Shown here: positions 1 through 64,000 of the stretch, piece after piece
Position numbering within the stretch: position 1 is the first letter of the stretch
How the letters are laid out: each line of letters begins with the position of its first letter
Source of the DNA: Xanthobacter autotrophicus
GTDB taxonomy: Bacteria > Pseudomonadota > Alphaproteobacteria > Rhizobiales > Xanthobacteraceae
NCBI RefSeq assembly: GCF_030015065.1
Contig: NZ_JAIVFN010000006.1
Location: 1-64,000, forward strand
Direction: 5' to 3'
Length of the DNA stretch: 64,000 nt
Made by a program: the position numbers and the translations under genes
Notes under the pieces: generated by a model
Seen by the model: the letters and a program-made list of their open reading frames with translations, nothing else
Database searches by the model: none
What the model was told of the DNA's origin: nothing

Positions 1-30
1 GGGGAGGGGGCAGAACCACTCCCCCTTCCC

Positions 31-1140
31 TCAAGGGCGGAACAGGACCCCACCGGTCATGGGCGCGGGCGCACCGGTGGTGGTCGGATAGGTCAGCGGC
101 AGGCCCTTGAGGGCGCGGGCGGCGAGAAAGCCGAAGGCGTGGGCCTCCAGCGCGTCGGCGGACCAGCCCACCTTGTCCGCCGTGCGCACCTCCGCCCCCA
201 GCCGCGCCGCCAGCATGGCCAGCAGCGTCGGGTTGCGGGCGCCGCCGCCGGCGACGATCCAGCTTTGCGGCGGCCGGGGCAACAGCTGAACCAGCGCCGC
301 CACGCTCGCCGCCGTGAGGGCGGTGAGCGTCGCCGCCCCGTCCTCCAGCCCCATGCCGGCAAGCCCCATGCGCTCGCCCACGAACAGGCGGAAATCGTTG
401 CGATCCAGCGATTTCGGCGGCGGCTGGCGGAAGAAGGGGTGCTCCAGCACCTCGGCGATGCGCGTCTCGTCCACGGTGCCGCGCGCCGCCGCGCGGCCGT
501 CCGCATCGAAGGGCACTTTCGTGCGGGCGAAGAGGAAATCGTCGATCAGCGCATTGCCCGGCCCGGTGTCGCAGGCCACAGGCGGGGCGTCACCGTCGAT
601 GACGGTGACATTGGCGACCCCGCCCACATTCAGCACCGCCACCGGATGGGGCAGCGCGAGGCGCCGCACCAGCGCACGGTGGAACACCGGCACCAGCGGC
701 GCCCCCTGCCCGCCCGCCGCCACGTCGGCGGCGCGAAAATCCGCCATCACCGGCACGCGCAGGCTTGCCGCCAGCCGTTCCCCCGCGCCGATCTGCACCG
801 TGAGGCGGGCGTCGGGGCGGTGGAACACGGTCTGGCCGTGGAAGCCCACGAGGTCGATGCCGGACGGGGTGAGGCGCAACTGGTCGAGAAGCTGGCGCAC
901 CGCCTGCGCGTGGAGGTCGGTGATGCGGATCTCGGCCTCGCGCAGCACGCCGGGCCGGTCGGTGCGATGGTTGAGGCCGCGCGCATCCTCCATGGCCAAA
1001 ACCAGCAGCGCCCGCGTCTGCGCATCATAGGGGCAGGTGAGCGCGGCGCCGAGCCACTGCACCTCTTCGCCGTCGGTGTCGATCAGGGCGGCGTCGATGC
1101 CGTCCATGGACGTGCCGCTCATCAGGCCCACCACACGCAT
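31..1140 (-). CDS. anmK: Anhydro-N-acetylmuramic acid kinase
   Basis: Cytoplasmic sugar kinase that phosphorylates and opens 1,6-anhydro-MurNAc released during peptidoglycan turnover, feeding it back to MurNAc-6-P. The 369-aa product has the family's normal length. It starts with the ATP-binding signature [12 protein letters not shown] (residues 5-16), then HGQTVFH (101-107), a GGQGAPLVP segment near 143-151, NVGGVANVT (171-179) and DTGPGN (191-196), which carries the catalytic Asp. An in-frame extension of 56 codons exists upstream, but [14 protein letters not shown] is the family N-terminus, so the ATG at 1138-1140 is chosen. It is divergent from tyrS, with about 130 bp between the start codons. 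Confidence 0.96.
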
Positions 1141-1270
1141 CCGCTCACCCCCAAAACGCGCGCCCTGTGCAATCTTGCGCCGGACCTGATACACCACCGC
1201 ACCTTTCCGGCGCGTGAGCGCCCGCCCCAAGACCGATCCAAGAAACCGATCCAAAAGACCGATTGACGCG

Positions 1271-2521
1271 ATGACCTCCCAGACCTTCCGCTCCGACTTC
1301 CTGCGCACGCTCCATGAGCGCGGCTACATCCACCAGTGCTCGGACCTCGAGCGCCTCGACGCCAAGGCCGCGGAAGGACCCATCACCGCCTATATCGGCT
1401 TCGATGCCACCGCCTCCAGCCTCCATGCCGGGCACCTGCTCTCCATCATGATGCTGCGCACGCTCCAGCGCACCGGGCACAGGCCCATCGCGCTCATGGG
1501 CGGGGGCACCACCAAGATCGGCGATCCGTCCGGCAAGGACGAGGCCCGCAAGATGCTGACCGACCAGCAGATTTCGGACAACATCGCCTCCATCCGCAAG
1601 GTGTTCGCGCGCTTTCTCGATTTCGATCGCGGCGCCATCATGGAGAACAATGCGGCCTGGCTCGACGAGCTGAAATACATCCCGCTTTTGCGCGAGGTGG
1701 GGCCGCACTTCACCATCAACCGCATGCTCACCTTCGATTCGGTGAAGCTCAGGCTGGAGCGCGAGCAGCCGCTCACCTTCCTCGAATTCAACTACATGAT
1801 CCTGCAGGCCTACGACTTCGTGGAGCTGAACCGGCGCCACGGCTGCATTCTGCAGATGGGCGGCTCGGACCAGTGGGGCAACATCGTCAACGGCATGGAG
1901 CTGGGCCGGCGCATGCACGGCGCCGACCTGTTCGCCCTGACGACGCCGCTGCTCACCACCTCCTCCGGCGCCAAGATGGGCAAGACCGCCGGCGGCGCGG
2001 TGTGGCTCGATGCCGACCTGCTCTCGCCTTACGAATACTGGCAGTACTGGCGCAATGCCGGCGACGCGGACGTGGAGCGCTTCCTGAAGCTCTTCACCGA
2101 GCTGCCTTTGGACGAGATCGCCCGCCTTGCCGCCCTCGAGGGGCAGGAGATCAACCTCGCCAAGGAGGTGCTTGCCACCGAGGCCACCGCTTTGCTGCAC
2201 GGCCGGGAAGCCGCGGAGAAGGCGAAGGAGACCTCCCGCGCCACCTTCGCCGACGGCGCGCTGGCCGTCGATCTGCCCACGGTGGAGGTGCCGCGCGACC
2301 GGCTGGCCGAGGGGCTCGGCGTCGCCAACGCCTTCGTGGAAGCCGGCCTCGTCGCCTCCACCAGCGAGGCGCGCCGCCAGATCAAGGGCGGCGGCCTGAA
2401 GGTGAACGACGCCGCCGTCGCCGACGAGAAGGCGACGCTCGACCTCGGCGCGCTGACGCCGGAGGGCGTGGTGAAGCTCTCGTTGGGCAAGAAGAAGCAC
2501 GTGCTGCTGAAGCCGGTGTGA
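1271..2521 (+). CDS. tyrS: Tyrosyl-tRNA synthetase
   Basis: Class I aminoacyl-tRNA synthetase charging tRNA-Tyr. The 416-aa protein has the HIGH-type motif HAGH (residues 52-55), the tyrosine pocket around MGGSDQWGN (about 196-204), the KMSKS-type loop KMGKT (235-239), and a C-terminal S4-like RNA-binding domain around residues 345-400. The ATG at 1271 ([10 protein letters not shown]) is preferred over an in-frame start 19 codons upstream because it matches the usual N-terminus. The anmK/tyrS divergent arrangement is common in alphaproteobacteria. Confidence 0.97.
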
Positions 2522-2897
2522 GGGCGGCTTCCGCGTCCCCCGACCCGGCCTGGCGCCCCCTCATCCCTCTCCTTTTTGGGGGCGAGGGGATAAGGCGGTT
2601 CTTTCCCGTCGTCATGCCCGGCCTTGTGCCGGGCATGACGACGTGCCGCTTGCCCTCCGTTTTGGAGCCTTGCGCCCAGCCCGACAGCGTGGACGGCCGG
2701 GTCAAGGCCGGCCATGACGGCCTGAAGTCTTCCTGCCCTCCGCAGGGCGGCCGGGAGCGGAGCGGCTCCCGGTCAAGGGGACCACGCACCGGCGGCCCTC
2801 CCTCCTTCGGCCACAAAGTCGCGGGATTGACGGGGCGCGGGCGCTCGGTTACGCGCCAGCCCTTCGCACAGCCTCCCGGAAAGAACGCCTGCGCCCC
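2522..2897. repeat. Intergenic region with two dispersed palindromes
   Basis: No gene is supported in these 376 bp. Two palindromic units stand out. The first is a perfect 16-bp inverted repeat (arms 2607-2622 and 2628-2643) around a 5-nt loop, built on CGTCATGCCCGGC. The second, around 2692-2720, is built on GGCCGGGTCAAGGCCGGCC. Both resemble the REP-like intergenic palindromes scattered through Bradyrhizobium/Xanthobacter-type genomes. The first could also end the tyrS transcript, although no T-run follows. Confidence 0.6.
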
Positions 2898-4232
2898 ATG
2901 GCCGACACCGCCCTGAAACCGTCGCCCCGTATTTCCTTCGTCTCGCTGGGCTGCCCCAAGGCGCTGGTGGATAGCGAACGCATCGTCACCCGCCTGCGCG
3001 CGGAAGGCTACGAGCTGACCAAGACCCACCAGGGCGCCGACCTCGTGGTGGTGAACACCTGCGGCTTCCTCGACAGCGCCAAGGCCGAAAGCCTCAACGC
3101 CATCGGCGAGGCGCTGGCCGAGAACGGCAAGGTGGTGGTCACCGGCTGCATGGGGGCCGAGCCGGAGGAGATCCGCGCCGCCCATCCCGGCGTGCTCGCC
3201 ATCACCGGCCCGCAGCAATATGAGAGCGTGCTCGCTGCCGTGCACGAGGCGGTGCCGCCGGCCCACGACCCCTTCCTCGACCTCGTGCCTGCCGAGGGCG
3301 TGAAGCTCACGCCCCGCCACTACGCCTATCTCAAGATTTCCGAGGGCTGCTCCAACCGCTGCACCTTCTGCATCATCCCCAGGCTGCGCGGCGACCTGGT
3401 CTCGCGCCCGGCGGGGGACGTGCTGCGCGAGGCCGAGCGGCTGGTGAAGGCGGGCGTGAAGGAACTGCTTGTCATCTCGCAGGACACCTCGGCCTATGGC
3501 GTGGACCTGCGCTACGCCGCCAGCCCGTGGGGCGACAGGGAGGTGGCGGCCCGCTTCCTCGATCTCGCCGGCGCGCTGGGGGACCTTGGGGCATGGGTGC
3601 GCCTGCACTATGTCTATCCCTACCCGCACGTGGATCAGGTGATGGAACTGATGGCCGCCGGCAAGGTGCTGCCCTATCTCGACATCCCCTTCCAGCATGC
3701 GAGCCCCACCGTGCTGAAGCGCATGAAGCGCCCAGCCTCGCAGGAAAAGACCCTCAACCGCATCCAGGCGTGGCGCGCGGCGGTGCCGGACCTGACCCTG
3801 CGCTCCACCTTCATCGTCGGCTTCCCCGGCGAGACCGAGGCCGAGTTCGAGGAGCTGCTCGGCTTCCTCGAAGAGGCCGAGATCGACCGCGCCGGCTGCT
3901 TCAAGTTCGAGCCGGTGCGCGGGGCCGATGCCAATGCGCTGGAAAACCCCGTCCCCGACGAGATGAAGGCCGAGCGCTACGACCGCTTCATGCGCACCCA
4001 GCAGAAGGTTTCCGCCCGGCGCCTCAAGCGCAAGGTGGGCACCCGCCAGAGCGTGATCATTGATACGGTGACCCCCGACGGCGGCATCGGCCGCACCAAG
4101 GGCGACGCGCCGGAGATCGACGGTACGGTGAAGGTGTTCGCCCGCCGCCCCCTGCGCGTGGGCGAGATCGCCACTGTGAAGATCGAGGCCGCCGGGCCCT
4201 ATGACCTCTCCGGCACGGCCGTGGGGTTCTGA
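2898..4232 (+). CDS. rimO: Ribosomal protein S12 methylthiotransferase RimO
   Basis: Radical-SAM enzyme that methylthiolates the conserved Asp of ribosomal protein uS12. The 444-aa protein has the expected three-domain order. The N-terminal methylthiotransferase domain carries three cluster cysteines (Cys19 in SLGCPK, Cys55 in NTCGF, Cys84 in TGCMG). The radical-SAM core has CxxxCxxC at Cys151, Cys155 and Cys158 ([10 protein letters not shown]). A C-terminal TRAM domain follows. It matches RimO rather than MiaB through SLGCPK at the start. It begins with ATG at 2898. Confidence 0.96.
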
Positions 4233-4284
4233 GGGCCGATCCGATCGCTGAACGTTCCGGACCCGCCGACCCGCCCGCCCCCCT

Positions 4285-5091
4285 TCACGGCGCGGGCGGG
4301 ATGACCACGCCGCCGGAGAAGCCCTGTATGGTCCATTCATAGGGCGCGGCGCTGGTGCGGAAATTGCCGAGGCGCGGCGCCGCGAGGTCGAGAATATCGA
4401 CGATCACGACCGTCCACATGAACATCAGCAGCACCACGAGCAAAGGCTTGCTCCTCCCCCTCAGTCCGAGCTGGTAGCCGACCGAAGCCGTGCTCAGTAG
4501 CGTCATCAGGATCAGAAGCCAGAACAGCTGGGGTGGCAGTCGCGTCTCCATGGCGAGCCGCTCGGCGGTGCTCATGTCGAACGTATCGTTGATCGCCGCC
4601 ATCAGCGAGGCCGACACCGGATTGGGCTGCTCCCGGACGATGGCCGCCACGTGCCCCCATATGGTTGACTGCAACGCGCTGGTCTTCTGGTTCAGCGCAT
4701 TGATCCGGGCCGTGTCGAGGCCGGCCGTCACGAAGTCCGCGCGGACCTTCGTGTACTGCTCCAGCAGGGTGGCGATCGCCTCGGCGCGGGGCGTCCCGAC
4801 CGCCTTGGCCCGCAGCCAGGCGGTGCCGATGGCGTTGGCCTCGGCGAGCGTTCCCGTGCGGCGCTCGCTGAACCTTGTGTTGGCGAAGGACAGCGTCAGC
4901 GCCAGCACGAAGGCCATCAGGGCCAGCATGCCGCCGACGACCACGCCCACGCCCTCCATCTGCGTCGTCGCCCGGGCCTTCTCCCGCCGCCCCATAAAGA
5001 CGCCGATCCTGTGGGCGACGAGCTGGGCCACAAGCAACAGCGCCCCGAAAGCGACAATGCTCTGCTCGGCAATTCCGGCAAGAAACGCCAT
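4285..5091 (-). CDS. Bestrophin-like (DUF4239-type) membrane protein
   Basis: A 268-aa predicted inner-membrane protein. Hydrophobic segments lie near residues 5-30 (SIVAFGALLLVAQLVA) and 48-72 (GVVVGGMLALMAFVLALTL), with a pair near the C-terminus (LFWLLILMTLLSTASVGY and LLVVLLMFMWTVVIVDILD). The segments flank a roughly 100-residue soluble helical region, a layout typical of the DUF4239 bestrophin-like family. The function is unknown; a channel role would be inference only. The start at 5091 (MAFLAG) is chosen because the 27 residues upstream are polar and Pro/Gly-rich. Confidence 0.75.
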   Translation of the reverse strand: MAFLAGIAEQSIVAFGALLLVAQLVAHRIGVFMGRREKARATTQMEGVGVVVGGMLALMAFVLALTLSFANTRFSERRTGTLAEANAIGTAWLRAKAVGTPRAEAIATLLEQYTKVRADFVTAGLDTARINALNQKTSALQSTIWGHVAAIVREQPNPVSASLMAAINDTFDMSTAERLAMETRLPPQLFWLLILMTLLSTASVGYQLGLRGRSKPLLVVLLMFMWTVVIVDILDLAAPRLGNFRTSAAPYEWTIQGFSGGVVIPPAP

Positions 5092-5219
5092 CGCCCCGCC
5101 TCCCGGCCTGCCGCTCCTCGTCGCGCCCTGGGGCGCTTTCGCGATTGGCCTATTGCGGGGGCCGGTTGTCAATCAAAGTCCGGCGAGAGGGTATTTATGC
5201 ACCGCGCTGCGTATCCGCC

Positions 5220-6230
5220 TCACGCCGGCTCGTGCGCCATGCCGGCCACCACCGCGTCGAGCAGGTCCCCGGCAGCGGCGATCTGCGCCTCCGTCACGTC
5301 GAGGGACGGCAGGAACGCCAGCACCTCGCCGATGGCGCGCACGCTCACGCCCCGCTGCCCCAGCTGTTCCGCAAGCGCCTCCGCCTCGGCGGGGCCGATG
5401 CAGACAAGGCCCTGCATCAGGCCCGTGCCAACGACGTTGCAGAACAGGTCGGTCCGGCGCCAGCGCAGGGGGGTGAGCCGGTCCTCCAGCTGCCAGCCCA
5501 GCGCCTGGATCCGCCCCTCGAAGCCGGGCGCCAGCGCCGCGGCGAGGATGTCGCGTGCGAAACCCAGCGCCTCATCGGCCACGGACGGGCGGCCATTGGG
5601 CAGCGCGCGCGCCCATTTCGCGGTGAGCACCAAGGCGGCCAGCGGCAGGCCGGCGCCCTCGCCCACCAGCATCAGATCCGGCGTCACGCCGGTCCATTCA
5701 TGGGCGAAGGCCATGCCGGTGCGCCCGAGGCCGGCGTCGGTCTCGTCGAAGACCAAAGCGATGCCATATTCGTCCGCTGCCTCGCGCAGCTCGGCGAGGA
5801 AGGAGCCCGGCAGCATCTCGATGCCCGCCGCAAGCCGCACCGGGGCGACGAACAGGCCCGCCGTCCTCGGCCCGATGGCGGCGCGCACCGCGCCGATCTC
5901 GTCGGGCATGCGGCTGACCTCCGCATCGCCGGCAAATTCCGGCGGCAGCGGCGCATCCCCGGCGCAGACCAGCAATTCCCGCCGCTTGGGCCGTCCGGCG
6001 ACGCGGTGCTGGGCGCGGACGGTGTCGAGGATCACCCGTCGCGCCGCGGCGGCCGAGGGCAGCAGCACCGCCGTGTCGCCGAAGGAGTGGGCGACGAGGA
6101 GGTCCACGAGCCCGCCCGCATCCGGGGCGGCCGCCTGCTCCAGAGGCGCAGGTGCCCCGACGAGACACGCGCCGGAAAAATCGACGGGCGCGGCGCCTTC
6201 CTCGGGCGGTTCTGGCGCAAGTGTGGACAT
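5220..6230 (-). CDS. Class III aminotransferase homologue lacking the PLP lysine
   Basis: A 336-aa protein related to acetylornithine/GABA-type (class III) aminotransferases. The recognisable core is VFDETDAGLGRTGMAFAHEW followed by GVTPDLMLV, equivalent to the family's FDEvqtGlGRTG...PDi. Where the family has the Schiff-base lysine (AKaLGGG), this protein reads VGEGAGLP, with Glu in its place. The phosphate-binding SGAEA region is also replaced (LLPSAAAARR). It is about 70-100 residues shorter than normal enzymes. It is therefore either a pseudoenzyme or a degraded paralogue. The ATG at 6228-6230 has GGAGG upstream, and the reading frame is open, so it appears to be expressed. Confidence 0.75.
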   Translation of the reverse strand: MSTLAPEPPEEGAAPVDFSGACLVGAPAPLEQAAAPDAGGLVDLLVAHSFGDTAVLLPSAAAARRVILDTVRAQHRVAGRPKRRELLVCAGDAPLPPEFAGDAEVSRMPDEIGAVRAAIGPRTAGLFVAPVRLAAGIEMLPGSFLAELREAADEYGIALVFDETDAGLGRTGMAFAHEWTGVTPDLMLVGEGAGLPLAALVLTAKWARALPNGRPSVADEALGFARDILAAALAPGFEGRIQALGWQLEDRLTPLRWRRTDLFCNVVGTGLMQGLVCIGPAEAEALAEQLGQRGVSVRAIGEVLAFLPSLDVTEAQIAAAGDLLDAVVAGMAHEPA

Positions 6231-6372
6231 GACACCTCCGGCGCCGACATCCGCCGGCGGCTTCAACGACAGCGTGCGCCCGCAGGGGGGCGGCCTCAAG
6301 CGGTCACAGCACCGCAGGGCCGGCGGCGGCCGGCCCGGCCCCTCCCCCTGCGCCGGACTGAAACCGCCCGGC

Positions 6373-6768
6373 TCAATCGTACTTCAGGTACGAGAAACGC
6401 AGATCGTGCTGGGGCGTGCCCTCCAGCGGAGCGTCGGGCGCAGCGCCCGGCTGCCACATCACCACCTCCTCGATCTTCTGCGCCAAAGCGAAGTCGCGCA
6501 CGGTGATGCCCTTGGCGTCGTGGGACTGGAGGCGCACCTCCACCCAGGCGTAGGAGGCTGTGAGGTCGGGATGATGCCAGGCCGCCTCGGCGAGATGGCC
6601 CACGGCGTTGATCACCATAAGCGTGCCCTTCCAGCTGTTGGTCTTGTAGGTGCGACGGATCCAGCCGTCCTCCAGGCGCCAGTGGGGAAGATCCGCCTTC
6701 AGGCGGGCCTCGATCTCCTCCGGGCTGAACGTCTTCTTGCGGTCGATGGTCTGGCTTTGGGTGGTCAT
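6373..6768 (-). CDS. phhB: Pterin-4a-carbinolamine dehydratase
   Basis: Dehydrates 4a-hydroxytetrahydrobiopterin, the step that regenerates the pterin cofactor of aromatic amino-acid hydroxylases. The 131-aa protein contains the family signature: W at WRLEDGW, the active-site stretch AEAAWHHPDLTASYAWVEV, then SHDAKGITVRDFALAQKIEEV. It is about 25-30 residues longer than the minimal family, with extra sequence at both ends. The internal ATG at 6768 (MTTQSQTIDRKK) is preferred over an upstream 33-codon extension. No phenylalanine hydroxylase is nearby. Confidence 0.92.
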   Translation of the reverse strand: MTTQSQTIDRKKTFSPEEIEARLKADLPHWRLEDGWIRRTYKTNSWKGTLMVINAVGHLAEAAWHHPDLTASYAWVEVRLQSHDAKGITVRDFALAQKIEEVVMWQPGAAPDAPLEGTPQHDLRFSYLKYD

Positions 6769-6920
6769 ATGCGGTCTCCCGAAGCCGGCGCGGCGGCACG
6801 GTTGGAAACGAAACGCAGGATTGATCTGCCACAGGGCGCGGGGCGCCGGCGAATGCTGTATATCCACAACGCCGCAGGGCCCGCCGCGCCGGTGCGCGGG
6901 CCGCAGCCGATGGGAGCATC

Positions 6921-7427
6921 ATGTCGACCCCTCTCGCCGTTTTCGTCAACATGCTCATCGTGATCGCCACGGTCGCCGCCATGGAAGGGGTGGCGTGGGC
7001 CGCGCACAAATATGTCATGCACGGCTTCGGCTGGGGCTGGCACAAGTCGCACCACGAGCCACGCGAGGGCGTGTTCGAGCGCAACGACCTTTATGCGCTG
7101 CTGTTCGCCGGCATCGCCATCGCCCTCATCTACGCGTTCCGCAATGGCGGCGCGCTGCTGTGGGTGGGCGTGGGGATGACGGTCTACGGCTTCCTCTATT
7201 TCTTCGTGCACGACGGCATCACCCACCAGCGCTGGCCATTCCGCTACGTGCCGCGCAACGGCTATCTCAAGCGCCTGGTGCAGGCCCACCGGCTGCACCA
7301 CGCGGTGGAAGGCAAGGCGGGCTGCGTCTCCTTCGGCTTCATCTATGCGCCGCCGCCGGCCGCCCTGAAAGCGAAGCTGAAGAAGCTCCATGGCGGCAGT
7401 CTGAAGCACAACGAGGCGGCGGAATAG
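6921..7427 (+). CDS. crtZ: Beta-carotene hydroxylase
   Basis: Di-iron membrane hydroxylase converting beta-carotene via cryptoxanthin to zeaxanthin. The 168-aa protein is the normal CrtZ size. It has hydrophobic segments at residues 5-25, 57-75 and 80-98, and four histidine clusters for the di-iron site: HKYVMH, HKSHH, HDGITH and HRLHH. It is a single gene, divergent from phhB, with no other crt genes in view. Zeaxanthin production fits yellow-pigmented Xanthobacteraceae. A clear terminator follows. Confidence 0.94.
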   Translation: MSTPLAVFVNMLIVIATVAAMEGVAWAAHKYVMHGFGWGWHKSHHEPREGVFERNDLYALLFAGIAIALIYAFRNGGALLWVGVGMTVYGFLYFFVHDGITHQRWPFRYVPRNGYLKRLVQAHRLHHAVEGKAGCVSFGFIYAPPPAALKAKLKKLHGGSLKHNEAAE

Positions 7428-7473
7428 GCGCCTTCGGCCTCCTCCCGTTCCCTGCACCACACCCCCCAGACGA

Positions 7474-7505
7474 AAAGAGGCGGCCGAAGCCGCCTCTTTC
7501 TTTTT
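7474..7505 (+). terminator. Rho-independent terminator after crtZ
   Basis: An 11-bp perfect stem (7474-7484 with 7489-7499, arm AAAGAGGCGGC) around a CGAA tetraloop is followed by C and five T. It lies between the convergent crtZ and clpA genes. A-rich sequence on the other side of the stem suggests it may work in both directions. Confidence 0.9.
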
Positions 7506-7525
7506 GTCGGGTGCCGGCGCGGCGC

Positions 7526-9985
<2,460 letters not shown>

Positions 9986-10232
9986 CGACACCTCGTTTCG
10001 CGCGTCGCTCCCGGCCCTCGGAGACCCCGCCGGCTTGAGGAACGCGTGCGCCATTCACACAAACTTCGTACCGGATGCCGCAGTGCGCAAGCCCCTCCTG
10101 CGCGGGAAAAACGCTTCCCTTAGCCGCCGCCCGTCCGCAGCACAAGACACGACCTCGCATTCCGGGCCGCGCGGAACCCGGAACATGGCCATCACGAATT
10201 GTCGCGGAAGCCCCGGTCGGCTTTGCGCCGGC

Positions 10233-10607
10233 TTACTTCTTCTCCATCACGCACTGGAGCGGATGCTGGTGCTTGCGGGCGAAATCCATCACCTGCGTCA
10301 CCTTGGTCTCGGCGACCTCATAGGTGAAAACGCCGCACTCCCCCACACCGTGATGGTGGACGTGAAGCATGATGGTGTTCGCCTGGTCGCGGTTCTTGTT
10401 GAAGAAGCGCTCCAGCACATGCACCACGAACTCCATGGGCGTGTAGTCGTCGTTCAGCAGCAGCACCCGGTAGAGCGAGGGCCGCTTGGTTTGCGGCTTG
10501 GTGCGCGTGATGACCGCCGTGCCGGGACCCTCGCCGCCCTTGCGGGGCGGCGTGTCGGGGCCGGCCATGGCCGGTACCTGAAAATTGGAGATTGAAATAT
10601 TCATCAT
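10233..10607 (-). CDS. clpS: ATP-dependent Clp protease adaptor ClpS
   Basis: Adaptor that recognises N-degrons and docks on the ClpA N-domain. The conserved core is [20 protein letters not shown], then a HVHHHG stretch and the ending CVMEKK. With the ATG at 10605-10607 ([10 protein letters not shown]) it has 124 residues. A second ATG at 10566-10568 ([14 protein letters not shown]) would give 111, and neither has a strong Shine-Dalgarno, so the start is uncertain. It lies about 250 bp upstream of clpA in the same orientation, the usual alphaproteobacterial order. Confidence 0.94.
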
Positions 10608-10780
10608 GTCCGTCGCGCCCTGTTCCGCTGCTCCGGCCGTCGCACGGAGTTTGGCGCAGCTCCCTGAATGATGGGAATAATAGGAAACGCTCGGCCTCTT
10701 CGCCAGTGCCGCGCCGTCACGACGGCGCGCGGAGCCCTGCATGCGCGGCCGGGCGCACCTGCGCGGAGCCACCAACGACG

Positions 10781-10805
10781 AAGGCCCGGCACTGGGCCGG
10801 GCCTT
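10781..10805 (-). terminator. Hairpin between phasin gene and clpS
   Basis: A 10-bp perfect GC-rich stem (arms 10781-10790 and 10796-10805, AAGGCCCGGC type) has a 5-nt loop. It lies downstream of the phasin stop and upstream of clpS. No T-run follows on either strand, so termination is only probable. Confidence 0.5.
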
Positions 10806-10927
10806 GTGACGCAACACCTGTACGCAACTGTTACGCATCTACGCATGGCTCCCAAGGGAGCCGGCGCGCCGGGGGACGCGAGGACAACCTCCCGGCGCAA
10901 CGCCCGGTACGGGCGAAATCAGTGGCC

Positions 10928-11272
10928 TCAGCCGGGGAACTTGAAGGCGGACTTGCCGAAGCTCGCCTCGAAGGGCTTGTAGGCTTCCTTCGCCAGCTCG
11001 GTGTAGAGCTCGCCGAGCTTGGTGGCCTGGGCCACGGCGCCTTCATAGGCCGTCTTCAGGTAGGACTGCTGGATCTCGATCGCCTGCTCGACGGTCTTGG
11101 CACCGAGCAGCTTCTCGAGGGCAGCGGTGCCCTGCTCGAAGGAGGTCTTGGTGTAGTCGGCGATTTCCACCGCGATCGCCTGGGCGCTCTTGGAGAGCGT
11201 GCCGAAGCTCTTCATGGCGGATTCGATGTTGTCCTTGCTGATCTTCTGCAGCTCTTCAGCAGTCTGAACCAT
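10928..11272 (-). CDS. Phasin family protein
   Basis: A 114-aa, wholly helical, amphipathic protein of the phasin type, which coats polyhydroxyalkanoate granules. Typical features are the N-terminus MVQTAEELQKISKDNIESAM, the central SFEQGTAALEKLLGAKTVEQAIEIQQSYLK with its QxxxxK spacing, and a C-terminus ending in FKFPG. The size matches short alphaproteobacterial phasins. It is a monocistronic gene with its own upstream region of about 280 bp. Confidence 0.9.
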   Translation of the reverse strand: MVQTAEELQKISKDNIESAMKSFGTLSKSAQAIAVEIADYTKTSFEQGTAALEKLLGAKTVEQAIEIQQSYLKTAYEGAVAQATKLGELYTELAKEAYKPFEASFGKSAFKFPG

Positions 11273-11557
11273 TGGGAGTCCCCTTTTGCCGGCGAATGGG
11301 GCCGGCCCCGCGCAGAGTGGTTATTGCCTCCGCTCGGTTGTGGATAATATGCACTGCAGCACGCCCGTCAAGCGTTTTTGTGCACCGCACAATATGGCAA
11401 CGCTGCCAGGTTTACGCCTTGGTAACTCCGCGTTTTTAGGCTCAGGACTCGGTCGCTTCCCCCAAACCTCGGTGCGACGCACAAGCCTTTCACGAGGCTC
11501 CCAGGTCACAACGGGCGCGGGAACTGGATCGGGTTTGCGACCTTGGACACGGGACAA

Positions 11558-13468
11558 ATGTGCATGCGTAGATCGTCGGCCGGCCTCTCCTTCACCACGA
11601 AAGCCCTTGCTTTTGCGGTGCTTGCGGCGTTTTCGCTGACCGCTCCGGCGGCCGAGGCGAAGCCCCGCAAGAAGGCCCAGGTCGAGCGGTCCAAGGAGCG
11701 CTCCAAGCCGCGCTCCCGGCAGATCGCCAGTCCTCAGGACAACGACGACGCCAGCCGCTGGCGCTACGGCTCCTCCGCCATCATCGTGGACGCGAATACC
11801 GGCAAGACGCTCTACGAGGACAATGCGGACGCCCTGCGACATCCTGCCTCAGTCACCAAGATCATGACCCTTTACCTCCTGTTCGAGCAGCTGGAGGCGG
11901 GCAACCTGAAACTTGACAGCGACCTGCAGGTTTCGGCCAAGGCGGCGTCGCAGCAGCCGTCCAAGCTCGGGGTCAGGCCCGGCTCCACCATCGAGGTGGA
12001 AGACGCCATCAAGGCCCTGGTGACGCGCTCGGCCAACGACGTGGCGGTGGTGATCGCCGAGAACCTCGGCGGCACCGAATCCGAATTCGCGGAGATGATG
12101 ACCCGCAAGGCGCGGGCGCTGGGCATGAGCCGCACCGTGTTCCGCAACGCCTCCGGCCTGCCCAATCCCAACCAGGTGACCACCGCGCGAGACCTCTCCA
12201 TCCTCGGCCGCGCGGTGCAGGACCGCTTCCCCAAGCAGTACAAGTATTTTGCCACCCGCACCTTCTATTATCGCGGGCAGGCCATCGGCAATCACAACCG
12301 CCTGCTCGGCCGGGTGGAGGGCGTGGACGGCATCAAGACCGGCTATACCCAGGCCTCCGGCTTCAACCTCGTCACCTCGGTGAAGCGCGACGGGCGCTAT
12401 CTGGTGGGCGTGGTGCTCGGCGGCTCCAGCGGCGGCTCGCGCGATGCGCGCATGACCAGCCTCATCAGCCAGAACCTGCCCGTGGCCTATGCCGGCGGGC
12501 GCACCGCGCCCAAGGTGACCGAGGTGGCCGACGCCGCCATCCCCATGGGCCGGACCGCACCCCTGCCGGTGGTGGCGCAGCGCGAGGAGGAGACGCCCCA
12601 CGCGGTGGCGCCCCTGCCCAAGCCGGCCGCCGTGCAGCTCGCCGCCGCCGAGCCCGCCACCACCGCATCCATTCCGCAGGCCGCCGGCCATCAGGTGAAG
12701 CCCGGCTCGGCCGAGCCCATCCGCCCGGTGGCGGTGAAGACCGTCGCGGTCCAGCGCCCGGCGCAGGCTGCCGCCGCTGCCGCGCCGACCCCGGCCAGCT
12801 TCAGCGCCCCCGCCGGCGTGCTCGGCTATCTCGGCCCCTCCGGCGCCACCCTCTCGCCCGCGGCCTCCGCGGTCCAGGCCGTGGCCCAGGGCCAGGCGCG
12901 CGCGCCCCAGCCCGCGCCCGCACCGGTCCAGCAGGCCACGGCGCCGACCGGCAAGGACACGTCCCGTCTCGCCTCGGCGGTCGCCAGCGGCGCGTCGGAA
13001 CAGGCCCTGCGCGCGGCCCGCATCGCCGCCATGGAGCCGGACGACACCTACGCCCAGGCCATACGCGCCGCCCAGCGCGCCAACGCCGCGGCCCAGAACC
13101 CGGCGCCGGTGGCCGTCGCGCCGGCCCGGCCGGTGCGCACCGCGTCCCTCGTTCCCGTGGCCGCCCCCGAGCCTGCTGCACGGCCCGCCCCGGCCAAGGC
13201 GGCCCCGGTTCCGGCCTCCGCCCATTCCGGCTGGCAGATCCAGATCGGCGCGTTCGGCGGCGAGCGGGAGGCGAGGGCCAAGCTCGATGCCGCCAAGGCG
13301 CGGGCCAGGTCCGTCCTCGGCAATGCCGATCCCTATACGGAGAAGGTGCAGAAGGGCTCGTCCGAGCTGTACCGCGCCCGCTTTGCCGGCCTGGACGAAA
13401 AGGGCGCCCGCGAAGCCTGCCGTTTACTCAAGCGTAATGACTTCGACTGTATGACCTTCAAGAATTGA
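11558..13468 (+). CDS. D-alanyl-D-alanine carboxypeptidase with C-terminal SPOR domain
   Basis: Periplasmic penicillin-binding protein trimming peptidoglycan pentapeptides. The 636-aa product begins with a signal peptide (hydrophobic core about residues 15-32, cleavage near AAEA). It has a basic Lys/Arg-rich linker and an S11 peptidase domain with SVTK (Ser98, Lys101), SAN (158-160) and KTG (260-262). A Pro/Ala-rich low-complexity stretch of about 200 residues (roughly 340-545) precedes a C-terminal SPOR domain (about 555-636), which binds denuded septal glycan. The domain set suggests action at the division site. The ATG at 11558 is chosen; TTG at 11543 and ATG at 11564 are alternatives. Confidence 0.93.
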   Translation: MCMRRSSAGLSFTTKALAFAVLAAFSLTAPAAEAKPRKKAQVERSKERSKPRSRQIASPQDNDDASRWRYGSSAIIVDANTGKTLYEDNADALRHPASVTKIMTLYLLFEQLEAGNLKLDSDLQVSAKAASQQPSKLGVRPGSTIEVEDAIKALVTRSANDVAVVIAENLGGTESEFAEMMTRKARALGMSRTVFRNASGLPNPNQVTTARDLSILGRAVQDRFPKQYKYFATRTFYYRGQAIGNHNRLLGRVEGVDGIKTGYTQASGFNLVTSVKRDGRYLVGVVLGGSSGGSRDARMTSLISQNLPVAYAGGRTAPKVTEVADAAIPMGRTAPLPVVAQREEETPHAVAPLPKPAAVQLAAAEPATTASIPQAAGHQVKPGSAEPIRPVAVKTVAVQRPAQAAAAAAPTPASFSAPAGVLGYLGPSGATLSPAASAVQAVAQGQARAPQPAPAPVQQATAPTGKDTSRLASAVASGASEQALRAARIAAMEPDDTYAQAIRAAQRANAAAQNPAPVAVAPARPVRTASLVPVAAPEPAARPAPAKAAPVPASAHSGWQIQIGAFGGEREARAKLDAAKARARSVLGNADPYTEKVQKGSSELYRARFAGLDEKGAREACRLLKRNDFDCMTFKN

Positions 13469-13483
13469 AGTCATGCACGAGAC

Positions 13484-14218
13484 TCAGCCATGCTTGCGCA
13501 AGATCACGTCCTTGGCGCGATTTATCCTCGCAGCGAGATAGCTGGATCCGCCCAGATCGGGGTGGAGCTTCTTCATCAGGGCGCGGTGCGCCGCGCGGAC
13601 GGCCTCGGCCTCCGCGCCCGGCTGAAGGCCAAGGATCTCATAGGCCTCCTCCTCGGTCATCGCGTCACGGCCGGCGCTCCCGCCCGCATCGCCCATGCCC
13701 CCCGCACCCGCGTCAGCCTGAGCGTGCTCACGCCAGGCGGGCGCCCGGCGGTCGAGATAAGCTTCGAGTAGAGACAGGGACTGCGCGTCGCAGATGCGGC
13801 GCAGCGCCAGCAGCGACGGCACGTCGAGCGCGTCCAGCGCCGTGCCGGCATAAGGTCCCGCCAGGACCTGCCCCCTCATGTCCCCGCTGGACAGGTCGAG
13901 CTCCATTTCCAGCAGCGCCGTGCGCACCTTCGAGACCTGCGGCGCGCCCCGCTTGCGGAACAGGCTGCCGAGATAGCCGCCCACCCCCTGCGGATCGAGC
14001 CGGCCCAGAAGGGCGATGCCCACCGCCGCCAGCGGGATCGCGGCCGTGAACCGCCCCATCACCAGCGCTCCGGCCGCGCCCAGCAGCGCGGCATAGGCCA
14101 GCGAGCGCATGAGGATGGCCACCAGGACCTTGGGATCGGCGCGGGTCCACGTCTTCAGTCCGTAGAGGGCGAGGATCAGCAGCAGGGCGCCGGCAATCAG
14201 GCTGATCACGAAAACCAC
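13484..14218 (-). CDS. Membrane-anchored DnaJ-domain protein
   Basis: A 244-aa protein with one or two N-terminal membrane segments (residues 3-20 and about 38-72), a middle region of about 100 residues, and a C-terminal J domain from about residue 188 (EEEAYEILGLQPGAEAEAV). The J domain contains HPD at 219-221. The membrane-plus-C-terminal-J layout resembles the bacterial relatives of mitochondrial Pam18/Tim14. It probably recruits DnaK to the inner membrane. It lies 54 bp downstream of the VWA-like gene, in the same direction, so the two are likely co-transcribed. Confidence 0.88.
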   Translation of the reverse strand: MVFVISLIAGALLLILALYGLKTWTRADPKVLVAILMRSLAYAALLGAAGALVMGRFTAAIPLAAVGIALLGRLDPQGVGGYLGSLFRKRGAPQVSKVRTALLEMELDLSSGDMRGQVLAGPYAGTALDALDVPSLLALRRICDAQSLSLLEAYLDRRAPAWREHAQADAGAGGMGDAGGSAGRDAMTEEEAYEILGLQPGAEAEAVRAAHRALMKKLHPDLGGSSYLAARINRAKDVILRKHG

Positions 14219-14272
14219 CTCACAGGTCGAACGGATTCAAGGCTCGGGCACATGGCGTTCGGAAGGCCGCCC

Positions 14273-15007
14273 TCAGCCGCCGAGCGCTGCGATGAGAAGG
14301 CGGGCCCCGGCGTCGCGCCGGGCGATGAGCGCCGGACGCCCGCCCGCCGCATAGGCCGCCACCGCAGAAAGCAGCTGGCGCAACTCGTCGGGCGCGCGGG
14401 CGTCGAACCGGCAATAGGCGCCGGAGGTGACATCCGCGAGGCTGCGGAACACCTCCTCCACCCGGCTGTCGCTGCCCTCCTGGAACATGAAGAGCCGCAC
14501 CCCGCGTAGCGCCAGCTGCCCAGCCGCCTCCATGAGGCGGGCGGCATCCTCCTCCATGGCGTCGCCGACGAACACCGCCGCCCTGAGCCCGGAGCGCTCC
14601 GCCTCCCGCGCGAGGTGCTCCAGCACGCGATGGATCTGGGTGAGCCCGCCCTGGCAGGCGATGCGGCGCATGAGGGCGCCCAGGGTCGCCGCATCGGTCA
14701 CGAAGGGCGAGGCCCGGCATTCCCCCTGCCCCCGGTAATAGACGATCTGCATGTCGAGCCCGCCATGGGCGGCGGCGGAGGCGAACATGTCGGCCTGGAT
14801 GTCGCAGGCCAGCGCCCAGGTGGGCTGGCGCGATCCGGTGGCGTCGAGGGCGAAAGCAAGGCGTCCCCGCCCGTCCGCCGGCCGCGCCGGAGGCATGGCG
14901 CGGGCCGCCGCGAGGAAGCGCGCCACCGCGTCGGCGTCGGAAACCACCGGGGCTACGGTCTCCTTCGCCTTTGGCAGGTGCGCATTCTTGTCGTCGGTCT
15001 TCGCCAT
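14273..15007 (-). CDS. VWA-like domain protein
   Basis: A 244-aa protein with a Rossmann-type alternation and a MIDAS-like start, LAFALDATGSRQPTW, as in von Willebrand A domains. Other recognisable parts are MQIVYYRGQGECRASPF and RAAVFVGDAMEEDA. No signal peptide is seen. The function is unknown; proteins of this type appear next to DnaJ-domain genes in Hyphomicrobiales, as here. The start MAKTDDKN at 15007 is chosen over a 22-codon upstream extension that reads as non-coding. Confidence 0.8.
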   Translation of the reverse strand: MAKTDDKNAHLPKAKETVAPVVSDADAVARFLAAARAMPPARPADGRGRLAFALDATGSRQPTWALACDIQADMFASAAAHGGLDMQIVYYRGQGECRASPFVTDAATLGALMRRIACQGGLTQIHRVLEHLAREAERSGLRAAVFVGDAMEEDAARLMEAAGQLALRGVRLFMFQEGSDSRVEEVFRSLADVTSGAYCRFDARAPDELRQLLSAVAAYAAGGRPALIARRDAGARLLIAALGG

Positions 15008-15225
15008 CGGAGCCTCTTGGTCCACACATAAGCCGCCCTGCCTGCCGAACCAAGGGGCGGGGCGGCCACGCAAGGAAACGTCAACTCAACGGTTGATGAC
15101 GGGACACCGACGCCCTATCTCCTCCCGGCGCTGCCATCCGGGAGGCGGAGCCCTGGCTGCATCGGCCTCGGCGACGGCCCCGGCGCCACAGATGTTCCGG
15201 CGGGCGGCAGGAGAGGGCTGGGATC

Positions 15226-16083
15226 ATGGCGACATTGCCGAAGGTGGTGGGGCGCGTGCGCGACCTCAGGGCACAGGTGGCGGGCTTCCGCGCGGAAGGC
15301 GCGCGCGTCGCTCTGGTGCCCACCATGGGCGCTCTTCATGCCGGCCATGTGGCGCTGGCCGAAAAGGCGCGCGAACTGGCGCCACGCACCGTGGTCTCCA
15401 TCTTCGTCAACCCCACCCAGTTCGCCCCGCACGAGGACTTCTCCCAATATCCGCGTTCGCTGGAGAGCGACCTCTACAAGCTGGCGGACGTGGGGGTGGA
15501 CCTCGTCTACGCCCCGACCCCCACGGAGATGTATCCCTCCGGCTTCGTTACCCGCATCGCGGTCGGCGGCCCCTCGGAAGGGCTGGAGACGGACTTCCGC
15601 CCGCATTTCTTCGGCGGCGTCGCCACCGTGGTGGGCAAGCTCTTCATCCAGTGCGCGCCGGATTACGCCGTGTTCGGCGAGAAGGACTATCAGCAACTCA
15701 AGGTGGTGACCCGCCTGTCGCGCGACCTCGACCTCGGCGTCGAGGTGGTGGGCGTGCCGACCATCCGCGAGGAGGACGGCCTCGCCCTGTCCTCCCGCAA
15801 TGCCTATCTCGACGAGGAGCAGCGCAAGGTCGCCCCGGTCATCTTCACCGCCCTCAGCCGCGCCGCCGAGGCGATCCGCGCCGGCACGGCCACCGATGCG
15901 GCCCTCCTGACCGCGCGCGGCATGATCGAGGCGCTGGGGCTGAAGGTGGACTATGTGGCCGCCCGCAATGCCGAGACCCTCGCCCCCCTGAAGGAGGGGC
16001 CGGATGCCGGCCGCGAGCCCGTCCGCCTTCTCGCCGCGGCCTGGCTCGGCGAGACCCGGCTCATCGACAACATCCCGGTGTGA
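15226..16083 (+). CDS. panC: Pantothenate synthetase
   Basis: Condenses pantoate and beta-alanine using ATP, the last step of vitamin B5 synthesis. The 285-aa protein has the nucleotidyltransferase HIGH-like motif in PTMGALHAGH (residues 32-41), FVNPTQF, a central GVATVVGKLF and EKDYQQLKV, and the KMSKS-like ALSSRNAYL. Length and motifs are normal. No panB or panD lies in the window. The upstream region of about 220 bp is shared with the divergent VWA-like gene. Confidence 0.97.
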   Translation: MATLPKVVGRVRDLRAQVAGFRAEGARVALVPTMGALHAGHVALAEKARELAPRTVVSIFVNPTQFAPHEDFSQYPRSLESDLYKLADVGVDLVYAPTPTEMYPSGFVTRIAVGGPSEGLETDFRPHFFGGVATVVGKLFIQCAPDYAVFGEKDYQQLKVVTRLSRDLDLGVEVVGVPTIREEDGLALSSRNAYLDEEQRKVAPVIFTALSRAAEAIRAGTATDAALLTARGMIEALGLKVDYVAARNAETLAPLKEGPDAGREPVRLLAAAWLGETRLIDNIPV

Positions 16084-16095
16084 CGGCGCGCCGCC

Positions 16096-16290
16096 TCACA
16101 CCGCACCGATGTAGCCCGCCGCAAAGGCGATCACGACCAGGACGAGGCCAACCACCAGCACCGTCAGGACGCGCCCGGTGGCGAGGCCCTGGCGGGCCTT
16201 GACCGCCGGCTTCACCGGCGCCCCGTCCGCCGTGCGCGCGTCCGGTTCCAGGAACGCGCGCTCCTGCTCCAGTTCAGCGGGATCCTGCAT
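16096..16290 (-). CDS. Small single-pass membrane protein
   Basis: A 64-aa product with a polar N-terminal half (MQDPAELEQERAFLEPDART) and one strong C-terminal membrane segment (VLTVLVVGLVLVVIAFAAGY). It is preceded by a strong GGAAGGAGG Shine-Dalgarno, placed best for the ATG at 16288-16290; the GTG immediately upstream is too close to it. The gene ends 12 bp from panC, converging with it. Family and function are not recognised, but the ribosome site and hydrophobic pattern support a real gene. Confidence 0.65.
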   Translation of the reverse strand: MQDPAELEQERAFLEPDARTADGAPVKPAVKARQGLATGRVLTVLVVGLVLVVIAFAAGYIGAV

Positions 16291-16369
16291 CACCGCCTCC
16301 TTCCCGTTGCTCTCCCAAGAGAGAACGCGGGAACGGGGCCGGGGTTTCCGTTACAGCGGCATGAAGCCC

Positions 16370-17566
16370 TCAGGCCGCCGCGCGCATCCGGGCGAAGGCC
16401 TGGTCGAGGTCGGCTTTCAGGTCGGCCACGTCCTCAAGGCCGATATGCAGGCGCACCGCCGGGCCCTCCACGTCCCAATCGGTGGCCGTGCGATAGTCGC
16501 GGCAGTCGAAGGGAATGGCGAGGCTCTCGTAGCCGCCCCACGAATAGCCCATGCCGAACAGGGTCAGGCTGTCGAAGAAGGCGGCCACCGCGCGCTCCGG
16601 CACGTCCTTCAGGATGAGGCTGAACAACCCGCTGGCACCGCAGAAGTCGCGTTTCCAGATGGCGTGACCGGGATCCGAGGGTAAAGCCGGGTGCAGCACC
16701 CGCGACACTTCCGGCCGATCCTGGAGCCACTGCGCCATCTCCAGCCCCGAGCGCTGGTGCTGCGCCAGCCGCACCGCCAGCGTGCGCAGGCCCCGCGCGC
16801 CCAGCGCCGCATCGTCGGGGCTGATGGTGATGCCCATGGTGCCGTGGGTGGCGATGACCTTCTTCCACGCCGGCCCCACGGCGGAGATGGTGCCGAGATT
16901 CAGGTCGGCATGGCCGCCGATATATTTGGTGCCGGCCTGAATGGAGATGTCCACGCCGAAGGCATGGGGCTTGAAGAAAAGCGGCGTCGCCCAGGTATTG
17001 TCGATGAGGGTGGTGATGCCCCGCGCCTGCGCCACCGCCGCGATGGCCGGTACGTCCTGCATCTCGAAGCTCTGCGAGCCGGGCGATTCGAGGAAGATGG
17101 CACGGGTGTCGGCGCGGATCAGCTCGGCGATGGCGGCGCCGGCCAGCGGATCGTAATAGGTGGTCTCGACCCCGAGGCGCCTGAGCACCTGGTCGCAGAA
17201 GGTGCGCGTGGGGCGGTAGGCGGTGTCCACCATCAGCAGGTGGTCGCCCGCGCCGAGCACGGAGAGGAGCGAGATCGACACCGCGGAGAGGCCGGACGGG
17301 GTAAGGGCGATTCCATCTCCCCCTTCCAGCGCCTTCAGCGCGGCCTCGAAGCTCTCGGTGGTGGGATTGCCCCGCCGGCCATAGCTGTAGCGGCCGCGAT
17401 GGTGGATGAGATCGTCGTAGGTTGCCGAAAGAACAGTCGATCCGCGCACGACCGGCGTATTCACGAAACCGTCGAAACGCCTGGGATCGCGGCCTGCATG
17501 CACGACTTTCGTCGCGGGCCTCAGGCCGGTGTCGCTGCCTGTTCCATCACCTTGCCCATGCGACAT
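16370..17566 (-). CDS. metC: Cystathionine beta-lyase
   Basis: PLP enzyme of the Cys/Met metabolism family that cleaves cystathionine to homocysteine in methionine synthesis. The 398-aa protein has YSYGRRGNPTTE (PLP-phosphate contacts), SGLSAVSISLLS, LIDNTWATP, and the PLP lysine at Lys214 in QAGTKYIGGHADLNLG. The C-terminus has YSWGGYESLAIPF, typical of MetC of the alphaproteobacterial type. The ATG at 17564-17566 has AGGAGA upstream. It is divergent from aapJ. Confidence 0.93.
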   Translation of the reverse strand: MSHGQGDGTGSDTGLRPATKVVHAGRDPRRFDGFVNTPVVRGSTVLSATYDDLIHHRGRYSYGRRGNPTTESFEAALKALEGGDGIALTPSGLSAVSISLLSVLGAGDHLLMVDTAYRPTRTFCDQVLRRLGVETTYYDPLAGAAIAELIRADTRAIFLESPGSQSFEMQDVPAIAAVAQARGITTLIDNTWATPLFFKPHAFGVDISIQAGTKYIGGHADLNLGTISAVGPAWKKVIATHGTMGITISPDDAALGARGLRTLAVRLAQHQRSGLEMAQWLQDRPEVSRVLHPALPSDPGHAIWKRDFCGASGLFSLILKDVPERAVAAFFDSLTLFGMGYSWGGYESLAIPFDCRDYRTATDWDVEGPAVRLHIGLEDVADLKADLDQAFARMRAAA

Positions 17567-17748
17567 GCAAATCTCCTGTGCCGACGGTTGGCCGCGGCCG
17601 GTGTCCTGCTATTGACCCGCCCGCGCCAAGGGGCTGTGATGGGCGGGATAGACGTCTTGTGTCGCCCCGTCGAGCCTGAGCCGTCATCCCGGCGACGCGA
17701 GCGGACGGCGGGGAGAAGACAGGCGTCATCTCAGAGAAGGAACCTTCC

Positions 17749-18759
17749 GTGAAACGCATCCTCTTCGCAGCAGTTGGGCTTTTGTCTCTGGCGGGTGCCG
17801 TCAATGCCGCCACGCTCGACGAGGTGAAGGCGCGCGGCGCCGTCAACTGCGGCGTCTCGCAGGGCCTGCCCGGCTTCTCGAGCCCCAACGACAAGAATGA
17901 GTGGAGCGGTCTCGACGTGGACTTCTGCCGCGCCATCGCGGCGGCGATCTTCAACGATCCCACGAAAGTGAAGTTCAGCCCGCTCTCCGCCAAGGACCGC
18001 TTCACCGCGCTGACCTCCGGCGCCATTGATGTCCTGTCGCGCAACACCACCTGGACCATGTCGCGCGACACCACGCTGGGCTTCAACTTCGCCGGCGTCA
18101 TCTATTATGACGGCCAGGGCTTCCTCGTGCGCAAGGCGGTGGGCCTGAAGTCGGCGAAGGAGCTGCAGGGCGCCTCGATCTGCGTGCAGACCGGCACCTC
18201 CAACGAGCTCAATGTGTCCGACTTCTTCCGGGCCAACAACATGAAGAACGGGGAGGTGATCGCGTTCGGCACCATCGACGAGACGGTGAAGGCCTATGAA
18301 TCGGGCCGCTGCGACGTGTTCACCGCCGACCGCTCCCAGCTCGCCGCCGTGCGGCTCAAGCTGACCAATGCCGCCGACCACGTGATCCTGCCCGAGACCA
18401 TCTCCAAGGAGCCCCTCGGCCCGCTCGTGCGCCATGGCGACGACCAGTGGTCCGACCTCGTGAAGTGGGTCTATTTCGCCCTCCTCAACGCCGAGGAGCT
18501 GGGCATCACGCAGAAGAACGTGGAAGAGCAGGTCAACTCCCAGAACCCGGACGTGAAGCGCCTTTTGGGCACGGACGGCAAGTATGGCGAGGGCATCGGC
18601 CTCACCGCCGACTGGGTGGTGCGCATCGTCAAGGCCACGGGCAATTACGGCGAGATCTACGACCGCAATGTGGGCCCGGCCACCCCGCTCGGCATTGATC
18701 GCGGGCTCAACAACCTGTGGACGAAGGGCGGCATCCAGTACGGCATGCCCGTGCGCTGA
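17749..18759 (+). CDS. aapJ: General L-amino acid ABC transporter, periplasmic binding protein AapJ
   Basis: Substrate-binding subunit of the broad-range L-amino acid importer. The 336-aa protein has a signal peptide (MKRILFAAVGLLSLAGAVNA), then the SBP_bac_3 fold with GVSQGLPGFSSPND, GLDVDFCRAIAAAIF and ICVQTGTSNELNV. It ends with LTADWVVRIVKATGNYGEIY, characteristic of AapJ. It starts with GTG at 17749 behind AGAAGGA. It is the first gene of aapJQMP. Confidence 0.96.
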   Translation: MKRILFAAVGLLSLAGAVNAATLDEVKARGAVNCGVSQGLPGFSSPNDKNEWSGLDVDFCRAIAAAIFNDPTKVKFSPLSAKDRFTALTSGAIDVLSRNTTWTMSRDTTLGFNFAGVIYYDGQGFLVRKAVGLKSAKELQGASICVQTGTSNELNVSDFFRANNMKNGEVIAFGTIDETVKAYESGRCDVFTADRSQLAAVRLKLTNAADHVILPETISKEPLGPLVRHGDDQWSDLVKWVYFALLNAEELGITQKNVEEQVNSQNPDVKRLLGTDGKYGEGIGLTADWVVRIVKATGNYGEIYDRNVGPATPLGIDRGLNNLWTKGGIQYGMPVR

Positions 18760-18834
18760 TGCGCGCGAGCGGCCATCATTGAAACCACCGGTGGCGGACG
18801 CCGTGCGCGGCGCCCGCTGCCAGCAAAGATAAAA

Positions 18835-18848
18835 GGGCTCAAAAGCCC
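18835..18848 (+). promoter_or_regulatory. Intercistronic hairpin between aapJ and aapQ
   Basis: A short stem GGGCT/AGCCC with a CAAA loop sits in the 107-bp gap between aapJ and aapQ, followed within 5 nt by TTTT. Hairpins at this place often stabilise the binding-protein mRNA or attenuate transcription into the permease genes. That role is inferred from position only. Confidence 0.4.
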
Positions 18849-18866
18849 GCACTTTTCGGGGGTACC

Positions 18867-20162
18867 ATGTCGGATGCTCGCCTTTCGGGGCCACCGGCGG
18901 CGTCACGCCGTCGCTGGTCGTGGACGGATCCCAAGCTGCGCTCCTCGGTGATCCAGATCGTCCTGGCGCTCATCATGGTGTGGCTGGTCTGGTCGTTCTA
19001 TGCCAATGCGACGGCCAACCTCTCCCGGCTCGGCATCGCCTCCGGCTTCGGCTTCCTCGACAATCGCGCCGGCTTCGCCATCAGCCAGTCGCTCATCCCC
19101 TACAACGAATCCATGAGCTACGGCCGCGCCTTCGTGGTGGGCCTGCTGAACACCCTCCTGGTGGCCTTTCTCGGCGTCATCCTCGCCACCCTCATCGGCT
19201 TCGTGATGGGCGTCGCCCGCCTGTCGAAGAACGTGGTGATCAAGGCCCTCGCCTCCGCCTATGTGGAAGTCACCCGCAACCTGCCGCCGCTGTTCCAGAT
19301 CATGTTCTGGTACCTCGCCGTGCTCTCGACCCTGCCCGGCCCGCGGCAGAGCTGGGGCTTCGGCCTGCAGCCGCTGCTCGGCTCCATCGGCTCCGGCCTG
19401 TCGGCCATCGGGCTCGGCTTCCTCGGCAACCCGCTTTCCGGCTTCGCGGCGGGCCTGTCGGCACCGTCCGTGTTCGTGAACAATCGCGGCCTCGTCCTGC
19501 CCCGTCCCATCTTCGAGGACGGCTCCATGGCCATCCTCTACGCCCTCGTGGCGGCGGTGGTGGCGAGCGTGCTCATCGGCCTGTGGGCGAAGAAGCGGCG
19601 CGAGGCGACGGGCAAGCCGTTCCCGGCATTCTGGACCGGCCTCGCCCTCATCATCGTGCTGCCGCTGGCGGCGTCCTACGCCGTGGGCAATCCCGTCAGC
19701 ATCGAGACGCCGGAGCTGCGCGGCTTCAACTTCGTCGGCGGGGTTCGCGTCATCCCCGAATTCGTCTCGCTGCTTTTGGCGCTCGCCATCTATACCGGCG
19801 GCTTCATCGCCGAGATCGTGCGCTCGGGCATCCTCGCGGTCTCCAAGGGCCAGAGCGAGGCGGCACACTCCCTCGGCCTGAGGAGCGGGCCGACGCTGCG
19901 CCTCGTCATCATCCCGCAGGCCATGCGGGTGATCGTGCCGCCGCTCACCAGCCAGTATCTCAACCTCACCAAGAACTCCTCGCTGGGCGTCGCGGTGGGC
20001 TATCCGGACCTGTTCGCGGTCTTCGCCGGCACGACACTGAACCAGACCGGACAGGCCATCGAGATCATCGCGGTGACCATGGCGGTCTACCTGACCATCT
20101 CCATCGTCACGTCCATGATCATGGGCTGGTACAACAAGCGCGTCGCGCTGGTGGAGCGGTGA
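18867..20162 (+). CDS. aapQ: General L-amino acid ABC transporter permease AapQ
   Basis: Inner-membrane permease of the Aap importer. The 431-aa protein has at least eight hydrophobic segments, a large insertion before the core typical of AapQ, and the EAA-type loop EAAHSLGLRSGPTLRLVIIPQA near the C-terminus. PPLTSQYLNLTKNSSLGVAVGYPDLF follows. It begins with ATG at 18867 and ends one base before the start of aapM. Confidence 0.96.
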   Translation: MSDARLSGPPAASRRRWSWTDPKLRSSVIQIVLALIMVWLVWSFYANATANLSRLGIASGFGFLDNRAGFAISQSLIPYNESMSYGRAFVVGLLNTLLVAFLGVILATLIGFVMGVARLSKNVVIKALASAYVEVTRNLPPLFQIMFWYLAVLSTLPGPRQSWGFGLQPLLGSIGSGLSAIGLGFLGNPLSGFAAGLSAPSVFVNNRGLVLPRPIFEDGSMAILYALVAAVVASVLIGLWAKKRREATGKPFPAFWTGLALIIVLPLAASYAVGNPVSIETPELRGFNFVGGVRVIPEFVSLLLALAIYTGGFIAEIVRSGILAVSKGQSEAAHSLGLRSGPTLRLVIIPQAMRVIVPPLTSQYLNLTKNSSLGVAVGYPDLFAVFAGTTLNQTGQAIEIIAVTMAVYLTISIVTSMIMGWYNKRVALVER

Positions 20163-20163
20163 G

Positions 20164-21594
20164 ATGAGCGACACCACCGCCCCCCTCTCCCGCCCCGGGG
20201 TCTCCCCGGCCCAGGCCTTCGTTTCCGCCGCCTTGCGCGAGCCGGAGCCGGCCCCGGTCTCGACCCGCGGCCCCGTGCTGTGGGTGCGCCAGCACCTGGT
20301 CGGCTCGGTGCCGCAGGTGCTCCTGACCCTGTTCGGCATCTGGCTGGTCTATGTGACCGTCCCGCCGCTCATCAAATTCTTCCTCATCGACGCGGTGTGG
20401 ACCGGCACCAGCCGCGAGGCCTGCCTGCCCGAGAAGGTGGGGCGGCCCGTCGGTGCGTGCTGGCCCTTCATCTGGGCCAAGATGGACCAGCTGCTCTACG
20501 GCTTCTATCCGGCGAGCGAGCGCTGGCGCGTGAACGTGGTCTATGCCCTCGGCGCCATCCTGCTGCTGCCGCTGCTGATCCAGAAGCTGCCCGGCAAGCG
20601 CCTCAACGCCATCGCGTTCTTCGGCGTGTTCCCGGTGGTCGCCTTCGTGCTGCTCACCGGCGGCAATCTCGACATGCAGCGCTTCCTGGTCGGCTCGATC
20701 GGTTCGATCGGCTTCGGCGACCTGTTCACCTCGGGCGGCTCGGTGCAGGGCCTGCGCGCCAGCTTCTGGATCGACTTCGTCGTCTCCACGGTTATCGTCA
20801 CCGCCATCGCCTTCCTGGTCTCGCGCTTCGTCGCGGGGCCGGAAGCGGGGCCGGCCGCGGCGAAGGCCACGCTCAGCATGCTCGGCCTGCTCGGCCTCAT
20901 CATCTTCGCGATGGATATCGACCTCGGCCTGCCGCAGGTGGAAACCCGGCTGTGGGGCGGCCTGCTCGTGACGCTCGTGATCGCGGTCACGGGCATCACG
21001 GTGTCGCTGCCGTTCGGCATCCTTTTGGCGCTCGGGCGGCGCTCCAAGCTGCCGCTGGTGAAGGCGCTGTCCATCATCTTCATCGAGTTCTGGCGCGGCG
21101 TGCCGCTCATCACGGTGCTGTTCTTCGCCACCTACATGCTGCCCTTGTTCCTGCCCGGGCGCTTCACCATCGACGGCCTGCTCCGGGCGCTGGTGGGCGT
21201 GGCGCTGTTCGCCTCGGCCTACATGGCGGAGGTGGTGCGGGGCGGCCTCCAGGCCATCCCCAAGGGCCAGTATGAGGGCGCCATGGCGTTGGGCCTCAGG
21301 CCGGGGCTGATGATGCGCCTCGTGGTGCTGCCGCAGGCGCTGAAGATGGTGATCCCCGGCATCGTCAACAACTTCATCGGCCTGTTCAAGGACACGACGC
21401 TGGTGCTGATCGTCTCCATCTTCGACCTGCTCGGCTCCATGCGCGCGGCCTTCACCGATCCCAGCTGGGCCTCGCCCACCACACTGTTCACCGGTTTCGG
21501 CTTCGCCGGCATCATCTACTTCGTCTTCTGCTTCGGCATGTCCCGGTATTCGATGGCGCTGGAAAAGCGCCTCGACCGGGCCCAGCGTCACTGA
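20164..21594 (+). CDS. aapM: General L-amino acid ABC transporter permease AapM
   Basis: Second inner-membrane permease of the importer, 476 aa. An N-terminal cytoplasmic stretch with LSRPGVSPAQAFVS is followed by multiple membrane spans, the EFWRGVPLITVLFFATYMLP segment and the EAA-type loop EGAMALGLRPGLMMRLVVLPQA. It closes with IFDLLGSMRAAFTDPSW. The start lies 1 bp after the aapQ stop and aapP starts 15 bp downstream, so translation is coupled within the operon. Confidence 0.96.
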   Translation: MSDTTAPLSRPGVSPAQAFVSAALREPEPAPVSTRGPVLWVRQHLVGSVPQVLLTLFGIWLVYVTVPPLIKFFLIDAVWTGTSREACLPEKVGRPVGACWPFIWAKMDQLLYGFYPASERWRVNVVYALGAILLLPLLIQKLPGKRLNAIAFFGVFPVVAFVLLTGGNLDMQRFLVGSIGSIGFGDLFTSGGSVQGLRASFWIDFVVSTVIVTAIAFLVSRFVAGPEAGPAAAKATLSMLGLLGLIIFAMDIDLGLPQVETRLWGGLLVTLVIAVTGITVSLPFGILLALGRRSKLPLVKALSIIFIEFWRGVPLITVLFFATYMLPLFLPGRFTIDGLLRALVGVALFASAYMAEVVRGGLQAIPKGQYEGAMALGLRPGLMMRLVVLPQALKMVIPGIVNNFIGLFKDTTLVLIVSIFDLLGSMRAAFTDPSWASPTTLFTGFGFAGIIYFVFCFGMSRYSMALEKRLDRAQRH

Positions 21595-21609
21595 TCGAAA
21601 GGGCGACCC

Positions 21610-22386
<777 letters not shown>

Positions 22387-22890
22387 GGAGCGGCCGGGCC
22401 GTGCGCGGCAGGGCGGGCGCGTGGCGCCTCAACGTGAAACGCGGCACCGGCGGTGACCCGGCGGAGTGCGCGCCGGCCCCTCACGACAGGGCCCGGACGG
22501 GGCCCTTGAGCGCGCCCCGCGCAGGCCCGCGACGGCATCACCCTCAACCCGCCGCGGCATCGGCGGCACCTGCCTGCCGCCAATCCCCCGGGTCGCGCGG
22601 GCCGGACGACACTGAACTCCCTCGGCCTCGCCGGCGCGCGGGCATCGGCGCGCATCCCCGCCCGTGCCGCGCTCCCGTCCCTCCGTCTCGGCTGCTGCCG
22701 CGATCGCGCTCTCGCCCCGCCAGCGACGGCCATCGGCCGGATCTCCCCCGGCCACGGGTTCGGGCCCGCCCACCAGCACCGCCGAAACTCCCCATCCAGC
22801 CGCCTCACCACCCGCTGACAGATCCGCAGCCCTTTTCCACCCAGCGCGCGGTGGCCAGCACCTGTGCCGGGAGTTGATCTTCGGACACTG
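22387..22890. other. GC-rich intergenic stretch without a supported gene
   Basis: About 500 bp between aapP and the hemP promoter region. Reading frames here are open on both strands only because of high GC. Their translations are Arg/Pro/Ala-rich and contain no recognisable domain, and no convincing ribosome site was seen. It may be decayed coding sequence. Confidence 0.5.
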
Positions 22891-22925
22891 ATGTATTACT
22901 CAAGGACTATGAAGCGGTATTCTAG

Positions 22926-22942
22926 TATTGAATGCTTCTAAA
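22926..22942 (+). promoter_or_regulatory. Irr-type iron control element upstream of hemP
   Basis: The 17-mer TATTGAATGCTTCTAAA matches the ICE consensus TTTAGAANNNTTCTAAA at 12 of the 14 defined positions, with a perfect right half. It lies 60 bp upstream of the hemP start, in a short AT-rich island inside GC-rich DNA. Irr regulation of hemin-uptake genes is established in rhizobia; binding here is inferred. Confidence 0.55.
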
Positions 22943-23002
22943 CTGGCCCTGAAGTCCCGATTGTGCTGACGGGCGCACCTGCTGATCTGGAGCGATTCAA
23001 AA

Positions 23003-23227
23003 ATGAGCAGGCATGAACATGGTGGCGCCGGCCTCTTCGGCGTGCAGGTGGGTGAAGACGGAGCGGTGAGGGGCGCGCAGCGCGCCTGCCGCACCATTCC
23101 CATGACCGATACACAGCTCGACAGCCGCGACCTGTTCGCCGCCGGACGGCTCGTGACCATCACCCATGGCGAGCACACCTATCAGTTGCGCCTCACGGCC
23201 CAGAACAAGCTCATCCTCACCAAATAG
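23003..23227 (+). CDS. hemP: Hemin uptake protein HemP
   Basis: A 74-aa protein whose C-terminal 40 residues (DSRDLFAAGRLVTITHGEHTYQLRLTAQNKLILTK, described here by its ends and length) show the HemP/HmuP pattern, with an S-R-x-L-F start and an RLT...KLILTK ending. HemP proteins are small regulators or helpers of haem uptake. The first ATG at 23003 has GGAG 10 nt upstream. An internal ATG at 23102 gives the usual shorter form but lacks a ribosome site. No haem transporter genes are adjacent. Confidence 0.82.
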   Translation: MSRHEHGGAGLFGVQVGEDGAVRGAQRACRTIPMTDTQLDSRDLFAAGRLVTITHGEHTYQLRLTAQNKLILTK

Positions 23228-23434
23228 CCCGTCCCCGCCCCCTGCGGCGGCACGCCGCCACGAGGCGGCCGGGCGCCGCCGCGAGGGCTCGCCCCGTGCC
23301 TTTCCTTTGCCGCCTTTGGCCTGCATCAGGGCCGCCCCCGGCGAAAGGCGCGCCGCGCGCCGATCGTCCGGCCCTTTTCGGCACGGGCGTTTCTGCTATT
23401 GTCCGCGCCGATTTCAGCGGATCCAGACAGAAGC

Positions 23435-25168
23435 ATGGCCATCTCAGAGCCCGCGTCCAACACGCGCCGGGCGTTCGACCTCGACCTGCCCCGGCGCCTC
23501 GTTCGCCTCCTGGACGTTGCCTCGGCGCGCCATGGCCGCGCCAGCCTGCTGCTCGTGGCCGTGGCGCTTCTCGCCTTCCTGCCCGGCTTCTTCCAGCTCT
23601 CGCCCATCGACCGCGACGAGGCCCGCTTCGCGCAGGCCACCAAGCAGATGCTGGAGAGCGGCAATTTCGTGGACATCCGCTTCCACACCCAGGCCCGCCA
23701 CAAGAAGCCGGTGGGCATCTACTGGCTCCAGGCCGCGACGGTGAAGGCCGGCGAGGCGGTCATCGGTCCTTCCGCGCTCTATTCCATCTGGCTCTATCGC
23801 CTGCCGTCCCTGTGCGCCGCCATCGGCGCGGTGCTGCTCACCTACTGGACCGCCCTCGCCTTCGTCACCCGCCGCGGGGCCCTCCTCGCCGGCCTGATGA
23901 TGGCGGGATGCGTGCTGCTTGGGGTGGAGGCGCGCCTCGCCAAGACCGATGCGGTCCTGCTCTTCACCATCATCGCCTCCTTCGGCGCGCTGGCGCGGGC
24001 CTATATGCGTCCGGCCGCGGAGCGCGCGGGCGACCTGAAGCTCGCCGCCATCTTCTGGACTTCGCTGGCCGCCGGCATCCTCATCAAGGGGCCCATGGCG
24101 CCCCTGTTCGTGGGCCTCGCAGTGGCGGCGCTGGCGGTGGTGGAGCGCTCGGGCGGCTTCCTGAAGCCGCTGAAGCCGCTTCCGGGCCTCGCCTGGTGCC
24201 TGCTGCTGGTGCTGCCCTGGTTCGTCGCCATCTATTATGTGACCGACGGCGCCTTCTACCAGCACGCCGTGGGCGTGGACATGCTGGGCAAGGTGGCCGA
24301 CGGCGCCGAGGGGCACTGGGGCCCGCCCGGTACCTATTTGCTGGCGGTGTGGGGCACCTTCTGGCCGTCCGTGGCCCTCGTCGCCATGGCCGCGCCCTTC
24401 GTCTGGCGCGCCCGGCGCGAGGAGAAGGTCCGCTTCCTGCTGTGCTGGCTGGTGCCGGGCTGGCTGGTGTTCGAGATCGCCGCCACCAAGCTCCCCCATT
24501 ATGTGCTGCCGCTCTACCCCGCGCTCGCCATCCTGGTGGCGCTGGCGGTGGAGCGCGGCGCCATGGCCAAGGCGGGAAGCCGGCTCGGCGGCCTCGTCTG
24601 GCTGTGGCCGGTGCTCGCCATCGTGCTGTCGCTGGCGCTCGGCGGCGCCTATCTGTGGTTCGGCAGCGGCTTCGGCCTTGCCGCATGGCCGCTGCTCATC
24701 CTCGCCGTCGTGCTGCTGTGGAGCGCGGCGCGGGCGTTTGCGCGCGTGGGCATCGAAGGCGCGTTCCTCACTGCCTTGGTTGGGGCCCTGGTGCTGTTCA
24801 TCGCGGTCTATCAGGTGATGCTGCCGCAGATGCGCGCCCTGTGGATCTCCGAGCACCTCGCCCAGGTGGCCCGCGACGAGGGCTGCCCGGCCGAGAAGAT
24901 CGCCTCCTTCCCCTACCAGGAGCCGAGCCTCGTCTTCCTCGTGGGCACGAAGATCAACTACATCCTGCCCGACGCGGCGGCGGTGCTGCTGAAGCAGGGC
25001 GGCTGCGCCCTCGCCTTCATCGACACCCGCTTCATTCCCTTCTTCGAGACCAAGGCCACCGAGATCGGGCTGAAATATCACGCCGTCGGGACGCTTTCGG
25101 GCTTCACCTACAATGGCGGGCGGCAGGTGGCGATCACCGTGTTCCGCTCGGACGAGGCCGCCCCGTGA
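23435..25168 (+). CDS. ArnT-like GT-C glycosyltransferase (PMT family)
   Basis: A 577-aa polytopic membrane protein of the PMT/ArnT class, which transfers a sugar from a polyprenyl-phosphate carrier to lipid A or a protein. The first periplasmic loop has the acidic PIDRDEARFAQATKQMLES with the catalytic Asp-Glu pair. About 11-12 hydrophobic segments follow, with ATKLPHYVLPLYPALAIL in the middle, typical of ArnT-like enzymes. The ATG at 23435 (MAISEPASN) is chosen over a TTG 12 codons upstream. It overlaps the PAP2 gene by 4 nt (GTGA) and is first in a four-gene operon. Confidence 0.9.
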   Translation: MAISEPASNTRRAFDLDLPRRLVRLLDVASARHGRASLLLVAVALLAFLPGFFQLSPIDRDEARFAQATKQMLESGNFVDIRFHTQARHKKPVGIYWLQAATVKAGEAVIGPSALYSIWLYRLPSLCAAIGAVLLTYWTALAFVTRRGALLAGLMMAGCVLLGVEARLAKTDAVLLFTIIASFGALARAYMRPAAERAGDLKLAAIFWTSLAAGILIKGPMAPLFVGLAVAALAVVERSGGFLKPLKPLPGLAWCLLLVLPWFVAIYYVTDGAFYQHAVGVDMLGKVADGAEGHWGPPGTYLLAVWGTFWPSVALVAMAAPFVWRARREEKVRFLLCWLVPGWLVFEIAATKLPHYVLPLYPALAILVALAVERGAMAKAGSRLGGLVWLWPVLAIVLSLALGGAYLWFGSGFGLAAWPLLILAVVLLWSAARAFARVGIEGAFLTALVGALVLFIAVYQVMLPQMRALWISEHLAQVARDEGCPAEKIASFPYQEPSLVFLVGTKINYILPDAAAVLLKQGGCALAFIDTRFIPFFETKATEIGLKYHAVGTLSGFTYNGGRQVAITVFRSDEAAP

Positions 25169-26088
25169 CGGCTGAGGCCGCCCCCGGAGGGGTGCCGCAC
25201 GCGCCGGTCCGCCATGCGATCACGCAGGCGGCCGAGGGGGTGCGGCTGCTGGTCTTCTCCATCGGGCAGGCACTGTCCTATCTCGTGCGGCGCCGGATCG
25301 GCACTCCCCTGCCCCGCCTCGGCTTCGCGGGCCGGTGGGAAATCCTCGCCTTCATCCTGCTGGCGGCAGGGCTGACGGCGGCGGCCATGATCCTGGTGGA
25401 CCCGATGGTGGCAGGTCTGCGTCACAGGCTGCCGGTATGGCTTATCGTCCTGTCCGAGCGCCTCACCGATCTCGGCTTCAGCGGCGTGGTGCTGTGGCCG
25501 CTCGGCATCGGCCTCGCTTATGCGCTGCTCCTGACCCATGCGGGCGATGCCGTGACCCGGCGCATCGCCGCGAGCGTCGCCGCGCGCATCGGCTTCCTGT
25601 TCCTCGCCGTCGCGCCGGTGGGGCTCGGGGTTTCCATCTTCAAGCACATGCTCGGCCGGGCGCGGCCCCACGCCGCCCTGGCCTTGCCGGGACCCAATCC
25701 CGAGCTCACCTTCCATGTGCTGGCGTGGAAATCGAGCTTCGCCTCCTTCCCCTCGGGCCATTCAACCACCACCTTCGCCGCGGCGATGGCGTTTGCCGCG
25801 CTGTTTCCGCGCGCCCGTGCCTGGCTGCTCGCGCTCGCCGTCCCGGTGGCGGCGACGCGGGTTGCGCTCGGCTCCCATTTCCCGAGCGACGTGATCGCCG
25901 GCGCCGCTGTCGGATCGGCCTTCGCCCTGTGGATGATCCGCCTGTTCGCGGCGCGCCGGCTGGTGTTCCAGGTTGACGCCGCGGGCCGGATCGCGCCCAT
26001 GGCGGGTCCATCCGCGCGCCGGCTCGGTCGCCTTGTGCCCCGCGCCGCTTTCAGCTCCGCCGTTCCAGTCGAAGAGGCGAGACCGTGA
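25165..26088 (+). CDS. PAP2-family membrane phosphatase (lipid A or lipid-phosphate phosphatase)
   Basis: A 307-aa membrane protein with the three PAP2 motifs: KHMLGRARP (KX6RP), SFPSGHSTT (PSGH), and RVALGSHFPSD (RX5HX3D). This family includes LpxE/LpxF lipid A phosphatases and undecaprenyl-pyrophosphate phosphatases. With an ArnT-like transferase, a GT2 and an LABN protein in the same operon, lipid A dephosphorylation is the leading inference. The start is GTG at 25165, overlapping the previous stop, so translation is coupled. Confidence 0.88.
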   Translation: MTAEAAPGGVPHAPVRHAITQAAEGVRLLVFSIGQALSYLVRRRIGTPLPRLGFAGRWEILAFILLAAGLTAAAMILVDPMVAGLRHRLPVWLIVLSERLTDLGFSGVVLWPLGIGLAYALLLTHAGDAVTRRIAASVAARIGFLFLAVAPVGLGVSIFKHMLGRARPHAALALPGPNPELTFHVLAWKSSFASFPSGHSTTTFAAAMAFAALFPRARAWLLALAVPVAATRVALGSHFPSDVIAGAAVGSAFALWMIRLFAARRLVFQVDAAGRIAPMAGPSARRLGRLVPRAAFSSAVPVEEARP

Positions 26089-26831
26089 CCTCTCCCGTTG
26101 CCAATGCGTCCGCGGCCCCCCGATTGTCGGTGGTCATTTCCGTGAAAGACGAGGCGGACAACGTCCTCCCGCTGATCGAGGAGATCGACCGCGCCCTCGT
26201 CGCCGAGGCGTTCGAGCTCATCTTCGTGGATGACGGCTCCACCGACGCCACCCTCGCCAACCTGCGGAAGGCGGCGCAGACGCGGCCCTATCTGCGCATC
26301 CTCGTGCACGAGAAATCCTGCGGCAAGACCGCGGGTGTCGACACCGGCGCCCGCGCGGCGCAAGGCGACATCCTGCTGCTGCTCGACGGCGACGGGCAGA
26401 ACAATCCGGCCTACCTCCCCGAGATGGTGCGGGTGATGGACGAGGGCGGATCGCGCATTGGCATGGTCCAGGGCGAGCGGCAGGGGCGCAAGGACACGCG
26501 CTTCAAGCGCTTCCAGTCGCGCCTCGCCAACCGCATCCGCAACAGCCTGCTGAACGACGGCTCGCGCGACACCGGATGCGGCCTGAAGGCGGTGCGGCGC
26601 GACCTGCACCTGCGCCTGCCCCTGTTCGACGGGCAGCATCGCTTCATGGCGGCGCTGGTGCGGCGCGAGGGCTATGAGACCCGCACCGTGAAGGTGGTGG
26701 ACCGCGAGCGCTGGTCCGGCGTGTCCAAATACGGCTTCTGGAACCGCTTCGGCGTCGGGATCCTGGATCTCTTCGGCGTGTGGTGGCTGGTGCAGCGCCG
26801 GCGCGTTCCGCACGTGGTGGAGCGTGGCTGA
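26085..26831 (+). CDS. GT2-family glycosyltransferase (polyprenyl-phosphate sugar synthase-like)
   Basis: A 248-aa family 2 glycosyltransferase like dolichol/undecaprenyl-phosphate mannose synthases. It has LSVVISVKDEADNVLPLIEE, FVDDGSTD, LLDGDGQNNPAYL (the DXD equivalent) and a C-terminal RWSGVSKYGFWNRF segment. It lacks the C-terminal pair of membrane helices found in ArnC. It likely makes the lipid-linked sugar used by the ArnT-like enzyme. The start is GTG at 26085, overlapping the PAP2 stop by 4 nt. Confidence 0.9.
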   Translation: MTSPVANASAAPRLSVVISVKDEADNVLPLIEEIDRALVAEAFELIFVDDGSTDATLANLRKAAQTRPYLRILVHEKSCGKTAGVDTGARAAQGDILLLLDGDGQNNPAYLPEMVRVMDEGGSRIGMVQGERQGRKDTRFKRFQSRLANRIRNSLLNDGSRDTGCGLKAVRRDLHLRLPLFDGQHRFMAALVRREGYETRTVKVVDRERWSGVSKYGFWNRFGVGILDLFGVWWLVQRRRVPHVVERG

Positions 26832-27160
26832 TGATCTATTACCTCAGCCAGATCGGCGATTACCTGCACGACGTCTTCATCGACCAGTTCGACTGGTGGG
26901 TGGTGCTGGGTCTCGTGGCCCAGATCATGTTCACCATGCGCTTCGTGGTGCAGTGGATTGCCAGCGAGAAGGCGCAGCGCTCGGTGATCCCCTTCGCCTT
27001 CTGGACCTTTTCGCTGGGCGGCGGCACGCTGCTCCTGATCTACGCGCTTTACCGGCGCGATCCGGTGTTCATCGCCGGGCAGGCGCTGTCCACCTTCATC
27101 TATATCCGCAACCTGCAATTCGCCCTGCGCGAACGCCGCGCCGCCCGCTCGGTGACCTGA
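26831..27160 (+). CDS. Lipid A biosynthesis N-terminal (LABN) domain membrane protein
   Basis: A 109-aa three-helix membrane protein with the LABN pattern: a start of MIYYLSQIGDYLHDV, then VVLGLVAQIMFTMRFVVQWI with ASEKAQRSVIPFAFWTFSLGG following. It matches the stand-alone version found beside GT2 and ArnT genes. A role as carrier or flippase partner in lipid-linked sugar handling is inferred. The ATG overlaps the GT2 stop by one base (TGATG). Confidence 0.9.
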   Translation: MIYYLSQIGDYLHDVFIDQFDWWVVLGLVAQIMFTMRFVVQWIASEKAQRSVIPFAFWTFSLGGGTLLLIYALYRRDPVFIAGQALSTFIYIRNLQFALRERRAARSVT

Positions 27161-27182
27161 GGGGGAACCGGGAGCGCCCGCC

Positions 27183-30100
27183 CTACTCCGCCGCGATCCG
27201 CTCCGGGACGGGCTTCGGCGCCGGCTCGGCGTGGCGGCCAGAGATGGCGTGGTGCACCACGCCGTCCAGCCGGTCGAGATAGAGATAGATCACCGGCGTG
27301 ATGTAGAGCGTGAGAAGCTGCGACAGCAGCAGCCCGCCCACCACCGCCACGCCCAGGGGCTGGCGCAGCTCCGAGCCCGCCCCCGCCCCGAGCGCGATGG
27401 GCAGCACGCCGAAGATAGCGGCGAGGGTGGTCATCATGATGGGGCGGAAGCGCAGCAGCGCCGCCTCGCGGATGGCGTCCGCGGCATCGGTCCCGGCGCG
27501 GCGGCGCTCCAGCGCCACGTCGATCATCATGATGGCGTTCTTCTTCACGATGCCCACCAGCATGATGATGCCGATGATGGCGATCACCGACAGTTCCATG
27601 CCCGCCACCATGAGCGTGATGAGCGCCCCGATGCCCGCCGAGGGCAGTCCAGACAGGATGGTGATGGGGTGGATGAAGCTCTCGTAGAGGATGCCCAGCA
27701 CGATATAGATCACCACCACCGCCGCGAGGATGAGCAGCGGCTGGTTGGAGAGCGAATCCTGGAACACCTGGGCATTGCCCTGGAATCCCGTGCTGATGCT
27801 GGCCGGGATCGAGGCCGCCGCCGCCGCGGCCTCGATCTGCTCCACCGCCTGGCCCAGTGCCGTTCCGGGGGCGAGGTTGAAGGAGATGGTCACCGCCGGC
27901 TGCTGCTGCTGGTGCTGCACCGAGAGCGGCCCCACCGTGCGGGTGATGTTGGCCACCGTCTCCAGCGGCACCACCCCACCCGACGAGGTGCGCAGATAGA
28001 CCCGGCCGATGTCGCCCGGCTCGCGCTGGAAGCGCGGCTGCACCTCGGCGATGATCGCGTACTGGTTGGTGGAGGTGTAGAGCGTCGCGATCTGCCGGGT
28101 GCCGAACTGGGTGTAGAGGGCATCGCGCAGCTGCTGCTCGGTGATCCCGAGCGCCGCCGCCTTGTCCTTGTCGAGGACGATGGTGATCTGCGGATTGGTG
28201 ATCTGCAGGTCGGAGGTCACGTCGCGCAGGCCCGGAAGCGTGGCGAGGCGCTGCTCCATGTCCTTGGCGACGGTGTAGAGGGCATGGGTGTCCGCGCTCT
28301 GGAGCGTGTACTGGAACTGGCTCTTGGAGGCGACGCCGCCCACCGAGATGTTCTGCACCGGCTGGAAGAACACGTTTACGCCCGGCACTTGCGCCACCCG
28401 GCGCCGCAGGTTCTGGATCACCCCGTCGGCCGAGAGCAAGCGCTCGGAGCGCGGCTTCAGAGCAATGAACAGGCGGCCGGTATTGGTGGTGCGGCTGATG
28501 CCGGTGGCGCCGGCGGTGGAGACCAGATAGTCCACGTCCGGGTCGGCGCGCACGGCGGCCGCCACCTGCTTCTGCCGCTCCACCATGGCGTCGAAGGATG
28601 AATCGGTGGCCGCCTCCACCGTGCCGGTGATGAAGCCGTTATCCTCCTGCGGGAAGAAGCCCTTGGGGATGATGATGTAGAGGTAGACCGAGAGCCCCAC
28701 CGTCGCGAGCGTCACCAGCAGCATGAACGGCCGGTGCCGCAGCACGAAATCGAGGCTCACCCGGTAGGCGCCGAGCCAGGCGTCGAACATGCGCTCGGTG
28801 AGGCGGAAGAAGGCGGACGGCTTCCTGGTGTGGTCCGGCGCCTTCATCACGCGGGCGCACAGCATGGGCGTCAGCGTCAGCGAGACGAAGCCCGAGACCA
28901 GGATGGCGACGGAGATGGTGACCGCGAACTCGCGGAACACGCGCCCCACCACACCGCCCATGAACAGAACGGGGATGAACACCGCCACCAGCGACAGCGT
29001 CATGGAGATGATGGTGAAGCCGATCTCCCGCGAGCCGCGTATGGCGGCGCGGAAGGGCTTCTCGCCATTCTCCACGTGGCGGTAGATGTTCTCCAGCACC
29101 ACGATGGCGTCGTCCACCACGAAGCCGACGCACAGGGTGAGCGCCAAGAGCGTCATGTTGTTGATGGAAAAATTCATCAGCCACATCACCGCGAAGGTGG
29201 CGATGATGGAGAGCGGCAGCGCCAGCGAGGGGATGATGGTGGCGCGCACGTTGCGCAGGAACAGGAAGATCACCAGCACCACGAGGACGATGGCCTCGAA
29301 CAGGGTCTTCTGCACGTCCGCCACCGCATCGCGGATGGAGACGGAGCGGTCCATCAACACGTCGATGCTCACCGCGCCGGGCAACTGGGCGCGGAAGGAC
29401 GGCAGGCGCGCGCGCACCTCGTCCACCACGCTCACCGTGTTGGCATCGGGCTGGCGCACCACGGCCAGGACGATGGCGCGGGTATCGTTGAACCAGCTCG
29501 CCACCCGCTCGTTCTCGACGCCATCGCTGATGGTGGCGATCTCCTCGAGCCGCACCGGCGCGCCGTTGCGCCACGCCACCACGATGCGCCGGAACTGGGA
29601 CGCATCCGCCTTGGTGGAGCCCATGTCGATGGTCTGCGACTGCTTGGGGCCGGAGATGACGCCGAGCGGGGTGTTCGAGGCGGCCGCGGCGACCGCGCGC
29701 TGGATGTCGTCGGCGGAAATGTTGCGCACGCCCGCGGCAGCAGGATCCACCCGGATGCGCACGGCATATTTCTGCGTGCCGTAGATCTGCACCTGCGCCA
29801 CACCCGGCAGCTGGGAGATCTGCTGGCCGATCAGCGTGTCGGCATATTCGTTCACCGCCGACAGCGGCAGGGTATCGGACGACACCACCAGCAGCAGCAC
29901 TGGCGCGTCGGCGGGATTGACCTTGCGGAAGCTCGGCGGCGTGGTCATCTCGTCCGGCAACTGGCGCTGCGCCACGGAGAGGGCCGACTGCACGTCGAGG
30001 GCGGCGGCGTCGATGTTGCGGTTGAGGTCGAACTGCACCGTGATGGAGGTGGACCCCTGCGTCGACGACGAGGTGAGCGAGGAGATGCCGGCGATGGTGG

Positions 30101-30311
30101 CCAGCTGGCGCTCGATGGGGGTGGCGACCGCCGTCGCCATGGTCTCCGGATTGGCACCGGGCAGGGACGCGGAGATGTTGATGGTGGGAAAGTCCACCCG
30201 CGGCAGCGCCGCCACCGGCAGCTGGCGGTAGGCGAACAGGCCCGCCACCACCAGCGACAGCATGATCAGCGTCGTCATGACCGGACGGCGGATGCACAGT
30301 TCGGCGAACAT
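27183..30311 (-). CDS. RND multidrug efflux permease (MdtB/MdtC-like)
   Basis: Inner-membrane proton-driven efflux pump of the HAE1 RND family, 1042 aa, full length. It begins MFAELCIRRPVMTTLIMLSL and has the two-fold repeated layout with large periplasmic loops. It contains LPGVAQVQIYG, NIYRHVENGE, the membrane motif GFVVDDAIVVLENI with the proton-relay Asp pair, and a second-half GIVKKNAIMMID. The closest named types are MdtB/MdtC/MuxB. Only one permease is present, so it probably acts as a homotrimer. It starts 6 bp after the adaptor stop on the same strand. Confidence 0.94.
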   Translation of the reverse strand: MFAELCIRRPVMTTLIMLSLVVAGLFAYRQLPVAALPRVDFPTINISASLPGANPETMATAVATPIERQLATIAGISSLTSSSTQGSTSITVQFDLNRNIDAAALDVQSALSVAQRQLPDEMTTPPSFRKVNPADAPVLLLVVSSDTLPLSAVNEYADTLIGQQISQLPGVAQVQIYGTQKYAVRIRVDPAAAGVRNISADDIQRAVAAAASNTPLGVISGPKQSQTIDMGSTKADASQFRRIVVAWRNGAPVRLEEIATISDGVENERVASWFNDTRAIVLAVVRQPDANTVSVVDEVRARLPSFRAQLPGAVSIDVLMDRSVSIRDAVADVQKTLFEAIVLVVLVIFLFLRNVRATIIPSLALPLSIIATFAVMWLMNFSINNMTLLALTLCVGFVVDDAIVVLENIYRHVENGEKPFRAAIRGSREIGFTIISMTLSLVAVFIPVLFMGGVVGRVFREFAVTISVAILVSGFVSLTLTPMLCARVMKAPDHTRKPSAFFRLTERMFDAWLGAYRVSLDFVLRHRPFMLLVTLATVGLSVYLYIIIPKGFFPQEDNGFITGTVEAATDSSFDAMVERQKQVAAAVRADPDVDYLVSTAGATGISRTTNTGRLFIALKPRSERLLSADGVIQNLRRRVAQVPGVNVFFQPVQNISVGGVASKSQFQYTLQSADTHALYTVAKDMEQRLATLPGLRDVTSDLQITNPQITIVLDKDKAAALGITEQQLRDALYTQFGTRQIATLYTSTNQYAIIAEVQPRFQREPGDIGRVYLRTSSGGVVPLETVANITRTVGPLSVQHQQQQPAVTISFNLAPGTALGQAVEQIEAAAAAASIPASISTGFQGNAQVFQDSLSNQPLLILAAVVVIYIVLGILYESFIHPITILSGLPSAGIGALITLMVAGMELSVIAIIGIIMLVGIVKKNAIMMIDVALERRRAGTDAADAIREAALLRFRPIMMTTLAAIFGVLPIALGAGAGSELRQPLGVAVVGGLLLSQLLTLYITPVIYLYLDRLDGVVHHAISGRHAEPAPKPVPERIAAE

Positions 30312-30317
30312 GGCGGT

Positions 30318-31469
30318 TCAGCTCCCGGCCACGGGCTGGGCGCGGGGGCGCACGTTCACGCGGCTGCCGTTTCTCAAGGAGAGCTGGCCGTCGGTCACCA
30401 CCGTCTCGCTGCCGGAAAGCCCCCTGGTGATGACCGTGCGCCCGTCCACCGTGCGCGCGGCGGTGACGGGCCGCACATGGGCGATGCCGTCCTCGACCAC
30501 GAACACGAAGGTGCCGTCCTGGCCGTTCTGGACCGCCTCGCTGGGCACGGCGACGATGTCGTTCTCCACCCGGAGCGTCACGGTGACGGAACCCAGCGTG
30601 CCGGGCCACAGCCGCTCGTCGGCATTGGGGAAGATGGCACGGGCGGTCAGGGTCCCGGTCTGGGGGTCCACCGTATTGTCGATCACCGCCACCCTGCCGT
30701 CGGAGATGGTCTCGCCCGAGCCCTGGAGCATGATGGAGACCTTGGCGTCCTGCGCCGCCCGGAGGTCGCCGATGTAGCGCTCCGGCAGGCCGAAGGCCAC
30801 ATAGATAGGCTTCAGCTGGCGCACGGTGGCGAGAGTATCGTCCACCCTTATCACCGCGCCGGGCCGGACCGTGGATACGCCGATGCGCCCGGAGGCCGGG
30901 GAGCGGATGTCGTAATAGCCGCGCTGCACCTTGAGGGACTGAAGGTTCGCCTCGTCCTGCGCCACCACGGCCCTCTGCACATCGGCGGCAGTGCGGGCGT
31001 CGTCAACCTGCACCTGCGAGACGGCGTTGCGGGTGACGAGGCCGGTATAGCGCTCCACGTCGCGCAGCAGCTTCTCGAGCTGCACCTTGTCGCGGGCGAG
31101 AGTGGCGTCGGCCTGGCGGATCTCGGCGTCGATGACGCGGGAATCGAGCCGGTAGAGGAGGTCGCCCTCCTTCACGAAGGCCCCGTCGGAAAAGCCGACC
31201 ATGTCCACCGCGGCGGCAACTCGGGAGCGGATCGGCACGGTGACCATGGATTCCACGGTGCCCAGCGCCTCCACCCGGACCGGAAGCGCCGTGCGCTCGG
31301 CCTTGGCGGCGAGCACGGCGACGACGCGGCCCTGCGGGCTCTGCTGCTTCTGCGCCGCGGCGCTCATCCACGGCTTCCTGTCCCACACCCAGGCGCCTGC
31401 GCCGAGCAGTGCGAGACACAGGACGGCCGTTACGATCCGTCCTTTACGCGATCCCTTCTGGGCGGACAT
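30318..31469 (-). CDS. RND efflux periplasmic adaptor (membrane fusion protein)
   Basis: A 383-aa HlyD/AcrA-type adaptor that bridges the RND pump to an outer-membrane channel. It has an N-terminal membrane anchor (IVTAVLCLALLGAGAWVW), lipoyl halves (VPIRSRVAAAVDMVGFSDGAFV and IRSPASGRIGVSTVRPGAVI) around a helical hairpin, then beta-barrel and membrane-proximal domains. The ATG at 31467-31469 has GAGG five bases upstream and is preferred over a GTG six codons earlier. No outer-membrane factor gene is adjacent, so a shared TolC is implied. Confidence 0.92.
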   Translation of the reverse strand: MSAQKGSRKGRIVTAVLCLALLGAGAWVWDRKPWMSAAAQKQQSPQGRVVAVLAAKAERTALPVRVEALGTVESMVTVPIRSRVAAAVDMVGFSDGAFVKEGDLLYRLDSRVIDAEIRQADATLARDKVQLEKLLRDVERYTGLVTRNAVSQVQVDDARTAADVQRAVVAQDEANLQSLKVQRGYYDIRSPASGRIGVSTVRPGAVIRVDDTLATVRQLKPIYVAFGLPERYIGDLRAAQDAKVSIMLQGSGETISDGRVAVIDNTVDPQTGTLTARAIFPNADERLWPGTLGSVTVTLRVENDIVAVPSEAVQNGQDGTFVFVVEDGIAHVRPVTAARTVDGRTVITRGLSGSETVVTDGQLSLRNGSRVNVRPRAQPVAGS

Positions 31470-31705
31470 GCAAACCTCGATCGACACCGCGCCGGAACCG
31501 GATTCAGCCGGGCCCGCTCAGCCCAGGCCGTTCGTCTCCAGCCTTCCAGAAGCCTTTATACCGCTCTGATCGGGACACAATCCGAACGGACGGGCAGGGC
31601 CCGGCCTCGCCGCGATGCAACACTAAACCGTTGGTTCGGTCCAATTAAGGTTTGGTCAGGTCCGCTCCCGGTGCGCCATGACGGCATGACGCACTCGTGA
31701 TCAGC

Positions 31706-32902
31706 TCAGCGCAGCAACGGAACCTGGGCCAGCCGTTCCAGCGCCCGGTCGATGGTCTCGTCGCGCTTGGCGAAGCAGAAGCGGACCACGCTCTTCACCG
31801 CGTCCTGCGCATAGAAGGCCGAGACCGGGATGGTGGCGACCCCAAAGGTGCGCACCAGGTCGAGGCAGAAGGCCTCGTCGTCCGCCGCGTTGGTATGGGC
31901 GGAAAGGTCGATGGAGAGGAAGTAGGTGCCCCGCGAGGGCAGGACCGAGAAGCCGAGACCGGCGAGCCCCTGCGCCAGGCGGTCGCGGGAGCGCTGGAGG
32001 TCGGACCGCATGCCGGTAAAATAATTGTCCGCCTTGCCGAGCCCGTAGGCCACCGCCACCTGCAGGTTGGGCGGGGTGGTGAAGGTGAGGAACTGGTGCG
32101 CCTTGGACAGCACCTTCATCAGCGCCGGCGCGGCGAAGACGAGGCCCACCTTCCACCCGGTCATGCCGAAGATCTTGCCGGCGGAGGAGATCTTCACCGT
32201 CCGCTCGCGCATGCCGGGCAGGGCCATGAGCGAGGTGAAGGCGACGCCGTCGAAGATGACGTGCTCCCACACCTCGTCGCACACCGCATAGGCGTCGAAC
32301 GCCACGCAGAACTCGGCCAAAAGGGCGAGATCCTCGCGGCCATAGACGACGCCGGTGGGGTTCTGCGGGTTGTTGAACAGCACCAGCTTGGTGCGTTCGG
32401 AGAAGGCGGCGGCAAGTTTCTCCCGCGTGATGCCCCAGGACGGCGGCTCGAGCCGCACCAGCTTCGGAATGCCGCCGGCCCGCTTCACCAGCGGCAGGTA
32501 GGCGTCGTAGAGGGGCTGGAACAGCACCACCTCGTCCCCGGGCTCGATGAGGGCGAGGAGCGCGCCGGCCAGCGCCTCGGTGGCGCCGGAGGTCACCATC
32601 ACCTCGGCGTCGGGATCAAGCTCCAGCCCCTGCCAGTGGCGATAGTGCGCGGCGGCGGCGGCGCGCAGCTCCGGCTGGCCCATCATGGGCGGGTACTGGT
32701 TCCAGCCGTCCACCACCGCGTCCGCCGCCTTGCGCCGTACGTCCTCCGGGCCGGGATCATCCGGGAAGCCCTGGCCCAGATTGACCGCCTCGTGGGTGCG
32801 GGCGAGCTGCGACATCACCTCGAAGATGGTGGTGGGCAGCTGCGCGTAGATCGGGTTGAGCGACCGGGCGGGGCGGGCGGACGGAGAGGAAAGAAGGGAC
32901 AT
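31706..32902 (-). CDS. Class I/II PLP aminotransferase
   Basis: A 398-aa fold-type I aminotransferase. It contains VNLGQGFPDDPGPEDV, YPPMMGQPELRAA, TSGATEAL, NNPQNPTG, YAVCDEVWEHVIFD and the PLP-lysine segment SSAGKIFGMTGWKVG. This pattern fits the kynurenine aminotransferase/MtnE-like branch. The substrate cannot be decided from sequence; methionine-salvage keto-acid or glutamine/kynurenine transamination are candidates. The downstream gene is convergent with no evident link. Confidence 0.9.
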   Translation of the reverse strand: MSLLSSPSARPARSLNPIYAQLPTTIFEVMSQLARTHEAVNLGQGFPDDPGPEDVRRKAADAVVDGWNQYPPMMGQPELRAAAAAHYRHWQGLELDPDAEVMVTSGATEALAGALLALIEPGDEVVLFQPLYDAYLPLVKRAGGIPKLVRLEPPSWGITREKLAAAFSERTKLVLFNNPQNPTGVVYGREDLALLAEFCVAFDAYAVCDEVWEHVIFDGVAFTSLMALPGMRERTVKISSAGKIFGMTGWKVGLVFAAPALMKVLSKAHQFLTFTTPPNLQVAVAYGLGKADNYFTGMRSDLQRSRDRLAQGLAGLGFSVLPSRGTYFLSIDLSAHTNAADDEAFCLDLVRTFGVATIPVSAFYAQDAVKSVVRFCFAKRDETIDRALERLAQVPLLR

Positions 32903-32938
32903 GGAACGGTCACGACAAGGGAAAAAGGCTCTGGCCGT

Positions 32939-33262
32939 TTAGACCTTCTCGCCGTGGGACGGAAGCCCGGTGGAGACCGCGGCCTCCCCGGCCATCAGCG
33001 GCTTCAGGGCGGCCACCAGCGCCTCCGGCGTCACCTGGCCCATGGGCATGAGCACTTTTGCGGCCTGTGTGCGCACGCCCGGCCGCATCACCAGCACCAC
33101 CGTCTCGGAGCCGCCGCAGGCGGGATCGCCGCAGGAAATCTCGGAGACGGAAACCGTGGCGTCGGCATCGAGCTTCAGGGTGTCGCGCACGAGATCCGCC
33201 AGGGTGCGGGCGGCATCGCGCGCGGGCCCCGCCTCCCCCCGCCGGCGCATGAACAGCCTCAT
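32939..33262 (-). CDS. Conserved hypothetical protein with CGDPACGG motif
   Basis: A 107-aa protein not assigned to a named family. It has a basic start (MRLFMRRRGEAGPARD), a helix, then VSEISCGDPACGGSETVVLVMRPG, where two cysteines sit in a CGDPAC motif, and a C-terminal VTPEALVAALKPLMA. The Cys pair suggests a metal or redox site. It sits between an aminotransferase and an antiporter gene, all on the same strand with small gaps. A 19-codon upstream extension is possible. Confidence 0.65.
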   Translation of the reverse strand: MRLFMRRRGEAGPARDAARTLADLVRDTLKLDADATVSVSEISCGDPACGGSETVVLVMRPGVRTQAAKVLMPMGQVTPEALVAALKPLMAGEAAVSTGLPSHGEKV

Positions 33263-33328
33263 CCCCGTCTCCCCGATGGATTCCCGGCGATGTTTGAACC
33301 GCCCTCGCGGCGCAAACATGACGGCGCC

Positions 33329-35107
33329 TCACTCCTCATCGTCCTCCCCCTCGGGCTGGAGGCCGAACAGCCGCCGCACCTTCGCGATGGACCGCTTGAG
33401 CCGGCCCGCCTCCAGCCGCAGCACGGCCCAGGTGACGCGGCCATCCACCACCTCGCGCACCTCGATCACCGCGTGCCCGTACTTGATGCGCATGCCCCGC
33501 GCCGGATGGTCGTCCGAGCGGTCGGCGAAGGCCTCGGCGATGGTGAGGCCAAGCTCCGAGTCGGGCACCGTGAGGCCGTAGAAGCTCATGAGGTCGCCGA
33601 GCCGCACCTCGCCCACGAAGGGGAAGGCGGCGCCGTCATCCATGGGCGTCGCCTCCTGCGGGCGGAACAGGCGGTCGAGCTGGTGCACCCGCTTGGGCGG
33701 CGCCAGCACATAGCCGTAGTCGCCGACCTTGAGGTGGCCGGCGGCTTCCGGCGTCAGGGTCTGGCCGGCGCGCACCACCATCATCAGCCGCGCCCAGGTG
33801 GGCAGCGCGGCCTGCCCGGTGGCGGGCGTGCCGGCCACCACCGGATAGGCCACCAGCTCCATGTCGGTCTGCCCCGGCAGGTCGATCTCGAAGCGGCGGA
33901 TGCCGGGGGCGGGATCGGACAGCGCCACGTCGAGCCGCCGCGCCACCGCCGCCATGGTCCAACCGTGGAGGATCAGCGACACCAGCACCACCGCGAAGGC
34001 CACGTTGAAATACACCTCTGCCTGCGGAAGGTGCGCCAGCATGGGAATGGTGGCGAGGAAGATGGACACCGCCCCGCGCAGCCCGGCCCAGGAGATGAAC
34101 AGCTTCTCCTTGAGCGAGAAGCGGAACGGCGCGAGGCAAAGGAACACCGCCGCCGGGCGCCCCACCAGGATGAGGAAGGCGGCGACCCCGAGGGCCGGCA
34201 GCGCGTAGAACACGATCTTCTCGGGCGACACCAGAAGGCCCAGCATCACGAACATGACGATCTGGCACAGCCAGGTCACGGTATCGAGGAACGAGGTGAT
34301 GGAGGCGATGGCGCGCACCGGCCGGTTGCCCAGCACCAGCCCGGCCAGGTAGACCGCCAGGAAGCCCGAGCCGTGCAGCAGCGAGGTGACCGCGAACAGC
34401 AGCACCGCGACGCCCATCACCATCACCGGATGGAGTCCGCCGGGCAGGTCCACCCGGTTGAGCAATGCGACCAGCGCATAGCCGCCCGCCACGCCCAGCA
34501 CGGCTCCGACCGCCATCTCCCGCATCACGCCGATCACCATGGCGATGCCGGGATTGCCCATGTTCGTGGTCAGCAGCTCCACCAGCAGCACAGTGAGGAA
34601 CACCGCCGCCGGATCGTTGGTGGCGGATTCGATCTCGATCACCGAGCCCACGCGGCGCCCGAGATGCAGCCCCTGCGCCCGCACCAGGAACAGCACCGCC
34701 GCCGCATCGGTGGAGGCCACGATGGCGCCAACCAGCAGGCTCTCCAGCGGACCGAGGCCGAGCAACGGCGCCGCCACCAGCGCCACCAGCGTCGCCGTCA
34801 TCACCACGCCGATGGTGGACAGGCCCACCGCCGGAATGATGGCCCCCCGCATGCTGGCGATGCGCATGCGCAGCCCGCCATCGAACAGGATCACCGCCAG
34901 AGCCGCCGAGCCCACCATGTAGGTGGCCCAGTAGTCATTGAAATGGATGCCGCCGGGCCCGCCCTCCCCCGCCGCGACGCCGATGACGAGGAACACCAGC
35001 AGGATGGGCGCCCCGAATCGCGCCGCGAGCAAGCTCGAAAGGGTGCCGACAACCACCAGGGCGGCAACCACAAGAAGAACAAGATTGGAAACGAAGACGG
35101 AACCCAT
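33329..35107 (-). CDS. K+/H+ antiporter, NhaP2/CvrA type
   Basis: A CPA1-type antiporter of 592 aa. The membrane part of about 390 residues has VFLVIGVAAGEGGPGGI, GSAALAVILFDGGLRMR, IVASTDAAAVLFLVRAQG and IEIESATNDPAAVFLT, which carries the ND cation site. A cytoplasmic C-terminus follows with a TrkA-C-like region (about residue 390 on) and a CorC_HlyC-type end, ending in an acidic tail (GEDDEE). This set is typical of potassium/proton antiporters NhaP2. The ATG at 35107 fits the family start; GTG at 35122 is an alternative. Confidence 0.9.
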   Translation of the reverse strand: MGSVFVSNLVLLVVAALVVVGTLSSLLAARFGAPILLVFLVIGVAAGEGGPGGIHFNDYWATYMVGSAALAVILFDGGLRMRIASMRGAIIPAVGLSTIGVVMTATLVALVAAPLLGLGPLESLLVGAIVASTDAAAVLFLVRAQGLHLGRRVGSVIEIESATNDPAAVFLTVLLVELLTTNMGNPGIAMVIGVMREMAVGAVLGVAGGYALVALLNRVDLPGGLHPVMVMGVAVLLFAVTSLLHGSGFLAVYLAGLVLGNRPVRAIASITSFLDTVTWLCQIVMFVMLGLLVSPEKIVFYALPALGVAAFLILVGRPAAVFLCLAPFRFSLKEKLFISWAGLRGAVSIFLATIPMLAHLPQAEVYFNVAFAVVLVSLILHGWTMAAVARRLDVALSDPAPGIRRFEIDLPGQTDMELVAYPVVAGTPATGQAALPTWARLMMVVRAGQTLTPEAAGHLKVGDYGYVLAPPKRVHQLDRLFRPQEATPMDDGAAFPFVGEVRLGDLMSFYGLTVPDSELGLTIAEAFADRSDDHPARGMRIKYGHAVIEVREVVDGRVTWAVLRLEAGRLKRSIAKVRRLFGLQPEGEDDEE

Positions 35108-35260
35108 CACATGCCGGGCCACCCGCCCGCCCTTCGCAATTGAGATGCAACAGTAGCGTCTGTGGAGCCGAAGGCGTAAGCTTTTGATCGTCGCGGTCGC
35201 GAGGTCAGGCCGTCCGTGATGTGAACCGTAAGCCGATCCGGGGGCGGAAAGGTTCAGGAA

Positions 35261-35554
35261 ATGTCGTTGAACGGCATTCCCGCCGCGTATCTCGTCATGT
35301 CGATGGTGCGTTCGCGGGGCAGTCTCGTTCTTGAGAGCGAGACCGTCTGCTTTGACCGTGATCTAGCCGTCGCCATGGCGATGGACGATTGCAGAAGCTG
35401 CTCATGGTCGGGCGTGTATCCGCTCGACGCGGAAGGACGTTGCGTTGCCGGGAGCCCGATCTTCTGCATGGGCTCGCTGAGCGCGGCGCTGCGGTCCGAA
35501 CGGGACGGCGCCTACACCGCGGAGCGCGCCGAAGCTGCGCAGTCAGCGCCCTGA
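35261..35554 (+). CDS. Possible small hypothetical protein
   Basis: A 97-aa reading frame (MSLNGIPAAYLVMSMVRSRG...) with a weak AGGAA ribosome site just upstream and five cysteines, including CRSC. No family is recognised. A reading frame of 71 codons is open on the opposite strand over the same DNA, so coding direction is not settled. It lies in an AT-richer accessory pocket between the antiporter and egtBD. Confidence 0.35.
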   Translation: MSLNGIPAAYLVMSMVRSRGSLVLESETVCFDRDLAVAMAMDDCRSCSWSGVYPLDAEGRCVAGSPIFCMGSLSAALRSERDGAYTAERAEAAQSAP

Positions 35555-35770
35555 TCCGCGCCCCGCGATGAATGCCATCGCCTGGAAGGGCGAGGCAAAC
35601 TGGACCACGCTCACCCGCCGGCTGCCGCACACGTCGCAGCGCAGCGCGAGAGTCTCGCTCGCGGGTTCAGGTGTTTGGCTCGTGAGCTGACGCTCAGCAG
35701 TGTCCTGTCGCGGGGACAGGAGGGAGCGCCGCCCGCAGCGGCCGCATTCGGCACAGATCATCGCCCGCAT
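35543..35770 (-). CDS. Small zinc-ribbon-like protein
   Basis: A 75-aa product with two Cys pairs, CAECGRCG near the N-terminus and CDVCGSRR near residue 50, which together could bind one zinc. It ends in FQAMAFIAGRGSGR. The ATG at 35768-35770 has GGAGG close upstream. It converges with the small reading frame at 35261-35554, overlapping it by 12 bp. Function unknown. Confidence 0.5.
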   Translation of the reverse strand: MRAMICAECGRCGRRSLLSPRQDTAERQLTSQTPEPASETLALRCDVCGSRRVSVVQFASPFQAMAFIAGRGSGR

Positions 35771-35814
35771 CAGCCTCCAAATCACGGTGGCATGATGGCG
35801 ATGGTCCGCGCCTA

Positions 35815-35926
35815 GAGCACGCGCCGATCTGCTTGCATCGCAAGCTGATCGGCGAACGCGTTCTCTTTCTTGCGTTTAGAGGGCGATTCACCGAGCAAAT
35901 TGATTCAATTTGCTCGGATCGCGCTC
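35815..35926 (+). repeat. 112-bp structured dispersed repeat, copy 1
   Basis: Contains two hairpins: GCCGATC..GCAAGC..GATCGGC (35823-35853) and CGAGCAAATTG/CAATTTGCTCG (about 35892-35916). An inverted copy lies at 38646-38756. The two copies align end to end on opposite strands, and in the second hairpin both arms differ between copies while base pairing is kept. Confidence 0.75.
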
Positions 35927-35930
35927 TGGC

Positions 35931-36173
35931 TCAAAGAAGCGCGCGGGCGTGGAAAAACAGGCGCACCCGCCGTTCCGCGAAGGCCACATCCTCGGGCCGG
36001 CCCGCCTCGGCGGCGCCGATCAGCGCCTTCAGTGCGGAATCAAGGCCCGGACCGCCCTCCCCTTCGGCGAACCGCTGGAGCAGGAGGCGACCGCAATCGG
36101 AGAGGTTCTCAAGCTGCGTGCCGTCGGGAAGGCAGATGGGACGGTTGAGTGGCGTAAGCCAGAATCGCGTCAT
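35931..36173 (-). CDS. Small protein, DUF982-like
   Basis: An 80-aa product (MTRFWLTPLNRPICLPDGTQ...) with a C-terminal helix pair LDSALKALIGAAEAGRPEDVAFAERR. The layout, an aromatic start with a short beta region followed by helices ending near residue 80, resembles the DUF982 family common in rhizobial genomes, but the match is weak by eye. GAAGG precedes the ATG at 36171-36173. It ends 4 bp from the repeat copy at 35815-35926. Confidence 0.5.
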   Translation of the reverse strand: MTRFWLTPLNRPICLPDGTQLENLSDCGRLLLQRFAEGEGGPGLDSALKALIGAAEAGRPEDVAFAERRVRLFFHARALL

Positions 36174-36278
36174 GGTGACCTTCAAACGCAGGGAAGACGG
36201 CCCCGGCTTCGCACCCGGACACCCTCTTCGGTTCGGCCCCCAAACTCGCGCCCGCCCGGCGGGATCGCCCCCTCGGTC

Positions 36279-37319
36279 TCACGCCCTTTCCCCGTCACGC
36301 TCCAGAGCCGCAACCGCAAACCAGCCCCTGGTATCGGTCCACACCCGCCGTTTCTGCCACCCGGCGCGACGCGCCATGGCGAGGAAGGCTTCGGCGGAGA
36401 ACTTGTAGGAATTCTCCGTGTGGATGGTTTCGCCCATGCCGAAGGCGAAATGGTGGCGGTCGATGCGTACCGCCTGCTCCCTCACGCTTTCGAGATGCAT
36501 CTCGATGCGGCTTTCCTCCGCATTGAAGAAGGCCCGGTGCCGGAACGCCGCCGGCTCGAAATCCGCGCCGACCTCGCGATTGATGCGGGTCAGCAGGTTG
36601 AGGTTGAAGGCGGCCGTGACGCCCTGCCGGTCGTCATAGGCCGCTTCCAGCACCGTGCGCGCCTTGGCCAGATCGAAGCCGATGACGAAGAGGGCGCCGG
36701 CACCGAGCACCTCGCCCACATGGGCGAGGAAGTCCGTTGCCGCCTCGGGCGTGAAATTGCCGATGGTGGAGCCGGGAAAGAAGCCGACCCGCCGGCCTTG
36801 CCCCAGCGGCGGCAGGCGCACCGGCTGCGTGAAGTCCGCCTCCACCGGCACCATGGCGACGGCGGGATAAGCGTCGGCAAGGCGCGCCACCGCCGCGCGC
36901 ATGTGCGGGCCGGAAATGTCAATGGGCACATAGGCCGAGGGCTCGGCCATGGCATCGAGCAGCAGGCGCACCTTGATGCTCGATCCCGAGCCGAACTCCA
37001 CGAGGCTCGCCTCGGGTCCCGCCAGCGCACCGATCTCGCCGGCGCGGGCCTTGAGGATCTCCAGCTCGCAGCGCGTCGGGTAATATTCCGGCAGGCGGCA
37101 GATATGGTCGAACAGGCGCGAGCCGGCTGCGTCGTAGAAATATTTGGGCGGGAGCGCCTTCTGGGGCCGGGAGAGGCCGCAGATCACGTCGGCGCGCAAG
37201 GCGGCGACGGCGTCGTCCGCCCGGTCGCTCCCGGTGCCGGAAAGGGACGCCGCGCCTGACGCGTCGAGCAATGTCGGGACCGTTCCAGCGGCCGGCTGGG
37301 CAATAAGATGGACCGCCAT
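36279..37319 (-). CDS. egtD: L-histidine N(alpha)-methyltransferase EgtD
   Basis: SAM-dependent enzyme that trimethylates histidine to hercynine, the first step of ergothioneine synthesis. The 346-aa protein has LPPKYFYDAAGSRLFDHICRLPEYYPTR in the family position (about residues 56-83), the SAM loop VEFGSGSSIKVRLLLDAM, GFFPGSTIGNF, and FNLNLLTRINREVGADF. The C-terminus has ENSYKFSAEAF. It starts with the ATG whose last base overlaps the egtB stop (TGATG), so the two are translationally coupled. Confidence 0.95.
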   Translation of the reverse strand: MAVHLIAQPAAGTVPTLLDASGAASLSGTGSDRADDAVAALRADVICGLSRPQKALPPKYFYDAAGSRLFDHICRLPEYYPTRCELEILKARAGEIGALAGPEASLVEFGSGSSIKVRLLLDAMAEPSAYVPIDISGPHMRAAVARLADAYPAVAMVPVEADFTQPVRLPPLGQGRRVGFFPGSTIGNFTPEAATDFLAHVGEVLGAGALFVIGFDLAKARTVLEAAYDDRQGVTAAFNLNLLTRINREVGADFEPAAFRHRAFFNAEESRIEMHLESVREQAVRIDRHHFAFGMGETIHTENSYKFSAEAFLAMARRAGWQKRRVWTDTRGWFAVAALERDGERA

Positions 37320-38602
37320 CAGGCATCCTCCGCAAGTCTCAGGCCGGCGAAGGGCCAGCGCTGGTGGGGGTAGAAGAAGTTGCGATAGGTGGCCCGGACG
37401 TGCCCGTCCGGCGTGGCGCAGCAGCCGCCCCGTAGTACCATCTGCGAGGACATGAACTTGCCGTTGTATTCCCCGAGCGCCCCCGGCGCCGGCCGGTAGC
37501 CGGGATAGGCGACGTAGGGGCTCTGGGTCCATTCCCACACGTCGCCATAAAGCTGGGCGGGATGGCCGGACGACGCCCCCGCCGCCAGCGGGCGCAGCGC
37601 TCCGGATTCCAGGAAATTGCCGGAGACGGGCACATGGCGCGCCGCCACTTCCCACTCCGCCTCGGTGGGCAGCCGCCGCCCGGTCCAGCGGGCATAGGCA
37701 TCGGCCTCGTAATAGCTCACATGGACGACGGGGGCGGCAGGATCGACCGGCCGCTGGCCGCCAAGGGTCATGGCTTCCCAGCCGGCGTCGGTCTTCTCCC
37801 AATAGAGCGGCGCGTCGTACTCGCCCGCCTTCACCCGCGCCCAGCCGTCCGCGAGCCACAGATCGGGACGGCCATAGCCGCCATCCTCCATGAAGGCGAT
37901 CCACTCGCCATTGGTCACCGCGCGGCTGGCGAGGCGAAACGGCCGCAGCAGCACCGCCTGGCGCGGCCCTTCATTGTCATAGGCGAAGCCGGTGCCCGCA
38001 TGCCCGATCTCGAAGATGCCGCCGGGATAGTCGAAGAAGGACAGGTCCGGCGCGGCTCCCGCCGGGGCGCTCGCGCCGGGCCGGTAGGCCGGGCGCAGCG
38101 GGTTGGCGGCGAACAGGTTCAGGAGGTCCATCAGGATCAGCTCCTGATGCTGCTGCTCGTGGTTGATGCCGGTCTCCACCAGCGGCGCGATGGCGGAAAA
38201 GGCACCCTCCCCCGCCGTCGCGATCAGCTCGCCCATGGCCTGCGTCACCCGGGCGCGATAGGCCGCGACCTCCTCCACCGTCGGCCGGGTGATGAGGCCG
38301 CGCGCGGACCGGGCATGGCGGGCGCCGGCAGCCTCGTAATAGGAGTTGAACAGGTAGGCGAACCGGGGATGGGCGACGGTGTAGCCCGGAAGATGCGGCA
38401 CCAGCAGGAACGTCTCGAAGAACCAGGAGACGTGGGCAAGGTGCCACTTGGTGGGGCTCGCGTCCGGCATGGACTGCACGGTCTGGTCCTCGGGATGGAG
38501 GTCCCGCGCCAGATCCTCGCTCAGCGCCCGCACCCTGCGGAACCGGCCCAGCCATTCGCTGCGCGGGACGCCGTGCGCGCGCATCTCGTGATGGATCGTC
38601 AT
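37319..38602 (-). CDS. egtB: Ergothioneine biosynthesis protein EgtB (hercynine oxygenase)
   Basis: Non-haem iron sulfoxide synthase joining a thiol donor to hercynine. The 427-aa protein has an N-terminal DinB_2 domain with the iron-binding histidines (WHLAHVSWFFET and NHEQQHQELILMD), and a C-terminal formylglycine-generating-enzyme-like domain (PVVHVSYYEADAYARWTGRRLPTEAEWE, described by its ends, and YGDVWEWTQSPY, RGGCCATPDGHVR). The ATG at 38602 has GAGGTGAA upstream. It is first in the egtBD operon; EgtC and EgtE are absent, as in many proteobacteria. Confidence 0.95.
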   Translation of the reverse strand: MTIHHEMRAHGVPRSEWLGRFRRVRALSEDLARDLHPEDQTVQSMPDASPTKWHLAHVSWFFETFLLVPHLPGYTVAHPRFAYLFNSYYEAAGARHARSARGLITRPTVEEVAAYRARVTQAMGELIATAGEGAFSAIAPLVETGINHEQQHQELILMDLLNLFAANPLRPAYRPGASAPAGAAPDLSFFDYPGGIFEIGHAGTGFAYDNEGPRQAVLLRPFRLASRAVTNGEWIAFMEDGGYGRPDLWLADGWARVKAGEYDAPLYWEKTDAGWEAMTLGGQRPVDPAAPVVHVSYYEADAYARWTGRRLPTEAEWEVAARHVPVSGNFLESGALRPLAAGASSGHPAQLYGDVWEWTQSPYVAYPGYRPAPGALGEYNGKFMSSQMVLRGGCCATPDGHVRATYRNFFYPHQRWPFAGLRLAEDA

Positions 38603-38645
38603 TTCACCTCGCCGTTGGACGGCTCGAAGGTCAGCACGCGTCCGC

Positions 38646-38756
38646 AGCGCGATCCGGGCAAACCGTACCAATCTGCCCGGTGAACCGCCCTTTAGCCCAA
38701 AGAAGGAGAACGCGTTGCCCGATCAGCTTGCAAAGCAAGCCGATCGGCGCGTGCTC
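38646..38756 (-). repeat. 112-bp structured dispersed repeat, copy 2 (inverted)
   Basis: Inverted partner of the element at 35815-35926. It carries GGGCAAACCGT/AATCTGCCCGG-type and GATCAGCTTGC/GCAAGCCGATC hairpins. It starts about 45 bp upstream of the egtB start codon, so it may contain or overlap the egtB promoter. Confidence 0.75.
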
Positions 38757-38857
38757 CGGAGCGATAACGCCGGCGGACACGTGTTGGTTCTGCAAGCAGG
38801 TACGCGCGAGCGTGGCCGTTCGTTACGTCTGGCTGGACACGATCGCGAGAGCGGCCC

Positions 38858-39676
38858 TCACCCGGCGGCGAGCGCCACCACCGCCTCGATGGAGCGAAGG
38901 GAGGGGCTGGCTCCATGCCAGACGGCCATGGTGCGCACCTGCGGCCCGGCGATGGCGCGGGTCTCGATCTCGCCCAGCGCGCGCCAGCGCTCCACCGCCG
39001 CCTCCGGGAGCAAAGTGCGGCCGAGCCCGGCCGCCACGCAGCCGATGATGCCGTCCAGCGTGCCCAGTTCCAGCATGGGCAGGTCGCCCAGCACCTCGCG
39101 GCAGCGCTCGCGGTAGCAGCAGCCTTCGCGGAACACGATGGCCGCGCTCTCCGGCGGCGCCCCCCTCGGCACCACCTCCACCAGCCGCTCGCTCCACAGC
39201 GGCGCGGAGGCGAAGCGATCGTCCACCACGTCCTCGGCGACGAAGATGAGGTCGAAGGCGCCGCGCCTGAGGCCCGCCATCAGCTCGCCGCTGGTGCCGC
39301 TCTTCAGGGTCAGGCGCAGGGGGGAAAGGGTGTCGCGGATGCGTTTCAGCACCGGCGGCAGGCGGACCGCCGCGGTAGTCTCCATGGTGCCGAGGCGCAG
39401 GGGCGGCCAGTCCTGCGCCGAGGCCTTCAGGCGCGCTTCCGCCTCGGTGGAGAGGCTGACGATGCGCGCGCCGTAGTCGAGGGCGAGGCTGCCGGCGGCG
39501 GTGGGCACCATGCGCCCGTCCATGCGCGCCACCAGCTTCTGGCCGAGGCGCTCCTCCAGCTTCTTGAGGCGGGTGGTGACATTGGACTGCACGCAGCCCA
39601 GCCGCTCCGCCGCGCGGGTGATGCTGCCGGTCTCGGCCACGGCCTGGAGGAACTGGATGTCGCGGATATCCATCAT
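38858..39676 (-). CDS. LysR-family transcriptional regulator
   Basis: A 272-aa LysR-type regulator. The N-terminal winged helix has IQFLQAVAETGSITRAAERL, VQSNVTTRLKKLEERLG and MVPTAAGSLAL. The effector-binding domain follows, with VRLPPVLKRIRDTLSPLRLTL and LGRTLLPEAA. It is transcribed away from the adjacent nitronate monooxygenase gene across a 60-bp AT-rich gap, the usual arrangement for a LysR regulator and its target. The start codon is one of several adjacent (TTG-ATG-ATG). Confidence 0.92.
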   Translation of the reverse strand: MMDIRDIQFLQAVAETGSITRAAERLGCVQSNVTTRLKKLEERLGQKLVARMDGRMVPTAAGSLALDYGARIVSLSTEAEARLKASAQDWPPLRLGTMETTAAVRLPPVLKRIRDTLSPLRLTLKSGTSGELMAGLRRGAFDLIFVAEDVVDDRFASAPLWSERLVEVVPRGAPPESAAIVFREGCCYRERCREVLGDLPMLELGTLDGIIGCVAAGLGRTLLPEAAVERWRALGEIETRAIAGPQVRTMAVWHGASPSLRSIEAVVALAAG

Positions 39677-39679
39677 CAA

Positions 39680-39739
39680 AAGTGAACGATAATATCATAA
39701 TGTTTCAATTTCAATGAAGATAGCGCGCGCCATAATGGG
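39680..39739. promoter_or_regulatory. AT-rich divergent promoter region for LysR and nitronate monooxygenase genes
   Basis: A 60-bp stretch much richer in A+T than its surroundings (ATAATATCATAATG, TTTCAATTTCAATGAA). It contains T-N11-A type dyads expected for LysR binding. It separates the divergent genes. The exact operator and the -10/-35 boxes were not assigned. Confidence 0.5.
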
Positions 39740-40906
39740 ATGAGCGAAGGACGCCCGCCCATGACCCACGTTACGCATCTTCCGGATCACCCCGCGCAGA
39801 CAGCGCCCTGGCCCGACCGCCGTCTTCTCGATCTGTTCGGCATCGTGCACCCCATCCTGCTCGGGCCCATGGCGGGCGCGGGCACGCCGAAGCTCGCCAT
39901 TGCGGTGGGCTGGGCGGGCGGCCTCGCCTCCCTGCCCGGCGCCATGTACCAGCTGGACGACCTGCGCGCGGCCATCAAGGAGGTGCGTGCCGGCCTCCCC
40001 GGACGGCCGCTCAACGTCAATTTCTTCTGCCACACCCCGCCGTCGGCCGATCCGGTGCGGATGATGCGGTGGCGGGCGCGGCTCGCGCCTTATTACGTGG
40101 AGCGGGGCCTCGACCCGCAGGCGACGCCCCCGACTGGCGGGCGCGCGCCGTTCGACGCCGCCTTCTGTGCGCTGGTTGAGGAAGAGCGGCCGGAGGTGGT
40201 GAGCTTCCATTTCGGCCTGCCCGATCCCGCGCTGCTTGAACGGGTGAAGACGACGGGGGCGAAGGTGATCTCCAGCGCCACCACCGTCGCCGAGGCCAGA
40301 TGGCTGGAAGCGCGCGGCTGCGACGCCATCATCGCCATGGGGCTGGAAGCGGGCGGGCATCGCGCCACCTTCCTCGGCGACGATGTCGCGGGTGACATGG
40401 CAGGCGACATGAGCCGGCAGGTCGGCACCTTCGCCCTCGTGCCGCAGGTGGTGGATGCGGTGCGCGTGCCGGTGATCGCCGCCGGCGGCATCGCCGACGG
40501 GCGGGGCATGGCCGCCGCCCTCACCCTCGGCGCATCGGCGGTGCAGGTGGGCACCGCTTTCCTGTTCTGCCCGGAAGCGAAGATCCCCGCCGTCCATCGC
40601 GCCGCGCTGGAGGCGGCGGGAGACGACGGCACCGCCCTCACCAATCTCTTCACCGGCCGCCCGGCGCGCGGCGTCATGAACCGGGTGATGCGGGAGGTGG
40701 GCCCCCTCTCCGACGATGCGCCGCCCTTCCCCCTCGCCGGTGGCGCCCTCGCTCCTCTTCGGGCAGCGGCGGAAGCCGAGGGACGCGGCGACTTCACCAA
40801 CCTCTGGGCCGGGCAGGCCGCGCGCCTCGCCCCCCGGCTGCCGGCGGCCGACCTGACGCGCAAGCTCGCCGTCGACGCCCTCTCCCGGCTCGGTCCTGCG
40901 GCCTGA
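39740..40906 (+). CDS. Nitronate monooxygenase
   Basis: FMN-dependent enzyme oxidising alkyl nitronates (formerly 2-nitropropane dioxygenase). The 388-aa TIM-barrel protein has HPILLGPMAGAGTPKLA, AGGLASLPGAMY, the LNVNFFCH strand, SFHFGLPDP, the phosphate-binding CDAIIAMGLEAGGHRATF with the catalytic His, VIAAGGIADGRGMAAAL and ALGASAVQVGTAF-like strands. It is divergent from a LysR gene that probably controls it. An in-frame ATG at 39761 is an alternative start. Confidence 0.92.
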   Translation: MSEGRPPMTHVTHLPDHPAQTAPWPDRRLLDLFGIVHPILLGPMAGAGTPKLAIAVGWAGGLASLPGAMYQLDDLRAAIKEVRAGLPGRPLNVNFFCHTPPSADPVRMMRWRARLAPYYVERGLDPQATPPTGGRAPFDAAFCALVEEERPEVVSFHFGLPDPALLERVKTTGAKVISSATTVAEARWLEARGCDAIIAMGLEAGGHRATFLGDDVAGDMAGDMSRQVGTFALVPQVVDAVRVPVIAAGGIADGRGMAAALTLGASAVQVGTAFLFCPEAKIPAVHRAALEAAGDDGTALTNLFTGRPARGVMNRVMREVGPLSDDAPPFPLAGGALAPLRAAAEAEGRGDFTNLWAGQAARLAPRLPAADLTRKLAVDALSRLGPAA

Positions 40907-41128
40907 ACCGGCGCAGCTCTCCGGTACGGCAGCGCCCCCCGAGGATCCGGCGCCCCGCCCGACCGCGCGGGCGCGCGCCTGGAGGGTGTGCGATCTTGGC
41001 GGTGTGCGATCTTGGCGCTTGGCGCCGGCCCTTCCGCGTGGTCATCTCCCGCAAACCATGGACGGCCGAAGCCCGGCCGGATGAAGCGTGCGGACGGGAC
41101 ACAGGATGCCGGGTCGAGGGAGCAGAGG

Positions 41129-42865
41129 GTGAGTGACGCCTTCCTCAAGGACGCGTTCGTCTATCTCCTCGCCGCCGGAATCCTCGTTCCGCTGTTCCAC
41201 CGCGCCCGAATCGGCGCCGTGGTGGGTTTCATCGCCGCAGGCGCGCTCATCGGCCCCCATGGCCTCGGCCGGCTGGCCGACAGCCTGCCCTTTGTGAGCT
41301 TCATCACCATTTCCAGCCCGGAGCGCGCCGCCCCGTTCGGCGAGCTGGGCGTGGTGTTCCTCCTGTTTCTGCTGGGCCTTGAGTTTTCAGCCCCGCGGCT
41401 GTGGAAGCTGAGGCGCGAGGTGTTCGGCGTCGGCGCCCTCCAGGTGCTGTTCTGCGGCGTCCCCTTGGCCCTCGGCCTCGCGCTGGTGGCGGCGCCGGGG
41501 CCGGAGGTGGCCCTGGTGCTGGGCTTTTCCCTCGCCCTGTCGTCCACCGCCCTCGTCACCCAATTGCTCATCGACCAGCACCGCTCCCTCGCGCCTTTGG
41601 GCCAGCTGGTCATCGCCGTGCTGCTGTTCCAGGACCTGATGGTGGTGCCCATCCTGCTCGCGGCGGAGTTGCTGAGCGGGCCGGCTACCGATGTGGTGAC
41701 CCTCGCGGTGGGGGCGCTCGCCAAGGCCACGGGCGCGGTGGCGCTCATTCTGGTGGCAGGGCGCTTCGTGCTGGCGCCGCTGGTGGCGGTCGCCGCCTCC
41801 ACCCGCTCGCGCGAGCTGATCATGGCCATCACTCTCGTGGTGGTGGTGGGCTCGGCGGCGGTGACCCATGCGGCCGGGCTGTCCAGCGCGCTCGGCGCCT
41901 TTCTCGCCGGCATGGCGCTGTCGGAAACCGCCTATCGCCACCAGATCGAGGTGGACCTCGATCCGTTCAAGGGCCTGCTGGTGGGCGTGTTCTTCGTCAC
42001 CGTGGGCATGAGCCTCGATTTCGGGGCGGTGCTGCCGCGCGCCCTGTGGGTGGTGGCGGGCGTCGCCGGGCTGATCGCGGTGAAAGCCGCATGCACCTAT
42101 GGCGCCGCCCGGCTGCTGCGCGTGAGTGCGCCCGCCGCCGCCGAGGCAGCCCTGCTCCTTTCCCAGACCGGGGAGTTCGCCTTCGTGGTGCTGGGGCTGC
42201 TCGCCGCCAAGGGCGTGCTGGGCGCGCAGGACGCCGCCACCCTCGTCGCCGTGGTCAGCCTCAGCCTTGCCGCGACCCCGGTGCTCGCCCGCATCGCTGC
42301 AAGGCTCGGGCGCTCGCTGGATGCCAGGATGCACGATACGCTCGCGCCGGTGGCCAGCACCGCGGCCGACCATGTGATCATCGCCGGATACGGCCGCGTC
42401 GGCCGCACCATCGCCGACGCGCTGGAGGAGGAAGGCGTCCCCTATGTGGCGGTGGATGCCGATCCGCGGCGGGTGGCGGAGGCGCGCGCGGCGGGGCGCC
42501 CGGTCTTCTTCGGCGATGCCGGCCGCGCCGAAATCCTCGACCGCCTGGGCGCCGACCGCGCACTCGCCTTCGTCGTGACCATGGACGCGCCCAATGCCGC
42601 CGAACGCATGGTGACGGCGGTGCGCCAGCACTGGGCCGCAACCGCCGTGGTGGCCCGCGCCAAGGATACCGAGCATGCGCGGCGCCTCGCGGCTCTCGGC
42701 GTGGCCGGCGTCATTCCCGAGGCGGCGGAAGCCAGCCTCCAGCTCATGGCCCAGCTTCTGTCCGCCCTCGGGCTTCCCGACGAGGCGGTCTCCACCCGTA
42801 CGGAGCAGGCCCGCTCGCGCATCCGCGACGACATCGAGCGGAACGCGACCGGGGAAGGGATCTGA
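41129..42865 (+). CDS. CPA2 cation:proton antiporter with TrkA-N domain (Kef-type)
   Basis: A 578-aa transporter. About 12 membrane helices (residues 8-390) include LLLFLLGLEF-like GVVFLLFLLGLEFS, SLALSSTALVTQLLID, LLFQDLMVVP and LLLSQTGEFAFVVLG. A cytoplasmic Rossmann domain follows with HVIIAGYGRVGRTIADALEE, a KTN/TrkA-N NAD-binding site. This architecture matches KefB/KefC-like K+ efflux systems. GTG at 41129 behind GGGAG gives the family N-terminus (VSDAFLKDAFVYLL); an ATG at 41081 is possible. It is followed after 4 bp by a K+ channel gene. Confidence 0.92.
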   Translation: MSDAFLKDAFVYLLAAGILVPLFHRARIGAVVGFIAAGALIGPHGLGRLADSLPFVSFITISSPERAAPFGELGVVFLLFLLGLEFSAPRLWKLRREVFGVGALQVLFCGVPLALGLALVAAPGPEVALVLGFSLALSSTALVTQLLIDQHRSLAPLGQLVIAVLLFQDLMVVPILLAAELLSGPATDVVTLAVGALAKATGAVALILVAGRFVLAPLVAVAASTRSRELIMAITLVVVVGSAAVTHAAGLSSALGAFLAGMALSETAYRHQIEVDLDPFKGLLVGVFFVTVGMSLDFGAVLPRALWVVAGVAGLIAVKAACTYGAARLLRVSAPAAAEAALLLSQTGEFAFVVLGLLAAKGVLGAQDAATLVAVVSLSLAATPVLARIAARLGRSLDARMHDTLAPVASTAADHVIIAGYGRVGRTIADALEEEGVPYVAVDADPRRVAEARAAGRPVFFGDAGRAEILDRLGADRALAFVVTMDAPNAAERMVTAVRQHWAATAVVARAKDTEHARRLAALGVAGVIPEAAEASLQLMAQLLSALGLPDEAVSTRTEQARSRIRDDIERNATGEGI

Positions 42866-42869
42866 CCGC

Positions 42870-44039
42870 ATGAGCACGGAAAAGCAGCGTCCGCAAAGGC
42901 TGCGCCGCCGCCTGTTCGACATCCTGGAGCGGGACCTGCCCGGTGACCACATTGCCGATGCGGTGCACTATTTCCTCATTGCGACGGTGCTGCTGTCCGT
43001 CACCGGCGCGGTGCTCGCCACCGTTCCCTCGCTGGCGCTGCGGGAGAAATGGTGGTTCCACTGGGGCGAGTTCACTGCCCTCGTCGCCTTCACCGTGGAA
43101 TATGGCGCGCGCCTGTGGGTAGCGCCGGAACATCCGCTGCGGCGCCAGCTGCCGCCCCTTGTGGCGCGGGCGCACTACGCGGTGACGGTGCCGGCGCTGA
43201 TTGATCTCGCGGCCATCCTGCCCTGGCTGATCTCGCTCACCACCGAACTCGACGTGCACGCGCTGCTGGTGCTGCGGCTGGTGCGCTTCCTGAAGCTCGC
43301 GCGCTATTCCTCGGGCTTCAACGCGCTCTACCTCGCGGTGCGGCGCGAGCGCTACGCGCTGTTGTCCTGCTTCATCATCCTGTGCGCGGGAGTGCTGATC
43401 GCCGCCACCGCCATGTATCTCACCGAGCGCGACGTGCAGCCGGACAAGTTCGGCTCCATCCCGGAAGCCATGTGGTGGGCCATCACCACCCTCACCACGG
43501 TGGGCTATGGCGACGTGGTGCCTGTGACCACGTCCGGCCGCGTCATCGGCGCCCTCACCATGGTGTCTGGCCTCGTCATGCTGGCGCTGCCTATCGCCAT
43601 CATCGCCAGCTCGTTCTCCGAGGTGATCGCGAAGCACAATTTCGTCGTCACCTTCTCCATGATCTCGCGCCTGCCGCCATTCTCGGACCTCGACGCGCCG
43701 GTGCTCGGGGACATCCTGCCCCTGCTCAATTCCCGCAGCTTCGACCGGGGCCACCAGGTGGTGCGGCGGGGGGAGAGTACGGCGCATCTGTTCGTGGTGC
43801 TGCAAGGCCGCCTGGAGATGGAGGGCGAGACCGGCTTTCGCGCGCTGGGCCCCGGCGACGTGTTCGGCCTTCTGCCCGGCCACACCAAGGCGAGCCCGGT
43901 TCCGGTGCGGGCAGTGGTCAAGTCCAAGATCCTCGCCATCGAGGAAAACGAGCTTCACATGCTGGCGCTGCGCCATCCCGCGGTGATCGGGCGGCTGAGC
44001 GCCGCCGCGCGGGACCGGGACGCCGACGACACGGGCTGA
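42870..44039 (+). CDS. Voltage-gated-type K+ channel with cyclic-nucleotide-binding domain
   Basis: A 389-aa six-helix potassium channel. The S4-like RLVRFLKLARY lies at residues 136-146 and the selectivity filter TTVGYGDV at 209-216, followed by S6. The C-terminal domain (about 255-375) is cNMP-like, with FDRGHQVVRRGESTAHLFVV and GPGDVFGLLPG. The size and order match MlotiK1-type bacterial channels. It follows the Kef-type antiporter by 4 bp, so an operon for potassium handling is likely. Confidence 0.93.
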   Translation: MSTEKQRPQRLRRRLFDILERDLPGDHIADAVHYFLIATVLLSVTGAVLATVPSLALREKWWFHWGEFTALVAFTVEYGARLWVAPEHPLRRQLPPLVARAHYAVTVPALIDLAAILPWLISLTTELDVHALLVLRLVRFLKLARYSSGFNALYLAVRRERYALLSCFIILCAGVLIAATAMYLTERDVQPDKFGSIPEAMWWAITTLTTVGYGDVVPVTTSGRVIGALTMVSGLVMLALPIAIIASSFSEVIAKHNFVVTFSMISRLPPFSDLDAPVLGDILPLLNSRSFDRGHQVVRRGESTAHLFVVLQGRLEMEGETGFRALGPGDVFGLLPGHTKASPVPVRAVVKSKILAIEENELHMLALRHPAVIGRLSAAARDRDADDTG

Positions 44040-44152
44040 AGCCGCCGGCGCCGGTCTTCGACCGATCCGGACCGGGCCTCGCGCGCCGGCCGGGGCGGGG
44101 ATTGCCCGCGCGCCACTCTCTCCGCCCCCCGGAGCAAGGCAGCCGCCCGCGC

Positions 44153-44182
44153 AAAAAAGAAGGGGCCGCAGCGCGGCCCCTT
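44153..44182 (-). terminator. Rho-independent terminator of icd
   Basis: Read on the minus strand: a 10-bp perfect stem AAGGGGCCGC/GCGGCCCCTT (44160-44169 with 44173-44182), then TTTTTT. It lies 50 bp after the icd stop, between convergent genes. Confidence 0.9.
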
Positions 44183-44232
44183 CCGGATTCGAACGAGGGC
44201 GATGACCCCCCGCCTTGCCTCACGCGGCAAGA

Positions 44233-45447
44233 TCAGGCCGCCATGGCCTTGGTGAGGTTCTCGGAGATCTTGTCGAGGAAGCCGGTGGTGGAGAGCCACT
44301 TCTGGTCGGCGCCGACGAGGAGCGCGAGGTCCTTCGTCATGTAGCCTTCTTCCACCGTATCCACGCACACCTTCTCGAGGGTCGCGGCGAACTTGGCCAG
44401 TTCCTCGTTGCCGTCGAGCTTGGCGCGATGGGAGAGACCGCGGGTCCAGGCGAAGATGGAGGCGATGGAGTTGGTGGAGGTCTCCTTGCCCTTCTGGTGC
44501 TCGCGATAATGGCGGGTGACGGTACCGTGGGCGGCCTCGGCCTCCACGGTCTTGCCGTCCGGCGTCATCAGCACGGAGGTCATCAGGCCGAGCGAGCCGA
44601 AGCCCTGGGCCACGATGTCCGACTGCACGTCGCCGTCATAGTTCTTGCAGGCCCAGACATAGCCGCCGGACCACTTGAGGGCCGAGGCCACCATGTCGTC
44701 GATGAGACGGTGCTCGTAGGTGAGACCGCGCTTGTCGAACTCGGCCTTGAACTCGGCCTCGTACACCTCCTGGAAGATGTCCTTGAAGCGGCCGTCATAG
44801 GCCTTCAGGATGGTGTTCTTCGTGGAGAGATAGACCGGATAATTGCGCAGCAGGCCGTAATTCAGCGAGGCGCGGGCGAATTCGCGGATCGACTCGTCGA
44901 GATTGTACATGGCCATGGCCACGCCGGCGCCCGGGAACTTGTAGACTTCCTTCTCGATCTTGGTGCCGTCCTCACCCACGAAGGAGATGGACAGCGTGCC
45001 CTTGCCCGGCACCTTGAAATCGGTGGCGCGATACTGGTCGCCGAAGGCATGGCGGCCCACCACGATGGGCTGGGTCCAGCCCGGCACCAGGCGCGGCACG
45101 TTCTTGCAGATGATGGGCTCGCGGAAGATCACGCCGCCCAGGATGTTGCGGATGGTGCCGTTGGGCGACTTCCACATCTCCTTGAGCTTGAACTCCTCGA
45201 CGCGGGCCTCGTCCGGCGTGATGGTGGCGCACTTCACGCCCACGCCGTGCTTCTTGATGGCTTCCGCAGCGGCAACCGTGACCTGATCGTTGGTGGCGTC
45301 CCGGTTCTCGACGGAGAGGTCGTAATATTCCAGGTCGATGTCGAGATAGGGGTGGATCAGCTTGTCCTTGATGTACTGCCAGATGATCCGGGTCATCTCG
45401 TCGCCGTCGAGCTCGACGACCGGATTTGCCACCTTGATCTTCGCCAT
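44233..45447 (-). CDS. icd: NADP-dependent isocitrate dehydrogenase
   Basis: TCA-cycle enzyme converting isocitrate to 2-oxoglutarate with NADP. The 404-aa protein is of the homodimeric, eukaryote-like type usual in alphaproteobacteria: [20 protein letters not shown] start, [34 protein letters not shown], and [30 protein letters not shown] (given by its features, with DDM and KNYDGD). [17 protein letters not shown] is the NADP-adenine region. It starts at the ATG 45445-45447. Confidence 0.97.
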
Positions 45448-45681
45448 GGGACGGCCTTTCACGACTGCTCTGCGAGCCTTATGGAAAGAGGAGAAGGGCC
45501 GCCGACGCTGGCGTGCCGGCAATCCTTCAGCGCCGCCGCTATAGCATTGGCGTGGCGCAGTGCAACAGCCGCAAACCCGTGGTTTTGCGTGAGATGATTT
45601 CTCACGATGCGCGATGCCCGTTCCCCAAGGTCTCGACTTCCCCGCCCGCCTCGTGGCAGACAGCGCGAAACGGGAGACGAC

Positions 45682-46590
45682 ATGCCGGGTTCCGGTACCG
45701 ACAGCACGAAGCCCTGGGCGTCCGGCGGGCCCCTGGTCATCCTGGTGGAGCCCCAGCTGGGCCAGAATATCGGCTCGGCCGCGCGGGCCATGGGCAATTT
45801 CGGCCTGTCTCGCCTGCGCATCGTCAATCCGCGCGAGGGCTGGCCCAATGAGCAGGCCCGCATCTTCTCCGCCGGGGCCGACCGCATCCTCGCCGAGGCG
45901 ACCCTTTATCCCGACCTGCGCTCGGCGCTCGCAGGCGTCAACTATGCCTTCGCCGCCACGGCGCGGGAGCGCGGCATGGCCAAGCCCGTGCTCGGCGCCG
46001 ACGCGGTCGCCCAGGAAACCCGCTCCCGCCTCGCCGGCGGGGAGGATGTCGCCCTCATCTTCGGCCGCGAGCGCACAGGGCTCTATACGGAGGAGGTCTC
46101 GCTCTGCGACGCCATCCTCACCCTGCCGGTGAACCCGGCCTTCGCCTCGCTCAACCTCGCCATGTGCGTGGCGGTGGCCGGCTATGAATGGTTCAAGGCG
46201 GAGAGCGAAGGCGCCCTGCCCTTCGCCCCGCCGGACCGCTCGCCGCTGGCGGACAAGGGCGACCTCTTCGCCTTCTTCGATCATCTGGAGGGGGCGCTGG
46301 AGCAGTCCGGCTTCTTCCGCTCGCCGGAAAAGGCGCCCTCCACCATCCGCAACCTGCGCAACATCTTCCACCGCCTCGGCCTGACGCGGCAGGACCTCGC
46401 CACCCTTCACGGCGCCGTCACCGCGCTGGAGGAAGGACGCGCCGGCCGGGAAGCGCGCAAGCTGGAGAACAACGCCCGAGCCGCCGCCCGCAAGGGGGGC
46501 GGGCCACAAGGCCCGGCTCCGAGCGCGCAGGAGGAGCCCTCCGGGCCGGCGGCTGGCGGCGAACGCCCGCCCGAACGAGATGCCCCCTGA
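45682..46590 (+). CDS. TrmJ-like RNA methyltransferase (SPOUT family)
   Basis: A 302-aa SPOUT methyltransferase, TrmH group 1, most like TrmJ, which 2'-O-methylates position 32 of tRNA. It has [29 protein letters not shown] and [18 protein letters not shown], the three knot motifs. A C-terminal extension of about 40 residues is Gly/Pro/Arg-rich and low in complexity. The ATG at 45682 has GGGAGA upstream; a 25-codon extension upstream is unlikely. It is divergent from icd. Confidence 0.9.
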
Positions 46591-46660
46591 CCGGTCCACG
46601 CGCGCGCCTGCCCGCTCTTCGACCTGCGCCGAGGGCGCGCTGAAGCGCCCCGCAGGCGTG

Positions 46661-46697
46661 ACCGGAGGCCGGAGAGAAGCGCCCTCCGGCCTCTGGT
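46661..46697. terminator. Hairpin between convergent trmJ-like and esterase genes
   Basis: A 14-bp stem with one mismatch (46661-46674 with 46684-46697, ACCGGAGGCCGGAG type) and a 9-nt loop sits 70 bp after the methyltransferase stop and just before the esterase stop. It may act in both directions. There is no T-run, so termination is inferred from position. Confidence 0.45.
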
Positions 46698-46698
46698 A

Positions 46699-47589
46699 TC
46701 AGCCGCCGAGCCGCGGACCGAGGAAGGCACCCGCCTCCTCCAGCGCCCGGCGTCCCTCGGCGAGGCGGTGATACCAGATGGGCCAGGCGTGGATCATGTG
46801 CGGATAGACCGAGAGGCGCACCTCCCCATCGCAGGCGCCGAGCCGTCCGGCGATGCGCACCGCGTCGTCCAGCAGGGTTTCCGCCGACCCCACCTGGATG
46901 AGGATGGGCGGCAGGCCGGCAAGATCGGCGTGAAGCGGGCTCACCAGGGGATCGGTCCGGCGCCCTCCCCCGGCGAGGTAGGCCTCCGCCAGCATTTCGA
47001 GATAGGCCCGGTGGATGAGCGGATCCACGGCATCCTTCGCGTCGATGCTGGCGCCGGTCATGTCGAGGTCCACCCAGGGGGAGACCAGCCAGCCGCACGC
47101 CGGCAGGTCCATGGCCTTCGCCCGCAGCCTCTGGAACAGGGCCAGCGTCAGCCCGCCGCCCGCGCTGTCGCCGCCCACGGCGATGCTGTGAGCCGCATAG
47201 CCCTCAGCCAGCAGGAAGCCATAGGCCGCCTCGGCATCGTCGAGCGCGGCGGGAAAGGGATGCTCGGGGGCGAGGCGGTAGGCGATGGCGAGGGTGCGGA
47301 TGCCGACGGCCCGGCCCGCCCCCGTCACCATGGTGCGGTGGCTCTTCAGCGATCCGGAGGAATAGCCCCCGCCGTGCAGGAACAGCAGCACCCGCGTCTG
47401 GTCCGCGCCCGGCGCCAGCGACCACTCGCCGGGAACGCCGCCCGCATCCACGGGCGTGACGACGATGTCCGGATCGACCGGATCGACGGCGGTGACCTGC
47501 TCCATCCGCTCGCGCCGCTCGGCGAGGCTTTGCGGCCGTGGGCTCGCCGCAAGGATCGCGCGCAGCGCATCGATATCGGAAACTCCCAT
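46699..47589 (-). CDS. Alpha/beta hydrolase, HSL-type esterase
   Basis: A 296-aa hormone-sensitive-lipase family esterase. It has the oxyanion motif FLHGGGYSSGS, nucleophile elbow VGGDSAGGG, catalytic Asp region VGSAETLLDD and catalytic His in HMIHAW. A cap-like N-terminus (about 50 residues) precedes it. The ATG at 47589 has GGAGGAAGG upstream. Substrate not predictable. Confidence 0.9.
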   Translation of the reverse strand: MGVSDIDALRAILAASPRPQSLAERRERMEQVTAVDPVDPDIVVTPVDAGGVPGEWSLAPGADQTRVLLFLHGGGYSSGSLKSHRTMVTGAGRAVGIRTLAIAYRLAPEHPFPAALDDAEAAYGFLLAEGYAAHSIAVGGDSAGGGLTLALFQRLRAKAMDLPACGWLVSPWVDLDMTGASIDAKDAVDPLIHRAYLEMLAEAYLAGGGRRTDPLVSPLHADLAGLPPILIQVGSAETLLDDAVRIAGRLGACDGEVRLSVYPHMIHAWPIWYHRLAEGRRALEEAGAFLGPRLGG

Positions 47590-47800
47590 CGCCCTTCCTC
47601 CCCACTCTCGGTTGCCGCCCATCCTGGGTGTTTTTCCATGGCCGGCAAGGGATAGCGTGGGGTCGGGGGGCCCGATGGAAGCCGCGTCGTCCACAGGGCG
47701 GCGGGCGACGGGGCATTTTTTCCCCTCCAGCCCTTTCAATCGGGAACGGGGGTTGCTACATACGCCTCGTCGACGGGCGGTTCGCCGGCTCGACAACTGA

Positions 47801-49588
<1,788 letters not shown>

Positions 49589-49607
49589 AGCGCACTCTCC
49601 TGAGGTG

Positions 49608-49793
49608 TCAGGAGCGCGTCGTGCTGCGTTCCTTCATCTGCTCTTCGAACACCTCCCGCGCAGCACGACGGGCGAGCAGGCGAGCCAACTCGCTCAGGCG
49701 CGGGTCGGGACCGTCGCCGCGGCGCACGAGCGACAGTTCCGGCTCGACGAGCCGAAGCGCGCTCCTTTGCTGCTGGCGTTTGTCCTGGTCCAT
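49608..49793 (-). CDS. Small protein encoded upstream of the serine recombinase
   Basis: A 61-aa charged, helical protein (MDQDKRQQQRSALRLVEPEL...) ending in REVFEEQMKERSTTRS. It is 19 bp upstream of the recombinase in the same direction and probably co-transcribed. It may be a recombination directionality factor or accessory protein, but nothing in the sequence proves this. An upstream start extends it to 84 aa. Confidence 0.55.
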   Translation of the reverse strand: MDQDKRQQQRSALRLVEPELSLVRRGDGPDPRLSELARLLARRAAREVFEEQMKERSTTRS

Positions 49794-50054
49794 CGTTGCG
49801 CCGTTCGATAGCGATTGCAAGTTGATCGGCTTCACGATTGTTGTGAATCGAAGTATAAGCAACGCAAATCAACGGAGAGTATTCGACGGCATTCGGCATA
49901 TTGTTGCTGGTGCTGGCGCCATCCGGCGTAGAAAAGCGCATCACAGCAGACGGAAAATACCGGCATCGGATGGCGCGGCGATCCGCTCTCTGGCCAAGCC
50001 TGTCTGAAACGCGTTTCGCCATCGCGTCCTCACTTGTCTGCACAACAAATCTGG

Positions 50055-50074
50055 GCTATATATCCAGATATAGC
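50055..50074. promoter_or_regulatory. Palindromic operator of the vapBC-led operon
   Basis: Perfect 7-bp inverted repeat GCTATAT-N6-ATATAGC, 13 bp before the vapB start and overlapping the likely -10 region (TATATATCC). Type II antitoxins repress their own operon through such sites. Binding is inferred. Confidence 0.65.
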
Positions 50075-50087
50075 ATGGAGGGTGGCC

Positions 50088-50390
50088 ATGGGCAATGCTG
50101 CACAGAAGAGAGCGATCCAGAATTACCGCGCCCGTCTGACGCAGCGCGGCTTCACGCGCTTCGAGATCATGGCGCTCGAATCCGATCGCGAGCTGATACG
50201 CGCTCTTGCCCGTCGTCTGGCTGAGGAAGGGCCGGAAGCGGAGCAGGTTCGCGCGGCCGTGAAGACAGTCGTCGCTGGCGAACCACCCAAGCCCGGCGGC
50301 ATCCTCACCGCTTTACGCCGCTCGCCGCTGGTGGGCGCGGAGCTTGATCTTTCCCGCCCGCGTGAAGAGGGGCGTAAGGTCGATCTGTGA
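50088..50390 (+). CDS. vapB: VapB-type antitoxin
   Basis: A 100-aa putative antitoxin. The N-terminal MGNAAQKRAIQNYRARL with LTQRGFTRFEIMALESDRELI fits the DNA-binding half of VapB-type proteins, and the basic-acidic C-terminus (ELDLSRPREEGRKVDL) would wrap the toxin. The ATG at 50088 has GGAGGG upstream. Its stop overlaps the VapC start by 4 bp. It is adjacent to a palindromic operator and leads a five-gene operon. Confidence 0.88.
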   Translation: MGNAAQKRAIQNYRARLTQRGFTRFEIMALESDRELIRALARRLAEEGPEAEQVRAAVKTVVAGEPPKPGGILTALRRSPLVGAELDLSRPREEGRKVDL

Positions 50391-50830
50391 CGCGCTATCT
50401 CCTCGATACCAACATCATCAGCAATATCGTCAAGCCGCAGCCGTCGGCGTCGTTGCTGGCTTGGATGGCAACACAGCGCGACGAGGACCTGTTTATTGCG
50501 TCATTGACCGTCGCTGAAATTCGACGTGGCATTCTGGAAAAGCCCCGCGGCAAGAAACGCGATGCGCTCGACGCCTGGTTTGTCGGGCCGGAGGGGCCGC
50601 AGGCCCTGTTCACGGGCCGCATTTTATCCTTCGACGCCAAGGCCGGCCTGATCTGGGCGCGGCTGATGGCGGAGGGCAAGGTGGCGGGTCGTCCCCGTAG
50701 CGGACTCGACATGATCATCGCCGCCGTCGCCGGTGCGAATGAATGCGTCGTGGTGACTGACAACGAGAAGGACTTCGCCGGGCTCCAGATCATCAATCCG
50801 TTGCGTGGCGGCCTGGAGGGGGAAAAATGA
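50387..50830 (+). CDS. vapC: VapC-type PIN-domain toxin
   Basis: A 147-aa PIN endoribonuclease, FitB-like. It starts YLLDTNIISNIVKP (Asp7), with the conserved Glu in TVAEIRRGIL, SGLDMIIAAVA, and VVTDNEKDF, giving the expected four acidic residues. It starts with GTG overlapping the vapB stop. Its own stop (TGA 50828-50830) overlaps the ATG of the SIR2 gene by 4 bp, so toxin and SIR2 translation are coupled. Confidence 0.92.
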   Translation: MTRYLLDTNIISNIVKPQPSASLLAWMATQRDEDLFIASLTVAEIRRGILEKPRGKKRDALDAWFVGPEGPQALFTGRILSFDAKAGLIWARLMAEGKVAGRPRSGLDMIIAAVAGANECVVVTDNEKDFAGLQIINPLRGGLEGEK

Positions 50831-52218
50831 AGATGGCGCCGCCGCCTGTACCCATCGAGTACCAGCTCATCGGTCTGACCGAAGACGGCAATGCTGGAGA
50901 TCTCCTGCTTGGGCTTGACCAGAAACAGGGGCGAGTTCGCCTCCAAGCTCTGATCTCCGAATGGCTACGCATGGAAAACCTCGTGGTTTTGACGGGTTCC
51001 GGTACGTCGGTTTCAGCCGGCGGGAAGACCATGGCGAATCTTGAAACCGCTGTCTTCGAAACGATCGAGGCCCTCCCGGATGTGCCTGCCTCAATCGGCC
51101 CCATCATCAAGGCGCGGAGGGACGCCGTCTGGCTGGCTAATTTTATCGATGAACCGACGCTAGGTTTCGAAGCTTGGCTATCCTTCGTCGCCAACGCCTT
51201 GGTCATTGGCCAGTCGAAAGACGCACCATTCTCCGGTGTCACCTGGCCGAGCACACCCGCACCAAGCTTTGACGATCTCCAGTGGTTCGTAAACCATCTG
51301 CGCATGTCGATTTTCGCAGAATGCGCGCTGTCCTTGCCCGATAAGGCCATGGCGAAGTCGATAAGAGAGACCCCGCCGCAGCTCGCATTTCTCTCCAAGC
51401 TCGTCGCCCGAGATAGCAATCTCGGGCGAACTCATCTTTTCACGTTGAACTACGACACCCTGTTCGAGCAGGCGCTGGAGTTGCTCGGCATCCAGTATTT
51501 CGATGGGTTCACCGGCCGCGCCGCAGCGCGGTTCGATCCCTCCGTCTACGGCCTTGACGTCTATTATCCGGGGGAAGTCGCCGAAGGCCGAGTCCGGCGC
51601 TTCGACAAGTTCCTGCATTTTTACAAGCTGCATGGGTCAATTCACTGGTTCGAGCAAGATGGCGAGATGCGGGCGCGGCACCCCGACCTCGCGCCGTTCC
51701 GAGCCTATGTGGACTTGAAGCCGGAGGAGAAGGCAGCCGCACTCGTTGATCTTGCCGAGGGAACCGCATCGATCGGTATTCTGCCGACCGCGAATAAGTT
51801 CACGCAGACGCTGACGATGCCGTATGCGCATCTCTTCCGATCATTCCAAGTGCGCCTCGGCATCCCTCAGACGTTCCTGCTCGTCCTCGGCTACGGCTTC
51901 GGCGACGATCATGTCAGCCGAATCATCGAGAGTGCCTTGATCAACCCGTCGCTGGTTATGCTGGTGGTGGAGCCCAATCCGGAGAGCCCGGTCGTCGAGC
52001 GCATCCGGCGGTACAAGGACCTTGGCAAGCGCGCTTTCGTGTTGTGCCCGACCGACGCAGCCTTTGCGGCTGCCACGTTCAAGCACGCGACCTTTGATGA
52101 TTTTGCGCGGTCAGCGATGCCCGACGTCCAATGGCTCGACGATTTCTTGCGTCTGCGTCGTTTTGAAAAGCAGATCGCCTCGTCTGCAATGCCCGCCGAA
52201 CCCGATACGGGGGCTTGA
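50827..52218 (+). CDS. SIR2-domain NADase of a SIR2-HerA defence pair
   Basis: A 463-aa protein with a SIR2-like fold. It has the NAD-binding LTGSGTSVS (residues 55-63), TLNYDTLFE (Asn208, Asp210), catalytic-type LHGSIHW (His269) and GYGFGD (355-360). SIR2 proteins paired with a HerA ATPase are antiphage systems that deplete NAD+ on infection. The sequence is less GC-rich than the flanking core genes. It starts by overlapping VapC and ends 2 bp before the herA-like ATG. Confidence 0.9.
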   Translation: MKMAPPPVPIEYQLIGLTEDGNAGDLLLGLDQKQGRVRLQALISEWLRMENLVVLTGSGTSVSAGGKTMANLETAVFETIEALPDVPASIGPIIKARRDAVWLANFIDEPTLGFEAWLSFVANALVIGQSKDAPFSGVTWPSTPAPSFDDLQWFVNHLRMSIFAECALSLPDKAMAKSIRETPPQLAFLSKLVARDSNLGRTHLFTLNYDTLFEQALELLGIQYFDGFTGRAAARFDPSVYGLDVYYPGEVAEGRVRRFDKFLHFYKLHGSIHWFEQDGEMRARHPDLAPFRAYVDLKPEEKAAALVDLAEGTASIGILPTANKFTQTLTMPYAHLFRSFQVRLGIPQTFLLVLGYGFGDDHVSRIIESALINPSLVMLVVEPNPESPVVERIRRYKDLGKRAFVLCPTDAAFAAATFKHATFDDFARSAMPDVQWLDDFLRLRRFEKQIASSAMPAEPDTGA

Positions 52219-52220
52219 CC

Positions 52221-54215
52221 ATGGATAATCCTAGACTTGTCGGCCACATCGTCGCTGTTCAGGGGTTTCGGGTGAAAGTCGAGCTTTTGCCCGAAACCCG
52301 CTCGGCGCTTCGCGCGACCCTTGACGGCGTCCAGGTCGCGATCGCCATCAACGCCTACCTGACATTTTCATTGGGGGCGGGCGAAACCGTCATCGGCATC
52401 ATTACCGACCTCGAGGCGCGCGAGAGCTTCGACCCTGCAAGTGGCGACGACCTCAGCCTTGAGTTGATGAAGTCTCGCCGGATCGCCAGCGTGCAGTTGC
52501 TGGGCACGATCGAGAACATTGATGACGACGCCTCCTTCAGCCCGGGCATATCCGTTCTGCCAACCCTCGATACCCCTGCTGAGATCGGATCGCCGGCCGT
52601 GCTGCGCGCTGTGTTCGAGCTTCCGCCGCGGCGCAATAGGCCAGAAGGCTATGATGACAAGGACTTCGACTACGACCTGAAAATCGGGTTTCCAACGGGC
52701 CAGACGCGCAATGTCGTGCGCGCCTCCTACAACGATCTGTTTTCGCGCCCTCTGGCGATCGTCGGCAACACCGGCTCGGGCAAGTCCTTTTCCGTTTCCA
52801 GCCTGATCCAGAAGGCGATGAAGGCGCTCGATGGTGCCGCCGAGGAGCCGCATGTCTTTATCCTCGACATTAATGGCGAGTATGAAAAGGCATTCCCAAC
52901 AGGCAAGACCGTCACACGATTGCCCGATCGCATCTACCTCAACGGTGAAGAATTCGGCCTTCCACTCTGGTTTCTCAATGCTGAAGAGATCTGCGCTTGG
53001 TTGAGCGCTGCCGAACAAACGCAGGAGCCGGTCCTGAAGGATTGGTGGGCGATCGCGAAGGGCGGGAATGCTGATGAGGTTTCGAATCTTAATACATTCC
53101 AGAGTGCTTTAAGCTCAATCGAAAAGCTGCTTTCCGATCTCCAAAAGATACAACGGAAGTCGGCTGGTTCATATTGCGATCTGATTGTAGGCTATCTGGC
53201 GAATTCCGACATCGATACAGCCTCATTTGAAACTCTGTTCGCATCGCACAAAGCGATCACCGGTTTCAATCAAGAGGTCCTCGCGAATGCTGCTCAGATC
53301 GAAGCCGAGGCTCGAAAGCTCCAGGATGAAATCCGCGCAAAGATCATCGGCGGCAGCCATGTCGCCGAGACTGCCGTTCGGACAGCCGATTCACCGTTGC
53401 GCATCTCCCGTTCGACGTTGACAGATCCATCCCTGATCAATCGAGCGGTGTCCAAGGAAGATACCATAAGGGTCGATGCACACCTCACGACGTTGAAACT
53501 GAGGTTGAAGACGCGCCTCGACGATAAACGCTGGCATTCGTTTCTCAATTATGAGAACGCCGAAACTAGCATCCCGGATCTGGCATCGTGGTTTTCCCGT
53601 TTTGGTCTCGGAAATGCGGGCGGGCCTAAGGTGTCGGTGCTCGACTTATCCATGTTGGGAAACGAGATTCTCCCTTATGCTTGCGCCGTCATCGGGCGCG
53701 TACTCCTCGAGGCAAGGGAGCGATTGCCGGCGGCATCACGCTATAAGCATCCTTGGGTGCTCGTCCTGGAGGAGGCGCACAACTACGCGCGGCCGGCGCG
53801 ATCGGACGAAGACCGCGGCCATCGCCTCGCACGTCTCGCCTATGAGCGTATCGCCAAGGAGGGACGGAAGTTTGGCCTCTCACTGATCATCGCCAGCCAG
53901 CGACCGAGCGAGATCAGCCAGACAATTATCAGCCAGTGTGCCAACTTCATCAGCCATCGTCTGCAGAACCCGGACGACATCGACCATTTCCGACGCATCA
54001 TCCCGATGCAGGCGCGGCGTTTGCTCGATCAGGTGACGATTTTGTCGTCGGGCGAGGCGATCGTTTTCGGAAGCGCGTTCCATATCCCGGCGCGGGTTCA
54101 GTTCGATCGACCGGAGCCTGGCCCCTATAGCCAGACGGCAGCGCCGTACCACGAATGGTCGAAGGAAAGAGCTCCGTTTCCTCTGCGCCAAATCATTGAC
54201 GCTTGGGGCGCATAG
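52221..54215 (+). CDS. HerA/DUF87-type hexameric ATPase of the SIR2-HerA pair
   Basis: A 664-aa HerA-FtsK superfamily ATPase. An N-terminal HAS-barrel-like region (about 1-120) precedes Walker A GNTGSGKS (182-189) and FILDINGEYEK. A helical insertion (about 260-400) follows, then Walker B VLVLEE (513-518) with AHNYARP and the sensor region LIIASQRPSEIS. In known SIR2-HerA systems the two proteins form one complex, in which HerA supports the NADase or nuclease activity. The ATG at 52221 has a G-rich site upstream; TTG at 52215 would overlap the SIR2 stop. Confidence 0.9.
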   Translation: MDNPRLVGHIVAVQGFRVKVELLPETRSALRATLDGVQVAIAINAYLTFSLGAGETVIGIITDLEARESFDPASGDDLSLELMKSRRIASVQLLGTIENIDDDASFSPGISVLPTLDTPAEIGSPAVLRAVFELPPRRNRPEGYDDKDFDYDLKIGFPTGQTRNVVRASYNDLFSRPLAIVGNTGSGKSFSVSSLIQKAMKALDGAAEEPHVFILDINGEYEKAFPTGKTVTRLPDRIYLNGEEFGLPLWFLNAEEICAWLSAAEQTQEPVLKDWWAIAKGGNADEVSNLNTFQSALSSIEKLLSDLQKIQRKSAGSYCDLIVGYLANSDIDTASFETLFASHKAITGFNQEVLANAAQIEAEARKLQDEIRAKIIGGSHVAETAVRTADSPLRISRSTLTDPSLINRAVSKEDTIRVDAHLTTLKLRLKTRLDDKRWHSFLNYENAETSIPDLASWFSRFGLGNAGGPKVSVLDLSMLGNEILPYACAVIGRVLLEARERLPAASRYKHPWVLVLEEAHNYARPARSDEDRGHRLARLAYERIAKEGRKFGLSLIIASQRPSEISQTIISQCANFISHRLQNPDDIDHFRRIIPMQARRLLDQVTILSSGEAIVFGSAFHIPARVQFDRPEPGPYSQTAAPYHEWSKERAPFPLRQIIDAWGA

Positions 54216-54236
54216 CTCAGAGGAGCCATCTGCCCC

Positions 54237-54758
54237 ATGTCTCTCAAGCCATTCGACTCCCTTCTCGAGCCCGATCCCCGGTTCGCTGACCTCTATGTTA
54301 TTGAGCAAGATGTCGCGCGTCGAATGACGCTTCGAGACCATCATGCCGGAATAGTTGATGTCGGCTTGAAGGGTGCGGCACCCGTAGAGGTTCAAAAGGC
54401 CTTCGACAGAGCGCGTAGCATCATGCTTTACGCCTTTTTTGACTACGATCTCTTCGTGGTGGGAGAAATCCAAGCATTCGGAGCTTTCGAGCTAGCGCTC
54501 AAATTTCGTTTGAGTGGGCATGGTGGAGACGCACGCGGCACGCTGCGCAATCTGGTCGATCGAGCACGCAAAACGGGCGCGTTGCCGCCAATGGTCGAGG
54601 GCAGCATGCTGATGGCCGATCCTGTCGAGGCGCTTATCGCATTACGTAATGGTCTGTCCCACGGCAGCGCTGAAATTCATTCCCCCGGCATGGCGCTGAA
54701 GATCCTGGCGGCTTGCGCCGACTGGATCTATCTCCTGTTCCCGAGCCGGCCTGAATGA
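54237..54758 (+). CDS. HEPN-motif protein downstream of SIR2-HerA
   Basis: A 173-aa, largely helical protein of no named family. Near the C-terminus it has RNGLSH (Arg137 to His142), an RX4H motif as in HEPN ribonucleases, inside the helix VEALIALRNGLSHGSAEI. Earlier helices include FGAFELALKFRL and TLRNLVDRARK. It begins 21 bp after the herA-like stop, with GGAG upstream, so it belongs to the same operon. Toxin, RNase and structural partner are all possible; the function is not known. Confidence 0.7.
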   Translation: MSLKPFDSLLEPDPRFADLYVIEQDVARRMTLRDHHAGIVDVGLKGAAPVEVQKAFDRARSIMLYAFFDYDLFVVGEIQAFGAFELALKFRLSGHGGDARGTLRNLVDRARKTGALPPMVEGSMLMADPVEALIALRNGLSHGSAEIHSPGMALKILAACADWIYLLFPSRPE

Positions 54759-54785
54759 ATCCGGCTCTTCTGATGTGACGCTGCT

Positions 54786-54826
54786 AGGGGAAAGCCTTCC
54801 CCTGCGGCCGAGCCAGGTCTCGGCCG
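54786..54826. terminator. Two consecutive hairpins after the defence operon
   Basis: AGGGGAA/TTCCCCT (54786-54803) is followed directly by CGGCCGAG/CTCGGCCG (54805-54826). They lie 28 bp after the HEPN-gene stop. No T-run is present; they likely end the defence operon or belong to the leader of the next gene. Confidence 0.45.
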
Positions 54827-54890
54827 ACCCCATCGAGCGGGGAGCCCCCGCAACGCCCCTCAAGAGTCAGAGGGTGGACCGGTTTTCCGT

Positions 54891-54930
54891 GACGGGTTGA
54901 CTGCCGGGAGAGAGGCTGCCGGCGCCCGTC
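54891..54930 (+). ncRNA. Structured leader, copy 1 (upstream of the DUF932 gene)
   Basis: Outer stem GACGGG/CCCGTC (54891-54896, 54925-54930) encloses an inner stem GCCGG/CCGGC (54903-54907, 54919-54923) and a purine-rich GAGAGAGG loop. The same architecture, with a different inner stem, is at 56257-56297 before parB. It resembles the radC-type leader class known upstream of mobile-element DNA-binding genes; that assignment is unverified. Confidence 0.55.
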
Positions 54931-54945
54931 ATGGAGAACGATCCC

Positions 54946-56139
54946 ATGAACGAACAGGTTCTGGACGCCCGCGGTGATCCGAGCGGCGGGTATAAGGTGG
55001 ATGTCAATCGCGGCGAGCGCGTCGGCCGCGTGTCGTCGGAGTGGTTCTCCCGGCCGGCGGACGAACGCTATCTGTCCCTGTCGGAGCTGTATGGCGCGGT
55101 GCGCGGCCGGTCCGACCGGAGCCGGACCCGGACGGTGGAGAGCGCGGCTATCCGCGTCAAAGCGAGCCGAGAGGCGCCGGACCGGCTGACGCTCGCGCTG
55201 CCGGGGACGGAGGCTCCTGTTGCGCCGACCCACTGGAGCTTCGGCCAGCTTGCAAGCCTCATCGGCGCGCCGGCGGCCTACCTGCGGCAACTCCCGGCTC
55301 CGCTCGCCGGCATCAATCTGCAGCACGGCCTGCTGACGCACCGCGCTGAGCAGGTGAAGACGCTGGAGGTGGAGGACGGCCGCGTCGAGCTACGGGCCGT
55401 GACCGGTCCCGACTACGGCCGCATCTACGACCACGAGCTGGTGGATGCCGTGCGCCGCATCGCCGGCAATGGCACCGGCGACACCCGCTGGAAGGTGCCG
55501 GGTGTGCTCGACTGGTCGACAGGCATCTACAATCCCCGCGTCGACATCACCAAGGACACCACCACGCTCTACGCCTCGGATCGGGACGTCTTCCTGTTCC
55601 TGGTGGATGATCTCAATCCCATCGAGGCTGGCCGGCTGCCGGACGGCTCTCCGGACCTGTTTTTTCGGGGCTTCTATTGCTGGAACTCGGAGGTGGGCGC
55701 CAAGACGCTGGGGATCGCCAGCTTCTACCTGCGGGCCGTCTGCCAGAACCGCAACCTGTGGGGCGTCGAGGATTTCGAGGAGATCACCATCCGGCACTCC
55801 AAGTATGCCGCATCTCGGTTCGCCCATCAGGCGGCGCCGGCTTTGGAGCGCTTTGCTAACTCCTCCCCCATGCCCTTCGTCAACGGCATCAAGGCGGCAC
55901 GCGAGCGCATCGTGGCGCGCACCGACGAGGACCGCACCGAGTTCCTGCGCCGCAAGGGCTTCTCCAAGGCGGAGACGCAGAAGGTGATCGAGACCGTGCT
56001 GGCCGAAGAAGGTCGCAAGCCGGAGAGCATCTTCGACTTCGTGCAGGGCATCACGGCCGTGGCCCGGGACAAGCCCCACCAGGATGCCCGCCTCGATCTG
56101 GAGGCGCGGGCGAAGAAACTCCTCGACCGCGCCGTCTGA
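54946..56139 (+). CDS. DUF932-family protein
   Basis: A 397-aa protein of the DUF932 (phage/plasmid-like) family, common in integrative elements and large plasmids. It contains FGQLASLIGAPAAYLRQLP, RAVTGPDYGRIYDHELVDAV, DVFLFLVDD, FRGFYCWNSEVGAKTLGIAS and ITIRHSKYAASRF. The function is unknown; a link to DNA processing or transfer is often supposed. The ATG at 54946 (GGAG 9 nt upstream) is preferred over the ATG at 54931, which touches the leader stem. Confidence 0.9.
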   Translation: MNEQVLDARGDPSGGYKVDVNRGERVGRVSSEWFSRPADERYLSLSELYGAVRGRSDRSRTRTVESAAIRVKASREAPDRLTLALPGTEAPVAPTHWSFGQLASLIGAPAAYLRQLPAPLAGINLQHGLLTHRAEQVKTLEVEDGRVELRAVTGPDYGRIYDHELVDAVRRIAGNGTGDTRWKVPGVLDWSTGIYNPRVDITKDTTTLYASDRDVFLFLVDDLNPIEAGRLPDGSPDLFFRGFYCWNSEVGAKTLGIASFYLRAVCQNRNLWGVEDFEEITIRHSKYAASRFAHQAAPALERFANSSPMPFVNGIKAARERIVARTDEDRTEFLRRKGFSKAETQKVIETVLAEEGRKPESIFDFVQGITAVARDKPHQDARLDLEARAKKLLDRAV

Positions 56140-56145
56140 GATCCG

Positions 56146-56183
56146 CGAAGCCGGAGATGCGGAATGTCGTGTCTCCGGCTTCG
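56146..56183 (+). terminator. Hairpin after the DUF932 gene
   Basis: Perfect 12-bp stem CGAAGCCGGAGA/TCTCCGGCTTCG (56146-56157 with 56172-56183), with a 14-nt loop and TGTTGTT after it, 6 bp past the stop codon. Likely a terminator. Confidence 0.65.
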
Positions 56184-56216
56184 TGTTGTTCCGGATTTCC
56201 GGATCATCGGTTCTGC

Positions 56217-56297
56217 GGCGCTGCCCTCAGAGGAAGAGGGCGGCGCCGTCCTTCGTGACGGGTTGGAGGCCAGAGAGAGGTTCTCTGGCCGCCCGTC
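56217..56297 (+). ncRNA. Structured leader, copy 2 (upstream of parB)
   Basis: A first hairpin GGCGCTGCCCTC/GAGGGCGGCGCC (56217-56228 with 56236-56247, one mismatch) precedes the shared element. In that element the outer stem GACGGG/CCCGTC (56257-56262, 56292-56297) encloses a perfect 9-bp inner stem GGCCAGAGA/TCTCTGGCC (56268-56276, 56282-56290). The outer stem is identical to that of the DUF932 leader, while the inner stem differs in sequence but still pairs. Confidence 0.6.
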
Positions 56298-56312
56298 GCG
56301 GAGAAATATCCC

Positions 56313-58376
56313 ATGGCCACGGCCGTTCAGAAGATCACCCTTTCGTCCTCCCGCGACATCCCTTTCAACAAGCTGGTGCTGAGTCAGGCCAACGTCCGCC
56401 GGGTGAAGGCGGGCGTCTCCATCGAGGAACTCGCCGAGGACATCGCCCGGCGCGGCCTGCTCCAGGGCCTCAATGTCCGAGCCGTGGTCGATCCCGACGG
56501 CGTCGAGACCGGCATGTATGAGATCCCGGCCGGCGGGCGGCGCTATCGGGCGCTGGAGCTGCTGGTGAAGCGCAAGCGCCTCGCCAGGACGGCCCCGGTG
56601 CCATGCATTGTCCGTGAGGGCGGCATCGCCGAGGAGGATTCCCTCGCCGAGAATGTCCAGCGCGCGCCGCTCCATCCCCTCGACCAGTTCCGTGCCTTTC
56701 TCGCTCTGCGGGAGAAGGGCCAGTCCGAGGAGGAGATCGCCGCCGCCTTCTTCGTCTCGGTCGCGGTGGTGAAGCAGCGGCTGAAGCTCGCCTCGCTCTC
56801 TCCGACGCTCCTCGACACCTATGCCGAGGATGGCCTCACCCTCGACCAGCTCATGGCCTTCACCGTATCGGGCGACCATGAACGGCAGGAGCAGGTGCTG
56901 GAGCGTCTCGCCCAAGCTTACGACAAGCAGCCCTATGTCATCCGGCGCATGCTGACGGAGGGCGCGGTGCGGGCATCCGACAAGCGGGCCCGCTTCATCG
57001 GCATCGAGGCCTACGAGATGGCCGGCGGCACGGTGCTGCGCGACCTGTTCCAGGGCGATGACGGTGGCTGGCTGCAGGATGTGCCCCTCGTCGACCGGAT
57101 GGTGGCCGAGAAGCTCGTCGCCGAGGCCGACGTGATCCGGAGCGAGGGTTGGAAGTGGATCGAGGTCGCGCCGGACTTCGCCTATGGCCACACCTATGGC
57201 CTACGCCAATTGCGGGGCGAGCCCATGCATTTGACCGAAGCGGAGGAGGCTGCGCGGGAGGCAGCCCAGGGGGAATACGATCGTCTGTCCGAAGAACATG
57301 CCGATGTCGACGAGCTTCCCGAAGAGGTCGACGCGCGGCTCGGGGCACTCGAGGCGATGCTGGAGGCCTTCGAAGCGCGTCCTCTCGCGTTCGATCCGGC
57401 GGAGGTCGCCCGGGCCGGCGCCTTCGTCAGCATCGCACAGGATGGAAAGCTCCGGGTGGAACGGGGTTTCGTCCGCCCGGAGGACGAGGTGCCGGTCGAG
57501 GAGGACCATGACCCTTCCATCGAGACCGACGGTGCCAACCTCGTGGCCTCATCCCCTCGGCAGGAGGCGGCAGCAGGCGATGCTCCTGGCGAGCCCGAGG
57601 AGGAGGACGGCCTCACCCCCATCTCCGACCGGCTGCTCACGGAGCTGACCACCCACCGCACCCTCGGCCTGCGCCATTCGCTGGGCGAGCAGCCTGACGT
57701 CGCCTTCCTTGCCGCGGTCCATGCCCTGACGCTGAAAGCTTTCTACGCCTATGGCTCGGACAGCTGCCTTGAGCTCGATCTCAAGAGCGTCTCGTTCAAT
57801 GCCCAGGCGCCGGGCCTCAATGACAGCGTCTCCGCCGAGTCCATTCGTGTCCGGCATGAGAGCTGGGCCAAGGCTCTGCCGAAGGAGCCGGGCACGCTCT
57901 GGGACACCTTGAGCGGGTGGGACCACGACAGCCGGGCCGCACTGTTCGCCCATGTGGTGAGCCTCTCGGTCAATGCGGTGCATGAGGCCTGGAACCGCCG
58001 TCCCCGCGCCTTCGCCCATGCCGATAGGCTGGCGCAGGCGGTGTCGCTCGACATGGCAGCCGTCGGATGGAAGCCCACGGTGGACACCTTCCTCGGCAGG
58101 GTCACCAAGGCCCGCATCCTGCAGGCGGTGACCGAGGCCAAGGGGGAGCGCCCGGCCGAGCGGATCGCCCACCTCAAGAAGGGCGACATGGCCCGGGAGG
58201 CCGAGACCCTCCTCGCCGACAGCGGCTGGCTCCCGGAGGCGCTGCGGACCCAGCCCTTGGACACCGTCGGCGAGGAAACGGCGGAGACCGACGGCGAAAC
58301 GGCCATGGCCGACAGCGAAGACCTCGCCGACACTGAGGAGCCCGAAGCGATCTCCTCCTCGATCGCTGCCGAATAA
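56313..58376 (+). CDS. Large ParB/RepB/Spo0J-family protein
   Basis: A 687-aa ParB-like protein of the kind found on integrative elements and plasmids. The N-terminal nuclease-fold ParB domain has FNKLVLSQANVRR, IPAGGRRYRALELL, and the box II-like SLAENVQRAPLHPLDQ. A helix-turn-helix follows (EEEIAAAFFVSVAVVKQRLKLA, described by its ends), then a long acidic middle part (about 300-450) and a C-terminal helical domain. It is twice the size of chromosomal ParB, and no ParA is adjacent. The role is in maintenance or DNA transfer, inferred. Confidence 0.9.
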   Translation: MATAVQKITLSSSRDIPFNKLVLSQANVRRVKAGVSIEELAEDIARRGLLQGLNVRAVVDPDGVETGMYEIPAGGRRYRALELLVKRKRLARTAPVPCIVREGGIAEEDSLAENVQRAPLHPLDQFRAFLALREKGQSEEEIAAAFFVSVAVVKQRLKLASLSPTLLDTYAEDGLTLDQLMAFTVSGDHERQEQVLERLAQAYDKQPYVIRRMLTEGAVRASDKRARFIGIEAYEMAGGTVLRDLFQGDDGGWLQDVPLVDRMVAEKLVAEADVIRSEGWKWIEVAPDFAYGHTYGLRQLRGEPMHLTEAEEAAREAAQGEYDRLSEEHADVDELPEEVDARLGALEAMLEAFEARPLAFDPAEVARAGAFVSIAQDGKLRVERGFVRPEDEVPVEEDHDPSIETDGANLVASSPRQEAAAGDAPGEPEEEDGLTPISDRLLTELTTHRTLGLRHSLGEQPDVAFLAAVHALTLKAFYAYGSDSCLELDLKSVSFNAQAPGLNDSVSAESIRVRHESWAKALPKEPGTLWDTLSGWDHDSRAALFAHVVSLSVNAVHEAWNRRPRAFAHADRLAQAVSLDMAAVGWKPTVDTFLGRVTKARILQAVTEAKGERPAERIAHLKKGDMAREAETLLADSGWLPEALRTQPLDTVGEETAETDGETAMADSEDLADTEEPEAISSSIAAE

Positions 58377-58393
58377 TCCTCCCCGGGCAACCT

Positions 58394-58449
58394 GGCCCGC
58401 CGTCTGTGGCTCCGCGATCCCCCCTATCGCGTGGCCCGGACGGCGGGCC
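58394..58449 (+). promoter_or_regulatory. Nested hairpin between parB and the Toprim gene
   Basis: Outer perfect 11-bp stem GGCCCGCCGTC/GACGGCGGGCC (58394-58404 with 58439-58449) contains an inner CGCGAT/ATCGCG (58413-58418, 58426-58431). ATTTTCTT follows directly, then the GGAG of the next gene. It could be the parB terminator or a third leader of the island type. Confidence 0.65.
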
Positions 58450-58468
58450 ATTTTCTTGGAGCGTCCCC

Positions 58469-59506
58469 ATGACGGATGTGACCCATGATCTGGCCCGGCA
58501 GTTGGGGCGGCAGGCGGAGGCAGTCTGCCGCCATTATCTCTCCGCGGGCCGACGGCAGGGGCACTATTGGCAGGTCGGCGATGTTCGCAACTCTCCCGGC
58601 CGCTCCATGTTCGTGCGGCTGACGGACACCGCGAAGGGCCCAGCCGGAAAATGGACCGACGCTGCCACGGGCGAGCACGGCGACCTCCTCGACGTGATCC
58701 GCGAAAGCCGGGGCCTGCTCAACTTCACCGATGTGGTCGCAGAGGCTCAAGCATTTCTGCGCCTTCCACCAATCTCACCAGACGCGGAAGCTCCTCATGG
58801 CGGAAAGCAATGTTCCTCACGTGATCCGGTCATCTCGGCACGACGGCTGTTCGCCGCTGCAGAGCCGATTTCGGGCACAATCGTAGAGGCGTATCTGCGG
58901 ACCCGCGGCATCTCGGCTTTGCACGAAACCGGAAGCTTGCGCTTTCATCCTCGCTGCTTCTATCGCCCGGCTGCGCACGGGCCCATTCAACCCCTGCCGG
59001 CCATGATCGCTGCCGTCACCGACCTCAGGGGACGGATCATGGGCATCCACCGGACGTGGCTCGCTCCGGACGGATCGGACAAGGCGGCAATCGCCACGCC
59101 CCGGCGGGCCATAGGTCACCTGCTGGAGCATGCCGTTCGCTTCGGCCGAGTTGATGACGTGATGGCTGCCGGAGAGGGCATCGAGACGATCCTTTCCCTC
59201 CGCGGCGTGTTGCCAAGCCTCCCGACGGCAGCGGCGCTCTCGGCCGCCCACCTTTCCGCCATCGCCTTTCCACCCGGGCTACGGCGGCTCTACATCGCCC
59301 GCGACACCGATCCGGCCGGCAACAGGGCACGGGACAGCCTCATTGCACGAGCGAACTCCACCGGGATCGAGGCCATCGTGCTCTCGCCGACGCTTGGCGA
59401 CTTCAACGAAGATCTGCGCGCCTTTGGCGTTGACGCCTTGCGGGCGCAACTCCGATGTCAGCTTGCTCCCGAGGACGTCGCCCGCTTGTCCGTGACGAGC
59501 CCATGA
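58469..59506 (+). CDS. Toprim-domain primase-like protein (DUF7146 type)
   Basis: A 345-aa protein. The N-terminal half is like the CHC2-derived region of plasmid primases but without an obvious zinc finger (WTDAATGEHGDLLDVIRESRG). The C-terminal Toprim domain has VMAAGEGIETILSL (Glu of the first motif) and YIARDTDPAGNRARD (DxD motif). Such genes are standard cargo of integrative elements and P4-like replicons. The ATG at 58469 follows GGAGCGTCCCC. Confidence 0.88.
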   Translation: MTDVTHDLARQLGRQAEAVCRHYLSAGRRQGHYWQVGDVRNSPGRSMFVRLTDTAKGPAGKWTDAATGEHGDLLDVIRESRGLLNFTDVVAEAQAFLRLPPISPDAEAPHGGKQCSSRDPVISARRLFAAAEPISGTIVEAYLRTRGISALHETGSLRFHPRCFYRPAAHGPIQPLPAMIAAVTDLRGRIMGIHRTWLAPDGSDKAAIATPRRAIGHLLEHAVRFGRVDDVMAAGEGIETILSLRGVLPSLPTAAALSAAHLSAIAFPPGLRRLYIARDTDPAGNRARDSLIARANSTGIEAIVLSPTLGDFNEDLRAFGVDALRAQLRCQLAPEDVARLSVTSP

Positions 59507-59845
59507 TCTGGAGTGGCTGCGAGCGGGAATGCTCTTCCGCCACGCTCTGATACCCACCGCCGACAGAGAACCCGCAGCCAGGCCTTCCAGAGGGCGATCG
59601 GCCGGCAGTCGTCCCGGACCGGCAATGGCTCCGGCCGGTGATTTTCCGTCGCCGGTGTTTCCCCACGACGCAGGCGTCGCAGGGCCCCGACACGCGGCGT
59701 TCCATCGCGAAGCAAAATCCCCGGCCTTCGCCATCCTCCGCTCACGCTCCGGCCCCGCGCTTCCCGCGGGGTGCAGGTCCGTCCCGCCCGCCGGCTTCGT
59801 CGCCATGAAGGCCGCAAGGCTGCGGTCCAACCGACGGAGCCTCCC
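59507..59845. other. 339-bp gap between Toprim and DUF2493 genes
   Basis: A 106-codon frame (ATG near 59529) is open, but its translation is Pro/Arg/Ala-rich and has no recognisable domain, so no gene is called. Just before the next gene is a short hairpin GGCCGCA/TGCGGTCC (59810-59828) and the initiation string GGAGCCTCCCATG. The segment may be an untranslated leader. Confidence 0.5.
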
Positions 59846-60769
59846 ATGAGCACCGAGCACGACGGACCCCGCCACGCTTCCTCTCCCACCGATCACCTGC
59901 TGCAGGAACTTCAGCTCTATGGCTACCGTCCCTCGGACGACGAAACGGATCCGCGGCCGCTTCCCGATGCCGACCGCATCACCGGCGCAATTGCCGACAT
60001 CTTCGATGCCCTCATCGCGACGCTGCAAGACACTCGCCTCGAGCCGGACCTTCCCGATCTCCTGTGGTCGACCGTCCATCTCTTCCACCGTGCCGCCGGC
60101 CGTATCTCGGGCACCCTTGACGACAACGAGCAAGGCCAGCGCCGCAGCCAGCAGGAACAGGACGGCAGCGAGGTGCGCTCGGCGGAGCTGGAGCGACTCA
60201 TCGCCGAGGGCCAGAGCCTCATGGAACGCCGCAACACCTTCGAGCTGATGCGCGACGAGGCTGCCGATGCCTTCGAACGGCACACCGGCTCAGCCTGGCG
60301 CCCGCGCTCCGGATCCCTGGTGAACCATCGGCACCTCACCGCAGCCCTCATCGACAGCCGCGATTTCCTCGCCGCCCGCAGGCGGGCTGAGACCGAGGTG
60401 ATGATGCCCACAGGTCCGAAGATCGCCTTTTCCGGCGGCGACACGATGGACCACACGCACATCTGGGCGAAGCTCGATCAGGTCCGCGCGAAGCACCCTG
60501 ACATGGTGCTGCTGCACGGTGGCTCGCCCAAGGGTGCCGAGAGGATCGCCGCCTGCTGGGCCGATGCCCGTAAGGTGCCGCAGGTCGCGTTCAAGCCCGA
60601 CTGGACACGGCACGCCAAGGCCGCCCCCTTCAAGCGCAACGACCAGATGCTCTCGGTCATGCCCATCGGGGTCATTATCTTCCCCGGCACGGGCATCCAG
60701 GACAACCTCGCCGACAAGGCCCGCAAGCTCGGCATCCCGGTCTATCGGTTCGGGTCAGGCGGCGCATGA
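59846..60769 (+). CDS. DUF2493 (SLOG-fold) protein
   Basis: A 307-aa protein. The N-terminal half is helical and highly charged. The C-terminal 125 residues form the DUF2493/YspA-type SLOG domain, with IAFSGGDTMDHTHIW, VLLHGGSPKGAERIAACWA, FKPDWTRHAKAAPFKRNDQM and VIIFPGTGIQDNLADKA. SLOG folds bind nucleotide-like ligands. This gene follows the Toprim gene in many alphaproteobacterial islands. Function unknown. Confidence 0.9.
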   Translation: MSTEHDGPRHASSPTDHLLQELQLYGYRPSDDETDPRPLPDADRITGAIADIFDALIATLQDTRLEPDLPDLLWSTVHLFHRAAGRISGTLDDNEQGQRRSQQEQDGSEVRSAELERLIAEGQSLMERRNTFELMRDEAADAFERHTGSAWRPRSGSLVNHRHLTAALIDSRDFLAARRRAETEVMMPTGPKIAFSGGDTMDHTHIWAKLDQVRAKHPDMVLLHGGSPKGAERIAACWADARKVPQVAFKPDWTRHAKAAPFKRNDQMLSVMPIGVIIFPGTGIQDNLADKARKLGIPVYRFGSGGA

Positions 60770-61154
60770 GCGCTGCCCCCTTCTCGACCATCGGAATCGA
60801 ATTTCACGAGCCCTGAACGTTTCTCATGAAAGTGCTGGCTCCATTATCGATTTTCACCGGACTGACGAGCAGGACCTGTACTCATCAGACGTGTAGCTGA
60901 ACAAAGCCTCCAGAGTCAGCTTATGCAGGGAGACGGCCGCACCTGCCGATCTTCGAGCGACCATCCACCCCCGCTTTTTTTGCGCTGATCCTTGGTCCGG
61001 CCGAGGGCCTGACGCCATCAACCCGCAAGGGGTCGGCTACGCACCGCGTGCCGCCGCTCCGCTTCGCCGTCGCGGTGATTGCGGCCATCGGCCGGACCAA
61101 TCGGGCGCCTGTCAGCGGGGGATGGTCCTCCGCTTCGAGCAGGAGCCGGACCCC
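60770..61154 (+). other. 385-bp gap with a long-range inverted repeat
   Basis: No gene is supported. It contains a run of seven T at 60974-60980 and a perfect 13-bp inverted pair TTGGTCCGGCCGA (60992-61004) and TCGGCCGGACCAA (61088-61100), separated by 83 nt. It ends in AGGAG before the next small gene. A structured leader is likely. Confidence 0.55.
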
Positions 61155-61322
61155 ATGTCCTCTACCGATGCGCAGGCCTTCGCCCTCAGCCTTGCCAAGA
61201 CCCTGATGGTCGTCATCGTGATCTTTCGCGCCGGCGACGGCAGCCTCTCGGTCGTGCCGGCCGACGAATTCGACGGCGATGCCTCCCAGATCGTCTGGGA
61301 GATTGATCCCTTCGCCAGATAG
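61155..61322 (+). CDS. Small conserved-type island protein
   Basis: A 55-aa product (MSSTDAQAFALSLAKTLMVV...) ending in FDGDASQIVWEIDPFAR. It has a mixed hydrophobic core but no clear membrane helix. AGGAG lies 9 nt before the ATG. Small acidic proteins like this sit beside DUF2493 genes on islands. No function is known. Confidence 0.55.
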   Translation: MSSTDAQAFALSLAKTLMVVIVIFRAGDGSLSVVPADEFDGDASQIVWEIDPFAR

Positions 61323-61459
61323 CGGAGGGAGCGCGGAAGTCCCGAGCATCCCCATTGCAGGGATTCCGGCGGCTTTTTCCCTTGCTATGCTGGTGATCGC
61401 GCCGCGGTGGTGGTGGTGGAAGGCGCAACCGTCAGAGCTTTCCTTATGGAGATACCACC

Positions 61460-61888
61460 ATGATTTTCCTCGGCATCCTGCTTGGTCTCGCCGCCATCGC
61501 GTTATTCTGCTGGCTGCTGTTTACGCTCGCGGTCTTCGCGCTGCCGTTCTTCGCCGCTGTCAGCGCCGGCACTTGGGCACACCAAACCGGCGCGGGCTGG
61601 CTCGGTGCGATCGTCGTTGGCCTGATCGCCGGGGGCATCACGCTCGGCATCGGCCAGGTTCTGTTCGCGGTCGTTCGTCCGATGTGGGCGCGGCTCCTCT
61701 TTGCGCTCGCCTTCGTCATCCCGGCCGTCATCGTCGGCTATCACGCCACGCATGGCATCGCGAAGCTCGCCATGCCGTCCGAGACGTGGCAGATCGTCTT
61801 CTCGATCATCGGCGCTATTGCCATCGGCGTCACGACGCTGTTGCGGGTCGCGGCCAGCGCGTCCAGTTGGGACCTTGCGCAGATCTGA
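61460..61888 (+). CDS. Four- or five-helix membrane protein
   Basis: A 142-aa inner-membrane protein with hydrophobic segments at about 3-23, 28-40, 47-70, 76-96 and 106-128. It begins MIFLGILLGLAAIALFCWLL and ends SASSWDLAQI. GGAGATACCACC precedes the ATG. No family is recognised. It belongs to the island by position and base composition. Confidence 0.7.
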   Translation: MIFLGILLGLAAIALFCWLLFTLAVFALPFFAAVSAGTWAHQTGAGWLGAIVVGLIAGGITLGIGQVLFAVVRPMWARLLFALAFVIPAVIVGYHATHGIAKLAMPSETWQIVFSIIGAIAIGVTTLLRVAASASSWDLAQI

Positions 61889-62242
61889 GCACGCTCCATG
61901 TCATTCGGCAGGGCCGGAGCCGAAAGAGCCTTGCCATCCATGCTGTCCGAGGATGCGGATCGGTGGCGCCGTCCGGATTGTGGCAGAGGCCCAAGCGGCG
62001 GTCGATCGCGATTACTTGAGACGAGACGACGCCACGTGGTCGGTCGCGGACCAGCGCATGATGGGAGCTATCTTATCTGGTCCTACCCGTCGCGGCGGAA
62101 GTGCACGGAGCCGGCCCGGAACGGGGGACGTGAAGCCGAAGAGGATCGGGCCGGTCTTCTGTGAGGTTGCGGAGGCCGCCATCATCCCCGTTCGGCATCC
62201 GTCCGTCGACGCGCCAAGTCGAACAGAGCCATTATTCATGGC
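61889..62242. other. 354-bp gap, possible decayed coding sequence
   Basis: Short frames are open (for example 61953-62270 on the plus strand, with AEAQAAVDRDYLRRDDATWSV-like text), but none has a good ribosome site or recognised domain. Taken with the truncated transporter next to it, this looks like a junction of gene remnants. Confidence 0.4.
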
Positions 62243-62452
62243 TCACCCGATACCGCCCGCAAGCCCATAGAGCAGTCCGAGCACTGAACAGCCTGCCAAA
62301 ATCGTCATCACGCCGAGGTGGAAGCGGAACACGGCGTTGAGCGCGGCAAGGGTGAGGATCAGGGACGCTGGCCGGATCGACGCCAACATCGGCACCTCCA
62401 GGCCCAGTCCCAGCGTGTTCAGCGTGATGATCTCGCCGAACAGCACGTGCAA
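62243..62452 (-). pseudogene. C-terminal remnant of a chromate transporter (ChrA-like)
   Basis: About 69 residues remain. HVLFGEIITLNTLGLGLEVP and LILTLAALNAVFRFHLGV match the end of ChrA/CHR-family transporters: HVLF, a polar loop, a Leu-Pro, and two final helices. Upstream of codon TTG at 62450-62452 the frame loses similarity and soon hits a stop. The first 300 or more residues are missing, so it cannot be functional. Confidence 0.65.
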
Positions 62453-62541
62453 CAGGTGACCTCGTCGGCGCCCGCGTTGATCCTGCTCAAGGCGGTCCTT
62501 TCATGCGCACCTATGATGAGGCATAGTTCGCCGGTGAGGCG

Positions 62542-62934
62542 ATGAGGCATATGATCAGGCTCAGGTCGGCAGCGGGGTGGGTGAAGGTGCTGCCAGCGAT
62601 CCTGGTGGCAATGGCCATGCTGTTCGGACCCATCGCGAGCGCCTATTCCGCGCCGTGCCATGACGAGGATTCGGCATACGCAGCTGCGGCGGATCATCCG
62701 TACCAGATCGCCTCGCTTGATCCCGCAGATCATCATCCGGACGAGCCGACCCAACCCGCTGAACACGGAAAGTGCTGCAGCGTCTCCTGCAGTGTCTATG
62801 TGCCCGTGGCCGACGGCGCGAGCCTGCACGTTCTGGATCTGACCTTTGTTCGAGAGCCCTTTGATCTCGCCAACCAGGCCGCGGACGGCTTGGCGGTCTT
62901 GCCCGGCCTCGATCCCCCGCGTTTCCAGAGCTGA
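62542..62934 (+). CDS. Secreted Cys/His-rich protein, metal-resistance type
   Basis: A 130-aa protein with a signal peptide (VLPAILVAMAMLFGPIASAYSA). The mature part has PCHDEDS, a His/Asp-rich HPYQIASLDPADHHPDE, and CCSVSCSVYVP. It resembles the DUF2946-type small periplasmic proteins found with copper or chromate resistance genes. It is near a chrA remnant, which supports a metal-related origin. The start may be the ATG at 62551. Confidence 0.6.
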   Translation: MRHMIRLRSAAGWVKVLPAILVAMAMLFGPIASAYSAPCHDEDSAYAAAADHPYQIASLDPADHHPDEPTQPAEHGKCCSVSCSVYVPVADGASLHVLDLTFVREPFDLANQAADGLAVLPGLDPPRFQS

Positions 62935-63072
62935 TACCGGTCTCAACGCATTTCAGGCGTGAGGCGGACGCGCGAAGCAGCGCCCGTTGAGGGCGCCGGC
63001 GCGTCGACGTGCCGCAAGATGCCCCCGAAATCAGCGTCGGCCTCGTGCCGATGGCGAAACGAGGACCTTTCC

Positions 63073-64000
63073 ATGTATGGTCGCGACACGCTTGCCGAGC
63101 CTATGGCCGGCACGGCTGCGCTTGGACAATCCGGACCGACTGGCACCGGAACCCCGCGGCAAACCCGAAATGCCCAAGGGAGCGCCTTCTCCAGCGATCC
63201 CGGAACGTTCGCTCGCGATTTCTTGTCCTATGGCAGGGACGTGGCCGAGCGCTGGATCCTGTTCTGGGACACGCTGCGCCAGCGGGCCGACAACATGCTG
63301 GCGCACGAGCGCGCCGGTAAGCCGGCTCTGCTCGACTTCGACTATGAGGTCCTGCTCGATGCCCGCCGGCTCGAGCGTCCGGCAAACTATGCCCTCCTGC
63401 GCGTGACCCGCGTGGGGGACGAGTGCCTGGAAGATTGTCTGGACGCGGCCAAGCCGCCCGTGGTGATCCTCGACCCGCGCGCCGGCCACGGCCCCGGCAT
63501 CGGTGGCTTCAAGCAGGACTCCGAGGTCGGCATCGCCCTGCACCAGGGGCACCCCGTCTATTTCGTCACCTTCTATCCAGAGCCCGCCGCGGGGCAGACG
63601 CTCGCCGACGTGCTTCACGTGCTGCGGCGGTTCGTCGAGGAGGTGTCATGGCGACATTCCGGCGCCGCGCCTGTGCTCTATGGGAACTGCCAGGCCGGCT
63701 GGGCGGTGACGCTGCTCGCCGCGAACTGCGCGGGGCTGGCCGGACCGGCCGTGCTGAACGGGACCCCTCTGTCCTACTGGGCCGGCGAGACCGGCATCAA
63801 CCCCATGCGCATCGCCGCCGGCTTCGAGGGCGGGGCGTGGTTGACACACCTTCTCGCCGACCTCGGGGACGGACGCTTCGACGGCGCCTTTCTGGTGCAG
63901 AACTTCGAGGGGCTGAAGCCCGAGGCGGTATGGGAGAAGTACGCGAACCTCTATGCCCACATGGATACTGAGCGGGAGCGGTTCCTCGCCTTCGAGCGCT
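63073..64000 (+). CDS. DUF3141 protein, PHA-synthase-like hydrolase (cut by window end)
   Basis: The first 309 codons are present and the gene continues past the window. The alpha/beta-hydrolase-like protein begins MYGRDTLAEPMAG, has FARDFLSYGRDVAERWILFW, PPVVILDPRAGHGPGIGGFK, GHPVYFVTFYPEP, and a nucleophile-elbow-like YGNCQAGWAV with Cys, as in class III PHA synthases. It also has LSYWAGETGINPM. These features match DUF3141. GAGGAC lies 6 nt before the ATG. Found by direct translation of the window end. Confidence 0.88.
   Translation, partial: MYGRDTLAEPMAGTAALGQSGPTGTGTPRQTRNAQGSAFSSDPGTFARDFLSYGRDVAERWILFWDTLRQRADNMLAHERAGKPALLDFDYEVLLDARRLERPANYALLRVTRVGDECLEDCLDAAKPPVVILDPRAGHGPGIGGFKQDSEVGIALHQGHPVYFVTFYPEPAAGQTLADVLHVLRRFVEEVSWRHSGAAPVLYGNCQAGWAVTLLAANCAGLAGPAVLNGTPLSYWAGETGINPMRIAAGFEGGAWLTHLLADLGDGRFDGAFLVQNFEGLKPEAVWEKYANLYAHMDTERERFLAFER

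Follow-up and report, generated by a model that had tools for sequence, protein, structure and literature searches.

The gene at positions 5220 to 6230 of the window, by which we mean the whole stretch of 64,000 nucleotides of Xanthobacter autotrophicus DNA analysed here, encodes a homologue of class III aminotransferases with a glutamate at the position of the lysine that forms the Schiff base with pyridoxal phosphate (PLP). This raises the question of whether the product is an enzyme with a different chemistry, a pseudoenzyme retained for another purpose, or a decaying duplicate of ArgD, the acetylornithine aminotransferase.

An ArgD-derived gene without the cofactor lysine

The locus comprises the following features.

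5220..6230, minus strand: pseudoenzyme gene, ArgD-derived, 336 aa, with ATG at 6230 and stop at 5220 (coordinates include the stop codon)
6235..6239, minus strand: ribosome-binding site GGAGG, conserved in close Xanthobacter orthologues
5658..5660, minus strand: codon of Glu191, which aligns with the Schiff-base lysine that holds PLP in ArgD
6042..6059, minus strand: PSAAAA, residues 58-63, at the place of the PLP-phosphate loop NSGAEA
5742..5747, minus strand: Asp162-Glu163, a retained cofactor-site pair shared by all 31 complete pseudoenzymes and all 35 ArgDs
6373..6867, minus strand: PhhB (pterin-4a-carbinolamine dehydratase) gene, directly upstream of the pseudoenzyme gene
4285..5172, minus strand: gene for a bestrophin-like (DUF4239) membrane protein, downstream of the pseudoenzyme gene

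The 336-aa protein matched the Pfam family Aminotran_3 (PF00202) with an E-value of 1.7e-30 and 106.5 bits, for a cut-off of 30.5. In NCBIfam, its best relatives were acetylornithine transaminases, with 148.6 bits for PRK01278 (cut-off 372) and 92.9 bits for argD (cut-off 410.05), a score below the ArgD equivalog threshold. The genome of the window strain (G000) encodes five class III proteins, among which the pseudoenzyme has the lowest score (105.6 bits), and a complete ArgD-type protein with the lysine motif AKGIGGG is found elsewhere in this genome (G000:C181, 397 bits).

An earlier note on this DNA had reported a Glu at the PLP lysine, an altered PLP-phosphate loop, an intact core and an open frame with a good ribosome site, and each of these observations was borne out. 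Upon alignment with the genuine ArgD of the same genome, the segment VAKGIGGG corresponds to VGEG--AG in the window protein. The loop NSGAEA has become PSAAAA and the GAFHGRT segment is deleted, while the core FDETDAGLGRTG...GVTPDLMLV is retained; the 336-aa frame is open, with GGAGG four bases before the ATG.

Loss of the cofactor site across the family

Residues were counted in an alignment of 35 ArgDs and 32 members of the pseudoenzyme family. The family frames were picked by a pattern that included DE[TS] and GRxGM, to which none of the 32 loci was lost. A lysine-containing pattern served to pick 29 of the 35 ArgDs, and a listing that did not require the lysine showed AK[GA] in every one of these 29. 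For the lysine site, 31 members were counted, the half gene of genome G012, truncated by a prophage, being left out, and all other sites were counted over the 32.

Lysine-bearing homologues had been named beforehand as the finding that would speak against a pseudoenzyme. Within the family, none of the 31 complete members has the Schiff-base lysine, which is present in 35 of 35 ArgDs. Because all full-length members are without it, Glu191 is not a product of chance or sequencing error. The residues found instead are His (18), Glu (6), Arg (2), Gly (2), Tyr (1), Ser (1) and Asp (1), the register of this site being uncertain in three Xanthobacter members with an insertion (G001, G003 and G009).

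The remainder of the pocket is affected as well, the stacking, substrate, phosphate and carboxylate roles of its residues being those usual in class III enzymes. In the SGA phosphate loop, Gly is replaced by Glu (19 of 32), Ala (9), Arg (3) or Ser (1), and the phosphate Thr (GST), which the partner subunit contributes to the phosphate cup, occurs in no family member. The ring-stacking Phe of the FHGR segment, found in 35 of 35 ArgDs, is either deleted or exchanged for Ala, Ser, Glu or Gln in all 32, and the substrate Arg of the same segment is missing throughout. The substrate Glu has given way to Ala in 28 members, Ser in 2, Pro in 1 and Val in 1, and the carboxylate Arg to Gly in 23 and Ala in 9. 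In ArgDs, the substrate Arg and Glu, the phosphate Gly and Thr, and the carboxylate Arg are each invariant (35/35). The Asp-Glu pair of the FDE motif is kept in all 32 family members, including the pyridine-nitrogen Asp (Asp162). What is conserved in the family is the loss of the cofactor site, and Glu is one of several replacements.

Several positions are specific to the family, being shared by at least 30 of the 31 members and by at most 3 of the 35 ArgDs. These are S19, R65, K82, D102, A146, Y155, M173, W246, E249, D250 and Q273. K82 is the only lysine invariant in a 20-row alignment of the family, and it replaces an ArgD Glu in a different segment.

These data bear on the possibility of an enzyme with changed chemistry, in which Glu, His or another cofactor would operate in the old pocket. 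The invariance of Asp162 and Glu163 and the new near-invariant polar residues, such as E249-D250 and Q273, would fit such an enzyme. However, the lysine site is free to vary (7 kinds of residue among 31 members), the single invariant lysine lies elsewhere, and neither the phosphate cup nor the substrate residues remain, so that we regard this alternative as improbable. Glu as a conserved catalytic replacement was rejected, since it occurs in 6 of 31 members only, and the Glu-based chemistry considered in the earlier note is not supported at a site this variable in a dismantled pocket. Members of the family are very probably not PLP transaminases.

Selection versus decay

All 31 complete copies are open frames. 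The ratio of nonsynonymous to synonymous changes (dN/dS) was 0.23-0.43 by the NG86 method in 20 pairs of pseudoenzyme genes, and 0.12-0.52 by YN00 in the 19 pairs for which it could be computed. In 11 Xanthobacter pairs, NG86 values ranged from 0.23 to 0.54 for the pseudoenzyme versus 0.04 to 0.24 for ArgD (for the pseudoenzyme in the pair G000-G012, over the first gene half only, 204 codons), and within a given genome pair the pseudoenzyme ratio amounted to some 2-8 times the ArgD ratio. Between G000 and G013, the identity of the pseudoenzymes is 45% versus 84% for ArgD. The pseudoenzyme is constrained, though more loosely than the ArgD enzyme.

A decaying ArgD duplicate under relaxed selection would account for this faster evolution, for the absence of the gene from G008 and G010, and for its disruption by a prophage in G012. 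Yet the complete copies are open without exception and have acquired new invariant residues, NG86 dN/dS does not exceed 0.54 in any of the 20 or 11 pairs, and the ribosome site is retained in close relatives. This reading, already disfavoured, is most improbable. Intact frames, dN/dS values of 0.23-0.54 and new invariant residues therefore point to a selected pseudoenzyme. The earlier note had likewise argued against simple decay and considered a pseudoenzyme possible, and this view is upheld by the absence of Lys from 31 members, the intact frames and NG86 values below 0.55 in every pair. Scattered substitutions indicative of relaxed selection, the other finding named beforehand as adverse, were encountered at the lysine site and, as judged from the dN/dS excess over ArgD, partly overall, but they do not describe the whole protein.

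The orthologue of G012, whose chromosome has 5,308,934 bases, is split by ca. 39.8 kb of prophage-like DNA (G012:C1:4970643-5010445; loci L036 and L037). The insertion is flanked by the 5-base repeat GTGAC, and the genes at its ends include those of a winged-helix repressor, a ParB-like protein and a tail collar protein. These features suggest a transposable, Mu-like phage.

Distribution and origin

A search of the window genome and 60 relatives identified the gene in the window genome itself and in 11 of the 13 other Xanthobacter genomes (12 of 14 in all), G008 and G010 being the two without it. In the 47 genomes of other genera among these relatives, the best match per genome was distant, with 30-38% identity. 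The closest relatives of the window protein, with up to 77% identity, are from Xanthobacter, and matches of at least 42% identity that bear names belong to Xanthobacter, Methylocapsa, Methylosinus and Methylocystis/Methylocystaceae. A scan of 84,980 species was based on two peptide patterns, and further members may exist.

Profile searches with a 20-row profile covered samples up to the order level. In an order-wide sample of 397 genomes, only the window copy exceeded 250 bits, and the 29 loci ranked after it, with 224-246 bits, had AK[GA] without exception. The sample of the window's family (198 genomes) yielded 10 copies above 280 bits, all in Xanthobacter (10 of the 11 sampled), followed by a match at 224. 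In the family of Methylocystis rosea (298 genomes), 20 carriers scored 504-574 bits and the next match 229.5. Hereafter, carriers and loci are designated as Methylosinus-, Methylocystis- or Methylocapsa-type based on named matches and the tree.

Maximum-likelihood analysis of 31 members and 12 ArgDs placed the family on one side of a 100/100 branch, and the stems are long (0.5 and 1.13 changes per column); since the tree was midpoint-rooted, calling the family a clade assumes a root outside it. A lysine-bearing ArgD is also present in 10 of 10 Xanthobacter carriers checked, and five methanotroph genomes have second matches at the ArgD level (175-201 bits, by score only). Among the 20 matches listed in a plasmid search, one is a family member, WP_161915212.1 of Methylosinus sp. 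C49, encoded on the 325-kb plasmid pMSC49a (L219:7920-8978). The other 19 matches listed have at most 39% identity, and none comes from a known carrier genus. A literature search, by title or abstract start, returned no report on this or a similar class III pseudoenzyme.

Predicted structure

AlphaFold2 modelling of the window protein with 11 Xanthobacter sequences gave a pLDDT of 82.5 and a pTM of 0.82, the other four models averaging 67-70. Residues 1-12, 173-178 and 334-336 have a pLDDT below 50. The best PDB matches retrieved by Foldseek with the predicted structure are acetylornithine aminotransferases (2ord, E 2e-22, TM 0.77), and structural alignment of the model to an ArgD-type PDB entry with VIA-align gave a Z-score of 33.3 over 318 residues at 2.9 A. 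The model of a Methylocystis family member reached a pLDDT of 81.5 and a pTM of 0.79. According to these predictions, the aminotransferase fold of ArgD is retained despite the loss of the cofactor site.

Gene neighbourhood

The PhhB and pseudoenzyme genes form a pair on the same strand in 9 of the 12 Xanthobacter carriers, including G011, which has a different wider neighbourhood. No PhhB motif was found within 1.5 kb upstream of the pseudoenzyme gene in G006, G013 and G004, nor in the three methanotroph-type loci checked, one each from Methylocystis, Methylosinus and Methylocapsa. In G013 and G004, the gene adjoins genes whose products, named from the G013 translations alone, look like a CobW-type GTPase, a nitrite reductase and a siroheme synthase. 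The neighbourhoods in Methylosinus and Methylocapsa differ again, and an AHSA1-like neighbour was seen in Methylocystis only. Across the whole family, the pseudoenzyme behaves as a free-standing gene. An operon partner deduced from the context was rejected as a general answer, the neighbourhoods being lineage-specific.

Two further observations concern adjacent genes. The DUF4239 gene lies between rimO and the pseudoenzyme gene in the window and in G002, and not in G005, G007 or the G012 fragment; as it occupies this place only in the first two of the loci compared, it is not part of a conserved unit. In the Methylocystis locus L208:11080-13409, the AHSA1-like gene (a match made in one genome) lies upstream of the pseudoenzyme gene, and the 211-aa protein encoded downstream of the Methylocystis pseudoenzyme had no Pfam or NCBIfam match at E 0.01.

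Association with nitrogen fixation

Genes nifH and pmoA were searched in a set of 80 genomes selected from the preceding matches, comprising 14 Xanthobacter, all 20 methanotroph-family carriers, and 46 of 278 non-carriers that were hand-picked in rough steps, all of at least 3.2 Mb. A nifH above the cut-off was found in 30 of them (9 Xanthobacter, 17 methanotroph-family carriers and 4 of the 46 non-carriers). For nifD, 34 of the 38 genomes searched were above the cut-off, namely all 12 Xanthobacter carriers and G008, 17 of the 20 methanotroph-family carriers, and the 4 nifH-positive non-carriers. Carrier G666 has nifD in two pieces, G693 has, besides matches that score like other nif genes, only nifH fragments, and neither nifH nor nifD was found in G436. 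Short fragments in the nifH search of the non-carriers G565 and G680, aligned from position 3 like lower-scoring paralogues, were not counted. Mo-nitrogenase genes (nifD or nifH) are found in 31 of 32 carriers, in two as fragments only. Carriage of the pseudoenzyme almost implies nif, fragments counted, and nif does not imply carriage. The two Xanthobacter genomes without the pseudoenzyme differ, G008 being nif-positive and G010 having no nifD.

In G000, G006, G007 and G009, nifH occurs as short fragments, at least some of them at contig ends, and nifD is intact. This fragmentation probably results from the collapse of two near-identical nifH copies during assembly.

Methanotrophy was considered as the shared trait and rejected, pmoA being found in 19 of the 20 methanotroph-family carriers and 2 of the 46 non-carriers versus none of the 14 Xanthobacter genomes. 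It is therefore nif, and not methane oxidation, that both carrier groups have in common. In 9 of 9 Methylocystis-type genomes, the pseudoenzyme gene is located 18-19 kb from nifH on the same contig (from a nifH fragment in G666 and G693), a linkage seen only in these genomes. Since the carriers are concentrated in a small number of clades, ancestry confounds their co-occurrence with nif. Taken with the promoter-like sites described below, this co-occurrence tentatively links the family to nitrogen fixation, with rather less than an even chance in our judgement.

Sigma-54-like promoter sites

An excerpt of PMC3538637 gives the RpoN -24/-12 consensus as TGGCACG-N4-TTGCW and prints the NifA element as TGT-N10-AGA; the element searched here was TGT-N10-ACA. 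Beyond about 40 bases ahead of the ATG, the one stretch of invariant bases in all nine Methylosinus-type loci is TGGC-N7-TTGC. Eight of these sites score 9/10 (shuffle P 0.00-0.02) and one 8/10 (P 0.07), and none of 83 other genes in these loci, a few of them counted in overlapping loci, reaches 9/10 within 150 bases. All nine Methylocystis-type loci have a TGGC[TG]TGAGCCTTGC site (8/10) ahead of the AHSA1-like gene, which is followed by the pseudoenzyme gene, and Methylocystis nifB (named by reading) and nifH bear sites of the same form in that region.

The shorter pattern GGC-N7-TTGC occurs in 7 of 12 Xanthobacter leaders, for a background of 1 in 123 genes. With the full 10-position score, none of the 12 is clearly above shuffles (P 0.10-0.93), and the window leader has a degenerate site (CTGC, 6/10 positions). 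In Methylocystis, the short pattern is weak evidence because 23 of 148 genes have it, a count that includes the AHSA1 gene itself as well as nif-linked orthologous loci and two that overlap. No sigma-54-like site was found near the start in two Methylocapsa-type loci, the exact pattern TGT-N10-ACA was absent from the 32 upstream regions (up to 1 kb), and NtrC-like sites were not found upstream of family copies. The promoter-like sites of the methanotroph relatives provide indirect support for a putative control of the pseudoenzyme gene by sigma-54.

The failure of the Xanthobacter leaders in the shuffle control lowers our confidence in the explanation favoured below and raises that in an alternative, namely that the tie with nitrogen fixation reflects ancestry only and that the protein acts elsewhere, for instance in pterin metabolism with the adjacent PhhB. 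The Xanthobacter PhhB pair, kept in G011 as well, argues for it, as do the weak sigma-54-like evidence in this genus and the nif-positive genomes without the pseudoenzyme (G008 and four of the 46 non-carriers). However, the six loci devoid of an upstream PhhB motif, three of them methanotroph-type, and the same-form sites of Methylocystis nifB and nifH are less easily accommodated. We consider this alternative a serious minority possibility.

Proposed role

The best explanation overall, which we favour by a little over even chances, is that of a neofunctionalised, ArgD-derived pseudoenzyme serving nitrogen physiology. The protein would have diverged long ago from an ArgD-type (acetylornithine) class III aminotransferase and have lost PLP binding and transamination, while the aminotransferase scaffold would have been kept as a binding surface. 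It may then operate as a non-catalytic partner or regulator during nitrogen-limited or nitrogen-fixing growth. We infer such a binding or regulatory role, and the protein might act by binding another one, whether ArgD itself, PhhB or a nitrogen-fixation protein. It is conceivable, if somewhat unlikely, that it is an RpoN-controlled accessory protein of nitrogen fixation with an ArgD fold, which would use its repurposed scaffold to link nitrogen status with another protein, one of nitrogenase maturation, arginine synthesis or pterin metabolism. Such an accessory protein, with the same doubtful standing, would be previously unrecognised and, in the genomes searched, confined to Xanthobacter and type II methanotrophs.

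More specifically, the favoured explanation could take the form of an inactive subunit that pairs with the true ArgD, or with another class III enzyme, in a mixed dimer and modulates this enzyme. The pseudoenzyme scores nearest to ArgD-type transaminases, its large-domain core is retained in the model, and a lysine-bearing ArgD accompanies it in the Xanthobacter carriers checked, but ArgD is near-universal and its co-occurrence is uninformative. In class III enzymes, the N-terminal segment and the GST-GGNP loop reach the active site of the partner subunit. Both are missing or replaced in the pseudoenzyme, and the native dimer contact may not form. We view the mixed dimer as unlikely, both as an explanation in itself and as a form of the favoured one.

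Whatever its partner, the family offers a bacterial, genetically tractable example of an aminotransferase fold retained for something other than catalysis, and suggests that nitrogen physiology in Xanthobacter and methanotrophs may include a component that has yet to be studied. Metabolic models that treat such genes as transaminases would be wrong.

Comparison with known systems

The closest known system is ArgD (PRK01278; PDB 2ord, 4jev and 4adb), with which the pseudoenzyme shares the same predicted fold and the FDE, GxGRTG, EW-GVTPD and G-G-L motifs. Unlike ArgD, it is devoid of the Lys, the phosphate loop, the stacking Phe, the substrate Arg and Glu, the Thr and the C-terminal Arg, and its N-terminal arm is a short, variable segment modelled with low confidence. 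Within the family, the plasmid-borne WP_161915212.1 is 43% identical to the window protein and shares GRPKRR, DES, GRSGM and EWTGV. This protein is recorded as an "aminotransferase class III-fold pyridoxal phosphate-dependent enzyme", yet has a His at the lysine site.

A further parallel is provided by LCB1/SPTLC1 of serine palmitoyltransferase, a lysine-less homologue of fold-type-I PLP enzymes that serves as a non-catalytic subunit modulating LCB2. As in the pseudoenzyme, the Schiff-base lysine has been lost from a fold-type-I homologue that was kept. In contrast to the pseudoenzyme, LCB1 belongs to the alpha-oxoamine synthase family, is eukaryotic and has a known catalytic partner.
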